Source of the DNA: Alphaproteobacteria bacterium
Lineage (GTDB): Bacteria; Pseudomonadota; Alphaproteobacteria; UBA828
Assembly (NCBI GenBank): GCA_022826665.1
Contig: JAJDUK010000076.1
Location: 1 to 64,000 of the forward strand
Direction of reading: 5' to 3'
DNA: 64,000 nucleotides
This document shows positions 1 to 64,000 of the stretch, one piece after another. Below the pieces are notes generated by a model. The model made no database searches, had not been told where the DNA came from, and saw nothing but the letters and a program-made list of their open reading frames with translations. How positions within the stretch are numbered: the stretch's first letter is position 1; the number at the start of each line of letters is the position of its first letter. The translations under genes and the position numbers were made by a program.

Positions 1-490
1 CGGAGACATCACCATCCACGACAACTTCGCGAATATCGTCGAGATCGAAATCTCGGGGGTCAACACCCGGTTCGGGGCCCGCGCGGAGACCGACTGGGGC
101 TTCGTCGCATTGCGCGGATTCTGGCGCTACGTGGCCAGCAGCGAGGAGCGCATCGCAGGCGACGAGCAGCCGTACCCGCTCCCGCGCAACGCCGTGCGCA
201 TCGTGACCTCGGTCGGGCGCGGCGACCTTACGGCCTTCTGGGCCGTCAACTACCGCGACGAGATCGAGAACCAGCGGGACGATGGACGGTTCAAGTCCTG
301 GACCGGCCACGACCTGACGCTCGACTGGAGAGCGCCGCTTGGCCTCGAAGACACGCGGTTAACCGCGGGCGTGTACAACGTCACCGACGCGAAGCTCTCC
401 ACGAACACCGCGAACCCCTCCTTTACCGACGGGCCGCGCGCAGCCGGCTGGGGGCGCACCTTCTTCGTCACCCTCAACATGCGGTTCTGA
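1..490 (+). CDS. TonB-dependent receptor, C-terminal fragment
   Basis: The 3' end of a gene that begins before the window; the reading frame is open from base 2 to the TGA at 488-490, about 162 codons. The product is the last part of an outer-membrane 22-strand beta barrel: alternating aromatic/polar strands, Asp/Tyr/Asn-rich turns, a 'VYNVTD' turn typical of the last barrel strands, and a terminal phenylalanine (ending NMRF) that serves as the BAM recognition signal. Such receptors import siderophores, cobalamin or other large solutes with TonB energy. The ligand cannot be judged from this fragment. It is convergent with secB, with 18 bases between the stops. Confidence 0.85.
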   Translation, partial: GDITIHDNFANIVEIEISGVNTRFGARAETDWGFVALRGFWRYVASSEERIAGDEQPYPLPRNAVRIVTSVGRGDLTAFWAVNYRDEIENQRDDGRFKSWTGHDLTLDWRAPLGLEDTRLTAGVYNVTDAKLSTNTANPSFTDGPRAAGWGRTFFVTLNMRF

Positions 491-508
491 GCAGGGAGAG
501 CTGGCCCG

Positions 509-1114
509 CTAATCTCCCCCACCACCGCCGTCGATCGAAGGCACGATCTCGGCCGGCTCGACGAAGTTGGGCTCGGCCTCGGGCGGCCGGGCCTCGGCGC
601 CCACTGCATCGGACGCCTGCGCCGCCTGCTGCTGGCGGTTGCGATAGAGGGCGAGGAAGTCGATCGGCGCGAGCAGGAGCGGCGGGAAGCCGCCGTCGCG
701 GGTGACGTCCGCGACGATGCGCCGCGCGAAGGGGAAGAGCAGCCGCGGGCACTCGATCAGCAACGCGGGCTCCATCGCGTTATCGGGGATTCCGATGAAG
801 TTGAAGACCCCGGCATAGCTCAGCTCCACCAGGAAGACCGGCTTCTCTTCGTGGCTGGCGTGCGCGTTGATCTGCAGGACGACCTCGAAGGTCTGCTCGT
901 TCAGCCGGCGCGCCTCGACCTGCACGTTGACCGTGATCTGCGGCGAGCGCTCTGCCTCGGGGGGCCGCTCCAGCGCGGACGGGTTCTCGAACGAGAGGTC
1001 CTTCACGTACTGGGTCTGTATCCCGAGCTGTGGGCGTGTTTCCTGCACCCCTTGCGCGTTGCCTGCGGCGGCGGCCGACGTGGGGGGTGAGGTGCCGGTC
1101 TCGTCAGCCATCAT
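509..1114 (-). CDS. secB: protein-export chaperone SecB
   Basis: Cytoplasmic homotetrameric chaperone that keeps preproteins unfolded and hands them to SecA. The 201-residue product is longer than the usual 150-165 because of an Ala/Gly/Thr-rich N-terminal extension (about 30 residues) and an acidic, glycine-ending tail (about residues 170-201). The core has the expected elements: 'IQTQYVKDLSFENP', 'EVVLQINAHA', 'VELSYAGVF' and the 'LIECPRLLFPFAR' helix. Two consecutive ATGs follow an AAGGAG box; either could be used. It overlaps the end of fxsA (ATGA), so the two are translationally coupled. SecB beside a Tim44-like gene is a common alphaproteobacterial arrangement. Confidence 0.96.
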   Translation of the reverse strand: MMADETGTSPPTSAAAAGNAQGVQETRPQLGIQTQYVKDLSFENPSALERPPEAERSPQITVNVQVEARRLNEQTFEVVLQINAHASHEEKPVFLVELSYAGVFNFIGIPDNAMEPALLIECPRLLFPFARRIVADVTRDGGFPPLLLAPIDFLALYRNRQQQAAQASDAVGAEARPPEAEPNFVEPAEIVPSIDGGGGGD

Positions 1115-1596
1115 TGCTCTCCTTGGGGGCGCACATTCGGGGGGCCGGATTCGGGTGTCTCGTCGAGCACGGTGTATTCGCCGTCGATGACCCGCCCGCG
1201 GTCGGCGGCCGAAGCCGGCCCAGCATCGGAGCCGGCATGGCGGGCGTGCGGCGCGAAACGGGTCAGCAGTCGGCGCAGGAGACTACGGCGGAGCGGCGGC
1301 AGCAACAACAGCGTCCCTAGCGCATCGGTGAAGAATCCGGGTGTGAGCAGGAGCACCGCCGCGAGCGCCAGCGCCGCGCCTTCGGCCATCTCGGCCACCG
1401 GCAGACGATTCGCCGCGAGCTGCTGGCGCGCCCGTGCCAGGGTCTGGAGCCCTTGCCAGCGCAGGATCAAGCCGCCGACCACGGCGGTACCTACGATCAA
1501 CCCGATGGTCGGCCACGTCCCGATGACGCTCCCGACTTCGAGGAAGATAAACACCTCGCCGACGGGAATCGCCAGCAACAGCAGAAGAAGGGGCAT
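1111..1596 (-). CDS. fxsA: FxsA family membrane protein
   Basis: A 161-residue inner-membrane protein of the FxsA (F exclusion suppressor) family. Visible features are an N-terminal hydrophobic segment (about 3-20) with the 'PVGEVFIFLEVG' family motif, a second segment with 'GLIVGTAVVGGLILRWQG' (about 32-50), and the hydrophobic 'LLTPGFFTDALGTLLLLPP' segment (about 85-105), which is diagnostic. The hydrophilic basic C-terminus is presumably cytoplasmic. In E. coli overproduction alleviates exclusion of phage T7 by F; the normal role is unknown. First gene of a fxsA-secB unit, divergent from the Tim44-like gene. Confidence 0.92.
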   Translation of the reverse strand: MPLLLLLLAIPVGEVFIFLEVGSVIGTWPTIGLIVGTAVVGGLILRWQGLQTLARARQQLAANRLPVAEMAEGAALALAAVLLLTPGFFTDALGTLLLLPPLRRSLLRRLLTRFAPHARHAGSDAGPASAADRGRVIDGEYTVLDETPESGPPNVRPQGEQ

Positions 1597-1796
1597 AAAG
1601 GTGATGTGCTCCGTGCTTGCGCTCGCGCGGCGCTCTACCTATCTTGCGTTATGTCGGCTCCCCGCGCCGGGCTTCGGCGGGACCGTCGCTCACGCCGGGG
1701 TTGCCGGCGAGCGCCGCCGACGAGGGCCCGGAGTTCGCTGGCCGGATTCGGCAGCCATTTTGCGACGGAAGGCCGCCTGCCCACAAGGTTCGGGAC

Positions 1797-2603
1797 ATGT
1801 CCGACGGATTTCAATTCTACGACATCATATTTTTCGCGCTAATCGCGATCTTCATTATCTTGCGCCTGCGCGGCGTTCTCGGCCGGCGAACCGGCCAGCA
1901 TCGCCAGCGCCATCCCGATCGTTTTGCCCGGACCGAGCAGCCCCCTGAGGAAGGCCAGGGCCAGGGGCCGAGCCAGGGCCAGGGCGAGGTCGTCCAGCTG
2001 CCGGATCGCACCCGACCCGTGCGCGAGGCGCCGCAGGACGTGGCACCGCAGGACGAAGAACCGGAGCCAGCCGCACCGCGCCCGGCGTTCGCGGCCAAGA
2101 AGGAGGCACCGGCGCGGGACGCGACGGCGGACCGGGACGAGGCCATCGGCGGGCTCCGGGCCGGCCTGGAGCAGATCAGACGGGCGGACCACGAGTTCTC
2201 GCCGAAGCGCTTCGTTCAGGGCGCGCAGGCTGCCTTCGAAATGGTGGTGGACGCCTTTGCCAAGGGCGATACGGCGACGCTCCGGCCCCTGTTGGGCGAC
2301 GATGTCTATGACGAGTTTGCGGCGGCCATCCGCGAGCGCATGGCGGACGGCCATGTGCAGGAAACCACCATCGTCGCCCTTGATGCGGCCGAGATCATCA
2401 GCGCCGAGATGCGCTCCAGCACCGCGCGGGTGACGGTGAAGTTCGTGAGCCAGCAGATCAACGTGGTGCGGGACAAGGACGGCGAGGAGGTCGGCGGCAA
2501 CCCCAGCCTGATCGAGCGGGTCACCGACATCTGGATCTTCGCGCGCAACACCCGCTCGTCCGATCCCAACTGGTCGCTGATCGAGACCACCATCCCCAAT
2601 TGA
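1797..2603 (+). CDS. Tim44/TimA domain protein
   Basis: 268 residues from ATG 1797. The open frame extends upstream to 1617, but the ATG start gives a sensible N-terminus: a short periplasmic stretch, one membrane segment (about 9-25), then a Gln/Pro/Glu-rich linker (about 40-110) and a C-terminal Tim44-like domain (about 120-268; 'FSPKRFVQGAQAAFEMVVDAFAKGD' region). Tim44-like domains are related to the mitochondrial import-motor component; bacterial TimA homologues are membrane-anchored and their role is not settled. It directly precedes and overlaps mltA. Confidence 0.9.
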   Translation: MSDGFQFYDIIFFALIAIFIILRLRGVLGRRTGQHRQRHPDRFARTEQPPEEGQGQGPSQGQGEVVQLPDRTRPVREAPQDVAPQDEEPEPAAPRPAFAAKKEAPARDATADRDEAIGGLRAGLEQIRRADHEFSPKRFVQGAQAAFEMVVDAFAKGDTATLRPLLGDDVYDEFAAAIRERMADGHVQETTIVALDAAEIISAEMRSSTARVTVKFVSQQINVVRDKDGEEVGGNPSLIERVTDIWIFARNTRSSDPNWSLIETTIPN

Positions 2604-3811
2604 GCGCCAACCTTCGGCGCTGGTCGTGGCTGCTGGCGTTGGCCCCGCTTCTCATGCAGGCCTGCGCTCCCCAACCCGAGCGAGCCGAACCGGACCGGCT
2701 GGTGCTGCGAGCGGTCTGGTTCGACGATTTGCCGGGGTGGGAGGCCGACGATCACGATGCGGCGCTGGCGGCACTGCAACGTTCGTGCGCGTCGCTCGAG
2801 GAACGCGCCGACGACGAGCCGTTGGATATCACGCCGCTCGGAGGGCGCGTCAGCGATTGGCGCGCGATCTGCGCAGCCTCCGCCGGGTTGGAGGCTGCGG
2901 ACCAGGCCCGCGAGTTCTTCGAGCGGCACTTCACGCCCTACGAGGCGCGCAACGGCGCGGAGGCCGAGGGCCTCTTCACCGGCTACTACGAGCCGGAGCT
3001 GCGCGGCGCCACGCAGGCGGGCGGGCGCTACGGCGTGCCTCTCTACGCGCGCCCGGACGATCTGGTGACGGTCGATCTCGGGCTGTTCCGGCCCGATCTC
3101 GCCGGCGAGCGGGTAGCCGGGCGTGTCGCGGACGGCGCACTGGAGCCCTACGCGACGCGGGCCGAAATCGACGGCGGCGCGCTGGCGGCGCAGGGGCTGG
3201 AGCTCGTCTGGGTGGACGACCCCATCGACGCCTTCTTCCTGCACATCCAGGGCTCCGGCCGGATCGCCTTCGAGGACGGCACGAGCCGCCGCCTCGCCTA
3301 CGCCGCCACCAACGGACACGACTACTTCGCCATCGGCCGCAGGCTGGTCGATCTCGGCGCGCTCGACCGGGAGGACGTGTCGATGCAGACCATTCGGGAC
3401 TGGCTGGCAGCGAACCCCGAGCGGGCATCCGAGGTCATGCACGAGAACGCGTCCTTCGTGTTCTTCCGCTGGCTCGAGGAGGAGCAGGCGACGGAAGGCC
3501 CGGTCGGCACCCAGGGCGTGGCGCTCACCGCCGGGCGCTCGCTCGCGGTGGACCGCCGCTTCGTACCGATGACCGTGCCGATCTGGCTGGAGAGCGCGGC
3601 GCCCGACCCCGATCCCGCCAGGGAGGATCGCCCGCTCAGGCGCCTCATGGTGGCACAGGATACGGGCGGCGCGATCCGCGGCCCGGTGCGGGGCGATGTC
3701 TTCTGGGGCACGGGTACCGAGGCCGGATCGGTCGCCGGGCGCATGAAGCACGAGGGCCGCTACTGGCTGCTCCTGCCCCGCGGTCTCGACGTGAGCGCGC
3801 ACCTGGACTAA
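2600..3811 (+). CDS. mltA: membrane-bound lytic murein transglycosylase A
   Basis: Cleaves the MurNAc-GlcNAc bond of peptidoglycan forming 1,6-anhydro-muropeptides. The 403-residue product starts at a TTG overlapping the preceding stop (TTGA). A hydrophobic N-terminus ends in 'MQAC' (Cys22), a degenerate lipobox suggesting outer-membrane lipidation. Then follow the MltA barrel ('GLFTGYYEPELRG', 'VDDPIDAFFLHIQGSGR') and the C-terminal 3D domain with 'QDTGGAIRGPVRGDVFWGTG', where Asp354 fits the catalytic acid. In related genomes an Smr gene follows directly; here the lut operon lies between. Confidence 0.95.
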   Translation: MSANLRRWSWLLALAPLLMQACAPQPERAEPDRLVLRAVWFDDLPGWEADDHDAALAALQRSCASLEERADDEPLDITPLGGRVSDWRAICAASAGLEAADQAREFFERHFTPYEARNGAEAEGLFTGYYEPELRGATQAGGRYGVPLYARPDDLVTVDLGLFRPDLAGERVAGRVADGALEPYATRAEIDGGALAAQGLELVWVDDPIDAFFLHIQGSGRIAFEDGTSRRLAYAATNGHDYFAIGRRLVDLGALDREDVSMQTIRDWLAANPERASEVMHENASFVFFRWLEEEQATEGPVGTQGVALTAGRSLAVDRRFVPMTVPIWLESAAPDPDPAREDRPLRRLMVAQDTGGAIRGPVRGDVFWGTGTEAGSVAGRMKHEGRYWLLLPRGLDVSAHLD

Positions 3812-3847
3812 CCTCCCGGTCCGTTTTCCCAAGCTGTAGAGCCGTCC

Positions 3848-4621
3848 ATGCCCGCAACGCCTCGCCGGGTCGGCCTCTTCGTGACATGCCTCGTCGACCT
3901 GTTTCGGCCGACGGTGGGTTTCGCTGCGGCGACGCTGCTGCAGCGCGCCGGCTGCGAGGTGGTCGTGCCGAAGGCGCAGGTCTGCTGCGGCCAGCCCGCC
4001 TACAACTCGGGCGACCGTGCCGATACCAAGGCGATCGCGCGAAACGTGATCGGCGCCTTCGAGCCTTTCGACGCGACGGTGGCGCCGTCGGGCTCCTGCG
4101 CCGGCATGATCAAGCGCCACTACCCGGCGCTGTTTGCCGGCGATGCGGTCTGGGAGGCGCGCGCGCAGCGCCTCGCCGCGCGCACCTTCGAACTGGTCTC
4201 GTTCCTGACCGATCAGTGCGGCATCGAGTCCGTGGACGTGCGCCATGAGGGAACGGTCACCTACCACGACTCCTGCTCGAGCCTGCGCGAGCTCGGGGTC
4301 CGGGCGCAGCCGCGGCGCCTGCTCGGGAGCGTCGACGGACTGGAGCTTGCCGAGCTCTTGGCGCCGGATGTGTGCTGCGGTTTCGGCGGCACGTTCTGCG
4401 TCAAGTACCCCGACATCTCCGGCCGCATGGTGGCGGACAAGGCGAAGGACATCGCCGCGACCGGCGCGGACACGGTGCTCGCCGGTGACATGGGCTGCCT
4501 GCTCAACATCGCGGGGCGGCTGAGCCGCGAAGGCTCGGGCGTGAAGGCGCGCCACGTCGCCGAGGTGCTGGCGGGGATGGCCGATCGCCCGGCCATCGGC
4601 GAGCCGGCAAGGGGGCGCTGA
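3848..4621 (+). CDS. lutA: L-lactate utilization Fe-S protein LutA
   Basis: 257-residue (Fe-S)-binding protein of the LutA/YkgE family, part of the cytoplasmic LutABC complex that oxidizes L-lactate to pyruvate. Two cysteine-rich CCG motifs are visible: 'CCGQPAYNSG' with Cys46-Cys47 and 'CCGFGGTFC' with Cys176-Cys177, plus 'PSGSCAGM' and 'HDSCSSLRELG', matching the heterodisulfide-reductase-type CCG fold. It starts 36 bp after mltA and is followed three bases later by lutB. There is no lactate permease or LutR-type regulator in the window, so uptake and control must lie elsewhere. Confidence 0.93.
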   Translation: MPATPRRVGLFVTCLVDLFRPTVGFAAATLLQRAGCEVVVPKAQVCCGQPAYNSGDRADTKAIARNVIGAFEPFDATVAPSGSCAGMIKRHYPALFAGDAVWEARAQRLAARTFELVSFLTDQCGIESVDVRHEGTVTYHDSCSSLRELGVRAQPRRLLGSVDGLELAELLAPDVCCGFGGTFCVKYPDISGRMVADKAKDIAATGADTVLAGDMGCLLNIAGRLSREGSGVKARHVAEVLAGMADRPAIGEPARGR

Positions 4622-4624
4622 GCC

Positions 4625-6043
4625 GTGGATGCCACCAGCCGCACCTTCGTCGCCAACGCGCGCGCCGGGCTGCAGGACGCCGATCTGCAGACTTCGCTGG
4701 CGCGCTTCCAGGGCGGCTTTCAGGTCAAGCGGGCCGACGCCGCCAAGCGTCTGCCGGAGTTCGAGGCGTTGCGCGATGAGGCGAAGGCCATCAAGGACCA
4801 CGTGCTGGCGCATCTCGACCACTACCTGGAACGCTACGAAGAGCAGGTGACGGCGGCGGGTGGGGCCGTCCACTGGTGCCAGACGCCGGAAGAGGCGCGG
4901 AAAATCATCCTCTCTCTCTGCCGGGAGGCGGACGCCAAGACGGTGACCAAGAGCAAATCCATGATCGCCGAGGAGATGGAGCTCAACCCCTTCCTCGAAG
5001 AGCATGGCATCGAGCCGGTGGAGACCGATCTCGGCGAGTACGTGGTGCAGCTTGCCGACGAGCGGCCGAGCCACATCATCGCGCCGGCGGTGCACAAGAC
5101 CAGGGACCAGGTCGCCGACCTCTTTCACGAGAAGCACACGCCGCTCGGCCGCACCCGCCGCCTCGAGCGTGTGGAGGAGCTGGTGGAGGAGGCGCGCGAG
5201 GTGCTGCGCCCGCGCTATCTCGCGGCCGATGTCGGCATCACCGGCGCGAACTTCCTGATTGCGGAGACCGGCTCCTCCGCCATCGTCACCAACGAGGGCA
5301 ACGGGGACCTCACCCAGATCCTGCCGCGCATGCACATCGTGATCGCGACGCTGGAGAAGGTGGTGCCGACGTTGGAGGACGCCACCACGATCATGCGCGT
5401 GCTCGCGCGCTCGGCGACCGGGCAGGAGTTCTCCACCTACACCACGGTCTCCACCGGCCCGCGCCGGCCGGACGATGCCGACGGGCCCGAGGCCTATCAC
5501 GTCGTGCTGCTCGACAACGGCCGCTCGCGGATGCTGGGCTCCGAGTTCCGGGAGGTGCTGCGCTGCATCAAGTGCGGCGCCTGCATGAACCACTGCCCGG
5601 TGTACGGCACGGTGGGCGGCCACGCCTACGGTTGGGTCTATCCCGGGCCGGTGGGCGCGGTGCTGACGCCCAACCTGATCGGCCTGGAAGAGGCGCGCCA
5701 CCTGCCCAACGCATCGAGCTTCTGCGGCCGCTGCGAGGAGGTCTGCCCCATGCGCATCCCGCTGCCGGGGCTGATGCGCAAGCTCAGGGAGCAGGAGTTC
5801 GACCAGAGGCTGAGCCCGGTGGCCGTCCGCACCGGGATCGGTGCCTGGGCCTGGCTCGCCCGGCGGCCCGCGCTCTATCGCTGCATGACCGGCCTCGGCA
5901 TTCGCGTGCTGGGCATGCTGGGCCGGCGGCGCGGGCGCTTCACGCAGATGCCGCTTGCGGGCGGCTGGACCGCCGCGCGTGACCTGCCGGCGCCGGAAGG
6001 CGCGACCTTCCACGCGCTCTGGCGCAAGGGACGGCGGGCATGA
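4625..6043 (+). CDS. lutB: L-lactate utilization iron-sulfur protein LutB
   Basis: 472 residues, GTG start three bases after lutA. LutB/YkgF carries a LUD domain and two [4Fe-4S] clusters that pass electrons from lactate oxidation. The ferredoxin-type motifs are clear: Cys314, Cys317, Cys320 and Cys324 in 'CIKCGACMNHCPVYG', and Cys367, Cys370 and Cys374 in 'CGRCEEVCPMRIP'. The N-terminal two thirds hold the LUD fold ('TKSKSMIAEEMELN', 'GANFLIAETGSSAIVTNEGN'). The stop overlaps the lutC start (ATGA). Length and motifs are normal for the family. Confidence 0.95.
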   Translation: MDATSRTFVANARAGLQDADLQTSLARFQGGFQVKRADAAKRLPEFEALRDEAKAIKDHVLAHLDHYLERYEEQVTAAGGAVHWCQTPEEARKIILSLCREADAKTVTKSKSMIAEEMELNPFLEEHGIEPVETDLGEYVVQLADERPSHIIAPAVHKTRDQVADLFHEKHTPLGRTRRLERVEELVEEAREVLRPRYLAADVGITGANFLIAETGSSAIVTNEGNGDLTQILPRMHIVIATLEKVVPTLEDATTIMRVLARSATGQEFSTYTTVSTGPRRPDDADGPEAYHVVLLDNGRSRMLGSEFREVLRCIKCGACMNHCPVYGTVGGHAYGWVYPGPVGAVLTPNLIGLEEARHLPNASSFCGRCEEVCPMRIPLPGLMRKLREQEFDQRLSPVAVRTGIGAWAWLARRPALYRCMTGLGIRVLGMLGRRRGRFTQMPLAGGWTAARDLPAPEGATFHALWRKGRRA

Positions 6044-6744
6044 GCGCGGCAAGCGGACGCGACGCCATTCTCGGCTCGATCCGCCGCTCGCTCGGCCGCG
6101 GGCCGCTGGACGAGGCGGCGCGCGCTGCGGTGGACGAGCGCATCGCCCAACCGAAGCCCAACATCGTGCCGGCGCGCACCGACATTCCCCAGGACGAGAG
6201 GGTCGAGCTCTTTACCTCGATGGCGGAGGCGGTGTTCGCGACCGTGGACCGCGTTTCCGGCCCCGACGCCGTGCCGGGCGCCGTCGCCGACTACCTGGCG
6301 CAGCACAACCTGCCGCCGGCGCTAGTGATGGCGCCCGATCCCGCGCTCGACGCCTATCCCTGGGGAGAGCGCCCCATGCTCGCGATCCGCCGGGGCAACG
6401 CCGAAGAGCCCGATCGGGTCGGCGTGACCGGCGCAGTCATGGGCTTCGCCGAGACCGGCACCCTGATGATGACCTCCGGCCCCGAGCACCCATCTACGCT
6501 CAACTTCCTGCCGGAGACCCACATCGTGGTGCTGCCGGCGGAGAAGATCGGCGGCGCCTACGAGGAGGGCTGGGCGCATCTGCGCGCCGAAGGCGGGGCG
6601 GACGCGGACGGCGGCTTCATGCCGCGCACGGTCAACCTGGTCACCGGCCCGTCGCGCACCGCCGATATCGAGCAGACCATCGCGCTCGGCGCCCACGGGC
6701 CGCGCCGGCTGCATATCGTCATCGTGGAAGGTGACGCACCGTGA
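6040..6744 (+). CDS. lutC: L-lactate utilization protein LutC
   Basis: 234 residues forming a single LUD domain ('GVTGAVMGFAETGTLMMTSGPEHPSTLNFLPE'-type core at roughly 125-160). It is the third subunit of the LutABC L-lactate-oxidizing system and has no cofactor motif of its own. It begins at an ATG overlapping the lutB stop and ends in a GTGA overlap with the Smr gene, so the lut operon reads straight into a DNA-processing gene, an arrangement unlike a stand-alone lut operon. Confidence 0.93.
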   Translation: MSAASGRDAILGSIRRSLGRGPLDEAARAAVDERIAQPKPNIVPARTDIPQDERVELFTSMAEAVFATVDRVSGPDAVPGAVADYLAQHNLPPALVMAPDPALDAYPWGERPMLAIRRGNAEEPDRVGVTGAVMGFAETGTLMMTSGPEHPSTLNFLPETHIVVLPAEKIGGAYEEGWAHLRAEGGADADGGFMPRTVNLVTGPSRTADIEQTIALGAHGPRRLHIVIVEGDAP

Positions 6745-7340
6745 GCGAAGGCGGCCGGCGCATACGGAACGAGGAGGCGGCGCTCTGGCAGCGCGTCTCC
6801 CGCGACGTGACGCCGCTCCCGCGCGGTGCTGTGGTGCTGGAAGAGGCGGAAACGCCGGAGGAGGAGGCGCCACCGCCGCCGCCGGCGCCGAAGAAGATCA
6901 AGAAGCCCCGTCGTGCGGTGCCTGCGGCGACCCCGGCACCGCCCCCGCCTCCGCCGCTCCCAGAGCTCGACCCGGTGGTGCCTGCGGGCCTCGACCGGCG
7001 CACCGCGCGGCGGCTCAAGCGCGGGCAACTCGCGGCCGAGGCGCGGCTCGACCTCCACGGCAGGACTCAGGATCAGGCGCACGACGCACTCCAGGACTTC
7101 ATCCAGGAGTCGCGGATGGTGCGGCGCCGCTGCGTGCTGGTCATCACCGGCAAGGGCTCGGTCGCGAGCGGCCGGGGCGGCGTGCTGCGCCAGATGGTGC
7201 CGCGCTGGCTCAACGAGCCGGCGCTGCGCCGGCACATCATCGCCATCACCAACGCGCCCGAGAGCAGCGGCGGCGCCGGCGCGCTCTACGTGCTGCTCAA
7301 GAGCCGGGAGCCGCTCGAGCGCGACCGCGGTGCCGGCTGA
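6741..7340 (+). CDS. Smr domain protein (MutS2-type C-terminal domain)
   Basis: 199 residues, GTG start overlapping the lutC stop. The N-terminal 90 residues are charged and proline-rich ('PPPPPAPKKIKK' and a second run of prolines), likely disordered. The C-terminal half is an Smr domain: 'LDLHGRTQDQAHDALQDFI' (the conserved DLHG) and 'VLVITGKGS' (TGKG). Stand-alone Smr proteins have structure-specific or mismatch-related DNA or RNA nuclease activity. Such a gene normally lies directly after mltA in alphaproteobacteria; here it is displaced by lutABC. Confidence 0.9.
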   Translation: MSEGGRRIRNEEAALWQRVSRDVTPLPRGAVVLEEAETPEEEAPPPPPAPKKIKKPRRAVPAATPAPPPPPPLPELDPVVPAGLDRRTARRLKRGQLAAEARLDLHGRTQDQAHDALQDFIQESRMVRRRCVLVITGKGSVASGRGGVLRQMVPRWLNEPALRRHIIAITNAPESSGGAGALYVLLKSREPLERDRGAG

Positions 7341-7737
7341 GCCCGAGCCGGACAAGCCGGAGGCCGGCGACGTCGCCGACGGGCTGATCGCCTTCCTCGA
7401 CCGGCTGGCGCGGCGGCTTGCGCTGGAGGTCCACACGCTCTGGCTGGTGTTCCGCCACCGCGAGACACCCTGGCCGGTCAAGGCGGTGCTGATCCTGTTG
7501 CTGGCCTATCTCGCGAGCCCCGTCGACCTGATTCCCGACGTGATCCCCGTGCTCGGGATGCTCGACGACCTCGCGGTGGCGGCGGTCGCGCTCTGGCTCG
7601 CCTACCGGCTGACGCCGCCCCACGTGATGGAGGAATGCCGGGCCAGGGCGAGCGAAGCGGCGGAGGGAAAAGAAGGCTGGGTCTCGAAGCTCTGGCGCAT
7701 GATCGCGAGGAGCGGCCCCAACAATCCAAAGCGCTGA
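7330..7737 (+). CDS. DUF1232 (YkvA-like) small membrane protein
   Basis: 135 residues from a GTG at 7330 that overlaps the Smr gene by 11 nt; the frame is open further upstream, but only this start is compatible with the Smr gene. The core 'PVKAVLILLLAYLASPVDLIPDVIPVLG' region with 'MLDDLAVAAVALWLAYRLTP' is the DUF1232 signature: a hydrophobic hairpin with the invariant SPVDLIPD. Function is unknown in the family; some members associate with the envelope. The C-terminal 40 residues are polar. Last gene of the timA-mltA-lutABC-smr run. Confidence 0.85.
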   Translation: MPAEPEPDKPEAGDVADGLIAFLDRLARRLALEVHTLWLVFRHRETPWPVKAVLILLLAYLASPVDLIPDVIPVLGMLDDLAVAAVALWLAYRLTPPHVMEECRARASEAAEGKEGWVSKLWRMIARSGPNNPKR

Positions 7738-7829
7738 CGATGGGGTCAGGGACGGTGGCTTACCGGGGAGGCGTTGCCGTTCGAGGTCGCACGTTCTCTA
7801 TTTGCTCCGGGTGGCAAAGACTAGAGGAG

Positions 7830-8606
7830 CTACAACTGTGGGCATTTTGGAACCTTAAAGAGTTCAGGACTTATATCTTCACCATGGGAGACCTGATCAT
7901 TGAAGAACAGTCCATCCTCGCTGAGTCTCACTGCGAAGATCATATCTTCCCCAGAAGTTTGACTTGAGCCCGTTACTCCGTCGTCCACGCTAAAATCTGC
8001 CGATGTACCCGGTTTTGCTTGACCCTCTATGTCTATCGAGAAATCCTCCGAGTGAACAATTGTATACTCCAAGTCGCCCTTCAGTGCCGCTCTTATTTGG
8101 CAGACCGTTGTTCCGTTCTTGACTAGCTCTCTAACCGCATTCTCGCAAGATTTCTTCTCCAAAGCCGCGATCTTGATTTCTCGTAGCTTGGCATCAGATA
8201 TAACGAGGATTTCAGGATTCCGAATTTCGATGGAGACGTCTTTCTTCTCACCGCCCTCTCCCCCTGCACCGATGAGATCCTCAATAAACCCCCTTATGCT
8301 TAGGCTCACCTCTTCAATTCGGCTCCACTGGCTCTGGGGGACCCGCGATTTCTGGGCTGCGGCCATAATTTCTTTTTGGTCGACCTCGCAGGTAGGGTGA
8401 AGAACAATCTGTCCGTGATTCATGACTTCGACGGAGCTGATTGAGCCTGGAAAATGAAGCTCAGAGGGGGGGACGATCTCAAAATAACGAAGTTTAGAGA
8501 CCGTTACAGTGACCGGATCCTGGTCATCGATACCGAGACATCCAGCCACTAAGATGGTTGAACCCATGACCGCCAGCAGACAGCCGCAATATCCCTTCCT
8601 GAACAT
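7830..8606 (-). CDS. putative lipoprotein of unknown function
   Basis: 258 residues, not a family I recognise. The N-terminus is a lipoprotein signal with lipobox 'LVAGC' (Cys23), and a GGAG box lies 7 nt before the ATG. The mature part is hydrophilic and acidic with predicted beta-rich segments, a Gly/Glu 'GAGGEGGEKKD' linker near residue 115, and several cysteines (in 'HPTCEVD', 'KKSCENAV', 'TTVCQIRA', 'VPKCPQL') that could pair outside the cytoplasm. Codon use is visibly less GC-biased than in all neighbours, suggesting recent acquisition. It lies 75 bp downstream of a secreted micropeptide gene on the same strand and may be co-transcribed with it. Confidence 0.72.
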   Translation of the reverse strand: MFRKGYCGCLLAVMGSTILVAGCLGIDDQDPVTVTVSKLRYFEIVPPSELHFPGSISSVEVMNHGQIVLHPTCEVDQKEIMAAAQKSRVPQSQWSRIEEVSLSIRGFIEDLIGAGGEGGEKKDVSIEIRNPEILVISDAKLREIKIAALEKKSCENAVRELVKNGTTVCQIRAALKGDLEYTIVHSEDFSIDIEGQAKPGTSADFSVDDGVTGSSQTSGEDMIFAVRLSEDGLFFNDQVSHGEDISPELFKVPKCPQL

Positions 8607-8681
8607 GCCCTTTCTCCGACAGCCACGCCGGAATGCGGGCGACGTGGCCTCAGTGGTTCTGCCTCAACCTCGTCTTCATGC

Positions 8682-8810
8682 CTAGCAACAGAACTCGCCG
8701 TTATCGCCGCACGCTACGTAGCCTTGGGGACAAGCGAGGGCAGCGCTCGGTGCCCACGTGGCCCCCACAATTGCCGCTGTCAGAAGCGCTATTGCGAGCC
8801 AAGCTCTCAT
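8682..8810 (-). CDS. secreted cysteine-rich micropeptide (42 aa)
   Basis: A 42-codon gene, ATG at 8810 and TAG at 8684-8682. A textbook Shine-Dalgarno (GGAGG, 5 nt before ATG) makes it convincing. Residues 1-26 are a signal peptide (basic Arg2, hydrophobic 'LAIALLTAAIVGA', cleavage after 'SAALA'), leaving a 16-residue mature peptide, CPQGYVACGDNGEFCC, with four cysteines, so two disulfides are possible. The four-Cys pattern with Gly/Asp turns recalls toxin-like or matrix peptides, but I recognise no family. It lies upstream of the lipoprotein gene in the same low-GC patch. Confidence 0.62.
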   Translation of the reverse strand: MRAWLAIALLTAAIVGATWAPSAALACPQGYVACGDNGEFCC

Positions 8811-8886
8811 GTCAGCCTCCTACACAATCTCATATCTCGTGGGATACATGCTCGATAAGATATATCAATTCAGCATATGTGTTCTG

Positions 8887-8892
8887 CGTCAA
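8887..8892 (-). promoter_or_regulatory. possible -35 box for the micropeptide-lipoprotein unit
   Basis: TTGACG on the minus strand, followed by an AT-rich stretch (8840-8886) without a well spaced -10 hexamer; the best AT-rich hexamer lies about 20 nt further. Weak evidence, recorded because the AT-rich segment contrasts with its surroundings and sits about 80 bp upstream of the micropeptide ATG. Confidence 0.25.
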
Positions 8893-9090
8893 CGATTAAA
8901 ATTCGTTCATTGGGTCGATTGAGCTGTGGTCCCGCCGCCGGCGCCAGGCGCCGCCTTCCTGTGCGCCGTGACGCCGCCCCGGGATTTCCTTGCCTGATGC
9001 CGAACCATCGGGCACATTCCGCGCCGGTTCCGTCGGCCGTTCTGCCTCTGGCGGCTGAGGGAGGCGGGACGCGCGTTAGGGAGGACAAGG

Positions 9091-9519
9091 ATGCGACCGA
9101 ATATCCCCGAAGAGACCGGCATTCAGCTCGATCAGGGCCGGGCCTCGACCGATGACTTCATCACTCGCACCTACGTGCTGCCGCTGCTTTCCGACCCGGA
9201 GACGCGGGCGCGGCTGATCGAGGAGCACCGCAACAATCCCGTCGGCAAGCCCGGCAAGGCGGGCAAGGCCGGCGTCGGCCACAGCCCCGATCTCATCACG
9301 GTGATCGACAAGCTGCGCCGCGCGCCCATGACCGGCAAGTACGTGCGGATCTGCACCAGGCCGCACGAGGAATACCGCATCGGCATCACCTCCGGCGTGC
9401 GCGGGGAGCCGGTGAAGATCTTGGAGGACGAGGCGTATCCGAGTGAGGACGCGTGCGAGCACGCGATCTTCGTGAAGCGCGTGCATGACCTGCTCGCGCT
9501 CTACGGCTACGACGCCTAG
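9091..9519 (+). CDS. dmfA1: N,N-dimethylformamidase small (alpha) subunit
   Basis: 142 residues with a strong GGGAGG ribosome-binding site. Resembles the small subunit of dimethylformamidase (about 132 residues in Paracoccus and Alcaligenes), which together with the large subunit hydrolyses N,N-dimethylformamide to dimethylamine and formate. Seen in the sequence: a helical N-terminus, a Gly/Lys linker 'VGKPGKAGKAG', then the family core 'GKYVRICTRPHEEYRIG' and 'SEDACEHAIFVKRVHD'. It lies 45 bp upstream of the large-subunit gene, the same order as known dmf operons. The alpha subunit has no catalytic residues of its own. Confidence 0.85.
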   Translation: MRPNIPEETGIQLDQGRASTDDFITRTYVLPLLSDPETRARLIEEHRNNPVGKPGKAGKAGVGHSPDLITVIDKLRRAPMTGKYVRICTRPHEEYRIGITSGVRGEPVKILEDEAYPSEDACEHAIFVKRVHDLLALYGYDA

Positions 9520-9564
9520 GCGTCCGCTCCAGGATTCAACGAACTTACGGTTGGGAGACACGAC

Positions 9565-11913
9565 ATGCTTCGGATCACCGGATACAGCGACCGCTACTCG
9601 ATCCGTCCGGGCGATGACATCACGTTCTATGTGAACTCCGAGAAAGGCGAAGACTACGAGGCCAAGCTCGTCCGCCTGATTCACGGCGACACCAACCCCG
9701 ACGGGCCGGGCTACAAGGAAGAAGAGATCGACGCGCCGTTCGACGGCAACTACACGGGGCGCAACCAGAAGATTCACGGCGGCTCCTACGTGATCGTGCC
9801 GCACGACGAGCGCATGTCCGTGTCGAGCTTCACCATCCAGGCGTTCATCTTCCCGACCACGCCGACCAAGGGCCGCCAGGGCATCCTGACCAAGTGGGTG
9901 AACGACACCGGCTACGGTCTTTTCGTGGACGACGACGGCAGCCTCGCGGTCTGCATCGGCGACGGCAGCCAGGTGCACAAGCTTTCGAGCGGCAAGCCGC
10001 TGCTGCGCAAGGTCTGGTACCTCGCCGCCGCCTCCTACGACGCCGACAGCGGTGAGGTGCGCCTCTACCAGGAGCCGGTCGTGACGTCCGCCAACGGCGG
10101 CCTCGGCATGGCGCTGCTGCATCCGGCGGAGGAGACCACGGCCGAGGTGTCGGACAGCTGTAGCACCGGCCCCGGCGCCAATGACGCACCCTTCCTCATG
10201 GCCGCATCCACCAAGGTCTCGGATTCCGGCCGCTCGATCTGCGGCGCGCACTACAAGGAGGCGCTGACCCCCGTCGGGCTGCCGGAGCAGTGCGACACCT
10301 ACAACGGCAAGATCGACCGCCCGCGGCTTTCCGCCGCCGCACTCGGCAAGCAGGAGATCGATGCACTGGCGCGCGGCTTCAAGGGCTGCCCGGCGGACCT
10401 GCGCCGCAGCGTGGTGGGCGCTTGGGACTTCCAGGCCAACATCACCAAGAACATCTCGTCCACCTACATCATCGACACCTCGCCGAGCGTGCTGAACGGC
10501 TTCGCGATCAACCTGCCGGCGCGCGGCATGACCGGCTACAACTGGACCGCCGACGAGATCGTCTACCACCACGCGCCGGAGGAATACGGCGCGATCCACT
10601 TCCACGACGACGACATCGACGATGCGCGCTGGGATGCGGACTTCAACTTCACCGCGCCCGAGGGGCTGAATAGCGGCTTCTACGCCGCGAGGCTCCGCAT
10701 CGGCGGCGAGGAGTCCTCGGCGACCGAGGACTACATCCCCTTCGTCGTGCGTCCGCCCAAGGACCAGCCCTCGGCGAAGGTCGCGGTCATCATCCCGACC
10801 AACAGCTACCTCGCCTATTCCAACGACAATCTGGCGACCAACTCGGTGGTGGCGCAGCTGCTCGCGGGCAAGGTGCCGCTGATGCAGGCCTCCGACCTCT
10901 ACCTCAACGAGCACCGCGAGTACGGGCTTTCGACCTACTCGCTGCACTCCGACGGCAGCGGCGTCTGCTACTCGTCGAGGCTGCGGCCGATCCTCAACAT
11001 GCGGCCGAAGTACCGGCACTGGCTCTCGCCCTCGCTCTGGCAGCTCAACGGCGACCTGCACCTCACCGACTGGCTGGAGGCCGTGGGCTTCGACTACGAC
11101 CTGCACACCGACGAGGACCTGGACCGCGAGGGCGTGGCGCTGCTCAACCAGTACCGCGTGGTGCTCACCGGCTCGCATCCGGAGTATTCGTCCGAGGCCA
11201 TGATCGACGCCTATGAGGCCTATCAGCAGCAGGGCGGCCGCTGGCTCTACCTCGGCGCCGACGGATTCTACTGGTGCAGCCAGTACCACCCGGACAACGG
11301 CAACATCATCGAGGTGCGCAAGGGCGAGGCGGGCACGCGTGCCTGGACCGCCAATCCCGGCGAGTACAACAACGCCTTCGACGGCAAGTTCGGCGGCATG
11401 TGGCGGGCGCGCGGGCGCATCCCGAGCAAGGTCTGCGGCCTCACCTTCACAGCCTACGGCTTCGACGTCTCCTCCTACTACCGGCGCGAGCCCGACAGCT
11501 TTCGCTCTGAATGCGAGTGGATCTTCGAGGGCATCGGCGATGACGAGATCATCGGCGACTTCGGGCTGGTGGGCGGCGGCGCCGCGGGGCTGGAGCTCGA
11601 CCGCTACGACCTCGAGTTCGGCACGCCGCACCACGGCTATCTGCTGGCCCGCTCCGAGGGCCACACCGACCTGATGCTCCAGGTCAACGAGGAGATCCAC
11701 TTCGCCTGCCGTGGCTATTACGGCGGCGGGCACGAGAACCCGCAAATCCGGGCCGACATGATCTATTACAAGACACCCAACGACGGCGCGGTGTTCGGGC
11801 CGGGCTCGCTGGTCTGGTGCGGCAGCCTGTCGCACAACAACTACGACAACAACGTCTCCAAGATCATGGAGAACGTGATCAACGGCTTCCTCAAGGACGG
11901 GCCGCTGCCCTGA
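9565..11913 (+). CDS. dmfA2: N,N-dimethylformamidase large (beta) subunit
   Basis: 782 residues, close to the 762 of the Paracoccus enzyme. Domain order: N-terminal segment, a lectin/LamG-like beta sandwich (about 85-250; 'SSFTIQAFIFPTTP', 'GQGLF'-like strands), a linker, and a C-terminal GATase1-like catalytic domain from about 400. The described enzyme holds a mononuclear iron bound by two tyrosines and one glutamate; by position, Tyr418 ('SYLAYSND'), Tyr458 ('GLSTYSLHSDG') and Glu540 ('GSHPEYSS') are the candidates here (aligned from memory). Cytoplasmic, no signal peptide. Products would be a secondary amine and formate; other N-substituted formamides are possible substrates. Confidence 0.88.
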   Translation: MLRITGYSDRYSIRPGDDITFYVNSEKGEDYEAKLVRLIHGDTNPDGPGYKEEEIDAPFDGNYTGRNQKIHGGSYVIVPHDERMSVSSFTIQAFIFPTTPTKGRQGILTKWVNDTGYGLFVDDDGSLAVCIGDGSQVHKLSSGKPLLRKVWYLAAASYDADSGEVRLYQEPVVTSANGGLGMALLHPAEETTAEVSDSCSTGPGANDAPFLMAASTKVSDSGRSICGAHYKEALTPVGLPEQCDTYNGKIDRPRLSAAALGKQEIDALARGFKGCPADLRRSVVGAWDFQANITKNISSTYIIDTSPSVLNGFAINLPARGMTGYNWTADEIVYHHAPEEYGAIHFHDDDIDDARWDADFNFTAPEGLNSGFYAARLRIGGEESSATEDYIPFVVRPPKDQPSAKVAVIIPTNSYLAYSNDNLATNSVVAQLLAGKVPLMQASDLYLNEHREYGLSTYSLHSDGSGVCYSSRLRPILNMRPKYRHWLSPSLWQLNGDLHLTDWLEAVGFDYDLHTDEDLDREGVALLNQYRVVLTGSHPEYSSEAMIDAYEAYQQQGGRWLYLGADGFYWCSQYHPDNGNIIEVRKGEAGTRAWTANPGEYNNAFDGKFGGMWRARGRIPSKVCGLTFTAYGFDVSSYYRREPDSFRSECEWIFEGIGDDEIIGDFGLVGGGAAGLELDRYDLEFGTPHHGYLLARSEGHTDLMLQVNEEIHFACRGYYGGGHENPQIRADMIYYKTPNDGAVFGPGSLVWCGSLSHNNYDNNVSKIMENVINGFLKDGPLP

Positions 11914-11980
11914 CCCGGAGGAGGCGACGCGACTGGCGGCAGGTTAACGCCGCCTCGGCCTGGGCGGAGAGAGTCTGCGG

Positions 11981-12367
11981 ATGAGCATTTCGGACAAGAC
12001 CCGCAGCTCTCTCATGCCCATGGTCATGCCCCCGCCGGGCAAGAAGATGCTGCCGACGCGCGCACAGGCGACCGCGCTGGAGGAGGCGCTGCTCGGCGAC
12101 CTCGACCCCGACAAGCTCAACGACCTCTCCGAGGTGCTGTTCGCGCTGAACGCGCACAAGCTCGGCCCGATCCCTGGCTTCTACGTCGTGGTCTGCACCA
12201 AGCCGGACGAGGAGTGGTGCGTGGGCCAGCTCGCCGCCGACCGCGCCAAGCCGCTGATCATGTTCGAGGACATGCGCTTCGATAAGCCGGAGGCGGCGCT
12301 CGCCGCCGCCGAGAAGCTCAAGGCCGAGGACGACGCCGCGGGCCGGAGCCCCATCGTCACCGGCTGA
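11981..12367 (+). CDS. dimethylformamidase alpha-subunit-like protein (paralogue)
   Basis: 128 residues of no named family, but the central part 'GFYVVVCTKPDEEWCVG' lines up with 'GKYVRICTRPHEEYRIG' of the upstream alpha subunit, and the following 'MFEDMRFDKPEAALAAAEKL' resembles its Glu/Asp-rich C-terminal helix. The N-terminal 55 residues differ. I infer a diverged second small subunit or an accessory/regulatory protein of the amidase. It starts 67 bp after the large subunit on the same strand. Its last ten codons and stop are duplicated 438 bp downstream. Characterized dmf operons known to me have one small subunit. Confidence 0.6.
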   Translation: MSISDKTRSSLMPMVMPPPGKKMLPTRAQATALEEALLGDLDPDKLNDLSEVLFALNAHKLGPIPGFYVVVCTKPDEEWCVGQLAADRAKPLIMFEDMRFDKPEAALAAAEKLKAEDDAAGRSPIVTG

Positions 12368-12370
12368 TGC
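12335..12370 (+). repeat. 36-bp direct repeat, copy 1
   Basis: Bases 12335-12370 recur at 12773-12808 with a single mismatch (position 12361 C versus 12799 G). Copy 1 encodes the last codons (AAGRSPIVTG and stop) of the alpha-like gene. The two copies enclose the hicB/hicA remnant, so they look like the scar of an insertion or of a short duplication. Confidence 0.85.
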
Positions 12371-12480
12371 ACATCGGGTTCCGCGGTTCGGTGAGACCCC
12401 GACGTGCGCTTGATCTTCCAACCGATGCGCTCTAAAGCGGTGAGCACGCGGCGCGCTCGTGCGCTGCCCCATCGGCTCAT
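12371..12480 (-). pseudogene. hicA: HicA-type toxin, truncated
   Basis: A start ATG at 12480 overlaps the hicB stop (ATGA) and gives 'ARARRVLTALERIGWKIKR' followed by 'TSGSHR', which is the N-terminal half of a HicA mRNA interferase including the Gly-Ser-His with the catalytic histidine. After about 31 residues the similarity ends and the frame runs antisense into the end of the dimethylformamidase-like gene, so the rest of the usual 60-80 residue toxin is missing. The break lies close to the 36-bp direct repeat. Probably inactive. Confidence 0.65.
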
Positions 12481-12683
12481 GCGGCGGCGAAGGTGATCCT
12501 GATTGGCTCGGCAGGCTGCTCTCCCGCTTCGATCCTCTCTGCCAGGACCCGGAGTGCCAGGGCCTCCACCTTGGCGATTGCCTCGCCCCGGCTCGTCCCA
12601 TACGCCATCGCACCCGGGATCTCGGCGATCTCCGCGATCCAGCGTCCGTCCTCTTCCCGCTCGACCTCTATGGTGAACCGCAT
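12477..12683 (-). CDS. hicB: HicB family antitoxin
   Basis: 68 residues from ATG 12683; the frame also permits a TTG at 12719, but the ATG gives the standard HicB start 'MRFTIEVEREEDGRWIAEI'. The family features are the partial RNase-H-like fold with 'EIPGAMAYGTSRGEAIAKVEALALRVLAE'. There is no added DNA-binding domain at the C-terminus, so this is the short type. HicB neutralizes HicA; here the adjoining hicA is truncated, leaving an orphan antitoxin. Confidence 0.8.
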   Translation of the reverse strand: MRFTIEVEREEDGRWIAEIAEIPGAMAYGTSRGEAIAKVEALALRVLAERIEAGEQPAEPIRITFAAA

Positions 12684-12772
12684 CCGCCTGTCGCCCGTTC
12701 GTGGAGCGCCCGCTGCCAAGTTCGTGGACCGCTTGCCAATGCGAGTTTCACCGAGCGCGGGCAGGTTGTCCA

Positions 12773-12808
12773 GCCGCGGGCCGGAGCCCCATCGTCACGG
12801 GCTGATGC
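12773..12808 (+). repeat. 36-bp direct repeat, copy 2
   Basis: Second copy of the 12335-12370 sequence, 35 of 36 bases identical, located upstream of hicB and 31 bp before the start of the PhnD-like gene. Sequences outside the repeat do not match, so the similarity is limited to the end of the alpha-like gene. Confidence 0.85.
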
Positions 12809-12839
12809 GGAACGGCCCGGCTCAATCGCCTCGTAGCCG

Positions 12840-13619
12840 ATGACTGCCGAGACGCGCCTCGCCAGCCTGCCGATGTACTGCGAGGACGAGGTTCGTCCCG
12901 CGACGGAGCGCTGGTGGACGGGCCTCGCCCGGCACCTGCGGGACCACGGCGTTGAGGGCGTTCCCGACACGCTGACGTGGCCGGACGATTATCAGGGTCA
13001 TTGGCGCTCGCCGGGGCTGCTGTTCAGCCAGACCTGCGGCTATCCCTACGTGAACGTTCTCGGCTCGGCGGTAAAGCTGGTCGCGACCCCCAGTTACGAC
13101 GCGCCAGGGTGCGAGCGCGCCCGCTATGGGGCGCACGTCATCGTCCGCGATGGCGCGGAAGCGCAGAGCGTCGCCGACATTCGGGGCTGCCGGCTCGCGG
13201 CAAACGGCACGGGCTCCTACTCGGGCTATCACGTCTGGCGGCACGTGCTGCCGGCCGGCGACGACCCGCCGTCCTTCTTCGGAGAGATCGTCGCCTCCGG
13301 CTCCCACCGCGCGAGCATCCGCCTCGTCGCGGCCGGGGAGGCGGACGCCTGCGCGGTCGACTGCGTCACCCACGCGCTGGTCTCCGACCAGGCCGGGGAC
13401 GAGCTGCGCGGCACCCGGATCCTGACCTCGTCGCCGACCGCGCCGGGAATGCCATACGTCACCGGCGCCGGGACATCGGACGAGGACATCGCGAAGATGC
13501 GCGAGGGGCTCCTCGCCGCCATTGCCGACCCGTCGCTGACACCCGCGCGCAGGGAACTTCGCCTCACCGGCGCGAGCGTTCTAACGGACGACGATTACCG
13601 GAACGCGTTCCAAGATTAG
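12840..13619 (+). CDS. PhnD-like periplasmic-binding-fold protein without signal peptide
   Basis: 259 residues matching the phosphate/phosphonate (PhnD) type of substrate-binding fold: 'LFSQTCGYPYVNVLG', 'ADIRGCRLAANGTGSYSGYHVW' and 'SGSHRASIRLVAAGEADACAVDCVTHAL'. Unlike transporter-bound PhnD proteins it has no signal peptide or lipobox at the annotated ATG, and no phnC/phnE genes adjoin. It could be a cytoplasmic ligand-binding protein or have lost its export signal when the hicB segment was inserted upstream. Its stop overlaps that of the convergent permease gene by 4 nt. Ligand unknown. Confidence 0.7.
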   Translation: MTAETRLASLPMYCEDEVRPATERWWTGLARHLRDHGVEGVPDTLTWPDDYQGHWRSPGLLFSQTCGYPYVNVLGSAVKLVATPSYDAPGCERARYGAHVIVRDGAEAQSVADIRGCRLAANGTGSYSGYHVWRHVLPAGDDPPSFFGEIVASGSHRASIRLVAAGEADACAVDCVTHALVSDQAGDELRGTRILTSSPTAPGMPYVTGAGTSDEDIAKMREGLLAAIADPSLTPARRELRLTGASVLTDDDYRNAFQD

Positions 13620-14338
13620 CGCGGCGCGGAGGCGGCGCTACCGCTCGCCGGGCGCTCGCGCATGTGACCGGAGAGGCGGTGCTCGATAAAGCGCGAGAGC
13701 AGGATGAAGAAGTAGCTCATCGCCAGGTACATCAGGCCGGCCGTGATGTAGAGCTTGTAGGGCTCGAAGCTGCGGGCGACGATGATGCGGGCGACCCCGG
13801 TAAGGTCCAGCAGCGTGATGATCGAGACCAACGAGGTCGCCTGGAGCAGGAACACGACCTCGTTGGTGTAGGCCGGCAGCGCGAGGCGGAAGGCCTTGGG
13901 CAGCACGATGCGCCGGTAGAGCAGCGTGCCCGAATACCCGAGCGCCCGCGCCGCTTCGATATCGCCGCGCGGCACGCCCTGGATCGCGCCCCGCAGAATC
14001 TCGGCGGTATAGGCGGCCGTGTTGAGGGTGAGCGTCAGCACGGCGCAGAAGTAGGCCTCGCGGAACAGCACCCAGAGCCCGATTGAGTCGAGGAAGGGCC
14101 GGAACTGGCCGGAGCCGTAGTAGATCAGGAAGAGCTGCACCAGCAGCGGAGTCCCGCGAAAATAGAAGATGTAGCCGTAGACCGGCATCCACAGCAGCGG
14201 GTTGGACGAGAGCCGCATGATCGCGAGCGGCACCGCCAGCGCTAGGCCGATCGCCAGGCTGATGACGGTGATCTCGACCGTGAGCGCCGCGCCGTCCAGC
14301 AGCCGGGGCAGGCTCTCCCATATGATGCTGAGGTCCAT
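13616..14338 (-). CDS. polar amino-acid ABC transporter permease (HisM type)
   Basis: 240-residue inner-membrane permease with about five membrane segments and the amino-acid-type EAA loop 'YTAEILRGAIQGVPRGDIEAARALG' region. It pairs with the HisQ-type permease just upstream (7-bp gap) to form the membrane channel for the binding protein and ATPase encoded further upstream on the same strand. The substrate is probably a basic or other polar amino acid, possibly an N-carbamoyl compound or hydantoin given the linked hydantoinases (inference). Confidence 0.92.
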   Translation of the reverse strand: MDLSIIWESLPRLLDGAALTVEITVISLAIGLALAVPLAIMRLSSNPLLWMPVYGYIFYFRGTPLLVQLFLIYYGSGQFRPFLDSIGLWVLFREAYFCAVLTLTLNTAAYTAEILRGAIQGVPRGDIEAARALGYSGTLLYRRIVLPKAFRLALPAYTNEVVFLLQATSLVSIITLLDLTGVARIIVARSFEPYKLYITAGLMYLAMSYFFILLSRFIEHRLSGHMRERPASGSAASAPR

Positions 14339-14345
14339 CGCAGCC

Positions 14346-15035
14346 TCAAGCGCGGCGAACGCCGCGGTTGGCCCACGCCTCGGCGCGCCGCTGCACCACC
14401 ATCGAGACGATGGTGATGCCGAGGTAGAAGAGCGAGGCCACGAAGAAGAAGGTGAAGGGCAGCTTGGTCGCGCCCATGGCGATCTGGGCGTTGCGCATGA
14501 GCTCCGGAAGCTGGATCACCGAGATCAGCGCCGTGGCCTTGATCAGCACCATCCACACGTTGCCGAGACCGGGCAGCGCGAAGCGCCACATCTGCGGCAG
14601 CACGATGCGGCGGAAGGTCAGCGCGCGGCTCATGCCGATGGCGCGCGCCGCCTCGATCTGACCGCGCGGCACGGCGAGGAAGGCGCCACGGAAGACCTCG
14701 GTGGCGAACGCGCCGTAGATGAACCCGATGGTAACGACACCGGCGACGAAGGGGTTGAGGTCGACGATGATCTCGTAGCCGGCGCCTTCGGCGATGTCCT
14801 GGATCAGCGTGGGCACGCCGTAATAGACGAGGAGGATGAGCAGCAGCTCAGGCACCCCGCGGATGACGGTGGTGTAGGTGCCGGCGGCCCAGCGGCCGGC
14901 CCGTGCGCGTGAAAGCTTGCCCCAGGCGCCGATGAGGCCGAGCGCCAAAGCCACCGCCATGGCCCCGAGCCCGACCAGGATGGTGAGCTCGAGGCCCTGC
15001 CACAGCATCCAGCCGTAGCCCCTGAGATCGAGCAT
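14346..15035 (-). CDS. polar amino-acid ABC transporter permease (HisQ type)
   Basis: 229 residues, an inner-membrane permease with 'LTILVGLGAMAVALALGL' as first segment and the EAA motif 'ATEVFRGAFLAVPRGQIEAARAIGM'. Partner of the HisM-type protein; the order binding protein, HisQ, HisM is that of histidine/lysine-arginine-ornithine systems. It is separated from the binding-protein gene by 334 bp containing a large palindromic repeat. Confidence 0.92.
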   Translation of the reverse strand: MLDLRGYGWMLWQGLELTILVGLGAMAVALALGLIGAWGKLSRARAGRWAAGTYTTVIRGVPELLLILLVYYGVPTLIQDIAEGAGYEIIVDLNPFVAGVVTIGFIYGAFATEVFRGAFLAVPRGQIEAARAIGMSRALTFRRIVLPQMWRFALPGLGNVWMVLIKATALISVIQLPELMRNAQIAMGATKLPFTFFFVASLFYLGITIVSMVVQRRAEAWANRGVRRA

Positions 15036-15120
15036 CGGCCCGACCCGCTAACTCATCGGGGAGCGGGCGGCGTGGACTAGAGCAAGATGCAGCCCTATCG
15101 GATCACGGCGGTCTGAACGA

Positions 15121-15333
15121 CACCCACCTCCCCCTGTCCCCCTCCCAACTTGTTCATTTCCCTCAGTCGCCGGGCGCTCACTCCGTTCGCTCGGCTCCGC
15201 GCTAGGCGCGCGGCGCAGTCGCGCCGCCCGGGCCTGCGGCCCGAGAGGGCGGAGGGGGAACCTGTCTGCGCCGCCCGTTCTCCCTCTCCGCCCCTGGGGG
15301 CGGAGAGGGCCGGGGAGAGGTGGGGGGCTTGCT
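15121..15333. repeat. dispersed intergenic palindromic repeat, copy A
   Basis: Fills most of the 334-bp gap 15036-15369, which holds no gene. It contains a strong hairpin (stem 15282-15293 with 15298-15309, 12 bp, 4-nt loop) followed by GGCCGGGG-AGAGG. The same flanks and hairpin recur at 52991-53104; copy A carries about 95 extra bases in the middle, themselves full of short palindromes. Position behind a binding-protein gene suggests a role in mRNA stability or partial termination; family membership as a REP-like element is inferred from the second copy. Confidence 0.75.
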
Positions 15334-15369
15334 GGCCCTCGCCACACGCCATCCATGCGTCGGTGACGA

Positions 15370-16146
15370 TCAATCGCCGTAGACGTCGAAATCGAAGTAC
15401 TTGTCGTTGATCGCCTTGTAGGTGCCGTCGGCGCGGATGGCCGCGATGGCGCCGTTGAGCGCGTCCAGAAGCTCGCCCTCGCCCTTGCGCACCGCGATGC
15501 CGGCGCCATCGCCGAACCAGCGCGGATCGGTGAAGTCGGGCCCCACGAATTCCGCGTTCTCGCCGTCCGGCGTGTCGAGGAAGCCCCCCTGCAGGGCCAT
15601 CGAATCCGCCAGCAACAGATCGACGCGGCCTGCGACGAAGTCGAGGTTGGCCTCGTCCTGGGTGGCGTAGGCCCTGATCGTGACGATGTCGCCGTAGTTG
15701 TCGCGCAGGAAGTTCTCGTGGATGGTCGCTCGCTGCACGCCGACGGCCAAGCCGTCCAGGCCCTCGTTCGTGATCTCGATGTCCGAGCCCTTCATGCGGA
15801 CGAACTTGGCCGGCGTGGTGTAGTACTTGCCGGTGAAGTCGACCTTCTTCTTGCGCTCCTCGGTGATCGACATCGAGGCGACGATGGCGTCGTACTTCTT
15901 GGCCAGCAGGCCTGGGATGATGCCGTCCCAGTCCTGCACCGCCCAGGTGCACTCCAGGTTCGCCGCCGCGCAGAGCGCGTTGCCGATCTCGACGTCGAAG
16001 CCCTGGAGGTCGCCGTTCTCGTCGATCCAGTTGAAGGGCGGGTAGGCGCCCTCGGTGCCGAGCGTGACCTTCTTCATGTCGGCCGCCGCGGTGCCGGCCG
16101 CGAGCGCGAGCGCCGCGAGCACGCCTAGGAATGTGAGTTTCTTCAT
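15370..16146 (-). CDS. polar amino-acid ABC transporter substrate-binding protein
   Basis: 258 residues with a Sec signal peptide (about 1-22, 'LAALALAAGTAAA') and the HisJ/ArgT-type bilobal fold: 'VTLGTEGAYPPFNWIDENG', 'QGFDVEIGNALC', 'DWDGIIPGLLAKKYDAIVASMSITEERK' (family signature 'FDVEI... M.IT..R') and 'DLLLADSMAL'. Periplasmic receptor for a cationic or polar amino acid. Next to an ATPase gene 33 bp upstream and permease genes downstream; with the hydantoinase genes it forms one minus-strand unit. Confidence 0.93.
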   Translation of the reverse strand: MKKLTFLGVLAALALAAGTAAADMKKVTLGTEGAYPPFNWIDENGDLQGFDVEIGNALCAAANLECTWAVQDWDGIIPGLLAKKYDAIVASMSITEERKKKVDFTGKYYTTPAKFVRMKGSDIEITNEGLDGLAVGVQRATIHENFLRDNYGDIVTIRAYATQDEANLDFVAGRVDLLLADSMALQGGFLDTPDGENAEFVGPDFTDPRWFGDGAGIAVRKGEGELLDALNGAIAAIRADGTYKAINDKYFDFDVYGD

Positions 16147-16179
16147 TTCTCCGTTCTCCCTCGTTGGTGGTTGAGTCGT

Positions 16180-17013
16180 TTACGTGGGCTGGGCGTCGCC
16201 GCGCTGGCCCGAAAGGAATTGTCTGAGCCTCGGCGATTGCGGATGGTCGAGCAGCGCCTTGGACGCGCCTTCCTCCTCGATCTGCCCCTCGTGCAGAAAC
16301 ACGGTGCGCGACGAGACCTCGCGGGCGAAGCCGACCTCGTGGGTGACGATCAGCATGGTCCGCCCCTCCTCGGCGAGATCGCGGATGACCCTCAGCACCT
16401 CGCCGACGAGCTCGGGGTCCAGCGCTGAGGTGGGCTCGTCGAAGAGCATGACGTCGGGCTCCATCGCGAGCGCGCGGGCGATCGCCGCGCGCTGCTCCTG
16501 CCCGCCCGAGAGGTGGGCGGGAAAGTAGTCGTGCTTGTCCGCGAGGCCCACCTTGTCGAGCAACGCCCGCGCCCTGTCCACCGCCTCGCGACGGGGCAGC
16601 TTGAGCACGTGGACCGGTGCCTCGATGATGTTCTGGAGCACGGTGAGGTGCGACCACAGGTTGAACTGCTGGAACACCATGCCGAGCCGGGCGCGGATGC
16701 GATCGACCTGGCGGCGGTCCGCCGGCAGCGCCCGGCCGCGCCGGTCGCGCCTCATGCGGATCAGCTCGCCGCCGACGTGGACCTCGCCTGAGTCGGGGAC
16801 CTCCAGCAAGTTGATGCAACGGAGCAGGGTGCTCTTGCCGGAGCCGCTCGCGCCCAGGATGGCGATGACATCGTGCTCGTGGGCGGTCAGCGAGACGCCA
16901 TTGAGCACCTCCAGGTCGCCGAAGCTCTTGTAGAGGTCGTCCACCTGGAGCGCTGTGCCGGGCTCCGCCCGCACCTCGTCTTGCGGGTTAGCGATCCCGA
17001 GCGCCTGCGCCAC
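16180..17013 (-). CDS. polar amino-acid ABC transporter ATP-binding protein (HisP type)
   Basis: 277 residues from GTG 17013, chosen because GGAG lies 8 nt upstream; a second GTG at 16974 is possible. The open frame continues upstream as antisense of the hydantoinase gene and is not coding there. Walker A 'GASGSGKST', Q-loop region 'MVFQQFNLWSHLTVLQNI', signature 'LSGGQEQRAAIARAL', Walker B 'VMLFDEPTSALDPE' and switch His in 'IVTHEVGFA' are all intact. Energizes the HisQ/HisM permease pair. The start is 20 bp after the hydantoinase stop. Confidence 0.93.
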   Translation of the reverse strand: MAQALGIANPQDEVRAEPGTALQVDDLYKSFGDLEVLNGVSLTAHEHDVIAILGASGSGKSTLLRCINLLEVPDSGEVHVGGELIRMRRDRRGRALPADRRQVDRIRARLGMVFQQFNLWSHLTVLQNIIEAPVHVLKLPRREAVDRARALLDKVGLADKHDYFPAHLSGGQEQRAAIARALAMEPDVMLFDEPTSALDPELVGEVLRVIRDLAEEGRTMLIVTHEVGFAREVSSRTVFLHEGQIEEEGASKALLDHPQSPRLRQFLSGQRGDAQPT

Positions 17014-17033
17014 CCGACCGGCTCCGCTCGCGG

Positions 17034-18398
17034 CTACGAGGTGAACGTGCGGCGCTTGACCAGCTTGCCGCGTCCGGCTTCGGCATTCACCTTGCCGTTC
17101 TCCACGATGATGTCGCCGCGCGAGATCGTCATTGCCGGCCATCCGGTAACCTCGAAGCCCTCGTGCAGCTCCCAGTCCTGCTTGGAGTGCATGTCGCGCT
17201 GGCGGATGGTGACGGGCTTCTCCGTGTCGAACACCGTGATGTCGGCGTCCGAGCCCACCGCGATCGTTCCCTTCTGCGGATAGAGGCCGAAGAGCTTGGC
17301 AGGCGTGGTGGCGCTGACCTCGACGAAGCGGTTGGCGGTGAGCCGGCCCTTGCGCACGCCCTCGGAGTAGAGCATGGGCAGCACCGTCTCCAGGTTCGAC
17401 ATGCCGGGCAGCAGCTCGTCCACGGTCTTCCCCTCCGTCTTCTGCTTCGTGCTCCAGCCGACATGGTCGGTGGCGACCACCTGGAGCACGTTGCTGTCGA
17501 GCGCCTGCCAGAGCACCTCCATCTGGTCGGCGTCGCGCAGCGGCGGCCAGCCGACGTATTGCTCGGGAAACACCTCCTCGTTGAAGCGGTCGCGCGAGAG
17601 GTGGAGGTAGATCGGCCGGGTCTCGCCGTAGCAGGTCTGGCCGCGGGCGCGAGCGTCGTTCAGCGCGTCCAGCCCCTCCTGGCACGAGAGGTGCACGAGG
17701 TACGCCGGCACATCGGCCACGTGGGCCATCCAGAGCGCCCGCTGAGCAGCGATCCCCTCGGAGATGCGCGGCCGGGAATCGGGGAAGGTGCGGACGTTGG
17801 AGTTGTTCTCCTCTGCGAGCTTCTGGGTCATGTAGCTGATGCAGCACTGATCCTCGCAGTGGATGTTGATCATCGCGCCGAGCTTGCCGGCCTCCTCCAT
17901 GCAGCGCAGGTATTGGGGCGCGTAGTGGTCGAACTGGGAAAGCTCGGTCATGAAAATCTTGAAGCTGGTGTAGCCGTCGGCGACGCAGTCCCGCATCTCG
18001 GAGAGCGTGTGCTCGCCGGGCTGGAAGATGGTCGGGTGCAGGCCGTAATCGACCACCGACTTCTCGCCCCGCTTGTTCCAGGTGGCGAGGCAGTCCTGCA
18101 GCGACTGGCCGGGCGCGGGGACCGCGTAGTCGCAGATCGTGGTGATCCCGCCGCAGGCGGCGGCCACCGTGGACGAGTGGAAGTCGTCGGTGGTCTCGTG
18201 TCCCATCCACTCGAACTCGACGTGGGTGTGCACGTCGACGCCGCCGGGGAACAGGATCTTGCCGCTGCAATCGATCGTGCGGCCGGCCGGCCCGAGGCCG
18301 TGGCCGATCTGCTTGATGACGCCGCCTTCGATCCCGATATCGGCGCGATAGCTCTCGTGCGCGGTCACGATGTCGCCGTTCGCCAGGATCAGATCCAT
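17034..18398 (-). CDS. hydA: dihydropyrimidinase / D-hydantoinase
   Basis: 454 residues of the cyclic amidohydrolase family, which opens dihydrouracil or 5-substituted hydantoins to N-carbamoyl amino acids. Metal ligands visible: HxH in 'GGVDVHTHVEFE', the carboxylated lysine in 'DGYTSFKIFM', and His in 'INIHCEDQCC'; 'VVATDHVGW' carries the catalytic aspartate. GGAGGGGAC precedes the ATG. It heads an ABC-transporter operon and is the intact copy of a tandem duplication. Substrate range (pyrimidine or hydantoin) is not determinable; no N-carbamoylase is visible in the window. Confidence 0.9.
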   Translation of the reverse strand: MDLILANGDIVTAHESYRADIGIEGGVIKQIGHGLGPAGRTIDCSGKILFPGGVDVHTHVEFEWMGHETTDDFHSSTVAAACGGITTICDYAVPAPGQSLQDCLATWNKRGEKSVVDYGLHPTIFQPGEHTLSEMRDCVADGYTSFKIFMTELSQFDHYAPQYLRCMEEAGKLGAMINIHCEDQCCISYMTQKLAEENNSNVRTFPDSRPRISEGIAAQRALWMAHVADVPAYLVHLSCQEGLDALNDARARGQTCYGETRPIYLHLSRDRFNEEVFPEQYVGWPPLRDADQMEVLWQALDSNVLQVVATDHVGWSTKQKTEGKTVDELLPGMSNLETVLPMLYSEGVRKGRLTANRFVEVSATTPAKLFGLYPQKGTIAVGSDADITVFDTEKPVTIRQRDMHSKQDWELHEGFEVTGWPAMTISRGDIIVENGKVNAEAGRGKLVKRRTFTS

Positions 18399-18475
18399 GG
18401 TCCCCTCCTGTCTTGTCGTTGCTTCTTGTCCTTCACCTTAGAGCACGGGCGGGATCGGGCAGGCGCTTCCGCCGG

Positions 18476-19840
18476 TCAGGAGGTGTAGGTGCGCCGCTTG
18501 ACCAGCTTGCCGCGGCCGGGCTCCGCGTTGACCTTGCCGTTTTCCACGATGATGTCGCCGCGGGAGATGGTCATGGTTGGCCAGCCGGTGACCTCGAAGC
18601 CCTCGTGCAGCTCCCAGTCCTGCTTGGAGTGCATGTCGCGCTGGCGGATGGTGACGGGCTTGTCCGGGTCGAAGACCGTGACGTCGGCGTCGGAGCCCAC
18701 CGCGATGGTGCCCTTCTGCGGATACATGCCCATGAGCTTGGCCGGCTGGGTGGCGCTCACGTCGACGTAGCGGTGGGGCGAGAGCCGGCCCTCGCGCACG
18801 CCCTCGGAATAGAGCATGGGCAGCACCGTCTCCAGGTTCGACATGCCGGGCAGCAGCTCGTCCACGGTCACGCTGGCCTTCTTCTGCTTCATGTTCCAGC
18901 CGACGTGGTCGGTGGCGACGGTCTGGAGCACGTTGCTGTCGAGCGCCTGCCACATCACCTCCATCTGGTCGGCCTCGCGCAGCGGCGGCCAGCCGACGTA
19001 GCGCTCGGGGTCGACCTCTTCGTTGAAGCGCTCGCGGGAGAGGTGGAGGTAGATCGGCCGGGTCTCGCCGTAGCAGGTCTGGCCGCGGCCGCGCGCATCG
19101 TTGAGCGCATCCAGCCCCTCCTGGCACGAGAGGTGGACGAGGTAGGCCGGAACGTCGGCCACGTGGGCCATCCAGAGCGCGCGGCGGGCGGCGAGCCCCT
19201 CCGAGATGCGCGGTCTGGAATCGGGGAAGGTGCGGACGTTGGAGTTGTTCTCCTCCTCCAGCTTCTGGGTCATGTAGGAGATGCAGCACTGGTCCTCGCA
19301 ATGGATGTTGACCATCGCGCCGAGCTAGCCGGCCTCCTCCATGCAGCGCAGGTACTCGGCCGCGTACTTGTCGAACTCGGCGAAGCCGATCATGAAGATC
19401 TTGAAGCTGGTGTAGCCGTCGGCGACGCAGTCCCGCATCTCGCTGAGCGTGTGCTCGCCGGGCTGGAAGATGGTCGGGTGCAGGCCGTAGTCGATCACCG
19501 ACTTCTCGCCGCGCTTGTTCCAGCGGACCAGGCAGTCTTGCAGCGACTGGCCGGGCTCCGGGAAGGCGTAGTCGCAGATCGTCGTGATGCCACCGCAGGC
19601 GGCGGCCACCGTGGACGAGTGGAAGTCGTCGGCGGTCTCCTGCCCCATCAGCTCGAACTCGACATGGGTGTGCACGTCGACGCCGCCGGGGAACAGGATC
19701 TTGCCGCTGCAATCGACCGTGCGGCCGGCGGGCCCGAGGCCGTGGCCGATCTGCTTGATGACGCCGTTCTCGATGCCGATGTCGGCGTCGTAGCTCTCGT
19801 GGGCGGTCACGATTTTGCCGTTCGCCAGAATCAGATCCAT
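18476..19840 (-). pseudogene. second hydantoinase copy, interrupted by an in-frame amber codon
   Basis: The same 454-codon length as its downstream neighbour and nearly identical over long stretches (for example 18601-18660 against 17160-17219), so a tandem duplicate. Codon 172 is TAG (minus strand, 19327-19325), where the other copy has AAG (Lys, in 'EEAGKLGAM'). A single A to T change thus truncates the product to 171 residues, removing the histidine and aspartate metal ligands. The frame resumes cleanly after the stop to the normal end. It has its own GGAGGGG ribosome-binding site. A sequencing error is the alternative explanation. Confidence 0.85.
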
Positions 19841-20254
19841 CGTCCCCTCCGTTCCCTGTCGTGAAATTTATTCGTTGCCTCGAAGTATGGGCGCGTTCGT
19901 GCCGGGGGGTCCAGCGTCTCGTTGTTCGGCTTGCGGTGCCGTTGCCCCGGCGGCTCGCCGGTTCGCTGTGCGTTGGGACACGCGGTTTACGCCAGGGATT
20001 GACGGGTGCTAGTGTAGAAGCCACGAGAAGTGTCACGATGCGCATGTGCGTGCGTCGGTGTCGCGAGAAGGTTGGTTCCTTCCGGGCGCCGTGCAGCACG
20101 CGGGCGAGCGGGGCGACGGATCGGCTGGTCAGGTGGACAACACCTGTGGGCACCGTTCAGATCTATCTCCCTGTCTCGTGGTGAGCCGCATCGAACGGCC
20201 AAGTCAAGAACCTGCCATTCGTGAGGCATGGACGTCACAGGGAGGAGACGAGAC
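19841..20254. other. divergent intergenic region between hydantoinase copy 2 and the amide transporter
   Basis: 414 bp without a convincing gene. It should hold promoters for both divergent units, but no well matched -35/-10 pair stands out; TTGACG at about 19998-20003 lacks a suitable -10. The clearest element is a perfect inverted repeat at 20130-20146. The GGAGGAG site at 20241-20247 belongs to the following gene. Confidence 0.5.
20130..20146. promoter_or_regulatory. inverted repeat, possible operator
   Basis: CAGGTG-GACAA-CACCTG, a perfect 6-bp inverted repeat with a 5-nt centre, 109 bp upstream of the amide-binding protein start. The size suits a dimeric GntR- or TetR-type repressor site. 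No regulator gene is adjacent; inference only. Confidence 0.3.
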
Positions 20255-21550
20255 ATGAAGATCAATCGGCGAAGGTTCCTCAAAACTGCGGCCCTTGCGA
20301 GCGCGACGACGGCCGCATTTCCCTACTTTTACACCCAGAAGTTCGCCAAGGCGGATGAGAGCGACGAGATCAAGGTCGGCATCCTTCATTCCTTGAGCGG
20401 TACCATCGCGATCATCGAGCGTTCGCTGCACAACGCCGAGCTGATGGCGATCGAGGAGATCAACGCCGCGGGCGGCGTCATGGGCGGCAAGAAGCTGGTG
20501 CCCGTGGTCGAGGACCCGCAATCGGTGGTTCGGGTGTTCCGCCAAAAGGCCAAGAAACTCCTGCTCCAGGACAAGGTGGTGGCCGTGCTCGGCTGCTACA
20601 CCTCGGCCAGCCGCCAATCGGTGCTGCCGGAGTTCGAGAACAACAACGGCATCCTGCTGTATCCGACGCTCTACGAGGCGCAGGAATGCAGCTACAATTG
20701 CTTCTACACCGGCGCCGTGCCCAACCAGCAGCTCGACGACTTCGCCCCCTGGGTGATCGACAAGTTCGGGCCCCGGCACTATCTCATTGGCGCCAACTAC
20801 ATTTATCCCAAGGAGACCAACCGCGAGTGGAAGGCGCTGCTCGACAACCACGGCGGTGAGACCGTGGCCGAGGAGTACGCGCCGCTGGGGCACACTGAAT
20901 TCGCCACCAACATCAACAAGATCGCCTCGCTCCAGCCCGACGTGGTGTTCTCCACGCTGGTGGGTGATCAGATCGTGGCCTTCTACAAGCAGTTCAAGCA
21001 GTTCGGCATCACCGCCGAGGACATCCCGATCTGCACGCCGATCACCACCGAGCAGGAGATCAAGGGCATGGGGCCGGAATACGCGCTCGGCCACTACACG
21101 TCCTTCAACTACTTCCAGTCGGTGGACTCGCCCGAGAATGCCGAGTTCGTCGCCCGCTACAAGGCGACCTACGGCGAGGACGAGGTGACCAACGCGGTGA
21201 TGGAGGCGGCCTACTTCCAGACCTACTTCCTGGCGCAGGCGCTCGACCAGACGGGCACCACCGACGCTGACGCGCTGATCACGGAAGGCCTGCCAGGGCA
21301 GGAGTTCCAGGCACCGCAGGGCAAGGTCAAGATCGACGAGAAGAACCACCACACCTATCTGTGGGCCCGCATCGGCCAGGCCCGCGAAGATGGGCAGTTC
21401 GATATCGTCTGGAAGTCGGAAGACTGGATTCGGCCCGATCCCTGGGTCGATCTGCTCTATCCCGACAAGGACTGCGACTTCACCGACCAGCGTGTGATCG
21501 ATCGCATCAAGTCGGGCGACAGGGATCGTTCGGGTACGATCGATATTTGA
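20255..21550 (+). CDS. urea/short-chain-amide ABC transporter substrate-binding protein (UrtA/FmdD type)
   Basis: 431 residues from ATG 20255, preceded by GGAGGAG; an upstream in-frame ATG at 20228 lacks a site. The N-terminus is a twin-arginine signal ('NRRRFLKTAALAS'), so the folded protein is exported by Tat. The mature fold is a Leu/Ile/Val-type receptor of the UrtA/AmiC/FmdD branch: 'IKVGILHSLSGTIAI', 'NAAGGVMGGKKL', 'GCYTSASRQSVLPE', 'LLYPTLYEAQECS'. Binds urea or short amides. It heads a five-gene transporter run ending in an aliphatic amidase, which supports amides as ligand. Confidence 0.88.
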   Translation: MKINRRRFLKTAALASATTAAFPYFYTQKFAKADESDEIKVGILHSLSGTIAIIERSLHNAELMAIEEINAAGGVMGGKKLVPVVEDPQSVVRVFRQKAKKLLLQDKVVAVLGCYTSASRQSVLPEFENNNGILLYPTLYEAQECSYNCFYTGAVPNQQLDDFAPWVIDKFGPRHYLIGANYIYPKETNREWKALLDNHGGETVAEEYAPLGHTEFATNINKIASLQPDVVFSTLVGDQIVAFYKQFKQFGITAEDIPICTPITTEQEIKGMGPEYALGHYTSFNYFQSVDSPENAEFVARYKATYGEDEVTNAVMEAAYFQTYFLAQALDQTGTTDADALITEGLPGQEFQAPQGKVKIDEKNHHTYLWARIGQAREDGQFDIVWKSEDWIRPDPWVDLLYPDKDCDFTDQRVIDRIKSGDRDRSGTIDI

Positions 21551-21571
21551 CGCTCAATCCACACCGGGTGT

Positions 21572-21598
21572 CGGGACGCCTCGCTTCGGGGCGTCCCG
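21572..21598 (+). promoter_or_regulatory. intercistronic stem-loop
   Basis: A 9-bp perfect stem (21572-21580 with 21590-21598) with a 9-nt loop between the binding-protein gene and the permease gene, without a U-tract. Such hairpins after binding-protein genes commonly stabilize the upstream mRNA or dampen readthrough so that the receptor is made in excess. Confidence 0.55.
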
Positions 21599-21644
21599 GC
21601 CCCACCGGCTGACAGGCACGGACATCGGTTGAGCGCGGGTTGAG

Positions 21645-22535
21645 ATGGGCGACGCGGTCCTTACACAGTTCTTCAGCGGCTTCAGTCTGGTCGCAATTCT
21701 GATCATCGCGGCACTGGGGCTCGCCGTAATTTTCGGCGTCGCCGGGGTCATCAATATGGCCCACGGCGAGTTCATCATGGTCGGCGCCTATGTTGCCTCC
21801 GTGGTTCAGAGCGGCCTCGGCGGCAACACCTTCTGGTCGATCCCGATTTGCTTCGTCGCCGTGGGCCTCCTTGGCCTCGTCGTCGAACGAACGGTGATCC
21901 GCGGACTCTACGACCGACCATTGGAGACACTCCTCGCGACGTGGGGGGTGTCGTTAATCCTAATCGTAATCATCAAGATGATCTTCGGAACGGAGCTGCA
22001 CTATGTGGGCTCGCCGGAGATGCTCCAGGGGGGCTTCCCCGCGCCGGGCAACCTGCCCTTCCCGTGGTACCGGTTGTTCCTGATCCTGCTGTCGATCCTC
22101 TTGCTGGTTCTCACCTTCGTGCTCTTCTTCCGCACCAAGTTCGGGCTGGCGGTGAGAGCCGTGCGGCGCAATCGCTCGATGAGCGAGGCGATGGGGATCA
22201 ACACCGCCCGCGTCGACATGCTGATTTTCGCCTACGGCTCCGGCCTCGCCGGCGTTGCCGGTGCGGTGCTGGCTCCGATCAAGACCGTCTCGCCCACCAT
22301 GGGCTTTCCCTACGCCGTCGATTCTTTCATGGTTCTGGTCATGGGCGGCGTCGGCAACCTGCTGGGAGTCCCGGTTGGCGCCGCAATCATCGGCGAGGGC
22401 GAGACCATTCTCGCGTTCCTGTTCAACAGCGTGATCGGCAAGCTGTTGGTGTTTTTGCTGATCGTTCTGGTGATCCGCATCGTGCCGAGAGGTATCTTCG
22501 GCTACCAGGAGCGCACGCTGGGGCACAGGCGGTGA
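21645..22535 (+). CDS. branched-chain/urea-type ABC transporter permease (UrtB/LivH)
   Basis: 296 residues with about eight membrane segments ('LVAILIIAALGLAVIFGVAG' first) and the LivH family loop 'NMAHGEFIMVGAY'. A second signature 'VRRNRSMSEAMGINTARVD' corresponds to the ATPase-contacting EAA-like region, and 'VLVMGGVGNLLGVPVGAAIIG' is conserved in the family. Inner-membrane channel subunit paired with the LivM-type protein downstream. Confidence 0.92.
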   Translation: MGDAVLTQFFSGFSLVAILIIAALGLAVIFGVAGVINMAHGEFIMVGAYVASVVQSGLGGNTFWSIPICFVAVGLLGLVVERTVIRGLYDRPLETLLATWGVSLILIVIIKMIFGTELHYVGSPEMLQGGFPAPGNLPFPWYRLFLILLSILLLVLTFVLFFRTKFGLAVRAVRRNRSMSEAMGINTARVDMLIFAYGSGLAGVAGAVLAPIKTVSPTMGFPYAVDSFMVLVMGGVGNLLGVPVGAAIIGEGETILAFLFNSVIGKLLVFLLIVLVIRIVPRGIFGYQERTLGHRR

Positions 22536-22569
22536 GCGCCGGGCGCATCGGCGGAGGATTGCGCTTGCC

Positions 22570-23769
22570 ATGACGACGGTCGCCGCCGCCGGCAGGTTCA
22601 ACCTGCGCCGGGAGCCGATGTTCCCGCTCTGGTCGATCGCCGGCGTCGCCGCCGTGGTCGCGATCCTCGCCACCTATCCGCTCTACGGCACCGAATATGT
22701 CATGAACCTGCTGGGCATGTTCGTGTGCTTCTCGATCTTCGCACTCAGCATCAGCCTGATCTGGGGCTTCGCCGGGATTCTGAGCCTCGGCCAGGCGATC
22801 TATTTCGGTATGGGGGCGTACTTCATCGCGCTCTCGCTCAAGCTGAGCTACGCCGCCGAGAACCCGACTCGCTACGGCGGCACGATACCGGACTACATGG
22901 AGTGGAACGGCCTCACTGAGGTGCCCACGATCATGGCGCCCCTCATGCATATCGAGGTTGCCATCGTCTGCCTGCTGTTTTTCCCCACCCTGCTCGCGTT
23001 CATATTCGGGGTGATCACCTTCAAGCGCCACATCTACGGCGTCTACTGCGCCGTCATCACGCTGGCCGAAGCGTTGATTCTCCAGGAATTCATCATCGAG
23101 TATCAGGCCTATACCGGCGGGTTCAACGGCATCACCGACTACGAGACGTACAACAACATGTACTTTCTCTGGGTCATTCTGGGCGTGGCTGTCCTGCTCT
23201 TCGCCGCGAGCCGCCTGCTGACCCATTCGCGGATCGGCACCGTGCTCAAGTCGGTGCGCGACAACGACGTGCGCGCCGAGTTCAACGGCTACGAGGTCGC
23301 CAACTACCGCATATTCGTCTTTTGCTTCGCGTCCATGATGGCGGCAATCGCAGGCGGTCTCTATGCGGCGTGGATGGGAATCGTCTCGCACCTCGACACC
23401 GGCCCCATCCTCTCGATCGAGGGTGTGATCTGGGCGGCGGTCGGGGGGCGGGCTACGGTCATCGGTCCCTTCATCGGGACCTTCCTCGTCAAGGGTGCGG
23501 AGTTCTTCCTCAGCGAGCAACTCGCCTGGGCGTGGCAGCTGGTCATGGGGCTGCTCTTCATCTTCGTCGTCAAGTTCATGCCTGACGGGATCATGGGTAC
23601 CATCGGCAAGTCCATCGCCATGGGTCGCCAGCGCGCCGCCTATGCCGAGTCCGAGGACGCCTTCCAGAGCGGCCCGATGGCCGTCATCACGCGGCTACGG
23701 TCGGCCTTCACCGACGGCAACCGGGGCTTCATGGACAATCTACTCGGCCGCAGCGGCCGGCGGGATTGA
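22570..23769 (+). CDS. branched-chain/urea-type ABC transporter permease (UrtC/LivM)
   Basis: 399 residues, a multi-spanning LivM-type permease. Diagnostic are 'LIWGFAGILSLGQAIYFGMGAY' near residue 65, 'YTGGFNGITDY' (GG.NG motif) near 185, and 'LKSVRDNDVRAEFNGYEVANYRI' for ATPase coupling. The C-terminal 45 residues are polar and longer than in typical LivM, as in UrtC. It lies 34 bp after the partner permease. Confidence 0.92.
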   Translation: MTTVAAAGRFNLRREPMFPLWSIAGVAAVVAILATYPLYGTEYVMNLLGMFVCFSIFALSISLIWGFAGILSLGQAIYFGMGAYFIALSLKLSYAAENPTRYGGTIPDYMEWNGLTEVPTIMAPLMHIEVAIVCLLFFPTLLAFIFGVITFKRHIYGVYCAVITLAEALILQEFIIEYQAYTGGFNGITDYETYNNMYFLWVILGVAVLLFAASRLLTHSRIGTVLKSVRDNDVRAEFNGYEVANYRIFVFCFASMMAAIAGGLYAAWMGIVSHLDTGPILSIEGVIWAAVGGRATVIGPFIGTFLVKGAEFFLSEQLAWAWQLVMGLLFIFVVKFMPDGIMGTIGKSIAMGRQRAAYAESEDAFQSGPMAVITRLRSAFTDGNRGFMDNLLGRSGRRD

Positions 23770-23798
23770 GGGCGCGCGGTGGCAGCGAGGGATCGCCG

Positions 23799-24554
23799 AT
23801 GAGCGGGAACATCCTCGAGATCACCGGCCTCACCACGCGGGTCTCCGGCTACACGATCCTGGACGACCTCTATTTCTCCGTGGAAGAGAACGAGCTGCGC
23901 GTGCTGCTCGGCCCCAACGGGGCCGGCAAGACGACGCTGATCGACATGATCTCCGGCCGCTACAAGCCGACCGGCGGGAAGATTCTCTTCGAGAACCGCG
24001 ACATCACGGGGTTGGCGCCGCACAAGATCTTCAAGCGCGGGATCTGCCGCAAGTTCCAGGTACCCAACATGTACGAGACGCTGTCGGTGTTCGACAACGT
24101 TATGATCTCGCTGGCCGGCCACAGGCTCGTGGTCCAGTCCCTATTCCACAAGCACACCGCCACCGATCAGGATCGCGTGGTGGAGATTCTGGAGTTCATC
24201 GGGCTTGTGGAGAAGGCCGGGTTTCCGGCGGACGCGCTCTCCCACGGAGAGCGCCAGTGGCTCGAGATGGGCATGCTGATCGCGGCGGACCCGAAGCTGC
24301 TTCTGCTCGACGAGCCGACAACCGGCATGACCGAGGCGGACAAGCAGAAGACCGCCGATCTGATCCAGCGCATCGCGGAACGTCACACCGTCCTTCTCGT
24401 CGAGCACGACATGCACGTGGTGCGCCGGCTCGGGAACTTCGTCACAGTGCTGCACCAGGGTGGGATCCTGGCGGAGGGCCCCTTGAGCGATGTCGTCGCC
24501 AACGAGGAGGTGAGGCAGGTCTATCTCGGGCAGGGGAAGTTTAGCGGTGCTTGA
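23799..24554 (+). CDS. ABC transporter ATP-binding protein (UrtD/LivG)
   Basis: 251 residues from ATG 23799; upstream in-frame codons exist, but this start gives the usual 'ILEITGLTTRV' beginning. Walker A 'GPNGAGKTTL', signature 'LSHGERQWLEMGMLI' (the H-for-G variant and following residues are characteristic of UrtD), Walker B 'LLLLDEPTTGM' and switch 'LLVEHDMHVV' are intact. Cytoplasmic motor subunit. Its last 8 bases overlap the next ATPase gene. Confidence 0.92.
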   Translation: MSGNILEITGLTTRVSGYTILDDLYFSVEENELRVLLGPNGAGKTTLIDMISGRYKPTGGKILFENRDITGLAPHKIFKRGICRKFQVPNMYETLSVFDNVMISLAGHRLVVQSLFHKHTATDQDRVVEILEFIGLVEKAGFPADALSHGERQWLEMGMLIAADPKLLLLDEPTTGMTEADKQKTADLIQRIAERHTVLLVEHDMHVVRRLGNFVTVLHQGGILAEGPLSDVVANEEVRQVYLGQGKFSGA

Positions 24555-25242
24555 GATCGACAAGATCAACACCTTCTACGGGACCAGCCACATCCTGCAC
24601 GACCTGTCGCTGACCATTCCCGAGGGCGCCATGATCAGCGTGCTCGGGCGGAACGGCGTGGGAAAGAGCACGCTGCTCCGCAGCATCATCGGGCTGAACC
24701 CGCCGCGCCGGGGGAGCATCACCCTCAATGGCCGCGATCTCACCCGGATGAGCGGCCACCGCCGCGCCCGGCTCGGCGTCGCTTACGTGCCGCAGGGGCG
24801 CGAGATCATCGCCGACATGACGGTCGCGCAGAATCTCGAAGTCGCAATGTTCGCCAAGGGGATGCGCTCCACCAAGGTGCCGGATTTCGTCTACGACCTG
24901 TTCCCCATGATCCGGCCGCTTATGGGCCGGCGGGGCGGCGTGCTCAGCGGCGGGCAACAGCAGCAAGTGGCGATCGCGCGCGCCCTCGTTCAGGAGCCCG
25001 ACCTGCTGCTCCTCGACGAGCCGACGGAGGGGTTGCAGCCCTCGGTGGTCGAGGAGATCGACCAGATCATCCGCCGCATCCACACGGAGCGGAATTGCTC
25101 GATTCTGCTGGTCGAGCAGAACCTCTTCTTCGTGCGCGAAGTCACGGAGCAGTTCGCGATCATGGAAAACGGGCGGATCGTCGTCAGCGGCGACATCGCG
25201 CAGCTCACCGACGATCTGGTCGCCGCTCACCTATCCGTCTAA
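24547..25242 (+). CDS. ABC transporter ATP-binding protein (UrtE/LivF)
   Basis: 231 residues starting at a GTG inside the end of the preceding gene, so translation is coupled. Walker A 'GRNGVGKSTLL', Q-loop 'VPQGREIIADMTVAQNL', signature 'LSGGQQQQVAIARAL' and Walker B 'LLLLDEPTEGLQPS' are present, 'GRE' with 'EGLQP' being typical of UrtE/LivF. Second motor subunit of the amide transporter. Confidence 0.92.
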   Translation: MLEIDKINTFYGTSHILHDLSLTIPEGAMISVLGRNGVGKSTLLRSIIGLNPPRRGSITLNGRDLTRMSGHRRARLGVAYVPQGREIIADMTVAQNLEVAMFAKGMRSTKVPDFVYDLFPMIRPLMGRRGGVLSGGQQQQVAIARALVQEPDLLLLDEPTEGLQPSVVEEIDQIIRRIHTERNCSILLVEQNLFFVREVTEQFAIMENGRIVVSGDIAQLTDDLVAAHLSV

Positions 25243-25302
25243 CCGCGCGGCGCGATTCCACCGCCACCTCTCGTTTGCAGCCGTGGCACGCTTAGCCTTT
25301 GT

Positions 25303-25331
25303 TTGGTTCCTGGTCCGGGGCGCGGTATAAA
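25303..25331 (+). promoter_or_regulatory. candidate sigma70 promoter of amiE
   Basis: TTGGTT at 25303-25308 and TATAAA at 25326-25331 with a 17-nt spacer, 37 bp upstream of the amidase ATG. The -10 box is good and the -35 box weak. It would allow amiE to be expressed separately from the transporter, fitting the 125-bp gap. Confidence 0.42.
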
Positions 25332-25367
25332 CACGCGCAGGATACGGACGGCTAGGGAGGCCAAGCC

Positions 25368-26408
25368 ATGAGACACGGCGATATCGTCAGCAGCCCGGAT
25401 ACCGTGGGTTGCGCGGTCTTTCAGTACAAGATGCCGCGCCTGCACACGCGCCAGGAGGTGATCGACAACTCGAAGAAGATCGCCGATCTCATCGTCGGCG
25501 CGAAGGTCGGGCTGCCGGGGATGGATCTCGCGATCTTCCCCGAATACAGCACGCACGGGATCATGTACGACCGCCAGGAGATGTTCGACACGGCGTCCTC
25601 GATCCCGGGGCCCGAGACCGACATCTTCGCCGAGGCCTGCCGCGAGGCGAACACCTGGGGCGTCTTCTCGCTGACCGGCGAGGTGCACGAGGATCATCCC
25701 AACAAGAACCCGTACAACACCCTCATCCTGATGAACAACGAGGGTGAGATCGTCCAGAAGTACCGGAAAATCTTGCCCTGGTGCCCGATCGAAGGCTGGT
25801 ATCCCGGCAACAACACCTATGTCAGCACCGGGCCCAAGGGCATGAAGATCAGCCTCATCATCTGCGATGACGGCAACTATCCCGAGATCTGGCGCGACTG
25901 CGCGGTCAAGGGCGCCGAGCTGATCGTCCGCTGTCAGGGCTACATGTACCCGGCGAAGGACCAGCAGATCATGATGGCGAAGGCGATGGCCTGGTCCAAC
26001 TGCTGCTACGTGGCGGTCGCCAACGCCGCCGGCAACGACGGCGTCTACACCTACTTCGGCCACTCGGCGATCGTCGGCTTCGACGGCCGCACGCTCGGCG
26101 AGTGCGGCGAGGAGGAGAACGGCATCCAGTACGCCCAGCTCTCCGTCTCGCAGATCCGTGATTCCCGCGCCAACGATCAGGCGCAGAACCACCTCTTCAA
26201 GCTGATGCACCGGGGCTACACCGGCGTTTATGCCTCGGGCGACGGCGACAAGGGCGTGGCCGAGTGCCCGTTCGACTTCTACCGCACCTGGGTGCAGGAC
26301 CCGCGCCGGGCGCAGCAGATGGTCGAATCCATCACCCGCGACTCCATCGGCGTCACGGGCTGCCCCATCGACGGCATCCCCGAGCCGCAGAAGATGGCGG
26401 CGGAGTAG
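25368..26408 (+). CDS. amiE: aliphatic amidase AmiE
   Basis: 346 residues, the same length as the Pseudomonas enzyme and recognisably similar along its whole length from 'MRHGDI' onward. Nitrilase-superfamily enzyme hydrolysing short aliphatic amides (acetamide, propionamide) to acid and ammonia. Catalytic triad visible: Glu59 in 'FPEYS', Lys134 in 'KYRKILPW', and Cys166 in '[10 protein letters not shown]'; Glu142 lies in 'PIEGWYPG'. Other signatures: '[13 protein letters not shown]' and '[13 protein letters not shown]'. Placed right after a urea/amide-type transporter, with its own likely promoter and terminator. Formamidase AmiF is a shorter relative and less likely. Confidence 0.95.
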
Positions 26409-26447
26409 GGGGCGACCCTGCTTCAGGCTCTCTGAAGCTTTTTCGGA

Positions 26448-26482
26448 CCCCGGCGCTCAGGACTGCGGGCGCCGGGGTTTTT
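26448..26482 (+). terminator. rho-independent terminator after amiE
   Basis: A 9-bp perfect GC-rich stem (26448-26456 with 26469-26477), 12-nt loop, followed by five T. It lies 40 bp downstream of the amiE stop and closes the amide-transporter/amidase unit. Confidence 0.85.
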
Positions 26483-26499
26483 GTTTCCGACGACAGAAA

Positions 26500-26603
26500 G
26501 CGAGTCCGTCTTCGACGGACTCGCGATAGGCCGCGCCAGCGGCGCCCTCGCGGAGGCGCCGGCCGTCGCGCCCGTAGGCGCGCGAGATCGCGCGACGGCC
26601 GGC
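26500..26603. repeat. composite palindromic element
   Basis: Two successive perfect inverted repeats: 26500-26510 with 26514-26524 (11-bp stem, 3-nt loop) and 26558-26571 with 26590-26603 (14-bp stem, 18-nt loop). Located between the convergent ends of amiE and pxpA. It may add termination for the minus-strand operon or be a mobile intergenic palindrome; no second copy was noticed in this window. Confidence 0.65.
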
Positions 26604-26622
26604 TGCCGTGAGCGATAAAGAG

Positions 26623-27399
26623 CTAATGCACCAGCGTGCTGGCGGGCTGGACGGCGACCTGCATGCGCTCGAGAGTGGTCCGCACGGCGCTGACTACCTC
26701 GGTCGCGTTGGGGCCGTCGCCGTGGAGCAGGATCGCCTGGGCCTCGAACTCCAGGTCGGTGTCGTCGACCGTGCCGAGCTTGCCGTCCTCGACGAAGCGC
26801 TGGACCCGGTCGGCAATGTAACTCGGGTCTCTGGCCTGTTTGATACGCTCCACGATCAGCGAGCCGTCGGCGCGGTAGTCCAGGTCGATACAGATTTCGT
26901 GGACGATGGGGATGCCCTCGCGCCCGGCGATCTCGTAGAAGCGGTGCCGCTCCAGCGGGGTCGGCCAGTAGAGCACCCAGGGCTCGCCCACGCTGTTGAT
27001 GGCGTCGACCATGGCGCCGCCGATCTTCTCGTCCCGCGCCAGCATCGGGTAGAGCGCGCCGTGGGGAACCAGGTGGTCGATGGTGGCGCCCACCGATGAC
27101 GCGATCTGGCGCAGCGCGCCGATCTGGTAGAGGGTGAGGCAGCGCGCCTCGTCGGTGGAGATCTTCATCTCGCGCCGTCCGAAGCCGTTGACGTCCGGCA
27201 GGCCCCAGTGCACGCCGACGGCGACGTCGTTCTCCTTGGCGAGCGTTACCGTGCGCTCCATGTGCACGGGATCGCCCGCGTGGAAGCCGCAGGCCACGTT
27301 GACCGATGAGAGATGCGGAATGATCTCGGCGTCGGCGCCGAAAGAGTAATTGCCGAAGCTCTCGCCGACATCGCTGTTGATGTCCATCGCTCGCTGCAT
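26623..27399 (-). CDS. pxpA: 5-oxoprolinase subunit A (LamB/YcsF family)
   Basis: 258 residues. PxpA with PxpB and PxpC forms the ATP-dependent bacterial 5-oxoprolinase that opens 5-oxoproline to glutamate. Family signatures: 'MDINSDVGESFGNYSFG', 'VNVACGFHAGDP', 'GVHWGLPDVNGFGRREM' and 'LVPHGALYPML', with the metal-binding and catalytic Asp/His residues of the LamB fold in the first two. Third gene of a pxpBCA operon, 27 bp after pxpC. The tyrosine in 'VLYWPTPLERHRFYE' differs from the second LamB-type protein at 42.8 kb. Confidence 0.92.
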   Translation of the reverse strand: MQRAMDINSDVGESFGNYSFGADAEIIPHLSSVNVACGFHAGDPVHMERTVTLAKENDVAVGVHWGLPDVNGFGRREMKISTDEARCLTLYQIGALRQIASSVGATIDHLVPHGALYPMLARDEKIGGAMVDAINSVGEPWVLYWPTPLERHRFYEIAGREGIPIVHEICIDLDYRADGSLIVERIKQARDPSYIADRVQRFVEDGKLGTVDDTDLEFEAQAILLHGDGPNATEVVSAVRTTLERMQVAVQPASTLVH

Positions 27400-27426
27400 G
27401 TCATGCGCCTCCCGCGCTGCTGGCGT

Positions 27427-28440
27427 TCAGATGATGATGTCCGGGTCCGCGATCAGCGCCTCCTGCGCGGTCAGCGCCACCACCGCGTCCTCGTGGGAGA
27501 TGCGGACGAAGCGGGTCTCCTCGAAGGGGCGGACTTGGCCGACGCGCGCCATATCGGTGGTGATCACGATGGCGATCCGCGCGTAGCCTCCGATGCTGGG
27601 CGAATCGACGCAGAGCACGATCGGCTCGACGCCCGAAGGCACCTGCACGGTGCCCACCGGCGCGCCCGGATCGATGACGATGTTGGAGGGGTCCGCGCCG
27701 GCATCCTCGATCAGGTAGTGCGGCCGCCCCGGCTTGAAGGAGAGCTCCGGGCCGATGAAGCGCATCCCCGTCCGGTCCGCCTTGGGATTGAGCTTCCAGG
27801 CGGTGGCGTAGAAGGCCTCGACGCTGTCGGCGGTGAAGTGATGCTCCTCCGGTCCGGCGACCGTGCGCACCCGCATGGGCGGCGCGTAGGCCGGAACCAG
27901 ATCCGGCCGCAGCCGGCGGCCGGCGAGGTCCGCCACCGATGCCGTCGGCGCGCCTACCGGCAGGCGGTCGTCCTTCGCGAGCGGGCGCCCCTCCAGCCCG
28001 CCGAAGCCGCCGCTGACATGGGTGGCGCGACTGCCCCGGTAGAGCGGCACGTCGATGCCGCCGTGAACCGCGAGGTAGGCCCGCGCGCCGCTCTGCGCCA
28101 GGCCGCAGGCGAGCGTCTGGCCCTCGCGCAGGACGAAGCTCGACCAGCAGGGCACCGCTTCGCCATCCACGGTCGCGCCCGTGTCCGCGCCGGTGAGGGC
28201 CAGCACGTGGTCCTCAAGCGCCCGGAGCTTCAGCCGGCCGAGGGTCATTTCGAGACCCGCCGCGCCGGGGTCGTCGCGCACCACCAGCGGCCCTCCGGGC
28301 GGGTTGCCGACCAGCACGTTGGCAATCCTGAGCGCGAAGCCATCCTGCGCGCCGGAGGGCGGAATCCCCAGAGCCTGGCCGCCGCGCCGCCCCATGTCCT
28401 GCACCGTGGTGCGCAGGCCGCCGTCGATGACTTCAAGCAT
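27427..28440 (-). CDS. pxpC: 5-oxoprolinase subunit C (biotin-dependent carboxyltransferase-like)
   Basis: 337 residues from ATG 28440, which shares one base with the pxpB stop (TGATG); the frame extends five codons further but not usefully. KipA/PxpC fold: 'VIDGGLRTTVQDMGRRGG' at the start, 'GIPPSGAQDGFALRIANVLVGN', 'AYLAVHGGIDVP' and 'CVDSPSIGGYARIA'. It catalyses the ATP-driven phosphorylation/cleavage together with PxpB. Length is normal for the family. Confidence 0.92.
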   Translation of the reverse strand: MLEVIDGGLRTTVQDMGRRGGQALGIPPSGAQDGFALRIANVLVGNPPGGPLVVRDDPGAAGLEMTLGRLKLRALEDHVLALTGADTGATVDGEAVPCWSSFVLREGQTLACGLAQSGARAYLAVHGGIDVPLYRGSRATHVSGGFGGLEGRPLAKDDRLPVGAPTASVADLAGRRLRPDLVPAYAPPMRVRTVAGPEEHHFTADSVEAFYATAWKLNPKADRTGMRFIGPELSFKPGRPHYLIEDAGADPSNIVIDPGAPVGTVQVPSGVEPIVLCVDSPSIGGYARIAIVITTDMARVGQVRPFEETRFVRISHEDAVVALTAQEALIADPDIII

Positions 28441-29312
28441 CAGAACGGCCCCCACGTGCTATCGGGGTCATGCTTCTCCGCCGGCTCCCCGGTCCCCACG
28501 AGCCACGCCTCATAGCCCGCGCAGTCGAAGGTGTCTTCCTCGACCCGGTACGCGTAGGTGCCGGCCTCGACCTCGGCGCGGATCGCGTCGTATTCCTCGC
28601 GCGAGATTGATTCGTAGCGGTGCCGGTCGCCGGCGCGGGCGAGCACCGGGCCGTCGGCAAAGGCCGGGCTGATCTCCCTCAGATCGAAGATTTCGATGGG
28701 CGTGCGGCCGAAGAGCTGCCCGCCCCCCGGTATCCGGATCGGATAGATGGTGGAGGTGAGCCCGCCGAAGTTGAGCAGCCGGGCGTGGGTCCAGGTGCGG
28801 GGCGTGCGGTAGAGCGGCGCGCCGAAGCGCTTGGTGGGGTCCATGGCGTAGGACATGAAGGCGCCGGGGACGAAGCCCACGCCGGTGACCCAGTAGTCGC
28901 AGCCGGTGTGGGTCTCGATGACTTGCGCCACCGTCATGTCGTTGAACTCGGCGATGTATTCGATGTTGTTGCGCACGCCGAAGGCTTCGGCGCACTCGCG
29001 CGACCAGGGGTCGTCGTAGAGCGCCGGGATGGTCACCCGGCGGCTCGGCAGCGTCTCCACCGTGCCCTGGGCGGCGATCAGCGCCTTCACGTGGTCGACG
29101 ATACGTGCGCGCGTGGTGGCGAGCGGGTTGAAGACGAGGCCGAGGGTGCGCACTTGCGGGTTGGTCTCGACCAACCCTTTCGGTGGCTCCTCGCGGAGCG
29201 CGAAGTCGAGCGCGAGGATGCGGAAGTTGATGGGGATGCTCGATTCGTCACCGAACTCGACGTTGATCGCGGTGTCGCCCAGTGTCTTGAAGACCGGCTC
29301 GTCGTAGACCAT
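28440..29312 (-). CDS. pxpB: 5-oxoprolinase subunit B (KipI type)
   Basis: 290 residues, longer than the usual 220-240 by a C-terminal extension of about 50 residues ('ISREEYDAIRAEVEAG' onward), a form seen fused to an AHS1-type domain. Signatures are 'GDTAINVEFGD', 'VTIPALYDDPWS' and 'GVGFVPGAFMSYAMDP' (family G-F-P-G). First gene of pxpBCA, followed by pxpC with a one-base overlap. Divergent from a toxin-antitoxin module. Confidence 0.9.
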   Translation of the reverse strand: MVYDEPVFKTLGDTAINVEFGDESSIPINFRILALDFALREEPPKGLVETNPQVRTLGLVFNPLATTRARIVDHVKALIAAQGTVETLPSRRVTIPALYDDPWSRECAEAFGVRNNIEYIAEFNDMTVAQVIETHTGCDYWVTGVGFVPGAFMSYAMDPTKRFGAPLYRTPRTWTHARLLNFGGLTSTIYPIRIPGGGQLFGRTPIEIFDLREISPAFADGPVLARAGDRHRYESISREEYDAIRAEVEAGTYAYRVEEDTFDCAGYEAWLVGTGEPAEKHDPDSTWGPF

Positions 29313-29350
29313 GCCGCCCCCGCCGTTTTCGTCCCGCCATCATGGGCACC

Positions 29351-29377
29351 CTGCGGGCTGCGTCAAACTGCCCGCAG
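29351..29377. promoter_or_regulatory. inverted repeat upstream of pxpB
   Basis: Perfect 8-bp arms CTGCGGGC and GCCCGCAG separated by 11 nt, 39 bp before the pxpB start in the gap shared with the antitoxin gene. Could be an operator for the 5-oxoprolinase operon; inference only. Confidence 0.3.
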
Positions 29378-29404
29378 CGGCGGGCGTTCGTGGAATTGCC
29401 GTTG

Positions 29405-29433
29405 AGATATGACCAACTATGTTGTACATATCT
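29405..29433. promoter_or_regulatory. inverted repeat, likely operator of the first toxin-antitoxin module
   Basis: AGATATG and CATATCT with a 15-nt spacer, 52 bp upstream of the antitoxin ATG in an AT-richer stretch. Phd/YefM antitoxins bind such palindromes to autoregulate; the placement fits. Confidence 0.4.
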
Positions 29434-29484
29434 TGGGGGGGCGAGCACGGTGTTCGTCGCTGGCGCGAATAGGGGATTGGGACC

Positions 29485-29766
29485 ATGCCGACGAAGGTTT
29501 TCAAGGTAGCCGAGGCCCGTGCCAGCTTCTCCAGCCTCCTGGCGCGCGCCAAGGAGGGCGAAGAGATCATGATTACCAAGGGGAGCGAACCGCAGGCACG
29601 CATCGTCCCGCCCACCGAGGCAGATCAGCGCGAAGCCGCGCCGCTCAAACACCTCAACCTGCCCGACGACCTCTTCGACCGCGAGGATCAGGAGCAGGCC
29701 ATGATCGACGCCGGCAGCTACAGCGATACGCTGGGGATTTGGCGCGGTCCGCCGAAGGCTTCGTGA
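29485..29766 (+). CDS. Phd/YefM family antitoxin (module 1)
   Basis: 93 residues. The N-terminus 'TKVFKVAEARASFSSLLARAKEGEEIMITKGSEPQARIVP' is the Phd/YefM DNA-binding fold (AKA motif, G-E-E, beta strand to P). The C-terminal acidic tail, 'LPDDLFDREDQEQAMIDAG', would wrap the toxin. It overlaps the vapC gene by GTGA. Codon use resembles the host. Confidence 0.85.
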   Translation: MPTKVFKVAEARASFSSLLARAKEGEEIMITKGSEPQARIVPPTEADQREAAPLKHLNLPDDLFDREDQEQAMIDAGSYSDTLGIWRGPPKAS

Positions 29767-30140
29767 GGCTGCTTCTCGATAGCCACGCCCTTTACTGGTG
29801 GGTCGCGGGCAGCCCGCGCCTGTCCGCGACCGCCAGGGGGCTGATCCTGGATCGCGAGAACGCCGTGCTGGTCAGCGCGGTCTCGATCTACGAGCTTGAG
29901 TGGAAGGCGCAGCAGCGACGCCTCGCGCTGCCGCCACAGGAGCTGCGGGCGGCGCTCAGGCGCAACGCCGTCGAGGACCTGCCCATCACCCACGACCATG
30001 CCGACTACGCGGCCCAGCTCGACTGGGACCACCGCGATCCTTGGGATCGTCTGCTCGCGGCCCAGGCACGGCTGGAGAACTGCGCGCTGGTCTCGGTCGA
30101 CGAGGTCTTCGACGCCATCGGCATCGACCGGCAGTGGTGA
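29763..30140 (+). CDS. PIN-domain toxin VapC (module 1)
   Basis: 125 residues from GTG 29763, overlapping the antitoxin stop. PIN-domain ribonuclease with the acidic residues in place: Asp in 'LLLDSHALYWW', Glu in 'SIYELEWKAQQ', Asp in 'HRDPWDRLLAAQA' and Asp in 'LVSVDEVFD'. Such toxins cleave tRNA or rRNA under stress when the antitoxin is degraded. The frame is open far upstream but only the GTG start is coupled to the antitoxin. Confidence 0.88.
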   Translation: MRLLLDSHALYWWVAGSPRLSATARGLILDRENAVLVSAVSIYELEWKAQQRRLALPPQELRAALRRNAVEDLPITHDHADYAAQLDWDHRDPWDRLLAAQARLENCALVSVDEVFDAIGIDRQW

Positions 30141-30211
30141 CTGGCGCTGGAAGCACCTCTCCAAGCGCCCGCACCTTTATCCGTGCAGAAACGGGCATTG
30201 GGATAGTCCTG

Positions 30212-30225
30212 TACATGACCATGTA
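30212..30225. promoter_or_regulatory. inverted repeat, likely operator of the second toxin-antitoxin module
   Basis: TACATG-AC-CATGTA, a perfect 6-bp inverted repeat 20 bp before the antitoxin ATG, in an AT-rich stretch (30206-30245). Fits autoregulation by the Phd-type antitoxin. Confidence 0.45.
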
Positions 30226-30244
30226 GATGATCTATAAATGAACC

Positions 30245-30493
30245 ATGATTAGAGTCAATGTGGCGGAGGCCAAGGCCCACCTCTCGCGCTACCTTGAGAG
30301 CGTCGAGCAGGGCGAAACGGTCGTCCTGTGCCGGCGCAACGTGCCGATCGCCGAGATTCGGGCGCTTCCCAAGCCGACACGCGAGCCGCGCCCCGTGGGC
30401 ATCGATCGCGGGATGACAATCTCCACAGCCTTCTTCGAACCGCTTCCCGACGATCTTTTGGCGGCATTCGAAGGTGGCAGCGATAGTTCGTGA
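30245..30493 (+). CDS. Phd/YefM family antitoxin (module 2)
   Basis: 82 residues: 'MIRVNVAEAKAHLSRYLESV' followed by 'GETVVLCRRNVPIAEIRAL', the Phd/YefM pattern, then a Pro-rich linker and the short acidic tail 'PLPDDLLAAFEG'. It differs from module 1 in sequence but has the same layout, with a GTGA overlap to the toxin gene. Confidence 0.85.
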   Translation: MIRVNVAEAKAHLSRYLESVEQGETVVLCRRNVPIAEIRALPKPTREPRPVGIDRGMTISTAFFEPLPDDLLAAFEGGSDSS

Positions 30494-30876
30494 GGCTTCT
30501 CCTCGACACCTGCACGTTCCTCTGGCTGGCAGCGGATGCCCCTGAACTGAGTTCGACCGCGCGCGATAGCTGTCGGGACCCCGGCAGCGAAGTCTTTCTG
30601 AGCGCGGTCTCGGTCTGGGAGATTGCCATCAAGTATCGTCTCGGACGGCTGGCGCTGCCCGAGCCCCCGGCACGCTATGTGGTCAGCCGGCGAACCTGGC
30701 TGCAGATTGAGCCGCTCGCTTTCGATGAGGCCAGCGCGGTCCATGACGCACTCCTGCCAGCACATCATCGAGACCCTTTCGACCGGGCGCTCGTCTCACA
30801 GGCCATTCTCGGCGGTATGTCGATCGTGACTCCCGATACGGAGATCGGGCGCTACCCGGCGCCTGTCCTCTGGTAA
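30490..30876 (+). CDS. PIN-domain toxin VapC (module 2)
   Basis: 128 residues from the overlapping GTG. Acidic site residues are conserved: Asp in 'LLLDTCTFLWL', Glu in 'SVWEIAIKYRLG', Asp in 'HRDPFDRALVSQA' and Asp in 'IVTPDTEIG'. Related to module 1 but clearly not a recent copy. The two modules lie head to tail with 104 bp between. Confidence 0.9.
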   Translation: MRLLLDTCTFLWLAADAPELSSTARDSCRDPGSEVFLSAVSVWEIAIKYRLGRLALPEPPARYVVSRRTWLQIEPLAFDEASAVHDALLPAHHRDPFDRALVSQAILGGMSIVTPDTEIGRYPAPVLW

Positions 30877-30898
30877 GGTCTGCCCCTTCAACGTTGGG

Positions 30899-31240
30899 TC
30901 ATGCCTTGTCGGGATCGGTGGGTGGAGGCGACGTTTCGGCGTCGATCCAAGCGAGGTAGTTGGGATTGCCGCCCGTGATGGGCAGCGCGATCACGCAGGG
31001 GCAGGCGTAGCTGTGCAGCGCCTTGACCTTGGCCGTGAGCGGCTCGACGAGGTCGGCGCGGGTCTTCACCCATAGCATGGCCTCGTCGCCTTCGCGGAGC
31101 GCACCCTCCCACCAGTAGAAGGACGACACGGCCGGCACGATGTTGACCGACGCCGCGAGACGCGCTTCAACCAGCGCGCGGCCGATGGCCTCGGCCTCGG
31201 CGCGGCTCGGGGTGGTCACGCATACGGCGACGTGCGCCAT
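30899..31240 (-). CDS. cutA: divalent-cation tolerance protein CutA
   Basis: 113 residues, a trimeric ferredoxin-like-fold protein, cytoplasmic here (no signal). Signatures: 'LAASVNIVPAVSSFYWWEG', 'EAMLWVKTRADLVEPLTAKVKALHSYACPCVIALPI' region and 'YLAWIDAET'. Named for copper tolerance in E. coli, but the actual function is unsettled. The GGAGGGC upstream of the ATG gives a ribosome-binding site. Single gene, divergent from the phage-like gene. Confidence 0.93.
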   Translation of the reverse strand: MAHVAVCVTTPSRAEAEAIGRALVEARLAASVNIVPAVSSFYWWEGALREGDEAMLWVKTRADLVEPLTAKVKALHSYACPCVIALPITGGNPNYLAWIDAETSPPPTDPDKA

Positions 31241-31433
31241 CCCTTGCCCTCCTTTGAAATCCGTGCGCCTGCCGACGATACCGCACGTCGCGCCCGGCAG
31301 ACGAATGGTCCAGCGGCACCCATAAGGGGAGCGTAGCGTAGCCTCGTCACTCGCGAGTCACCGGACCATGGTGCGGTGCACAGCCTCCGGCGCCCGCTTC
31401 AGCATCGCGCCACACAACGCGAGAGGAGGCGAA

Positions 31434-31913
31434 ATGAGCCGGCGTTCCACAATTGAGCTGTTGCCGCCCGAAATCCGCGCCGCCGTGGACGCGGCGATCG
31501 AGGACGGCGCCACCATCGACGCCATCGCGGCGGTAATTCGCGCGCACGGCGCCGCGTGCTCGCGCTCGTCCGTGGGCCGCTACGTCAGGCGGAGGCGCGC
31601 GCAGCTCCGCCGGCAACGCGAGATCGACCGCGCCGCCAAGACCTGGGCGGCCGCCATCGTCGAGAGTGCCAGGGACGGCACCCGGCCGGTCGCGCTCGAG
31701 GCCGTGGGCGCGGCGGCAGCGATGACGGTGGCCACGCTCCAAAGGGACGGAGAACCGGTGGCGCCGATCGATGTCGCCCGCCTCGCCCTTGCTCTGCTAC
31801 GCATCGAAGGCGCGGGCAAGCTGCTGGCGGAGCGCGAGCGGATGCCCCGTCCCGTCAGCGCTGACCGGCGCATGGGACGGAATCCTTTGGACGTAGACGG
31901 GAATCCCGCATGA
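31434..31913 (+). CDS. DUF3486 (phage Mu gp27-like) protein
   Basis: 159 residues from ATG 31434 with a strong GAGAGGAGG site. '[20 protein letters not shown]' followed by '[16 protein letters not shown]' matches the DUF3486 family typified by Mu gp27, a protein encoded ahead of the large terminase and head genes and thought to be a small terminase-like DNA-binding subunit. The middle is Ala-rich helical. No other phage gene lies nearby: upstream is cutA, downstream ispH. It may be a remnant of a Mu-like element or a domesticated DNA-binding protein. Confidence 0.7.
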
Positions 31914-32019
31914 TCCCGGCTCGTGCCGCCTCAAAAAAGTGTGTTTCTTTCCCAAAATCCCAGGCCGGCGGCCCGCCTTTTCGAGAGGCCGGTGGCGAAA
32001 ACGGACGGGAACCCGCGTG

Positions 32020-32048
32020 TTGTCGGAATCACGGGTCTGCGATAGGGT
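32020..32048 (+). promoter_or_regulatory. candidate promoter for ispH-hpnH
   Basis: TTGTCG at 32020-32025 and TAGGGT at 32043-32048 with a 17-nt spacer, about 70 bp before the ispH start in the 206-bp gap after the phage-like gene. A moderate match for an alphaproteobacterial housekeeping promoter. Confidence 0.33.
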
Positions 32049-32119
32049 GCAGCGGTGGCTCTGGGCGCGGAGTCGACGGTCCCGCCCCGAGCACCCTCAT
32101 GATTGAGCGAGGGCCTAAC

Positions 32120-33115
32120 GTGGGCGACAGCGGCAGCATGCAGGTCATCCTGGCGGAGCCGAGGGGCTTTTGCGCAGGCGTCGAGCGGGCAATCGAGATC
32201 GTCGAGCGGGCGCTCGAAGTATTCGGCCCGCCGGTCTACGTCCGCCACGAAATCGTGCACAACAAGCGCGTGGTGGACGATCTGCGCAAGAAGGGCGCGG
32301 TCTTCGTCGAGGAGATCGACGAGGTGCCCGAGGGCGCGGTCACCATCTTCAGCGCCCACGGCGTCTCCGAGAAGGTGGAGAGCGAGGCCGCGGGCCGGAA
32401 CCTGCCGGTGATCGACGCGACCTGTCCGCTGGTCGCCAAGGTGCACATCGAGGCCAGGCGCTACGAGCGCGAAGGCCGCGAGATCATCCTGATCGGCCAC
32501 GACGGACATCCCGAGGTCGAGGGTACCAGCGGCCGCGTGAAGAACGGGGTGCATATCGTCGCCACGCCGGCGGATGTTGCGAAGCTGGAGGTGGCCAACC
32601 CCGACAAGGTGGCCTACGTCACCCAGACCACGCTCAGCGTGGACGACACGCGGGACGTGATCGAGGCGCTGACCTCGCGCTTCCCGAGCATCTCCGGCCC
32701 CGACGTGAAGGACATCTGCTACGCGACGCAGAACCGCCAGGCCTCAGTGCGCAAGCTCGCGGAAGACGTGGAGCTGATCCTCGTCGTGGGCGCACGCAAC
32801 AGCTCCAACTCCAACCGCCTGCGGGAGATCGGCGAGGAGATGGGCGTGCCGACCCATCTGATCGACGACGCCCGCGACCTCGACCCGACGTGGTTCGACG
32901 GCGTGCGCCGCGTGGGCGTGACCGCCGGCGCGTCGGCGCCGGAAGAGCTGGTGCAGGACCTGGTCGCTCGGCTGCGCGAGATCAACGCGGTCGAGCTGCA
33001 GATCCAGGACGGGATCAAGGAGCGGGTGCGTTTCAAGCTGCCGGCCGAGCTGGTCGAGGCGAGCGGCAACGGCAAGGCGCAGGAGCCGACCGCCGGTGCG
33101 GCGCCTGCCGAGTAG
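32120..33115 (+). CDS. ispH: 4-hydroxy-3-methylbut-2-enyl diphosphate reductase IspH
   Basis: 331 residues from GTG 32120, chosen for the GAGGG box 7 nt upstream; an in-frame ATG at 32138 could also start it. Last enzyme of the MEP pathway, an Fe-S reductase giving IPP and DMAPP. The three cluster-binding cysteines are Cys18 ('[10 protein letters not shown]'), Cys102 ('DATCPLV') and Cys200 ('[10 protein letters not shown]'); the substrate-binding '[10 protein letters not shown]', 'SAHGVS' and '[11 protein letters not shown]' are intact, as is 'NSSNSNRL'. A 30-residue Ala/Pro/Glu tail follows the fold. Six bases separate it from hpnH. Confidence 0.96.
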
Positions 33116-33121
33116 GGGCTC

Positions 33122-34294
33122 ATGTCCGTCCCGCTGATCCAGAAGATTCGCGTCGGCGCCTATATCGTCGGCAAGAAGCTCGCGGGCGAGAAGCGCTATC
33201 CGCTCGTGCTCATGCTGGAGCCGCTGTTCCGCTGCAACCTCGCGTGCCCCGGCTGCGGCAAGATCGACTACCCGCCCGAAATCCTGAACCAGCGCCTGAG
33301 CCTGGACGAGTGCCTGCAGGCGGTGGACGAATGCGGCGCGCCGATGGTCTCGATCCCCGGCGGCGAGCCGCTGATCCACCCCGAGATCGGCGAGATCGTC
33401 TCCCAAATCATCGCGCGCAAGAAGTTCGTCTACCTCTGCACGAACGCGCTGCTGCTCAAGAAGAAGCTCGATCTCTTCACGCCGACCAAGTACCTGACCT
33501 TCTCGGTCCACCTCGACGGGCTGGAGGAGGAGCACGACCACGCGGTCGATCAGCCCGGCACGTTCAAGCGCGCGGTGGCGGCGATCAAGGAGGCCCGCAG
33601 CCGGGGCTTCCGCGTCAACGTCAACGCCACCGTGTTCGACGGCCACCCGGCGGAGCGGCTTGCGGAATTCTTCGACTTCGCGACGGACGAGCTGGGGGTG
33701 GAGGCGATCACGGTCTCGCCGGGCTACTCCTACGAGCGGGCGCCCGACCAGCAGCACTTCCTCAACCGCAGCAAGACCAAGGCGCTGTTCCGCGACATCT
33801 TCGCGCGCGGCGCGGGCAAGAAGTGGCGCTTCAGCCAGTCCAGCCTGTTCCTGGACTTCCTGGCCGGCAACCAGGATTTCCAGTGCACGCCCTGGGGCAA
33901 CCCGACCCGCAACGTCTTCGGCTGGCAGAAGCCCTGCTACCTGATCGGCGAGGGCTATACCGGGAGCTTCCGCGCACTGATGGAGGAGACCGACTGGGAC
34001 TCCTACGGCACCGGCCGCTACGAGAAGTGCGCGGACTGCATGGTCCACTGCGGCTACGAGCCGACGGCGGCGGAGCACTCCTTGTCGCGGCCCTGGGCGG
34101 CGCTGATGGTCAAGCTGCGCGGGATCAGGACGACCGGGCCGATGGTGCCGGAGATCGACCTGACCAAGGCGCGGCCGGCCCAGTACATGTTCGACCGGCA
34201 CGTGCAGGATAAGCTGCGCGAGATTCGCCTCGCCGAAGAGGCGGCCTCAGAGGTCCGCGAGAAGGGGCGCCAACCGGCGACCAACGCGGCGTAG
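33122..34294 (+). CDS. hpnH: adenosyl-hopene transferase HpnH (radical SAM)
   Basis: 390 residues. HpnH attaches the adenosyl group to diploptene, the first step in hopanoid side-chain extension. The radical-SAM cluster motif is Cys38-x3-Cys42-x2-Cys45 in 'FRCNLACPGCGK', followed by 'SIPGGEPLIHPE' for SAM binding. A second cysteine-rich stretch, 'EKCADCMVHCGYEPTA' near residue 300, corresponds to the SPASM-like tail region of HpnH. Co-transcribed with ispH, which supplies its isoprenoid precursors. The last 48 bases overlap the end of the convergent hpnG gene. Confidence 0.95.
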   Translation: MSVPLIQKIRVGAYIVGKKLAGEKRYPLVLMLEPLFRCNLACPGCGKIDYPPEILNQRLSLDECLQAVDECGAPMVSIPGGEPLIHPEIGEIVSQIIARKKFVYLCTNALLLKKKLDLFTPTKYLTFSVHLDGLEEEHDHAVDQPGTFKRAVAAIKEARSRGFRVNVNATVFDGHPAERLAEFFDFATDELGVEAITVSPGYSYERAPDQQHFLNRSKTKALFRDIFARGAGKKWRFSQSSLFLDFLAGNQDFQCTPWGNPTRNVFGWQKPCYLIGEGYTGSFRALMEETDWDSYGTGRYEKCADCMVHCGYEPTAAEHSLSRPWAALMVKLRGIRTTGPMVPEIDLTKARPAQYMFDRHVQDKLREIRLAEEAASEVREKGRQPATNAA

Positions 34295-35029
34295 CCGGCG
34301 CATCGCCTGCGCTCCGTCGAGCGCGAGCGTCAGCATATCCATGCACTCCCACGGGCGCCGCAGCAGCGCGCCCGCGATCGCGCCGCCGTCGATGCGGCCG
34401 TCCTCGGTAACTCCGACAATGGCCGCTCGCGGAAGCGCCCGGTTGCTCGGGTCGCTGACGACGCGGATCACCACGAAGGGCACGCTAGCCGCCGCCGCAG
34501 CGCGGGCGACGACGTGGCTCTCCATGTCCGCGGCCCTGGCGCGGGTCTGTGCGAAGAGCGAGAGCTTCTGGTCGCCGTACGTCAACGGGTGGTCGACGCC
34601 GGCGAGCGCGCCGCCTTCGGCGCGTTCCCCGAGACCCTGGGAAAGCGCCTCGCGCACGGTGGCATCCACCGGCAGGTAGTCCTCTTCCGGCGGCGGCTCC
34701 GGCGGGCCTCGCCCCTCCTCTCGCCTGAAGGAGGTCATGCGCTGGAGCTGGTCGCGCACGCCGCCGCGGTCGGGCGCCTCGACCTCGCCCTCGTGAGCGA
34801 TCACCGACTCAGGCAGAAGCAGAGTGCCGGGGCCGAGGCGCGGATCGATCCCGGCGGCGAGGCCGTAGCTCACCAGCAGCCGCACGCCGCCCGCGACCAT
34901 CGCATCGGCCGCCTGTGCCGCGCGCGCGGGGTCGGCCGCCGAGACCGCGATCCGGAAATCGCCCTCGGGCAGGGTCGCGGCCTCCGCCACGAGGCCCGTG
35001 ACGATGCCGATGCGGGACCGGTCAGCCAT
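34247..35029 (-). CDS. hpnG: hopanoid-associated phosphorylase/nucleosidase HpnG
   Basis: 260 residues from ATG 35029; the frame runs further upstream but overlaps shc. HpnG removes adenine from adenosylhopane. It has the purine-nucleoside phosphorylase/nucleosidase fold: N-terminal 'IGIVTGLVAEAATL', 'LLVSYGLAAGIDPRLGPGTLLLPE' (the family G-L-A-G), and the purine-site 'ARAADMESHVVARAA' with the catalytic-type Asp/Glu. Downstream of shc on the minus strand. The convergent 48-bp tail overlap with hpnH is unusually long. Confidence 0.85.
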   Translation of the reverse strand: MADRSRIGIVTGLVAEAATLPEGDFRIAVSAADPARAAQAADAMVAGGVRLLVSYGLAAGIDPRLGPGTLLLPESVIAHEGEVEAPDRGGVRDQLQRMTSFRREEGRGPPEPPPEEDYLPVDATVREALSQGLGERAEGGALAGVDHPLTYGDQKLSLFAQTRARAADMESHVVARAAAAASVPFVVIRVVSDPSNRALPRAAIVGVTEDGRIDGGAIAGALLRRPWECMDMLTLALDGAQAMRRLRRVGRRLAPLLADL

Positions 35030-35052
35030 GGCGTGCCCGGTCGTCTGGGTTG

Positions 35053-37044
35053 CTACATGCCGTAGCGCGGGCGGTGGTCGTTGCCGCGCGTGAGCGAGCG
35101 GTAGCGTGCCAGCGCCCACAGCGGGAAGTAGGCGCTGTAGCCGTGGTAGCGGAGGTAGAAGACGCGCGGGAAGCCGACCGCGGTGTAGTCGTCCTCCAGC
35201 CACTTCGCACCGTCGCGCTCGGCGCCGCAGAGATAGTCGATGCCGCGCCGCACCGCGTCGCTCCCGACCTCGCCCGCGGCCATGAGCGCGAGCAGCGCCC
35301 ACGCGGTCTGCGACGGGGTCGAGACCACGTCGAACGCGCGTTCGATGCGCTCGGCGTAGTAGCTGTCCCCGGTCTCGCCCCAGCCGCCGTCGGCGCGCTG
35401 CTTGGCTTCGAGCCAGGCGACGGCCTTGCGGACGGCGGGCGAGGCCGGGTCTTCGCCGGCGGCGTTCAGGGCGCAGAGCACCGACCAGGTGCCGTAGATG
35501 TAGTTGGTGCCCCAGCGGCCGAACCAGGAGCCGTTCTCCTCATGCTCCGCGAGGAGATAGGCGAGCCCCTTGGCGACGGTCTCGTGCTCGCGCGCATAGC
35601 CGATCTGACAGAGGAAGCTCACGCAGCGCGCGCTGACATCGGCGGTCGCGGGGTCGAGCAGGGCGCCATGGTCGGCGAAGGGAATGTGGTTGAGCGCGTA
35701 GTGCTCGTTCTCGGCGTCGAAGGAGCCCCAGCCGCCGTTCTCGTTCTGCATGGCGATGATCCACGCGGCTGCCCGCTCGATCGCCTCGCGGTGCGCCTCG
35801 GGATCGGCGCGGTGGAGCGCCATCGCCACCACCGCCGTGTCGTCCACGTCGGGGTAATGGTCGTTGCGGTACTGGAAGGCCCAGCCTCCCGGCGGGGCGT
35901 TCGGCCGCATGGCGGCCCAGTCGCCCGCGAGATCGCAGATCTGCAGGTCGGCGAGCCAGGGGAGGGAATCGTCCGCCGCGCGGCGGTCCTGCTCACCGCC
36001 GCATTCCATGAGACTGTGCGCGGCGAGCCCGGTATCCCAGACCGGCGAGACGCAGGGCTGGCAGTACTGGCTTCCGTTCGTGGGCTCGGTCAGTAGGAGG
36101 TCGATCGCGCGGCGGGCGGTGCGGCGCGGCGGATGATCGGGCCCGTAGCCTAGGGCATCGAAGGCCATGACCACGTTGGCCATCGGCGGGAAGATCGCGC
36201 CCAGGCCGTCCTCCCCGTTGAGGCGCGTCATGCACCAGTCGAGCGCCTTGTCGATCGCGCCGCGGCGTACCCTGCCCGGTATCGCCTTCTCGCCGACCGT
36301 GAGCGCACGGTCGAGGGTCAGGAAGGACCACTGCGTGAGGGTCTCCCTCGGGAAATAGTGCCATTCCCGCTCCGGCGGGGTCGTGAACAGCTCGGCGATG
36401 CCGACGCCCCGCGGGTTCTTGGCGCGAGGTTTGAGCGCGAGCAGGATCGTGAGCGGCACGATGGTGGTGCGCGACCAGTAGGAGACCTTGTCCAGGTGGA
36501 AGGGGAACCAGCGCGGCAGATTTATGATCTCCACCGGCATCGCCGGCGCGGCGCGCCACGGCACCTGGCCGAAGAGCGCGAGCGTGATCCGCGTGAACAC
36601 GTTGCAGCGCGCGGCGCCGCCGGCGGCGAGCACGGCCTTGCGCGCGCGGGCCATGTGCGGCGCCTCCGGGTCGTCGCCGATCAGCTTGAGGGCGTAGTAG
36701 GCCTTGACGGTGCAGCTGATGTCGAAGGCGCCGCCGCGGAAAAGGGGCCAGCCGCCGTGATCGGCCTGGCGGCTGCGGATGTAGGTGCCGAGGCGCGCCT
36801 CGGTCTCGGGATCGAGCTCGTCGAGGAAGTGGTTGAGGAGGACGTACTCGGCCGGGATGGTCGCGTCGGCCTCGAGCTCGAACAGCCAGTGGCCGTCGTC
36901 ATGTTGGAGGTCGCGCAGGCCGGCGGCAGCGTCCTCGATGACCTTCTCGATATCGGGGGCGGGAACGGTGCCGTCCAGACTGTCCGACGGCTGGCGGACG
37001 ATGGTTTCACTCCGCCGGTCCGGTCCGGCGCGCGCAACCTCCAT
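35053..37044 (-). CDS. shc: squalene-hopene cyclase
   Basis: 663 residues, membrane-associated cyclase turning squalene into hopene. The catalytic DxDD motif is Asp399-Val-Asp401-Asp402 in 'YPDVDDTAVVAMAL', and multiple QW repeats are readable, such as 'QADHGGWPLF', 'QNENGGWGSF', 'ENGSWFGRWG' and 'QRADGGWGET'. The C-terminal 'GFPRVFYLRYHGYSAYFPLWALARY' is conserved. Length is typical. It lies 5 bp after dxs on the same strand and 23 bp before hpnG. Confidence 0.97.
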   Translation of the reverse strand: MEVARAGPDRRSETIVRQPSDSLDGTVPAPDIEKVIEDAAAGLRDLQHDDGHWLFELEADATIPAEYVLLNHFLDELDPETEARLGTYIRSRQADHGGWPLFRGGAFDISCTVKAYYALKLIGDDPEAPHMARARKAVLAAGGAARCNVFTRITLALFGQVPWRAAPAMPVEIINLPRWFPFHLDKVSYWSRTTIVPLTILLALKPRAKNPRGVGIAELFTTPPEREWHYFPRETLTQWSFLTLDRALTVGEKAIPGRVRRGAIDKALDWCMTRLNGEDGLGAIFPPMANVVMAFDALGYGPDHPPRRTARRAIDLLLTEPTNGSQYCQPCVSPVWDTGLAAHSLMECGGEQDRRAADDSLPWLADLQICDLAGDWAAMRPNAPPGGWAFQYRNDHYPDVDDTAVVAMALHRADPEAHREAIERAAAWIIAMQNENGGWGSFDAENEHYALNHIPFADHGALLDPATADVSARCVSFLCQIGYAREHETVAKGLAYLLAEHEENGSWFGRWGTNYIYGTWSVLCALNAAGEDPASPAVRKAVAWLEAKQRADGGWGETGDSYYAERIERAFDVVSTPSQTAWALLALMAAGEVGSDAVRRGIDYLCGAERDGAKWLEDDYTAVGFPRVFYLRYHGYSAYFPLWALARYRSLTRGNDHRPRYGM

Positions 37045-37049
37045 GGGCG

Positions 37050-38963
37050 TCAGGCGCGTTGCGGCAGGGTGGCCGAGTTGCTGCCGAGCGCGCCGAGCGC
37101 CGTGTCGACGATGTCGCGCGCGGTCAGCCCCGCGTCCTCGTACATGCCGGCGGGCGTGCCGTGGGCCACGAAGCGGTCGGGCAGCAGCATCGGCCGGATC
37201 TTGAGGCCGGAGTCGAGGAAGCCTGCCGTAGCCAGGAACTGCATGACGTGCGCGCCGAAGCCGCCGATCGAGCCTTCCTCGATGGTAATCACCACCTCGT
37301 GCTCCCGCGCCAGCCGGCGGATCAGGTCTTCGTCCAGCGGCTTGGCGAAGCGGGCATCGGCGACGGTGGTGGAGAGCCCCCGCGTCTGCAGCTCGTCGGC
37401 CGCAGCCAGGGCCTCATGCAGGCGGGCGCCGAGGGAGAGGATCGCGATCGCCGTGCCCTCGCGCACGATTCGCCCCTTGCCGATCTCCAGCATCTTGGGC
37501 GTCTCCGGCAGCGGCACGCCCACGCCCTCGCCGCGCGGATAGCGGAAGGCGCTCGGGCAGTCGTCGAGCTTCGCAGCCGTGTGCACCATGTGGACGAGCT
37601 CGGCCTCGTCCGCCGCAGCCATGACGACGAAGCCCGGCAGGGTCGCGAGATAGGTGATGTCGAAGCTGCCGGCGTGCGTGGGGCCGTCGGCGCCGACCAG
37701 GCCGGCGCGGTCGATGGCGAAGCGGACCGGCAGCTTCTGAATCGCGACGTCGTGCACGATCTGGTCATAGGCGCGCTGCAGGAAGGTGGAATAGATCGCG
37801 GCGAAGGGTCTTAGGCCTTCCGTCGCCATGCCCGCCGCGAAGGTGACGCAGTGCTGCTCCGCGATGCCCACGTCGAAGCAGCGGTCGGGATGCGCCTTCG
37901 CGAACTTGTCGAGCCCGGTGCCGGACGGCATGGCGGCGGTGAGCGCCACGATCTTCTCGTCGCGGTCGGCCTCCTTGATCAGGCTCTGGGCGAACACGCT
38001 GGTGTAGCTCGGCGCCTTGGCCTTGCCCTTCTTCTGCTCGCCCGTCACCACGTCGAACTTGCCGAGGGCGTGGCCGCGATCCGGCGCGTTCTCCGCCGGC
38101 TCGTAGCCCTTGCCCTTGCTGGTGACGACGTGGAGCAGCACCGGCCCCGGCGTCTCGTCCTTGCGCACGTTGCGCAGCACCGGAACCAGATGGTCAAGAT
38201 TGTGGCCGTCGATGGGCCCGATATAGAAGAAGCCCAGCTCCTCGAAGAGCGTGCCGCCGGTGACCATGCCGCGGGAATATTCCTCGGCCCGCATCGCGGC
38301 GTCGCCCATCGCCTTGGGCAGTCTGCGCGCCCACTGCTTGCCGAGCTCGCGCAGGCTGCGGAACTGGTGGCTGGAGAGCAGCCGCGAGAGGTAGGCGTTG
38401 AGCGCGCCCACCGCCGGCGCGATCGACATCTCGTTGTCGTTGAGGATGACGATGAGGCGCGGCGGCATCGAGCCCGCGTTGTTCATCGCCTCGTAGGCCA
38501 TGCCGCCGGACATGGCGCCGTCGCCGATGACGCAGATGACGTTGCGCGGCTCGCCCGTGAGCCCGCTCGCCACCGCCATGCCGAGGCCGGCGGAGATCGA
38601 GGTGGAGGAATGCGCCGCGCCGAAGGGGTCGTACTCGCTCTCGGTCCGCTTGGTGAAGCCATAGAGCCCGCCCGGCTGGCGGATGGTGCGGATGCGTTCG
38701 CGCCGCCCGGTGATGATCTTGTGCGGGTAGGACTGGTGGCCCACGTCCCAGATCAGGCGATCGCGCGGGGTGTCGAACACATGGTGGAGGGCCACCGTCA
38801 GCTCGACCACGCCAAGCCCTGCGCCCAGATGGCCGCCGGTCACCGAGACGGCGTCGACGGTTTCGGCGCGAAGCTCCTCTGCAACCTTCTTGAGCTCCTT
38901 GACCGAAAGGCTGCGCAGGTCTTCGGGGCTCTTCACGCGGTCCAGATGCGGCGTCTCCGGCAT
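37050..38963 (-). CDS. dxs: 1-deoxy-D-xylulose-5-phosphate synthase
   Basis: 637 residues from ATG 38963 (GGGAG 8 nt before); eight extra in-frame codons upstream are unlikely to be used. First enzyme of the MEP pathway: thiamine-diphosphate-dependent condensation of pyruvate and glyceraldehyde 3-phosphate. Thiamine motif '[16 protein letters not shown]', '[15 protein letters not shown]', the transketolase pyrimidine-domain '[17 protein letters not shown]' with the catalytic Glu, and '[16 protein letters not shown]' are intact. Linking dxs and ispH with hopanoid genes puts precursor supply and end product in one locus. Confidence 0.97.
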
Positions 38964-39033
38964 GGCTCCCTCTCCCAGTCGAGTCACCGTTCGGCCCGTC
39001 GCGCGACGCGATTCTCACGAGACCAACATGACA

Positions 39034-39061
39034 ACCGTACTACAACGGACATAGGCGTCAA
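39034..39061 (-). promoter_or_regulatory. candidate promoter for dxs-shc-hpnG
   Basis: On the minus strand TTGACG (39061-39056), 16-nt spacer, TACGGT (39039-39034), about 70 bp upstream of the dxs ATG. A good -35 box with a fair -10. Confidence 0.38.
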
Positions 39062-39122
39062 TCGACCTGTCATAGGCCGCCGTCGTGAGTGCGTGAGCGC
39101 GATTTGGGCCAGCCTCGGGCGC

Positions 39123-39128
39123 TATAAT
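39123..39128 (+). promoter_or_regulatory. candidate -10 box upstream of the pyridoxamine aminotransferase gene
   Basis: A perfect TATAAT on the plus strand, 81 bp before the gene. No convincing -35 hexamer at 16-18 nt, so a weak or activator-dependent promoter at best. Confidence 0.3.
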
Positions 39129-39208
39129 TGCACCCTGCGGCGCCTTGGGGAAGGCAGTCTGCCGATGTATCCTGAGGTCTCGTCCAAGCCCTTGAGCCAG
39201 CCCTAAAA

Positions 39209-40387
39209 ATGCGAAATGTCGACGACGATCTCCCGGTTATCACGCTGAGCGCGGGGCCAGTCGACGCGTATCCGGTCGTCCTGCGGGCGCTCTCGCGGCC
39301 CGTCACCTACGATTTCGATCCCTCATTCCAGAATTTCTATGAATCGACCGTCCTGAAGACCGCCGAGTCGCTGCGCACCGCGTTGCCGCCGGTGATCCTG
39401 ATGGGGGAGCCGGTGCTCGGGCTCGAAGCCGCCGCTGCCGCCCTGATCGGCGCCGACGACGTGGTGCTGAACCTCGCCTCCGGCGAGTACGGCAAGGGCT
39501 TCGGCTTCTGGGCGGCGCGCCATTGCCGGGAGCTGGTCGAGATCGTGGCACCCTACGACGACGCCATCGATCCCGACGCGGTCAGCGACATGCTGAAGGC
39601 CCGGCCCGATATTCGAATCCTCTCCGTCTGCCATCACGACACGCCGTCGGGCACGGTCAATCCGGTGCGCGAGATCGGCGAGATTTGCCGCGACCATGAT
39701 GTGCTCACCATCGTGGACGCGGTCTCCTCCTTCGGCGGAATGGACGTTCACCCCGAGGACATTCACGCCGACATTTTCGTGACCGGCCCCAACAAGTGCC
39801 TGGGCGGCAGCACGGGGCTCTCCATCGTCCACGTCAGCGAGCGCGCCTGGGCGAAGATCGACGCCAACCCCGCCGCGCCGACCGACTCCGTGCTGAGCCT
39901 CAAGGACTGGCGGGATGCCTGGCGCGCGGACGTCCTGTTTCCCTACACGCCCTCCGTCTCCGAGGTCCACGCGCTGGACGCCGCGGTGCAGAACTACCTC
40001 GACGAGGGACCGGAGGCGGTGTGGGCGCGGCACGCGCTGACGGCGCGCGCCTGCCGCGCGGGCGTGCGCGCCATGGGTCTCGAGCTCTGGCCCGCACGCG
40101 AGTCGATCTGCGCCGACACCGCGACCACGGTGCGGGTGCCGGCGGGGCTGGAGGACGCGGCCATCCGGCAAGAGGCGCGCCGGCTCTACGGCGTGGTCTT
40201 CTCCGCCGGCCGCGGCTCGCTGCTGGGCAAGCTGGTGCGGATCGGCCACATGGGGCCGGTGGCGCGGCCGATCTTCGCGACCGTGGCCGTGACTGCGCTC
40301 GGCGGCGCCGTCGCGTCACTGGGCGGCAAGGCCGACGTGGGGGCGGGAGTCGAGGCGGCGCTCGCGGTGATCGACGGCGCGGACTAA
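39209..40387 (+). CDS. ppaT: pyridoxamine-pyruvate aminotransferase
   Basis: 392 residues. It closely resembles Mesorhizobium loti PpaT, which converts pyridoxamine and pyruvate to pyridoxal and alanine in vitamin B6 degradation, matching across its length ('ITLSAGPVDAYP', 'GEPVLGLEAAAAALIGADDVVLNLASGEYGKGFG', 'SVCHHDTPSGTVNP'). The cofactor/substrate lysine is Lys196 in 'TGPNKCLGG', and 'TPSVSEVHALD' and 'GRGSLLGKLVRIGHMG' are shared. Fold type I, class V. No other B6-degradation gene is recognisable nearby. Convergent with the next gene (4-nt overlap of stops). Confidence 0.85.
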   Translation: MRNVDDDLPVITLSAGPVDAYPVVLRALSRPVTYDFDPSFQNFYESTVLKTAESLRTALPPVILMGEPVLGLEAAAAALIGADDVVLNLASGEYGKGFGFWAARHCRELVEIVAPYDDAIDPDAVSDMLKARPDIRILSVCHHDTPSGTVNPVREIGEICRDHDVLTIVDAVSSFGGMDVHPEDIHADIFVTGPNKCLGGSTGLSIVHVSERAWAKIDANPAAPTDSVLSLKDWRDAWRADVLFPYTPSVSEVHALDAAVQNYLDEGPEAVWARHALTARACRAGVRAMGLELWPARESICADTATTVRVPAGLEDAAIRQEARRLYGVVFSAGRGSLLGKLVRIGHMGPVARPIFATVAVTALGGAVASLGGKADVGAGVEAALAVIDGAD

Positions 40388-41373
40388 ATCCCCGGCAACA
40401 CCTCGCTCCCGAGAATCTCCAGCTGGGTCGGCAGCTCTTCGGAAGGCACGACGCAGAGCACGACCTTGGTCGCGCCTGCGTCGAACAACGCCTCCACGCC
40501 GCTGCGGCAGTCCTCCGGCCGGCCGGCGACCGCGAGCCAGTCGAGCCAGTCGTCCGGCATGCCGGCCTCGATTGCCTCGGCCCCGCCCTCGTCGATCAAT
40601 CCGACGAGCGCGTCGTTGGCATCGTAGACGCCGGTGATCAGCGTCGGGCCCATGGCCCCAAGATAAAGGGCGATCAAGGGGCGCACCTTGGCTCGAGCGG
40701 CGGCACGATCCTCGCCGACGCTGGTGATGGCATAGGTGACGAGTTGGAAATCCTCCGGCAACCCGCGCGCCCGCCGGACCTTCGCAATCCGCTCCCGGAC
40801 GGTCGCGACGTAGCGCGGGCCCGCCATCGCGGAGAGCACCATCCCGTCGGCGATCTCGGCACAGAGATCGACGGATTTAGGCCCCACAGCGGCGCCCAGC
40901 ACCTGAAGGTCGGGCGCGGGATGGGTGAGCGAGACCGCATCGTAGCCGTAGTAGGCGCCCGACTGCGTGAGGGTCTCGCCCGCGAACAGGCGCTTCACGC
41001 CGGTGATCGCCTCGCGCATCGAGCCCAGCACCGATTTCGGCGTGAGGTGCATTTGCGCAACCCAGAACGGCACGCCGTGGCCGATGCCGAGGGTGAAGCG
41101 GCCGGGATAGGCGTTGGCCAGTGTTGAGGCTTCCATGGCGGTGACGGCCGGATGACGTGCCCGGTTGGAGACCGCGCCGATGCCCACGTCCACTGCTTCG
41201 GTGGCCTGGAGCGCCATCGCGGCGCTGGCGAAGCCCGACAGCATGAAATAGTCCTCGGCGAACCAGAGGTCGGAGAAGCCGCAACGTTCCACCTGCCGAC
41301 TCAGGCTCACAATATCGGCAGGCGCGACGTCGCCGAGGATGAAGACGCCCATGGGGCGGGAGGCGGTGGGCAT
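40384..41373 (-). CDS. LLM-class flavin-dependent oxidoreductase
   Basis: 329 residues of the luciferase-like superfamily (bacterial luciferase / F420-dependent methylene-H4MPT reductase fold). Recognisable are 'RCGFSDLWFAEDYFM', 'TEAVDVGIGAVSNRARHPAVTAMEASTLANAYPGRFTLGIGHG' region and 'DGMVLSAMAG'. These enzymes use FMN or F420 to oxidise or reduce varied substrates, including amines and heterocycles; substrate unknown. It is 12 bp downstream of a class III aminotransferase on the same strand, probably one transcript. Confidence 0.88.
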   Translation of the reverse strand: MPTASRPMGVFILGDVAPADIVSLSRQVERCGFSDLWFAEDYFMLSGFASAAMALQATEAVDVGIGAVSNRARHPAVTAMEASTLANAYPGRFTLGIGHGVPFWVAQMHLTPKSVLGSMREAITGVKRLFAGETLTQSGAYYGYDAVSLTHPAPDLQVLGAAVGPKSVDLCAEIADGMVLSAMAGPRYVATVRERIAKVRRARGLPEDFQLVTYAITSVGEDRAAARAKVRPLIALYLGAMGPTLITGVYDANDALVGLIDEGGAEAIEAGMPDDWLDWLAVAGRPEDCRSGVEALFDAGATKVVLCVVPSEELPTQLEILGSEVLPGI

Positions 41374-41385
41374 GGATGTCGCTCC

Positions 41386-42708
41386 TTACCAATTCATGTA
41401 GGCCTGCACGGCCTCGTCCGGGACCAGCCCGGCGGCAACATCGCCGAGCGCCTTGTCGATGATGGCGAGGCCCTCCTCGCACTCCTCATCGCTCAGGGTG
41501 AGCGGCGGCGTGATCTCCAGCACGTTCGCCTCAAGGCCCACGTAGATGAAGCTCGCGCCGAGCTCGTAGGCGCGGACGATCACCTTGGCCGTCGTGGTGG
41601 CCGGGACAGGCGTCCGGCTCTCCCGGTCATCCACCAGGTCGACTCCGATGGCGAGACCGCGCCCGCGCACGTCGCCGATCATCTCGTGCCGCTCGGCGAG
41701 CTTCCTCAGACCGTCCGCCAGCGCCGTACCCACGCGCTCGGCACGACTCGGGAGATCCTCTTCAAGCACGGTGCGGAGCACCGCGAGGCCTGCGGCGGTG
41801 CAGACCGGATTGCCGCCCGTGGTCTGGATCGCGAAGGCCGGGCGGTGGTCCATGATCGAAGCGGGACCGATCAGCGCGGACAGCGGCAGGCCGCCGCCAA
41901 GACCCTTGCCGAGGACGACCATGTCGGGCTCCAGCCCCTCGTGGCTGAAGGCGTGGAGCGCGCCCGAGCGGCCCAGGCCGACCTTGACCTCGTCGAGGAC
42001 GGTGAGAATGCCGTGGCGCCGGCAGCGCTCCTCCAGGGCCTTGAGGAAGCCCGCGGGCGGCACGATCAGGCCGCCGTCCGACATGATGGGCTCGATGAAG
42101 ACGGCCGCCACCTGTTCAGGGGGGCACGTCGTCTCGAACTGGTAATCCAGCATGTTGAGCACGTCGTCGGCGGAAAAACGCGGCCGGTAGGGGTCGGGGT
42201 AGGGCAGCAGCACGAGGCCCGGCCGGGGCAGCGTATGGGTCATGGCCGTGTGGCCCGAGATGCTCATCGAGCCCGCCACGCCGCCGTGATAGGAACCGAT
42301 GAAGGAGATGAAGCGGTGGCGGCCGGTCGCCGCCTCAAGCACACGGGTCGCCGCGTCGTTGGCGTCGGAGCCGGAGTGGCCGTACCAGACGCGCCGCTCG
42401 GCATCGCCCGGCATCGTTTCAAGCAGTGCCTCGGCGAGGGCTGCGGCCGACTCGTTCGGATACATCAGCAGGCTCGCGCCCGCCATGTCGGCCATCGCCT
42501 CAGTCACGGCCTCGATCACGGCGGGATGGCCGTAGCCGAGGCTCGCCGCCGTCGCCGAGGCGGAGAGGTCGAGGATGGCGCGGCCGTCGTCGGCCGTGAG
42601 GTAGGAGCCGTGCCCGCCGCGCGCCGCCAGCGGGTTGAAGCGGAGCTTCTGGATGCCGGCGATCGCGGTTTCGTCACGCTCGCCGAGCGTCAGGTTCGAG
42701 GTCGCCAT
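41386..42708 (-). CDS. class III PLP-dependent aminotransferase
   Basis: 440 residues from ATG 42708 (GGAGG 7 nt before), the preceding TTG and GTG codons being too close to that site. Fold type I aminotransferase of the omega-amino-acid/4-aminobutyrate group: 'YLTADDGRAILDLSASATAASLGYGHP', 'WYGHSGSDANDAATRVLE', 'GSYHGGVAGSMSISGH', 'TVLDEVKVGLGRSG' and the PLP lysine in 'VVLGKGLGGGLPLSALIG'. It transfers an amino group from an omega-amine or amino acid to pyruvate or 2-oxoglutarate. Specific substrate not inferable. Confidence 0.9.
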   Translation of the reverse strand: MATSNLTLGERDETAIAGIQKLRFNPLAARGGHGSYLTADDGRAILDLSASATAASLGYGHPAVIEAVTEAMADMAGASLLMYPNESAAALAEALLETMPGDAERRVWYGHSGSDANDAATRVLEAATGRHRFISFIGSYHGGVAGSMSISGHTAMTHTLPRPGLVLLPYPDPYRPRFSADDVLNMLDYQFETTCPPEQVAAVFIEPIMSDGGLIVPPAGFLKALEERCRRHGILTVLDEVKVGLGRSGALHAFSHEGLEPDMVVLGKGLGGGLPLSALIGPASIMDHRPAFAIQTTGGNPVCTAAGLAVLRTVLEEDLPSRAERVGTALADGLRKLAERHEMIGDVRGRGLAIGVDLVDDRESRTPVPATTTAKVIVRAYELGASFIYVGLEANVLEITPPLTLSDEECEEGLAIIDKALGDVAAGLVPDEAVQAYMNW

Positions 42709-42774
42709 CACCAAGCCTCCATCGTTCCGCCCCCGCGTGGCCCGTGCCCCCGATTGCCGGCGGCGGACGCGGGC

Positions 42775-43500
42775 TCACGCCATGTGGGGCGCGAGCGCCT
42801 CGCGCAGCACCGGTGCCACCGCGTCGATCCCCGGCGTGTCGGAATGGATGCACACCGTCTCCGCCCGGATGGGCACGTCGACGCCTTCGACCGACGTGAC
42901 CATGCCCTCTTCGATGGCGCGGAGCGTGCGCCTGGCGGTCGCGGCCGGCTCGTAGGGCTCGTGCTCGCGCGTGATGATGAGGTTGCAGTCGCGGTCGTAT
43001 TCCAGATCGGCGTAGAACTCGGGCCACCAGGGCAGGCCGCGCCGGGAATAGACGGTGTCGTGCATGGTGCCGCCCTGGCCGATCAGCGGCACGCCGAAGA
43101 TTTCGGCCGCATCGGCTGCGGCCTCGGCGCAATGCTCGTACTTGGACGTCATGCCGAAGAGCGCGCCGTGGGGCTTGATGTGGTTGAGGGCGGAGCCGGC
43201 CGCCCTGAGGAAGCCGCTGAGCGCGCCCACCTGGTAAATCAGCAGATCGCGCAGCTCCTCGCGCTCCATCTGCATCTCCCGCCGGCCGAAGCCTTGCCGG
43301 TCGGGGAGCGACGGGTGCGCGCCCACCTTGACCCCGTGTTCGAGGGCAAGACGCACGGTCGCGTGCATCACCGACGGGTCCGAGGCATGAAAGCCGCAGG
43401 CGACATTGGCGATGCTGATGAACGGCATGATCCGCTCGTCGTTGCCGAAGGTGTAGAGGCCATACCCCTCGCCGATGTCGCAGTTGATGGTGACCGCCAT
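42775..43500 (-). CDS. LamB/YcsF family protein (PxpA paralogue, solitary)
   Basis: 241 residues from ATG 43500 (GGGAG, 6-nt spacing). The LamB fold is clear: 'TINCDIGEGYGLYTFGNDE', 'ANVACGFHASDPSVM', 'GAHPSLPDRQGFGRREMQM' and 'IKPHGALFGM'. It resembles the PxpA at 26.6 kb but is diverged and has no pxpB or pxpC beside it; the nearest genes are an aminotransferase downstream and the divergent GcvPA-like operon. Could act on a different lactam or oxo-acid, or borrow PxpBC from the other operon. Confidence 0.85.
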   Translation of the reverse strand: MAVTINCDIGEGYGLYTFGNDERIMPFISIANVACGFHASDPSVMHATVRLALEHGVKVGAHPSLPDRQGFGRREMQMEREELRDLLIYQVGALSGFLRAAGSALNHIKPHGALFGMTSKYEHCAEAAADAAEIFGVPLIGQGGTMHDTVYSRRGLPWWPEFYADLEYDRDCNLIITREHEPYEPAATARRTLRAIEEGMVTSVEGVDVPIRAETVCIHSDTPGIDAVAPVLREALAPHMA

Positions 43501-43646
43501 GGCGTACTCCCACTTCGCTGTGGCGGGGAACACTGCACGGGCGCGAGCGGGCAGTCAAAGCGGATCGGCGATTCGGCCGGGCGCCGTTGGTGCGCCCTAT
43601 GTGGCGGGATAGACTGGCCGCGACCGGAGGGACAGGGAGGCCGACC

Positions 43647-45041
43647 ATGGGCGACGGGTTCGTTCATCCTTATGTGCCGAATGCGGCGCCGGAGCCGCGG
43701 CGGAAGCTGCTTGATGCCATCGGCGTCGGCGACGTGACGGAGCTCTACGCAGCGATTCCGGAGGCGCTCAGGGTCAAGGGGCTGCTGGACCTGCCGCCGG
43801 CGCTGCCCGGCGAGCAGGACGTGCGGCGGCATCTGGAGGAGATCGTCGCCCGCAACCAGCCCTGTTCCGGGACCTGGCTCAACTTTTGCGGCGCCGGCTG
43901 CGCCCAGCACTATGTGCCGGCGATCGTGGACGAGATCGTCCATCGCGGCGAGTTCCTCACGGCCTACGGCGGCGGCACCTACTCGGACCACGGCAAGAAC
44001 CAGGCGCTCTTCGAGTTTCAGAGCCTGATCGGCGAGCTGGTGGGCATGGAGGTGGTCTCGACCCCGGTCTACGACGCGGGCGCCGCGACCGGCAGCGCCG
44101 TGACCATGGCCTGCCGCATCACCGGCAGGGGCGGCGTGCTGGTGCCGGAGACCATGAGCGCCGACCGGCGCTCGCAGCTCATCGGCTTCGCCAAGCCCTT
44201 TGCATCCGTCGAGACCGTCGACCGCGACCCCGCGACCGGGCTGATCGACCTCGCCGACCTCCGCGCCAAGGTCTCGGCCGAGACGGCGGCCGTGGTGATC
44301 GAGAGCCCCGGCTACCTCGGCCTGATCGAGACCCAGGCCCAGACCATCGCCGATATCGCTCACGAGGCCGGCGCCATGCTGATCGCTGGCGTCGACCCCA
44401 TCTCTCTCGGCGTGCTCGCGACGCCTGCCGATTACGGCGCGGACCTTGCGATCGGCGATCTGCAGCCGCTCGGCATCCACATGTATGCGGGCGGCGGCAA
44501 CGGGGGTTTCATCGCGAGCCGGGACGAATCCCGCTTCGTCGCCGAATACCCGTCGATCATGTTCAGCATCGCGCCGGCGGTAGAGGGGGAAGGCTTCGGC
44601 TTCGCCTGGTCCACCATGGAGCGCACCTCCTACGACACCCGCCACGACGCCACCGACTACGCCGGCACGACCCAGTGGGTCTGGGGCATCGGGGTCGCGG
44701 TCTATCTCTCGCTGATGGGGCCGGAGGGGATGGCCGAGCTCGGCCGCGGCATCATGCAGCGCGCCTGCTACGCGGCGGAGCGGATCGCGGCGCTCCCCGG
44801 CGTCGCGGTGCCCCACCTGGGGCAGCCGTTCTTCAAGGAGTTCGTGGTCGATTTCTCCGGCACGGGTAAGACCGTCGCGGCCGTCAACGCCGCGCTGCTC
44901 GAGGCCGAGATTCACGGCGGCAAGGACCTGAGCGGCGAGTTCCCGGTACTCGGGCAGTCCGCTCTCTATTGCGTGACCGAGCTGCACGGAGCGGCCGAGA
45001 TCAAACGACTGGTCTCCGCGCTCGGGGAGGCAGTCCGATGA
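43647..45041 (+). CDS. glycine dehydrogenase (decarboxylating) subunit 1-like (GcvPA-like)
   Basis: 464 residues from ATG 43647 with a GGAGG site. It has the GcvPA layout: 'LLDAIGVGDVTELYAAIPE', 'FCGAGCAQHYVPAIVDEIV', 'YGGGTYSDHGKNQALFEFQSLIGELVGMEV' and 'GVDPISLGVLATPADYGADLAIGD'. Several positions highly conserved in true GcvPA differ (canonical 'AYTPYQPEIS' is replaced by 'AYGGGTYSDH', and 'ASMYDG' by 'TPVYDAG'). No gcvT or gcvH is near. I infer a PLP heterodimer with the next gene, acting on glycine or another amino compound. Confidence 0.75.
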   Translation: MGDGFVHPYVPNAAPEPRRKLLDAIGVGDVTELYAAIPEALRVKGLLDLPPALPGEQDVRRHLEEIVARNQPCSGTWLNFCGAGCAQHYVPAIVDEIVHRGEFLTAYGGGTYSDHGKNQALFEFQSLIGELVGMEVVSTPVYDAGAATGSAVTMACRITGRGGVLVPETMSADRRSQLIGFAKPFASVETVDRDPATGLIDLADLRAKVSAETAAVVIESPGYLGLIETQAQTIADIAHEAGAMLIAGVDPISLGVLATPADYGADLAIGDLQPLGIHMYAGGGNGGFIASRDESRFVAEYPSIMFSIAPAVEGEGFGFAWSTMERTSYDTRHDATDYAGTTQWVWGIGVAVYLSLMGPEGMAELGRGIMQRACYAAERIAALPGVAVPHLGQPFFKEFVVDFSGTGKTVAAVNAALLEAEIHGGKDLSGEFPVLGQSALYCVTELHGAAEIKRLVSALGEAVR

Positions 45042-46636
45042 CCGACCGCATCGGAGGCGGCTTCCACGCCGCGCACTGGGACGAGCCCCTGATCGACGAA
45101 ATCCCCGGCGACGGCGGGCGCGGCCTGCTACCGCCCAAGGTGGACGACGCCATCGCCGATGCGGTCGGCGACGTTCCCGCCGCGCTGCCCGAAGGGGTGC
45201 GCCGCGCCGTGCCGCCGGCGCTGCCCTCGCTGCCGCAGCACCGGGTGCTCCGACACTTCCTGCGGCTCTCGCAGATGGCCATGGGCTTCGACGTGACCGT
45301 CGACATGATGGGCACCTGCACCATGAAATACAGCCCCAAGGTGCACGAGTACGTCGCGCGCCTGCCCGGCTTTGCCGACGTCCACCCCCTGCAGGACCCG
45401 GAGACGCTGCAGGGCACGCTGGAGATTCTCTACCGCTTCAACCGCGTGATGTGCGAGATCGCGGGCATGGATGCCTTCACCTTCCAGCCGGCGAGCGGGG
45501 CGCAGGGCATCTACACCAACGCCTGCCTGATCCGCGCCTATCACGCCGCGCGCGGCGACGGCGGCAAGCGGGACGAGATCATCACCACCGCCTTCTCGCA
45601 TCCGGCCGATGCGGCGACGCCGGCGGTGGCGGGCTTCAAGGTCATCACGCTCATGCCGGGCGAGATGGGCTTCGCCGAGGTCGACGCGCTCAAGGCCGCG
45701 GTCTCGGAGCGGACCGCCGGGCTGATGCTGACCAACCCCGAGGATACGGGGCAGTACAACCCGCACATCCGCGCGTTCGTGGACATCGTGCACGAGGCCG
45801 GCGGACTCTGCGCCTACGACCAGGCCAACGGCAATCCGCTGCTGGGGGTGGTGCGCGCGGGCGATACCGGCTTCGACATGTGCCAGTTCAACCTGCACAA
45901 GACCTTCTCCGCGCCCCACGGTGCGCTCGGGCTTGGCTGCGCTGCGGTGGGCGTCAAGGCGCACCTGGAGCGCTTCCTGCCGCGCCCCCTCGTCACCTAC
46001 GACGGCGAGCGCTACGGCCTGGATTACGAGCAGGGGGAGGGGATCGAGAAGATCCGCGCCTTCATCGGCAACGTGCACGCGGTGCTCAAGGCCTATGCCT
46101 GGGTCCGCAGCCTGGGCGCCGAGGGCCTGCGCGCGGTCGCCGAGACGGCGGTGCTCAACAACAACTACATGCTGCACCACATCAGGCAGATCGAGGGCAC
46201 GACCATTCCCTGGCCCAAGAACACGTACCCCAAGCTGGAACAGGTCCGCTACAGCTGGGAGCCGCTCTACGAGGAGACCGGCGTCGCCAGCCACGACGTG
46301 CTGAACCGCATGGTCGATTTCGGCGTGCAGCACTACATGGAGAGCCACGTGCCGATGCTGGTGCCGCAGCCCTTCACCCTGGAGCCGGGCGAATCGCTGA
46401 CCATCGCGGAGATGGACCACGTGCTGGGCGCGCTGCGGCGGATCGCAGAGGAGGCCCGCAACGCGCCGGAGCAGGTGACGGCGGCCCCGCACAGCGCCGC
46501 CATCCGGCCCATCGACGGCGACGTGCCGGAGGACCCGGACTGCTGGGCCTTCACCTCGCGCGCCTACCGGCGCAAGCGCGGCAACTGGGCCAACGTCAAG
46601 CGCGGCCTGGGCGGGCACGGCGGCGGCTACAGCTGA
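45038..46636 (+). CDS. glycine dehydrogenase (decarboxylating) subunit 2-like (GcvPB-like)
   Basis: 532 residues, ATG overlapping the stop of the previous gene (ATGA). The GcvPB fold and PLP lysine are present ('CQFNLHKTFSAPHG'), with 'MGTCTMKYSPKVHEYVARLPGFADVHPLQ' close to the canonical 'GSCTMKYNPK'. However, the canonical 'HGTNPAS' active-site stretch is replaced by 'FSHPADAATPAVAGF', and the protein is longer than most GcvPB. It therefore looks like a divergent relative with a changed substrate. Ends in a Gly-rich tail, 10 bp before the NAD-kinase-like gene. Confidence 0.75.
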   Translation: MTDRIGGGFHAAHWDEPLIDEIPGDGGRGLLPPKVDDAIADAVGDVPAALPEGVRRAVPPALPSLPQHRVLRHFLRLSQMAMGFDVTVDMMGTCTMKYSPKVHEYVARLPGFADVHPLQDPETLQGTLEILYRFNRVMCEIAGMDAFTFQPASGAQGIYTNACLIRAYHAARGDGGKRDEIITTAFSHPADAATPAVAGFKVITLMPGEMGFAEVDALKAAVSERTAGLMLTNPEDTGQYNPHIRAFVDIVHEAGGLCAYDQANGNPLLGVVRAGDTGFDMCQFNLHKTFSAPHGALGLGCAAVGVKAHLERFLPRPLVTYDGERYGLDYEQGEGIEKIRAFIGNVHAVLKAYAWVRSLGAEGLRAVAETAVLNNNYMLHHIRQIEGTTIPWPKNTYPKLEQVRYSWEPLYEETGVASHDVLNRMVDFGVQHYMESHVPMLVPQPFTLEPGESLTIAEMDHVLGALRRIAEEARNAPEQVTAAPHSAAIRPIDGDVPEDPDCWAFTSRAYRRKRGNWANVKRGLGGHGGGYS

Positions 46637-46646
46637 GTCTCGCCCA

Positions 46647-47768
46647 ATGGGCCGGCCTGCGCTCGGCCTGATCGTCAACCCGATCGCCGGCATGGGCGGC
46701 AGCGTCGGGCTCAAGGGCACCGACACGGCGGCGATTCTGAGCGAGGCGCGCGCCCGAGGCGCGGTGCCGCAGGCGGGCGCACGCGCAGCCGTGGTGCTGG
46801 AAGCACTTGCCGCTGCCCGGCCGGGGCTGGAGCTGTTCGCGGCCCCCGGCGAGATGGGCGAGGGGATCGCGCGCGAGGCCGACCTGCGTCCGTCGGTCGT
46901 CGGCGCCCCGGCCGAGGGAGAGACCAGCGCGGTGGACACGCACGCCGCGGCCGAGGCGATGGCGGCTGCCGGCGCCCGGCTCATCGTCTTCGCCGGCGGC
47001 GACGGCACCGCCCGCGACATGGCGGCCGCGCTTGGCGACCGGGTGCCGGTGATCGGCGTGCCCGCCGGGGTGAAGATGCACTCGGCGGTTTACGCCACCA
47101 GCCCCCGCGCCGCCGCCGATCTCGCGCTCCGGGCGCTCGCTCAGGACATCGAAGCGCGGCCCCGCGAGGTCATGGATATCGACGAAGAGGCGTTCCGCGC
47201 CGGCGCCATCTCCGCGAAGCTTTACGGTTACTTGCCAGTGCCTTACGCGCCAGACCTGACCCAAAGCGTCAAGGCCGGTGGGGTCAGCAGCGACCGCGCG
47301 GCGCTGAGCGGGATCGCCGCCGAGATTGCCGGCCGGATGGAGGCCGGGCGGCTCTACATTCTGGGGCCCGGCACCACCACGCGTGCGATCGCCGAGGCGC
47401 TCGGCCTGCCCAAGACCCTGCTCGGCGTCGACCTGGTGCGGGACGGAGCGGTGATTGCCGCCGATGCGACCGAGGCGGCTATCCTGCGCGCGCTGGACGA
47501 GAGCCCGCCCGGCGCCATCGTGGTGACGCCCATCGGCGGTCAGGGGCACTTTCTCGGGCGCGGCAACCAGCAGATCGGCGCGCGCGTGGTGCGGGCGGTG
47601 GGTCTCGACCGGTTGCTCGTGGCGGCGACGCCCGAAAAGCTCGCGTCCCTGCGCGACAGCACGCTGCACGTCGATACCGGCGACCCCGACCTGGACCGGG
47701 CGCTTTCCGGCTGGCGCCGCGTCATCACCGGCCGCGGCAACGAGACGGTGTGCCGGGTCGCGGCATGA
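46647..47768 (+). CDS. ATP-NAD kinase / AcoX-like protein
   Basis: 373 residues of the COG3199-type NAD-kinase superfamily: 'GLIVNPIAGMGGSVGLKGTDT' at the start and the superfamily 'FAGGDGTARD' nucleotide motif near residue 117, with 'GVPAGVKMHSAVYATSP' following. Members sit in acoin/acetoin clusters or beside dehydrogenases and may phosphorylate NAD or a small substrate. Genes on both sides are metabolic, so a kinase of a pathway intermediate is possible. Third gene of the operon. Confidence 0.82.
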   Translation: MGRPALGLIVNPIAGMGGSVGLKGTDTAAILSEARARGAVPQAGARAAVVLEALAAARPGLELFAAPGEMGEGIAREADLRPSVVGAPAEGETSAVDTHAAAEAMAAAGARLIVFAGGDGTARDMAAALGDRVPVIGVPAGVKMHSAVYATSPRAAADLALRALAQDIEARPREVMDIDEEAFRAGAISAKLYGYLPVPYAPDLTQSVKAGGVSSDRAALSGIAAEIAGRMEAGRLYILGPGTTTRAIAEALGLPKTLLGVDLVRDGAVIAADATEAAILRALDESPPGAIVVTPIGGQGHFLGRGNQQIGARVVRAVGLDRLLVAATPEKLASLRDSTLHVDTGDPDLDRALSGWRRVITGRGNETVCRVAA

Positions 47769-47844
47769 GACGGCCGCCGTCACTTGAGCGGGCAGGGGGC
47801 TTCCCGCAGGATGGCGCGGCCCTGCCGGGGCGGGGGAGGAAGGG

Positions 47845-48855
47845 ATGAAAACGCTATCTTGGGGCGTGCTCGGCGCTTCGTTCTTCGCCATCGAGCACAT
47901 GATCCCGGCGTTGCTTGAGGCCAAGGGCCTCCGCGTCCACGGTATCGCGAGCCGCGAGCTGGCCAAGGCCGAGGTGGTGGCCGAGCGATTCGGCCTGTCG
48001 CAGGCCTATGGCGATTACGAGTCCATGTTGGCCGATCCCGCCATCGACGTGGTCTTCAACCCGCTGCCCAATCACCTCCACGTGCCCTGGTCGGCGAAGG
48101 CGGCGCACGCCGGCAAGCACGTGCTCTGCGAGAAGCCCATCGCGCTCAGCGCGGACGAGGCGGCGCAGCTCATCGCCGTCCGCGACGAGACCGGCGTGCA
48201 GATTCAGGAGGCGTATGTCGTCACCCATCACCCGCAATGGAAGCGGGTGCGGGAGCTGGTGCGCGCGGGCCGCATCGGACCCGTGCGGGCGATTCAGGGC
48301 TGGGTCAGCTACTGGCTGGACGACCCCGAGAACATCCGCAACAAGCGGGAGATGGGGGGTGGCGGACTGCTCGACATCGGCGTCTATCCGCTGTTGACCG
48401 CGCGCTACGTGTTCGAGGCCGATCCGATCCGCGCCTTCGCCGCCATCGAGCGGCACCCGGAATGGGGGACGGACGTGCTGGCCAGCGCGACGCTGGAGTT
48501 TCCGAGCGGCATCCTGAGCTTCACCTGCGGCACGCTGTCGGCGGTCCATCAGCACATGGCGATCCACGGCACCGAGGGGCGGATCGAGCTGCCCGACCCC
48601 TTCGCCCAATCGCCGACCCGCGAGGCGCGCCTCTCGATCCTGGGTCCGCGCCAGATCTGGGAGCCGCTCAACGAGGAGGTCGAGACCCTGGAACGGGTCA
48701 ACCAGTACGTGCCGCAGGCCGAGGCGTTCTGCGCGGCGGTGCGGGGCGAGGCGCCGCCGGCGTTCCCGCTGGAGGAGTCGGTCAAGATGATGCGGGCACT
48801 GGATGCACTGGCGCGCTCGGGCGAGAGCGGCCGGTGGGAGGAGGTCGGTGTCTGA
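47845..48855 (+). CDS. Gfo/Idh/MocA family oxidoreductase
   Basis: 336 residues, NAD(P)-dependent sugar/polyol dehydrogenase. N-terminal Rossmann fold with 'GVLGASFFAIEHMIPALL' (the usual G-x-G-x-x-A/G loop), 'DVVFNPLPNHLH' and the family 'HVLCEKPIALSADEAAQLIA' with the catalytic EKP lysine. The C-terminal half has 'GGGLLDIGVYPL' and 'LSFTCGTLSAVHQHMAIHGTEGRIEL'. D-apiose dehydrogenase and other sugar dehydrogenases belong here. It precedes an ApnL-like lactonase, which suggests oxidation of a sugar to a lactone. Confidence 0.88.
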   Translation: MKTLSWGVLGASFFAIEHMIPALLEAKGLRVHGIASRELAKAEVVAERFGLSQAYGDYESMLADPAIDVVFNPLPNHLHVPWSAKAAHAGKHVLCEKPIALSADEAAQLIAVRDETGVQIQEAYVVTHHPQWKRVRELVRAGRIGPVRAIQGWVSYWLDDPENIRNKREMGGGGLLDIGVYPLLTARYVFEADPIRAFAAIERHPEWGTDVLASATLEFPSGILSFTCGTLSAVHQHMAIHGTEGRIELPDPFAQSPTREARLSILGPRQIWEPLNEEVETLERVNQYVPQAEAFCAAVRGEAPPAFPLEESVKMMRALDALARSGESGRWEEVGV

Positions 48856-48923
48856 GCGCCCGGTGCTGCGGGCCGCGGTCGCTGCTATAACGGGCCGGAC
48901 CAGACCGGGGCAGGGAAGGGGAG

Positions 48924-50903
48924 ATGACGACGGCACCGAGCGAGGCGCTCACGCTCTACGGCACCGAGCAGGAAGCGCCGGAAGCGCGGGCCATCACGGC
49001 CGGCGCGCTCACGGCCACGCTCGAGGCCGGCAAGCTGCGCTGGATCCGCTACGGCGGTGTGGAGGCGCTGCGCGGCCTCGCCTTCGTCGTGCGCGGCGGC
49101 GGCTGGGAGACCTACGCGCCTCAGATCGCCAACCTTGAGATCGAGGAAGAGGGAGGCGGCTTTCGCGTGGGCTACGACGGGCGCATCGAGTCCGGCGACG
49201 GCGTGCTCACCTACCGGGCCGAGATCGTGGCGGAGAACGAGCGGAGCCTGGTCTTCACGGTCGAGTTCACGCCCGAAACCGAGTTCAGGACCAGCCGCAC
49301 GGGCTTCGTCGTGCTGCACCCGGTCGAGGGCGTGGCGGGCGAGACCTGCACCATCACCCACAGCGACGGCGCGGTGGAGGAGACCGCCTTCCCCGGACTG
49401 ATCAGCCCGTTTCAGCCTTTCTACGACATTGCCGCCATGCGCCACCGGGTCTCGCCGGGGGTCTGGCTCACCTGCCGCTTCGAAGGCGCCGACCCGTGGG
49501 AGACCGAGGATCAGCGCAATTGGACCGATGCCTCCTACAAGACCTACTACCGCCCGCTTGCGCTGCCCTTCCCCTACCCGCTGGCGGCCGGCGAGCGGCT
49601 GCGGCAGGTCGCGACACTCAGCATCGAGGGGGGCTCTGCAGCCGTGGCCGCAGGTCCGGGCGGTGACGGGGCGGTCGAGATCGCCCTCGGCGGCGCGACC
49701 GGAACGCAGATGCCGGAGATCGGGCTCGGCGTTGCCAACCTGGAGCGCGATCATCTCGACCACGGGCTCGACCTGATCAAGGCGCTCGGGCCGGGGCACA
49801 TCGTCTGTGAATGTGACCCTCGTGACCCTCACGCGGCAGACGCGCTGGCCGCCGGCCGGGGTCTGGCCGAGGCTCTCGATGCCGAGGTCGTGCTGGAGAT
49901 TACGGTGCCTTGTGAGCGGCCGGTGGCCGACGAGCTGGCACAGGCTGCCGAGATCGCGGGCCGTGCCGGGCTCAAGCCCGACGCCATCGTGCCGGAGCAG
50001 GCGCGGCTCCTGAAGTTCACCTTGGAGAAGATCGCGGCCCTCGGCATCCCCGACTTCGACGAGGTCTACGGCGCGGCGCGCGCGGCCTTCCCCGGCGTGC
50101 GCCTGGGCGGCGGGGTCTTCACCAACTTCACCGAGCTCAACCGCAACTGCGCGACGCCCGACCTGTTCGACTTCCTGACCCATGCCACCTCTGCCGTGGT
50201 GCACGAGCCGGACGACCTCTCGGTAATCGAGACGCTGCAGACGCTGCCGGATATCGTCGCCTCGGCCAAGGCGCTCGCCGGAGGCAAGCCCTACCGCATC
50301 GCGCCGAGCGCCATCGGCATGCGCTTCAACCCCTACGGGCCGGACGTCCACCAGAACGGCGACAACGGGCGCTACTCCTTCAACCGCCAGGACCCGCGCC
50401 ATCGCGCGCTGCTCGGCGCGGCCTTCACGCTCGGCTATGCGGCGCGGGTGGCGCCGCTTGGCCTGGAGGCGCTGGCGGTCGGCCAGCCTTCCGGCGCGCT
50501 CGGCATGGTCTATCGCAGGACCGAGCACCCGCAGCCCTGGTTCGACGATCTCGACGGGCCGGCGGTGATGCCTCTCTATCACATCGTGGCGGCGCTCGCG
50601 GCGGCGAAGGGGGCGGCGGTCCGCGCCGTGACCAGCGGCGATCCCACGCAAGTGCTGGGGCTCGCCTACGAGAACGGGGGCGGCACCTTGCTCTGGCTCG
50701 CCAACCTCACGCCGGCGCCCCGGACCGTGACGGTCTCGGGCCTCTCGGGTGGCACGGCCACCATCGGTCGGCTGGATTCGAGCAACTTCGTGGACGCCGT
50801 GACCGATCCGGCGGGCTTCGCGGCGTCCCTCGGTCAGCCGGGCGACCCCGGCCGCGTCGAATTGGCGCCGTTTGCCGTCTCGCGCATCCAGATCGGCGCA
50901 TAG
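48924..50903 (+). CDS. ApnL-like (D-apionate lactonase family) protein
   Basis: 659 residues, no signal peptide. The layout fits the three-domain ApnL family: an N-terminal beta sandwich (about 1-225), a TIM-barrel-like middle (about 235-540) and a C-terminal beta domain (about 560-659). Readable conserved stretches are 'FQPFYDIAAMRHRVSPGVWLTC', 'EDQRNWTDASYKTYYRPLALPFPYP' and 'ALPIYHIVAALAAAKG'-like regions. Described ApnL hydrolyses apionolactone in D-apiose degradation; the upstream Gfo/Idh enzyme is consistent. Classification rests on memory of the family, so confidence is moderate. Confidence 0.6.
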   Translation: MTTAPSEALTLYGTEQEAPEARAITAGALTATLEAGKLRWIRYGGVEALRGLAFVVRGGGWETYAPQIANLEIEEEGGGFRVGYDGRIESGDGVLTYRAEIVAENERSLVFTVEFTPETEFRTSRTGFVVLHPVEGVAGETCTITHSDGAVEETAFPGLISPFQPFYDIAAMRHRVSPGVWLTCRFEGADPWETEDQRNWTDASYKTYYRPLALPFPYPLAAGERLRQVATLSIEGGSAAVAAGPGGDGAVEIALGGATGTQMPEIGLGVANLERDHLDHGLDLIKALGPGHIVCECDPRDPHAADALAAGRGLAEALDAEVVLEITVPCERPVADELAQAAEIAGRAGLKPDAIVPEQARLLKFTLEKIAALGIPDFDEVYGAARAAFPGVRLGGGVFTNFTELNRNCATPDLFDFLTHATSAVVHEPDDLSVIETLQTLPDIVASAKALAGGKPYRIAPSAIGMRFNPYGPDVHQNGDNGRYSFNRQDPRHRALLGAAFTLGYAARVAPLGLEALAVGQPSGALGMVYRRTEHPQPWFDDLDGPAVMPLYHIVAALAAAKGAAVRAVTSGDPTQVLGLAYENGGGTLLWLANLTPAPRTVTVSGLSGGTATIGRLDSSNFVDAVTDPAGFAASLGQPGDPGRVELAPFAVSRIQIGA

Positions 50904-50941
50904 CCTACAGAGCATTTCGACGGATCGAAAAAGGGAAGGAC

Positions 50942-51742
50942 ATGGCAGAACACGCCCTCAAGGAGATGTCCCGCCACGGCCGGCTCAAGGTCGGCACCTT
51001 CGTGGTCGAGTTCAGCACGCCGGGAATCGGCCAGATCCTGAAGGCCGCCGGCTGCGAGTACGTGCTGCTCGACATGGAGCATTCCGGCTTCGGCTTCGAC
51101 ACGCTGAAGCAGATGCTGCGCTACATGCAGGCGGGCGACATGCCGGCGATCGTGCGCGTGCCGTCGCGCGAATACCACCACGCGGCACGCGCCATGGACA
51201 TGGGGGCCGAGGGCATCATGCTGCCGATGGTGGGCTCGGCGAAGGTGGCGCGGGAGCTGCTGAGCTACGTCAAGTACGCGCCGGACGGCGAGCGTGGCGT
51301 CGCGCTGCAGATCGCCCACGATCGCTACGCGCCGGGGGACACGAAAAAGAAGCTGCGCGACGCCAACCGGCGCTGCACCTTCGTCGCCTTGATCGAGACC
51401 GCCGAGGGCATCGAGAACGTGGACGACATCGCGGCCATCGAAGATGTCGACGTGCTCTGGATCGGCCACTTCGACCTCTCGGTCTCCATGGGCATCGCGG
51501 GCCAGTTCGACCACTCGGATTTCATCGCGGCGGTGGCGCGCGTGGTGCAGGCGGCGAAGAGGAACAACAAGTCCCTGGGCCGGCTGGTGCCCAACGTCGA
51601 TGTCGGCGTGGCGCTGTTCAACGAAGGCTTCGACTTCATCTGCTATTCGGGCGATGTCTGGCTGTTGCAGCAGTCCATGCGCGAGGGCGCGGAGGGCCTG
51701 CGCGCCCAATGCAAGCGTGGCCGGCGGCGGCCGAAGAGATAA
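50942..51742 (+). CDS. HpcH/HpaI-type class II aldolase
   Basis: 266 residues. Metal-dependent aldolase of the HpcH/HpaI family, splitting 2-keto-3-deoxy or hydroxy-oxo acids to pyruvate and an aldehyde. Motifs: 'FVVEFSTPGIGQILKAAGCEYVLLDMEHSGFG', 'AIVRVP', 'GAEGIMLPMV' and the metal-binding Glu and Asp in 'LIETAEGIENV' and 'GHFDLSVSMG'. C-terminal tail is basic ('CKRGRRRPKR'). Follows the lactonase by 38 bp and the dehydrogenase by 16 bp, so it probably cleaves a product of that route. Confidence 0.9.
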   Translation: MAEHALKEMSRHGRLKVGTFVVEFSTPGIGQILKAAGCEYVLLDMEHSGFGFDTLKQMLRYMQAGDMPAIVRVPSREYHHAARAMDMGAEGIMLPMVGSAKVARELLSYVKYAPDGERGVALQIAHDRYAPGDTKKKLRDANRRCTFVALIETAEGIENVDDIAAIEDVDVLWIGHFDLSVSMGIAGQFDHSDFIAAVARVVQAAKRNNKSLGRLVPNVDVGVALFNEGFDFICYSGDVWLLQQSMREGAEGLRAQCKRGRRRPKR

Positions 51743-51758
51743 GGGAGATCAAACGGTT

Positions 51759-52811
51759 ATGGCTGAAAAGTTTAGGGTTGCACTGAGCAGGGATTTTCTC
51801 ACGGCGGAGGGCGAGCCGCTCTTCCCCATGTTCGACCGCACGCCGCTGGACGACGACCCGGACATCGAGTGGCGCTATCTGGAGAACGGCGAGGGGCCGG
51901 TGGACGCGTCCGAGCTCGCCGGTCACGACGCGCTGATCCTGCTGGCCCAGCGCTTCGATCGCTCCAGCGTGCCGAGCGACGGCCGGCTCGCCATGGTCGC
52001 GCGCTTCGGCGTCGGCTACGACAGCGTGGACGTGCCCGCCTGCACCGACAACGACATCGCGCTGGTCATCACGCCCAATGGCGTGCGCCGGCCGGTAGCG
52101 GTCGCCATCATCGCGCTGATCCTCGCGGTCACCTGCAAGCTCCTGCTCAAGCACCAGCTCACCCTGGAGGGCCCTCCGGGCTTCGCCCGCAAGGGCGCCC
52201 ACATGGGGGTGGGTCTCGTCGGCAAGACGCTCGGCTCGGTCGGCATCGGCAACATCGGGGCCGAGATGTTCCGCATGGCCGCCCCCTTCGACATGAACTT
52301 CATGGCCTGCGACCCCTACGCCGACCCGGCGGTGGCCGAAGAGCTCGGTGTGCGGATGGTCGATCTCGACACGGTTTGTCGGGAGTCCGACATCCTGACC
52401 GTCAACTGCCCGTTGAGCGACGAAACCCACCATATCGTCGATGCGCGGCTGATCGGCCTGATGAAGCCCACCGCCTATTTCGTGAACACCTCGCGCGGCG
52501 GCACCGTCGACCAGAAGGCGTTGTGCGCGGCGCTGCAGGAAGGGCGGATCGCGGGCGCCGGCCTCGACGTGCTCGACCCGGAGCCGCCGGACCCGAACGA
52601 TCCCATCCTCAAGCTCGACAACGTGGTGTTCGCACCGCACGCGCTGGCCTGGACAGACCAGTGCTTCGCCGGGCTTGGCGCCGATGACATCGTCGCCTGT
52701 AAGGCCTTGATGCGAGGCGAGGCGCCTGCGGCGGTCGTCAACCGCGAGATTCTCGATAATGCGGCCTGGCGGGCCAAGCTCGCGCGCTACGCCGAGACCT
52801 TCGGCCGCTGA
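51759..52811 (+). CDS. D-isomer-specific 2-hydroxyacid dehydrogenase
   Basis: 350 residues from ATG 51759. NAD(P)-dependent dehydrogenase/reductase of the D-glycerate/phosphoglycerate group: 'ARFGVGYDSVDVPACTDNDIALVITP', the nucleotide-binding 'GKTLGSVGIGNIGAEMF', then catalytic 'NTSRGGTVDQ' (Arg), 'GLDVLDPEPP' (Glu) and 'VFAPHALAWT' (His). It would reduce the glycolaldehyde- or tartronate-semialdehyde-type product of the aldolase, or oxidise a hydroxy acid. Last gene of the seven-gene operon. Confidence 0.92.
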   Translation: MAEKFRVALSRDFLTAEGEPLFPMFDRTPLDDDPDIEWRYLENGEGPVDASELAGHDALILLAQRFDRSSVPSDGRLAMVARFGVGYDSVDVPACTDNDIALVITPNGVRRPVAVAIIALILAVTCKLLLKHQLTLEGPPGFARKGAHMGVGLVGKTLGSVGIGNIGAEMFRMAAPFDMNFMACDPYADPAVAEELGVRMVDLDTVCRESDILTVNCPLSDETHHIVDARLIGLMKPTAYFVNTSRGGTVDQKALCAALQEGRIAGAGLDVLDPEPPDPNDPILKLDNVVFAPHALAWTDQCFAGLGADDIVACKALMRGEAPAAVVNREILDNAAWRAKLARYAETFGR

Positions 52812-53310
52812 TCGCGAGTTGTCGCCCGGATGCAACTTGTTTCTGCGCGCGAGACCCTGTGGGCGCGAGCGACCCGCAACATGGTGCGGTGCACGGTGCG
52901 CGCCAGTCGCGTCACGAATGCGCCATGACCTTGGTGAGTAATGCGGGCTAAAGCACTATCCGTGCCAACCGGGTCACGGCGGCCCGCGCGCACCCCACCT
53001 CCCCCTGTCCCCCTTCCCCCGAAGGGCGGAGGGGGAACGTGGTGGAGCCACCTGATCCCCCTCTCTGCCGTTGGGGGCGGAGAGGGCCGGGGTGAGGTCG
53101 GGGATTCCCGGGCTGCACTGCATTTGAGGGTGGGGTCGGGCGCGAACCGGGTGCGATCCCGCGCGCGTGGCCGGTCGCCGTGGAATCCCATCCCATCACA
53201 CTTATCCCGCCTAATCCCGGCGTGTCCCGCATGAATTTTATGTTCGCACGATCCCACTGGGCCCGCCGCAGGCCGGAGGCCTGGCCCCGCGCCGGAGGCC
53301 GCGGCGCGCC
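52812..53310. other. intergenic region with dispersed repeat
   Basis: 499 bp without a gene. Its centre (52991-53104) is copy B of the palindromic repeat also found at 15.1 kb; similarity starts a little earlier (about 52960) near 'GGTCACGGCGG'. The stretch 53235-53310 is GC-rich with short inverted repeats and precedes the acyl-CoA dehydrogenase gene; no clear promoter was seen. Confidence 0.7.
52991..53104. repeat. dispersed intergenic palindromic repeat, copy B
   Basis: Starts with 'CACCCCACCTCCCCCTGTCC' and ends with a CCCTCTCTGCC/GGCGGAGAGGG hairpin and 'CCGGGGTGAGGTCGGGG', the same order of elements as copy A at 15121-15333, which contains about 95 extra bases between them. Two copies 38 kb apart show it is a dispersed element. 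Confidence 0.75.
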
Positions 53311-54468
53311 GTGACCGGCTTCGACTTCCCGCCGCCGGCGATGCCGCCCGGCACCGACGCGCTCCGCGCCGAGGTCCGCGCCTTCCTCGCGGACTCGCAG
53401 GAGGCCCTGGGCTGGCGGCCGGATTCCGACTTCGGCTCTGACTGGTCGGCCGCCTTCAGCTGTGCCCTCGGTGCGCGGGGTTGGATCGGCATGTGCTGGC
53501 CCCGGCGCTATGGCGGGCACGAGCGCTCGGCGCTTGAGCGCTACGTCGTGATCGAGGAGCTGCTGGCGGCCGGTGCGCCCGTTTACGCCCATTGGGTGGC
53601 GGACAGGCAGAGCGGCCCGCTGCTGCTTCGCTTCGGCACCGAGGAGCAGCGCCAGACGATCCTCCCCCGGATCGCCGCCGGCGAGTGCTACTTCGCCATC
53701 GGCATGAGCGAGCCCGATTCCGGCTCCGATCTCGCCTCGGTGCGCACCCGCGCGGAGCGGACGGCGGACGGCTGGCGCATCAACGGCACCAAGGTGTGGA
53801 CCAGCAACGCCCACCGCTCGCAGTACATGATCGCGCTCTGCCGCACCGGGCCCGCCGGAGAAAGCCGCCACGAGGGCCTCAGCCAGTTCCTGATCGACCT
53901 CGAAGCCGATGGCGTGAAGGTCAGCCCGATCGTCAACTTGGCCGGCAAGCACGATTTCAACGAGTGCGTCTTCGAGGATGTGGTGATTCCCGCCGACCGG
54001 CTGATCGGCCAGGAGGGCGACGGCTGGCGTCAGGTGACGGGCGAGCTTGCGCTGGAGCGGAGCGGGCCCGAGCGCATCCTCAGCACCTTCCATCTCTTCG
54101 CCGCGTTGGTCGAGGCGGCGGGCCCGGAGCCCGAGCCGCGGCTCGCCGAGGCGATCGGGCGCCTCACGGCGGAGTTCTACGCGCTGCGGGCCATGTCACT
54201 CGCGGTCGCCGGCCAACTGGAGAAGGGGGAGCTGCCGGAGGTCGAGGCCGCCATCGTCAAGGACATGGGCACGCGCTTCGAGGCCGAGGTCGTCGAGACT
54301 CTGCGCCGCGCCGTGCCGGCCGAGCCGGTCGCGGGGGGAAGCGCCAACGCGCCGTCGCTCGAAGCCGCGTTGGGTGCGACTGTGTTGGGGCTGCCCTCGT
54401 TTACCCTGCGCGGCGGCACCAACGAGGTCTTGCGCTCGATCATCGCCCGTGGCCTGGGAGTCAGGTGA
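53311..54468 (+). CDS. acyl-CoA dehydrogenase (large-type, FadE-like)
   Basis: 385 residues from a GTG. FAD-dependent acyl-CoA dehydrogenase: N-terminal helical domain with 'WIGMCWPRRYGG', the FAD-binding 'CYFAIGMSEPDSGSDLASVRTRAER' and 'WRINGTKVWTSNAHRSQYMI' middle beta domain, and the C-terminal 'LPSFTLRGGTNEVLRSIIARGLG' helix. The usual catalytic Glu is not obvious. It is followed by a second acyl-CoA dehydrogenase 7 bp downstream; such paired proteins form heteromers acting on bulky acyl-CoAs. Confidence 0.9.
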   Translation: MTGFDFPPPAMPPGTDALRAEVRAFLADSQEALGWRPDSDFGSDWSAAFSCALGARGWIGMCWPRRYGGHERSALERYVVIEELLAAGAPVYAHWVADRQSGPLLLRFGTEEQRQTILPRIAAGECYFAIGMSEPDSGSDLASVRTRAERTADGWRINGTKVWTSNAHRSQYMIALCRTGPAGESRHEGLSQFLIDLEADGVKVSPIVNLAGKHDFNECVFEDVVIPADRLIGQEGDGWRQVTGELALERSGPERILSTFHLFAALVEAAGPEPEPRLAEAIGRLTAEFYALRAMSLAVAGQLEKGELPEVEAAIVKDMGTRFEAEVVETLRRAVPAEPVAGGSANAPSLEAALGATVLGLPSFTLRGGTNEVLRSIIARGLGVR

Positions 54469-54475
54469 GGGCACG

Positions 54476-55549
54476 ATGAGCGACGAGACGGCGCGCTTGG
54501 TCGAGCAAATCGCTGACGACCTGTTCGCGGCGGAGAGCGAGGCTGCGCGCGAGGCGCTCGTCCAGAATAGGTGGCCGCAGCGGATTTGGCAGATTTTCGC
54601 CGAGACCGGGCTGGCGCACGCGGCATTGCCGGAGGAAGCGGGCGGTGCGGGTCTCGCGGCGGGGCTTGCGGTGCTGCGCGCGGCAGGGCGCCATGCCGCG
54701 CCGATCCCGGTCGCGGAGACGATGATCGGAACCCTGCTTTGCCACCGTGCCGGGGCCGAGGCGCCGGACGGCCCGCTCACCCTCTATGCGCCGCCGGCCG
54801 GCGCGCTGGCCCCGCAGCCGGAGGTGCAGGACGATATTGTCGCTGCCACTTTGCCGCGGGTGCCGTGGGCCCGAATCGCCACTGTGCTTGCGGTTGGTGC
54901 GCCGGGCCAGGGCCTGGCTTTCCTCAAACCCAGCAACGTGATCGAGGGTGCGAACCTGGCCGGCGAGCCGCGCGACGATGTGGCCGTCTCCGGTCCGCCG
55001 GACCGCGTCCTTCCCCTGCCGCCGGAGGTGGACGGCTTCGCCCTCATGGCGCTCGCCCGCGCCGCCCAGTTGCGGGGCGCGATGGAGCAGGTGCTCGCCA
55101 TGAGCCTGCAGTATGCGAGTGATCGTGTGCAGTTCGGCCGGCCACTCAAGCGCTTCCAGGCGATCCAGCACTACTTGGCCGAAATTGCCGGGGAGGCGGC
55201 GGCCACCGGGGCTGCGGTCGATGCGGCGGCGCAGGCGTCGAACACCTTCGGCTTCGCTGCGGCCAAGGCGCGGGCGAGCCAGGCGGCGGGCACGGTCGCC
55301 CGTCTCGCCCATCAGGTGCATGGCGCCATCGGCTATACCGCCGAGCACGACCTGCACCACTGGACCAAGCGCCTTTGGGCCTGGCGCGACGAGTGCGGCA
55401 ACGAGGCCTACTGGTGGCAGGGGCTCGGTGCGCACGCCGCGCAAGGCGGCGGCGCGGCGCTATGGCCGGCGATGGTCGCTGCCTCTGGCAGCGCGGTAGA
55501 AGAAGCGGCCTCCGGCAGTGCGGTAGCAGAAGAGGGAGATCGCCCGTGA
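54476..55549 (+). CDS. acyl-CoA dehydrogenase (second subunit)
   Basis: 357 residues from ATG 54476. Shorter and more divergent than its partner; 'LALAALPEEAGGAGLAAGLAVLRAAGRHAAPIPVAETMIG'-type N-terminus and 'SLQYASDRVQFGRPLKRFQAIQHYLAEIAGEAAA' plus 'VHGAIGYTAEHDLHHWTKRLWAWRD' in the C-terminal domain are typical. It lacks the strong 'TEP.SGSD' loop, so it may bind FAD weakly or be a non-catalytic partner. The tail holds a short direct repeat ('AASGSAVEEAASGSAV'). Overlaps the next gene by GTGA. Confidence 0.88.
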   Translation: MSDETARLVEQIADDLFAAESEAAREALVQNRWPQRIWQIFAETGLAHAALPEEAGGAGLAAGLAVLRAAGRHAAPIPVAETMIGTLLCHRAGAEAPDGPLTLYAPPAGALAPQPEVQDDIVAATLPRVPWARIATVLAVGAPGQGLAFLKPSNVIEGANLAGEPRDDVAVSGPPDRVLPLPPEVDGFALMALARAAQLRGAMEQVLAMSLQYASDRVQFGRPLKRFQAIQHYLAEIAGEAAATGAAVDAAAQASNTFGFAAAKARASQAAGTVARLAHQVHGAIGYTAEHDLHHWTKRLWAWRDECGNEAYWWQGLGAHAAQGGGAALWPAMVAASGSAVEEAASGSAVAEEGDRP

Positions 55550-56337
55550 GCGACGAGATCCGCCTGGAGGTCGCGGAGCGCATCGCGACGATCACGCTCA
55601 ATCGGCCCGAGCGGCGCAACGCCTTCACCCGCTCCATGATCGACGCCTGGGCGGCAGCGCTCGCCGAGTGCCGGGACCGCGAGGACGTGAACGTGGTGGT
55701 GGTGACCGGGGCGGGCAAGGCCTTCTGCAGCGGCGGCGACATCAAGGAGCTGATGGGGGAGGGCCTGGAGCAGGCGCCGGCCGAGCAGCGGGCGACGATC
55801 GGCGAGCACGTGCATCGCATTCCGCTCACCCTTGCCGACATGGACAAGCCGGTGATTGCGGCGATCAACGGCGCGGCCATCGGCGCGGGCCTCGACCTCG
55901 CGCTCGCGATGGACCTGCGCTTCGCCGCGGCCTCGGCCAGGTTCGCCGAGACCTACGTCAAGGTCGGGCTCGCGCCCGGCGCCGGCGGCGCGCATTGGCT
56001 GCCGCGCCTGGTGGGGCAGGCGAAGGCGCTTGAGCTGCTGTGGACGGGCGAGGCCATCGACGCGGCGGAGGCGGAGCGCATCGGCCTGGTCAACCGGGTC
56101 TGCGCCGACGACGCGCTGATGCCCCAAACCATGGAATTCGCGCGCCAACTGGCGGACGGTCCGACTTTGGCCATCCGCGCCATCAAGCGGCTGGTGCGGG
56201 ACGGCATCGGCGGCGACCTCCGCGTCGGGCTGGACCGGGCGTCGGCCACCTACGGCGTGCTCGGCTCCACCGGCGATCACCGGGAGGCGGTGCAGGCCTT
56301 CGTCGAGAAGCGCGCGCCACGCTTTCGGGGGCGGTAG
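55546..56337 (+). CDS. enoyl-CoA hydratase/isomerase
   Basis: 263 residues from a GTG overlapping the previous stop. Crotonase fold: 'ATITLNRPERRNAFTRSMIDAW', oxyanion-hole region 'GAGKAFCSGGDIKELMGEG', 'VIAAINGAAIGAGLDLALAMDLRFAA' and 'AETYVKVGLAPGAGGAHWLPRLVG'. Hydrates or isomerises enoyl-CoA, following the dehydrogenase step. The acyl-CoA substrate is unknown. Confidence 0.92.
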   Translation: MSDEIRLEVAERIATITLNRPERRNAFTRSMIDAWAAALAECRDREDVNVVVVTGAGKAFCSGGDIKELMGEGLEQAPAEQRATIGEHVHRIPLTLADMDKPVIAAINGAAIGAGLDLALAMDLRFAAASARFAETYVKVGLAPGAGGAHWLPRLVGQAKALELLWTGEAIDAAEAERIGLVNRVCADDALMPQTMEFARQLADGPTLAIRAIKRLVRDGIGGDLRVGLDRASATYGVLGSTGDHREAVQAFVEKRAPRFRGR

Positions 56338-56341
56338 CTCG

Positions 56342-57331
56342 GTGGCGGCGGAGAGCGAGGCCCCGCCGGACCTCGCGGCGATCGAGGCGGCGCGGACGAC
56401 CCTCGGCGATCTCATCGAGGAGACCCCGGTGCACCGCTGGCGCGCGCCGGCGGTCTCGGACGCGCTCGGGCCCGAGAGCGCAGTCTTCCTCAAGCTCGAG
56501 CTGTTCCAGCGCACCGGCACCTTCAAGGCGCGGGGCGCACTGCTCAACGCGCTGGCTCTCGACGAGGCGGCGCGGAAGCGCGGCGTGACGGCGGTGAGCG
56601 CCGGCAACCACGCCATCGCCGTGGCCTTCGCCGCACACCGCGTCGGCACCTCGGCCAAGGTCGTGATGATGGAAGGCGCCGATCCCTTCCGCGTCGCCCA
56701 GGTGCGGCGCTATGGCGCGGAACTGGTACAGGTCCCGGACGTGCACGCCGCCTTCGAGGCCGTGCGCGCCATCGAGGCCGACGAAGGGCGCACCTTCATC
56801 CATCCCTTCGAGGGGCGGACCATCGCGCTCGGCACGGCGACGGTGGGACTGGAGCTCGCGCGCCAGGTGCCCGCGCTGGATGCGGTCGTCGTGCCCATCG
56901 GCGGCGGCGGGCTCTGCGCCGGCGTCTCCTGCGCCATCAAGACCCTGCAGCCGGGCTGCCGCGTCTATGGCGTCGAGCCGGAGGGCGCGGACACCATGCA
57001 CCGCAGCTTCGCGGCCGGCTCGCCCCAGGCCATCGACAAGGTGACCACCATCGCCGACAGCCTCGGCGCGCCTTACGCCCAGCCCTACTCTTACGAGCTC
57101 TGCCGACGCTACGTGGACGAGCTGGTGAGGATCGACGACGAGGCCATGCGCCGCGCCATGGGGCTGCTCTTCGCCGAGATGAAGCTCGCCGTGGAGCCGG
57201 CGGGCGCGGCGGCGACGGCGGCGCTGCTCGGTCCGCTCGCCGAGCGGCTACGGGGGCAGCGCACCGCGGTCATCGTCTGCGGCACCAACATCGACGCGCA
57301 GAAGTTCATGGAACAGGCGCTGTTCGCGTGA
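56342..57331 (+). CDS. threonine/serine dehydratase-like PLP enzyme
   Basis: 329 residues from a GTG. Fold type II PLP enzyme of the threonine deaminase/serine racemase group: the PLP lysine lies in 'ELFQRTGTFKARGALLN', the serine loop is 'SAGNHAIAVAFAA', and the phosphate-binding Gly loop is 'PIGGGGLCAG'. No C-terminal ACT regulatory domain, so the biodegradative type. Five bases after the hydratase; may supply or remove a 2-oxo acid in the same pathway, or be unrelated. Confidence 0.88.
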   Translation: MAAESEAPPDLAAIEAARTTLGDLIEETPVHRWRAPAVSDALGPESAVFLKLELFQRTGTFKARGALLNALALDEAARKRGVTAVSAGNHAIAVAFAAHRVGTSAKVVMMEGADPFRVAQVRRYGAELVQVPDVHAAFEAVRAIEADEGRTFIHPFEGRTIALGTATVGLELARQVPALDAVVVPIGGGGLCAGVSCAIKTLQPGCRVYGVEPEGADTMHRSFAAGSPQAIDKVTTIADSLGAPYAQPYSYELCRRYVDELVRIDDEAMRRAMGLLFAEMKLAVEPAGAAATAALLGPLAERLRGQRTAVIVCGTNIDAQKFMEQALFA

Positions 57332-57353
57332 TGCGAGGCACGCCTCGGAAGGG

Positions 57354-57695
57354 TCAATCCGCTCCGGCGTCCCGGTCGCCCGTGTCCGCGTCTCGCCGCT
57401 TGTACCACTCCACTCCCTGTGCCTCGATTTGATTGCGTAGGGCGGTGCTGTCGATCATTCCATAGAGGAGCAGATGGACGCGCTGCGGGATCGTCAGATC
57501 GTCGATAGCGGCGGTGAGGTTCACCTGGTCGCTCATGGACAGGCGGTCACCGAACAGCGCGAGGTCCACGTCCGAGGCCGGGCGAAAGGTCCCCGTGGCG
57601 CGCGAGCCGAACAGCACGGCCCGCTCCACCCTGGCGTTGGCCGCGATGATGCCGATGACGGCCTTGCGATGCCGCTTCTTCAGGCCGTCGGTCAT
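57354..57695 (-). CDS. MNT-type nucleotidyltransferase domain protein (orphan)
   Basis: 113 residues with the minimal nucleotidyltransferase motif 'RAVLFGSRATGTFRPASDVDLALFG' (G-S then D-x-D). Such proteins are antitoxins that AMPylate HEPN toxins in MNT-HEPN modules, or small transferases. Here the neighbouring sequence has room for no HEPN gene: glyoxalase II begins 33 bp away and the dehydratase gene ends on the other side. Hence an orphan. Confidence 0.8.
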   Translation of the reverse strand: MTDGLKKRHRKAVIGIIAANARVERAVLFGSRATGTFRPASDVDLALFGDRLSMSDQVNLTAAIDDLTIPQRVHLLLYGMIDSTALRNQIEAQGVEWYKRRDADTGDRDAGAD

Positions 57696-57727
57696 GCGGT
57701 GCGGCCGACGCTGTTGGCGGGGCGCTC

Positions 57728-58519
57728 CTACCAGCTGTTCCTGAGTTCGCGGAGCTTGAGGAAGACTTCGCGCGGGCCGGGATCGTCCGAGAGGTCGGAG
57801 AAGGCCTCGCGCAGCCGCGCGATCACGCTCGGGCTGTGCAGGCGGAAGAAGGTGTTGATCTCCTTCTCCAGCGCGAGCGTCGAGACCAGGGCGTCGTCGG
57901 GGTCCTGCGGCCCTATCTCCTCGAGCAGCGAGGCCGCCCGCTCGTTGTCGGGCTCCCGGTCTAGGGTGAACTCCAGGTTGTTCTCGATGTAGTCGTGGCC
58001 GGGGTAGATCAGGGTCTCGTCCGGCAGCCGCGCGAGCTGGCCGGCGAAGGTCTCATAGAGCTCCGCCGGGTGGCCGCCGGAATGGCAGTTGCCGGCGCCG
58101 GCGTTGAAGAGGGTATCGCCGCAGAAGAGGGCGGGTGTGTCGGTACGGGACAGCAGGCACACGTGGCTCATGGTGTGGCCGGGGGTGTCCAGCGCTTCGA
58201 GCTCCACCGTGGCGCCGACCTTGATGACGTCGCCCGCGCCGAGCCCGCGGTCGATGCCGGGAATCTTGCCTTTGGCGTTGGCGTGGGCGAGCAGGCTGGC
58301 GCCGGTGGCCTTGACCACTGCCTTGTTGCCGCCGGTGTGATCGCCGTGCTCGTGGGTGTTGAGGATCTGGGTGATCTGCCAGCCCTTGTCCTTGGCCGCC
58401 TTGAGGCAGCGCTTGTGGTCCAGCGGGTCGACCGCGAGCGCCTCGCCGGTCTCCGGACAGGCGATGAGGTAGTTGAAGTTGCGGTAGGCGTTGGCGGTCC
58501 AGACTTGCTCGACGAGCAT
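57728..58519 (-). CDS. gloB: hydroxyacylglutathione hydrolase (glyoxalase II)
   Basis: 263 residues from ATG 58519 (GGAG 7 nt upstream); a TTG six bases earlier is less likely. Metallo-beta-lactamase fold hydrolysing S-lactoylglutathione to D-lactate. Metal motif 'THEHGDHTGG' and further ligands in 'DTPGHTMSHV' and 'FCGDTLFNAG', plus 'YPGHDYIENNLEF' typical of GloB, and a C-terminal helical domain. Downstream of an HNH gene on the same strand. Confidence 0.95.
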   Translation of the reverse strand: MLVEQVWTANAYRNFNYLIACPETGEALAVDPLDHKRCLKAAKDKGWQITQILNTHEHGDHTGGNKAVVKATGASLLAHANAKGKIPGIDRGLGAGDVIKVGATVELEALDTPGHTMSHVCLLSRTDTPALFCGDTLFNAGAGNCHSGGHPAELYETFAGQLARLPDETLIYPGHDYIENNLEFTLDREPDNERAASLLEEIGPQDPDDALVSTLALEKEINTFFRLHSPSVIARLREAFSDLSDDPGPREVFLKLRELRNSW

Positions 58520-58543
58520 GTGCAATCTCCGGCGTATGCGGCG

Positions 58544-59107
58544 TTAGTCGGGGTCCAGCTCGGAATCCCAGTAGAGGTAGTCGCCCCAGCTCTCGTGCAG
58601 GTAGCGGGGCGGGAAGCGCCGGCCCGCCTGGTGCAGGTCGTAGGCGCTGGGCGGACGCGGCTTGCGCGCCGGCCGCATGCCGCACTCGCGCGGCAGCCGG
58701 TTGCCCTTGGCGAGGTTGCAGGCGCTGCAGGCGGTGACGACGTTGCCCCAAGTGGTGCGCCCGCCGCGCGAGCGCGGCACCAGATGGTCGAAGGTGAGGT
58801 CCTCCACCGGAAAAGGCGCCACGCAATACTGGCAGGTGAACGAATCCCGCAGGAAGACGTTGAACCGCGTGAACGCGGGCCGGCGCGCGAGCGGGCGGTA
58901 GCGCTTGAGCGCGACGACGCTCGGCAGCCGGATGGCCGTGCTCGGCGAGCGGATCGCCCGGTCGTATTCCGAGAGGATGGTCACCCGGTCGAGGAACGCC
59001 GCCTTGACCGCGTCCTGCCAGCCCCAGACCGAAAGCGGGAAGTAGCTGAGAGGCCGGTAGTCGGCGTTGAGCACGAGGGCTGGGCAGCTCTCCAAGGATG
59101 CTTGCAC
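58544..59107 (-). CDS. HNH endonuclease family protein
   Basis: 187 residues if the GTG at 59107 is used; the frame is open to 59191. The usual family start ('ALVLNADYRPLSYFPLS' soon after the first residue) supports the shorter form. HNH motif with a zinc ribbon: 'CQYCVAPFPVEDLTFDHLVPRSRGGRTTW' region and 'VVTACSACNLAKGNR'. These conserved alphaproteobacterial proteins are encoded in the core genome; the natural target is unknown. Confidence 0.85.
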   Translation of the reverse strand: MQASLESCPALVLNADYRPLSYFPLSVWGWQDAVKAAFLDRVTILSEYDRAIRSPSTAIRLPSVVALKRYRPLARRPAFTRFNVFLRDSFTCQYCVAPFPVEDLTFDHLVPRSRGGRTTWGNVVTACSACNLAKGNRLPRECGMRPARKPRPPSAYDLHQAGRRFPPRYLHESWGDYLYWDSELDPD

Positions 59108-59260
59108 GGTTCCAGGCCCCCTCAACACGGCTCCGGCGCGCCCGCCAGCGGCCCAATCTCCGCCGGCGCGCCAGATTTGCGGGCGCATCATGCCAAAGAG
59201 AAGCCAAAGGGCAAAGCCGGGAGAGGGTTGCCGCGCCAGGCTCCCGTCGCCCGTCGGCGC

Positions 59261-60370
59261 TTATTCAACCACGAACGTCGGGGAGAAGTCGGCGGGCGCC
59301 AGCGAAAGGCGCGTGTTGAAGGAGTCGAGATTGGCCTGTTCGACGATGTGGATCAAAGGCCCGGCGTGCGGGTGTTCCAACTTGCCTTCCAGCAGCCGCA
59401 CCGCCATCTCGATGCCCATGCGGCCCTGCAGGGCGGGGAAGTCGGTGGGCGCGGCGAGAATCTTGTCACGCTTGATGCCGCGATAGACCGCGTGGGTGAA
59501 GTAGTCCGCCAGCACCCGGATCTGCCCGGTGAGGCCGCGCGCCCTGAGCAGGCTCACCGCCGCGCCTGCGGTAACCGCGCTGCCCACGATGTAGTCGACA
59601 TCGGGGCGTTCCTCCAGCGCCTCCTCGACCAGGATCAGCTGGATTTCGCGCCCGGTGTCGCCCCACTTCCTCACGACGATATCGACTGCGCTGCCCGCGA
59701 GCGCTTCGGTGAACCCTTCTTCGACGAAATAGGCCCACTGCGATTCCCGCGGGCCGGGGAACCACGCCACCTTGACGGTTGGCGTGCCCGCCGGATGGAG
59801 GCTGGCGAGGTAGGCACCGGTTACCGCCCCCATCGTGACCCAGGAGACGGCGGCCTTGGCGCTGATGCCGTCGTCGGCGATGTCGTTGACCACGGCGAGC
59901 ACCGGGATTTCCTCGCTGATCGCGAGCACCGCCTCGGTCAGCCCGTCGAAGCTCACCGCTCCCAGCGCCAGGATGTCCGCGTCCTGGGCGCATTCGGTGA
60001 TCTGGGCAATCTGGCGTTCGAGGTTGGGGTAGCCTCCCGCCTCGACCACGCGGAGCGCGACGCCGAGACGCTTCGCCTCCTCGACCATGCCGTAGTTGAC
60101 GCTGAGCCAGTACGAATCCTTGAGGTGGGGGTATGAGGCGCAGATGCGCCACTTCTGCGATGCGCGCTCTAGGGGGCGATAGGTGATGGTCGTCGTCGGG
60201 CTGCGGAAATCGAAGGGCGGCGACCAGGCTTCGAGCGCCCACGTCGAGGAGGATGTGGAATTCGGCGCCGCGTCTTGCTCCGCGCCGAGTGTCGGCCCGG
60301 CGGCCAGTAGCACGCCCGCGAGGAGGCCGAAAACGAGGCTCGGTAAGCGCGGTAGTCTCATGGCCCGCAT
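59261..60370 (-). CDS. torT: TorT-like periplasmic TMAO sensor protein
   Basis: 369 residues with a Sec signal peptide (about 1-29). Sugar-binding-protein-like fold of the TorT family, which detects trimethylamine N-oxide in the periplasm and works with the TorS kinase. Readable: 'ICASYPHLKDSYWLSVNYGMVEEAKRLGV', 'ADILALGAVSFDGLTEAVLAI', 'VAWFPGPRESQWAYFVEEGF' and 'IVGSAVTAGAAVSLLRARG'. Two in-frame ATGs nine bases apart (60370, 60361) lack a clear ribosome-binding site. Divergent from torS, 47 bp away. Confidence 0.88.
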   Translation of the reverse strand: MRAMRLPRLPSLVFGLLAGVLLAAGPTLGAEQDAAPNSTSSSTWALEAWSPPFDFRSPTTTITYRPLERASQKWRICASYPHLKDSYWLSVNYGMVEEAKRLGVALRVVEAGGYPNLERQIAQITECAQDADILALGAVSFDGLTEAVLAISEEIPVLAVVNDIADDGISAKAAVSWVTMGAVTGAYLASLHPAGTPTVKVAWFPGPRESQWAYFVEEGFTEALAGSAVDIVVRKWGDTGREIQLILVEEALEERPDVDYIVGSAVTAGAAVSLLRARGLTGQIRVLADYFTHAVYRGIKRDKILAAPTDFPALQGRMGIEMAVRLLEGKLEHPHAGPLIHIVEQANLDSFNTRLSLAPADFSPTFVVE

Positions 60371-63353
60371 GATGCGGCCGATTGCCTTTCAATTCCAACC
60401 GGTGTTCTAATTTCGCGATGTTCGGCCGCTTCGGCATCGCGAGCCGCCTGTTCGCCTCGTTTGCGGTGGTGGCGGCTCTCTCCATCGCAGCCGGGATCAT
60501 CGGCTGGGTCGTTCTGCGCAACGTCGACACTGCGCAGACCACCATCGTCGACGAGGCCATGCCGGCGATCGCCGAGGGGCGGATCATCGCCGAGACCTCC
60601 ACTCAGATTGCGGCGCACGGCGCCTTGCTTGCCACTGCAGAGAGCCAGGCGGAGAGGCGAACCCAGGCCAATATCCTGCGGTCCACGACCGATCTGCTCT
60701 CTGCCCGCCTCGACGTGCTTGAAGGTTACGGCTTTCCCGAACAGGAAGTGGCGGAGCTGCGCGGCGTGGTGTCGGCGCTTGCCGCGAACCTGGACCGGCA
60801 GGACGAGCTCGTCGCGGCGCGGATCGGGATGAATGCCGTGCTGGCCGCTTCGGTCGCGCGGACGCTGGATGCGGCCGGCGAGCTCTCCGCGCTCTCGGAG
60901 ACGCTCACCTCCAACGCGGCGTCCGGCGCGACGGTGGTCATCTCCAATCTCTACGAGCTTGCCGAGGATACCGCGCGCCTCGCGGCCATGCTGGACGCCT
61001 TCGACCGGCTGGTGGAGGCGGACCTCTTCCTGCTTGAGCGGATGTTCGAACTCAGGATGCGCGCCTCGGAGCAAGGTTTGCTGCTGAACCAGCTCGGCCG
61101 CGCGCGGGATACCGGCGAGATCGAATGGATCGAGGAGCGCTACAGCGGCAACCTCCGCATTCTCGAGCGCCGGGTGGCTCTGATTGATGACCCAATCCGC
61201 CGCGAGCAGGCGGGGTCGCTCGTCGCCGCGCTCGCCTCCGACGGGCCCCCCGGCACGCTCGGCTTGTTCAACCAGCGCCGCCGGGCGCTGCACCTCGATG
61301 CGGCGCTCGCGGTCCTGGCGGACGACAACCGCGCCTTGACCGACCGTATGAACGAGGGCGTCGCGGCGGTCGTCTCCCGCTCCCAGCAGATCGCCGCCGA
61401 CGCATCCGCGGCGGCGGATAGTGCCGTCGAGTTCGGCGGCCTCACCGTCCTGCTCCAGATTGTGCTGTTCATCGCGATCGCGGTCGCCATCGCCTGGCTC
61501 TACGTCCATCGCAATATCGTCCACCGGCTCACGTCGCTGCACGGGGTCATGCAGAGCCTCGCGGCGGGGCGGCTCGACGTCGATGTGCCCGAGGGAGGGA
61601 AGGACGAGCTCTCCGACATGGCCGATACGGTGCGCGTCTTCCGCGACCAGGCGATCGGCAAGCGGGAGCTTGAGAAGGAGCGGGAACAGACCAACGCCGA
61701 GTTGCGGCAGCACAAGGAGCACCTGGAGAGACTGGTCGCGGAACGCACGGCGCAGTTGACCGAGGCCAATGCCCGGCTGGTCGAGGAGGTGCGCAACCAC
61801 GATCGCGCCCGCGCCCGCGCCGAGCAAGCGAGCCGCGCCAAGTCGGAGTTCCTCGCCACCATGAGCCATGAGATCCGCACCCCGATGAACGGGGTTCTCG
61901 GCATGCTGCGGCTTATGGCCGACGGTCCGCTCAACGAGCGACAGCGCCAGCAGGTCAGGGTCATGCGCTCGTCGAGCGAAATCCTGCTCGGCATTCTCAA
62001 CGACATCCTCGACTACTCGCGGGTCGAATCGGGTGAGATCGAAGTGGAGCGCGCGGTCTTCGACCTGCACGAGCTGGTCGAGGACATCGTGGTGCTGATG
62101 CAGGGCCGCGCCAGGGAAAAGGAGCTCGCCCTCGACCTGGCGATTGAGGACGGCGTGCCGGCGGCGGTGACCGGCGATCGCCAGAAGCTGAGCCAGGTGC
62201 TGCTCAACTTGCTCGGCAACGGCATCAAGTTCACGGACCGCGGCGCTGTCACGCTCGAGGTCTCGAACAGCGCGGAGCCCGATGCGATCTGCTTGGCCGT
62301 GCGTGACACCGGCCCCGGCATCGCCGAGGCCGACCTCGCTCATCTCTTCGAGCCCTTCTATCAGGCGGCCGTATCGCGCCGGCATGGGCAGCAGACCGGC
62401 ACCGGGCTCGGACTCGCCATTTCCAGGCGGCTGGTCACGGCGATGGGGGGGCACATCGCGGTGGAGACGGAGCCGGGGAATGGCAGTTGCTTCTCCGTGA
62501 CGCTGCCGCTGCCGCAGGGCGAAGCCGCCGCCCAGCCGCCGGTCGAGGTGGTGCCGCACGGGGTGACAAGGCCGGAGCAGGCGTTGGACGTTCTCATCGT
62601 CGAGGACAACGTGGTGAATGCCATGGTGGTGGAGGCCTTCGTTGCCAGGATGGGTCACAGGCCGTTGGTCGCGCCCACCGCGGAGGAGGGGCTCGAACTG
62701 CTGGAGGAGCAGGCGTTCGATCTTGTCCTCATGGACATCAGCCTGCCCGGCATCGACGGCATCGAGGCGACCCAGCGCATCCGCGCCCACGCCGATGCAG
62801 CGATTCGCTCGCTGCCGGTCATCGCCATGTCGGCTCACGTGTTCGACAACGAGGTCGCCCAGCACCTGCAGTCCGGAATGGATGCCTTCATTGGCAAGCC
62901 CATCGCGCCGGACGGCCTGGCGCAGACCATCGCCAGCGTTCTCGGCCGCACGCCCGGCGAGCGCGCCGCCATGGACGGCGGCCGTGCCGGTGACAGCGGG
63001 GAGGCGATCATCGATCCCGCCGTCCTCGCGCAGGATCGCGCGGTGCTGGGGGCGGAGCGCGGCGGACTCATGGTCGACACATTTGTCGAGACGGCGCCGG
63101 CTCAGATTGAGGGCATCAGGCAGGCGCTGGCCGAGGGGCGGTCGGAGCGGGCGGCCGACCTCGCCCACGCACTGAGAGGAGCCGCCGGCAGCCTTGGGCT
63201 GCGCCGCCTCGCGGACCGCTGCGGCGTGCTCGAGGCACGCGCCCGCACGCCGGAGGCGGCGGCGGTTGCCGAGGACCTGGACCGGTTGTTCGACGAATCG
63301 CGCGAAGCGCTGGTGACGCTCTGGGCGGGTCTTGAAACAGCCGAACGTGAGGG

Positions 63354-64000
<647 letters not shown>

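What the first reader, a model, noticed from the sequence alone, without database searches (positions are those of the whole stretch)
43647..46636. Divergent GcvPA/GcvPB-like pair without GcvT or GcvH
The two proteins have the glycine decarboxylase architecture and PLP lysine, but positions typical of the true enzyme are altered (GcvPB 'HGTNPAS' to 'HPADAATPA'; GcvPA 'AYTPYQPEIS' to 'AYGGGTYSDH'), and no lipoyl carrier gene is near. This could be a PLP heterodimer with a new reaction.
Basis: partly seen in the sequence, partly recalled or inferred. Interest (0 to 1): 0.6.

Follow-up and report, generated by a model that had tools for sequence, protein, structure and literature searches.

The report
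H-protein-free cousin of glycine decarboxylase
Two adjacent genes that databases label as glycine decarboxylase belong to a separate, widespread and uncharacterised vitamin B6 enzyme family that lives without the lipoyl carrier protein glycine decarboxylase needs, so its annotation in hundreds of bacteria and archaea is probably wrong.

Summary
Window 43647-46636 encodes a translationally coupled GcvPA-like/GcvPB-like pair with the P-protein fold and the PLP lysine (K288 of GcvPB'), and the altered motifs are as quoted. The same genome has a complete gcvT-gcvH-gcvP operon elsewhere, so this is a paralogue. The pair belongs to a deep, fully supported family separate from all glycine decarboxylases sampled, found in bacteria and archaea, with about 60 near-fixed differences. 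It sits with a NAD-kinase-like gene (in the window at 46647-47768) and/or a short-chain dehydrogenase in 59 of 63 well-flanked loci, and almost never near gcvT/gcvH. Within Paenibacillus, six genomes carry only the divergent pair, and all six lack GcvH and GcvT; all eight genomes with canonical GcvP have both. So the family does not need the lipoyl H-protein and is not a glycine decarboxylase of the known kind, although NCBI models score both subunits above the GcvPA/GcvPB cut-offs. Neighbours (amino-acid and sugar importers, deacylases, beta-galactosidase, SDRs) point to catabolism of an amino or hydroxy-amino compound. The reaction is not shown; my best guess is C-C cleavage of an amino ketone made by the SDR.

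The parts
43647..45041 (+). GcvPA-like subunit (464 aa), PLP-fold domain without lysine
   Evidence: model m375db6f9f1cd best matches are GcvPA chains 9a73_A and 1wyt_A
43956..43994 (+). Altered GcvPA loop LTAYGGGTYSDHG in place of LTAYTPYQPE[IV]SQG: residue equivalent to human GLDC Tyr164 deleted in 101/101 family rows
   Evidence: Tyr161/Tyr164 listed as active-site positions in PMC7259800
45038..46636 (+). GcvPB-like subunit (532 aa), PLP-binding, about 40 aa C-terminal extension; start overlaps the GcvPA stop
   Evidence: model m0844a2822dba best matches are GcvPB chains 9a73_B, 1wyt_B and 1wyu_B
45599..45619 (+). HPADAAT in place of HGTNPAS/T (His kept, Gly to Pro)
45899..45901 (+). PLP lysine K288 (NLHKTF), invariant in 100/100 family rows
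46647..47768 (+). NAD-kinase-like protein (373 aa; Pfam NAD_kinase + NAD_kinase_C), recurrent third gene of the unit
47845..48855 (+). Gfo/Idh/MocA oxidoreductase, kept next to the pair in close relatives
48924..50903 (+). D-apionate-lactonase-like protein (548.6 bits, cut-off 750), kept next to the pair in close relatives
50942..51742 (+). HpcH/HpaI-type aldolase, same strand, probable operon member
42775..43533 (-). PxpA/YcsF (5-oxoprolinase subunit A) family, divergent upstream
41386..42714 (-). Class III aminotransferase; its family recurs near the pair in about 10 loci
39209..40387 (+). Pyridoxamine-pyruvate transaminase-like (607.9 bits, cut-off 600)

Best explanation
The pair is an alpha-beta PLP heterodimer of the P-protein superfamily that works without a lipoyl carrier. 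It forms its own family (not separated in current annotation, where it is called GcvPA/GcvPB) and is a catabolic enzyme for an imported amino or hydroxy-amino compound. Shown here: homology, fold, PLP lysine, separate family, conserved partners, and independence of GcvH and GcvT. Inferred: the beta subunit binds the amine of the substrate as a PLP aldimine at K288 while the alpha subunit closes the site; an SDR first oxidises the neighbouring hydroxyl to a ketone, and the pair then breaks the bond between the amine-bearing carbon and the carbonyl carbon (a deacylation that resembles removal of CO2 from glycine), releasing a small amine or amino acid plus a carboxylic acid. The kinase-like protein is an accessory that some lineages lack. 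Estimated: about 0.9 that it is a distinct H-protein-independent enzyme, about 0.3 for this specific chemistry.
For: Own genome has a canonical gcvTHP elsewhere. Clean identity gap: family 45-100%, canonical two-subunit P-proteins 28-38%. Tree: 99 rows on one side of a branch of 1.69 changes/column, support 100. 33 + 27 near-fixed differences, including loss of active-site Tyr164 (101/101) and of the predicted H-contact Arg373 (100/101). GcvT in 21 and GcvH in 21 of 26 canonical loci within 1.5 kb, but among 89 family loci only L103 has both. Paenibacillus: GcvH and GcvT in 8/8 genomes with canonical GcvPA and in 0/6 with only the divergent pair (one is a single 7.56 Mb contig). NAD-kinase-like gene and/or SDR within four genes in 59 of 63 loci. 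Importers, deacylases, LacZ-SDR-PA-PB operons. Acyl-CoA ligase, CoA transferase, primary-amine oxidase, a KBL-like enzyme and a sarcosine-reductase subunit in single clusters fit products that are an acid plus an amine or glycine.
Against: No biochemical data. Neighbours differ much between lineages, so several substrates are possible. 22 of 63 loci, the window included, have the kinase-like gene but no SDR close by, and 4 have neither, though the own genome has 79 SDR matches. The kinase-like protein has no obvious role in the proposed chemistry. Fold models were made without the partner chain (mean pLDDT 72-76), so the shared active site was not modelled.
Confidence: 0.6

Rival explanations
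1. H-protein-independent alpha-decarboxylase: the pair simply decarboxylates a larger amino acid to an amine and does not act on a ketone; the SDR handles a later aldehyde or alcohol.
For: Glycine decarboxylation is the ancestral chemistry. A primary-amine oxidase lies in the Gemmobacter cluster. New charged residues (PB E235, D236, R404; PA D114) could hold a larger amino acid.
Against: The SDR is most often encoded directly before the pair (28 loci at position -1), which suggests an earlier step; no amine exporter or antiporter was seen to recur.
Confidence: 0.25
2. Phospho-lyase: the NAD-kinase-like protein phosphorylates an amino alcohol and the pair eliminates phosphate and ammonia, as ethanolamine-phosphate and phospho-hydroxylysine lyases do.
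For: Kinase-like gene directly after GcvPB' in 53 loci; it belongs to a kinase superfamily.
Against: Bacillus and Paenibacillus genomes with the pair have no such kinase anywhere; known phospho-lyases belong to another PLP subgroup (background knowledge).
Confidence: 0.12
3. A true second glycine decarboxylase that borrows H-protein encoded elsewhere in the genome.
For: 30 of 31 other sampled genomes with the pair also encode GcvH; NCBIfam scores exceed the curated cut-offs; L103 has the pair beside a full canonical GCS.
Against: Six genomes with the pair have neither GcvH nor GcvT; active-site and predicted H-interface residues lost; deep separate clade.
Confidence: 0.04
4. Inactive or decaying pseudo-enzyme paralogue.
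For: None beyond the altered motifs.
Against: Intact frames, invariant PLP lysine, aspartate and histidine in about 100 sequences, and conserved operons across bacteria and archaea.
Confidence: 0.02

Closest known systems
Two-subunit glycine decarboxylase (P-protein, GcvPA/GcvPB; Thermus 1wyt/1wyu/1wyv)
   Same: Two-gene organisation, fold, PLP lysine, PLP aspartate, histidine of the HGTNPA loop; 28-38% identity
   Different: No H/T partner needed, active-site loop YTPYQPE replaced and shortened, predicted H-contact Arg lost, new acidic and Arg residues in GcvPB, own clade, own partner genes
Fused glycine decarboxylase (GcvP/GLDC; own genome C88, E. coli 9uz6, human 6i33-6i35)
   Same: Same superfamily and cofactor
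   Different: Single chain with lipoyl H-protein; the window genome keeps this one separately
2-amino-3-ketobutyrate CoA ligase (KBL)
   Same: PLP enzyme cleaving an amino ketone after a dehydrogenase; a KBL-like gene lies beside the pair in L125
   Different: CoA-dependent homodimer of another PLP subfamily; resemblance in proposed chemistry only
Hydroxylysine kinase / phospho-hydroxylysine lyase pathway
   Same: Kinase plus PLP enzyme acting on a vicinal amino alcohol (recalled, a lead only)
   Different: Different protein families; the kinase-like gene is absent in some lineages with the pair

Membership tests
Glycine decarboxylase (P-protein of the glycine cleavage system) | P-protein fold with PLP lysine | tested here: met
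Glycine decarboxylase (P-protein of the glycine cleavage system) | Groups with characterised P-proteins in phylogeny | tested here: not met
   Separate side of a fully supported long branch (GcvPB tree only)
Glycine decarboxylase (P-protein of the glycine cleavage system) | Works with lipoyl H-protein and T-protein (both encoded in the genome) | tested here: not met
   Absent in six of six divergent-only Paenibacillus genomes, present in eight of eight with canonical GcvPA
Glycine decarboxylase (P-protein of the glycine cleavage system) | Active-site YTPYQPE loop and H-interface QHIRRxK motif | tested here: not met
   meaning of residues from PMC7259800, where the H-interface is a docking prediction
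Glycine decarboxylase (P-protein of the glycine cleavage system) | Glycine decarboxylation or glycine/CO2 exchange | not testable with these tools
   needs purified protein
NCBIfam GcvPA NF001696 / GcvPB NF003346 | Score above curated cut-off | tested here: met
   419.6 > 364 and 505.4 > 441; by these results the cut-offs also admit a different family
NAD kinase (for 46647-47768) | NAD_kinase domains | tested here: met
   only very weak matches to solved kinases
NAD kinase (for 46647-47768) | Phosphorylates NAD | not testable with these tools
   needs purified protein

The most novel reading that the evidence does not exclude
The family is a carrier-free PLP enzyme that cleaves the C-C bond of alpha-amino ketones made by SDRs from vicinal amino alcohols. 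In some Gram-positive bacteria the substrate would be 5-hydroxylysine freed from the collagen disaccharide Glc-alpha1,2-Gal-Hyl: Lederbergia L109 has a YgjK/GH63-like glycosidase, a beta-galactosidase, sugar importers, SDR and the pair in one cluster, and Paenibacillus has importer-LacZ-SDR-PA-PB.
Probability: 0.15. Interest if true: 0.85.

Novelty: new variant of a known kind. Interest (0 to 1): 0.62.

Why it matters
Hundreds of bacterial and archaeal genomes, Asgard archaea and SAR202 among them, carry genes that current models call glycine dehydrogenase but that probably do something else. Metabolic reconstructions that count these genes as a glycine cleavage system, especially where GcvH is missing, are probably wrong. 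If the family acts without a lipoyl carrier, it also shows how a decarboxylase tied to a carrier protein can be turned into a stand-alone PLP enzyme, and it gives cultured hosts (Paenibacillus and Bacillus species) in which to find the reaction.

Tried and rejected
Literature: ten searches of the held library for GcvPA paralogues, AcoX or NAD kinase next to glycine dehydrogenase, ephedrine clusters, glycine-decarboxylase-like heterodimers, P-protein structures, hydroxylysine catabolism and YgjK found no description of the unit (most subscription journals are not held). The Thermus P-protein paper is not held. The idea that the kinase-like protein is essential was dropped. A first gene-context table with naive longest-ORF calling failed in GC-rich loci and was redone with conservation weighting; four GC-rich loci still lack a GcvPA' call there. 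PDB searches for the kinase-like and the ApnL-like protein gave nothing useful. Pseudogene and trans-acting GCS readings were rejected.

Full report
What is there. The window (contig C15 of a 4.6 Mb genome, 99.2% complete, 4.0% contamination) holds a GcvPA-like gene at 43647-45041 and a GcvPB-like gene at 45038-46636, overlapping by ATGA. Pfam, NCBIfam and the PDB place them in the glycine decarboxylase P-protein superfamily, and models of both chains have P-protein chains as their best structural matches. The PLP lysine is kept. A NAD-kinase-like gene follows 10 bp later (46647-47768), then a Gfo/Idh oxidoreductase, a D-apionate-lactonase-like protein, an HpcH/HpaI aldolase and a hydroxyacid dehydrogenase (the last by eye from its sequence); upstream, on the other strand, are PxpA/YcsF, a class III aminotransferase and a luciferase-like oxidoreductase.

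Is it the housekeeping enzyme? No. The genome has gcvT, gcvH and a fused 1010-aa GcvP together on contig C88.

A separate family. Searches of relatives, of 289 genomes of the class and of plasmids split into two groups with an empty gap between: 45-100% identity against 28-38%. Thirty-three positions in PA and 27 in PB are near-fixed but different between the groups. In the PB tree all 99 family members lie on one side of a fully supported branch of 1.69 changes per column, with fused and two-subunit canonical proteins on the other. The tree is a quick one, with long branches flagged on both sides.

Motifs. In 101 of 101 family PA proteins the position of human GLDC Tyr164 is deleted, and Pro163 is Gly in 100. 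Tyr161 and Tyr164 are listed as active-site positions with disease mutations (PMC7259800). Arg373, predicted by docking to bind H-protein, is replaced in 100 of 101. In PB the His of HGTNPA, the PLP Asp and the PLP Lys are invariant, while Gly becomes Pro, CDGAN becomes YDQAN, NPNTCG becomes NPEDTG, and CMHEAL becomes xxEQVR. The human numbering is my mapping by motif.

Independence of the carrier. Among 32 genomes with the pair, 31 also have GcvH, but one Paenibacillus had only the divergent pair and neither GcvH nor GcvT. In 51 genomes of that genus, 8 carry canonical GcvPA (460-476 bits), 7 carry an intact divergent one (201-211 bits) and one of these carries both; G384 has a short fragment. 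GcvH and GcvT are present in all 8 genomes with canonical GcvPA and absent in all 6 divergent-only genomes. By chance such a split of 14 genomes has probability 1/3003 (my arithmetic), though the genomes are related and not independent. One of the six has the pair on a single contig of 7.56 Mb in a genome of 7.6 Mb, so missing sequence is an unlikely cause.

Partners. In 89 loci, PB is found in 86, the NAD-kinase-like gene in 68 (53 directly after PB, 6 directly before PA) and an SDR of one cluster in 55, most often directly before PA. In 63 loci with enough flank, 59 have at least one of the two within four genes. GcvT and GcvH homologues are both near the pair in one locus only (L103, where a canonical operon lies beside it), plus a partial GcvT-like match in L130. 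Of 26 canonical two-subunit loci, 21 have GcvT and 21 have GcvH within 1.5 kb, and one has the kinase-like gene. The kinase-like gene is absent from the Paenibacillus and Bacillus genomes tested, so it is not essential.

What it may do. Neighbours include amino-acid permeases, polar-amino-acid ABC importers, sugar ABC importers, M20 deacylases, a CoA transferase and AMP ligases. All five Paenibacillus loci fetched have LacZ and SDR directly before the pair, with a CUT1-type importer further upstream. Lederbergia L109 adds a GH63/YgjK-like glycosidase. Glc-alpha1,2-Gal-beta-hydroxylysine is the collagen disaccharide unit (PMC8626586, PMC11012932), which makes hydroxylysine an attractive but untested substrate. 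Close relatives of the window have a sugar-type importer and a LacI-type regulator at the locus (the regulator read by eye). In other loci a KBL-like enzyme with an epimerase-type dehydrogenase, or a sarcosine-reductase subunit, sits nearby. The common thread I see is an amine next to a hydroxyl: the SDR would make an amino ketone and the pair would break the bond next to the amine-bearing carbon. This chemistry is inference.

Verdict. Distinct family and carrier independence are well supported; substrate and reaction are open. I rate it a new variant of a known kind and not categorically new, because the fold, cofactor and heterodimer are those of P-protein.

Noticed in passing
window 46647-47768: NAD-kinase-like gene that recurs with the divergent pair in 68 of 89 loci but is missing from some genomes that hold the pair; role unknown.
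   Followed up: partly
window 39209-40387: Pyridoxamine-pyruvate transaminase-like protein just above its NCBIfam cut-off (607.9 vs 600), normally a vitamin B6 degradation enzyme.
   Followed up: no
window 43533-43647 against L057, L058, L060: Close relatives have a four-gene sugar-type ABC importer divergent from the pair; L058 has it between YcsF and GcvPA'. The window lacks it at this place. L057 and L142 also have a LacI-type regulator between the kinase-like and the Gfo/Idh gene.
   Followed up: partly
own genome, contigs C15, C17, C19, C31, C54, C73, C84, C85, C91, C103: GCV_T search gives 14 matches, most in open frames of about 780-1100 codons, suggesting many dimethylglycine/sarcosine-dehydrogenase-like proteins.
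   Followed up: no
L102, L143, L144: In a related genus the pair lies near what look like nitrile hydratase, amidase and D-aminoacylase genes (read by eye, not scanned) and a polar-amino-acid-type ABC importer.
   Followed up: no
L057: Contig filed as a Chloroflexota MAG from the same bin series (RHO3) carries a PA' 95% identical to that of the alphaproteobacterial-type window: probable binning error or recent transfer.
   Followed up: no
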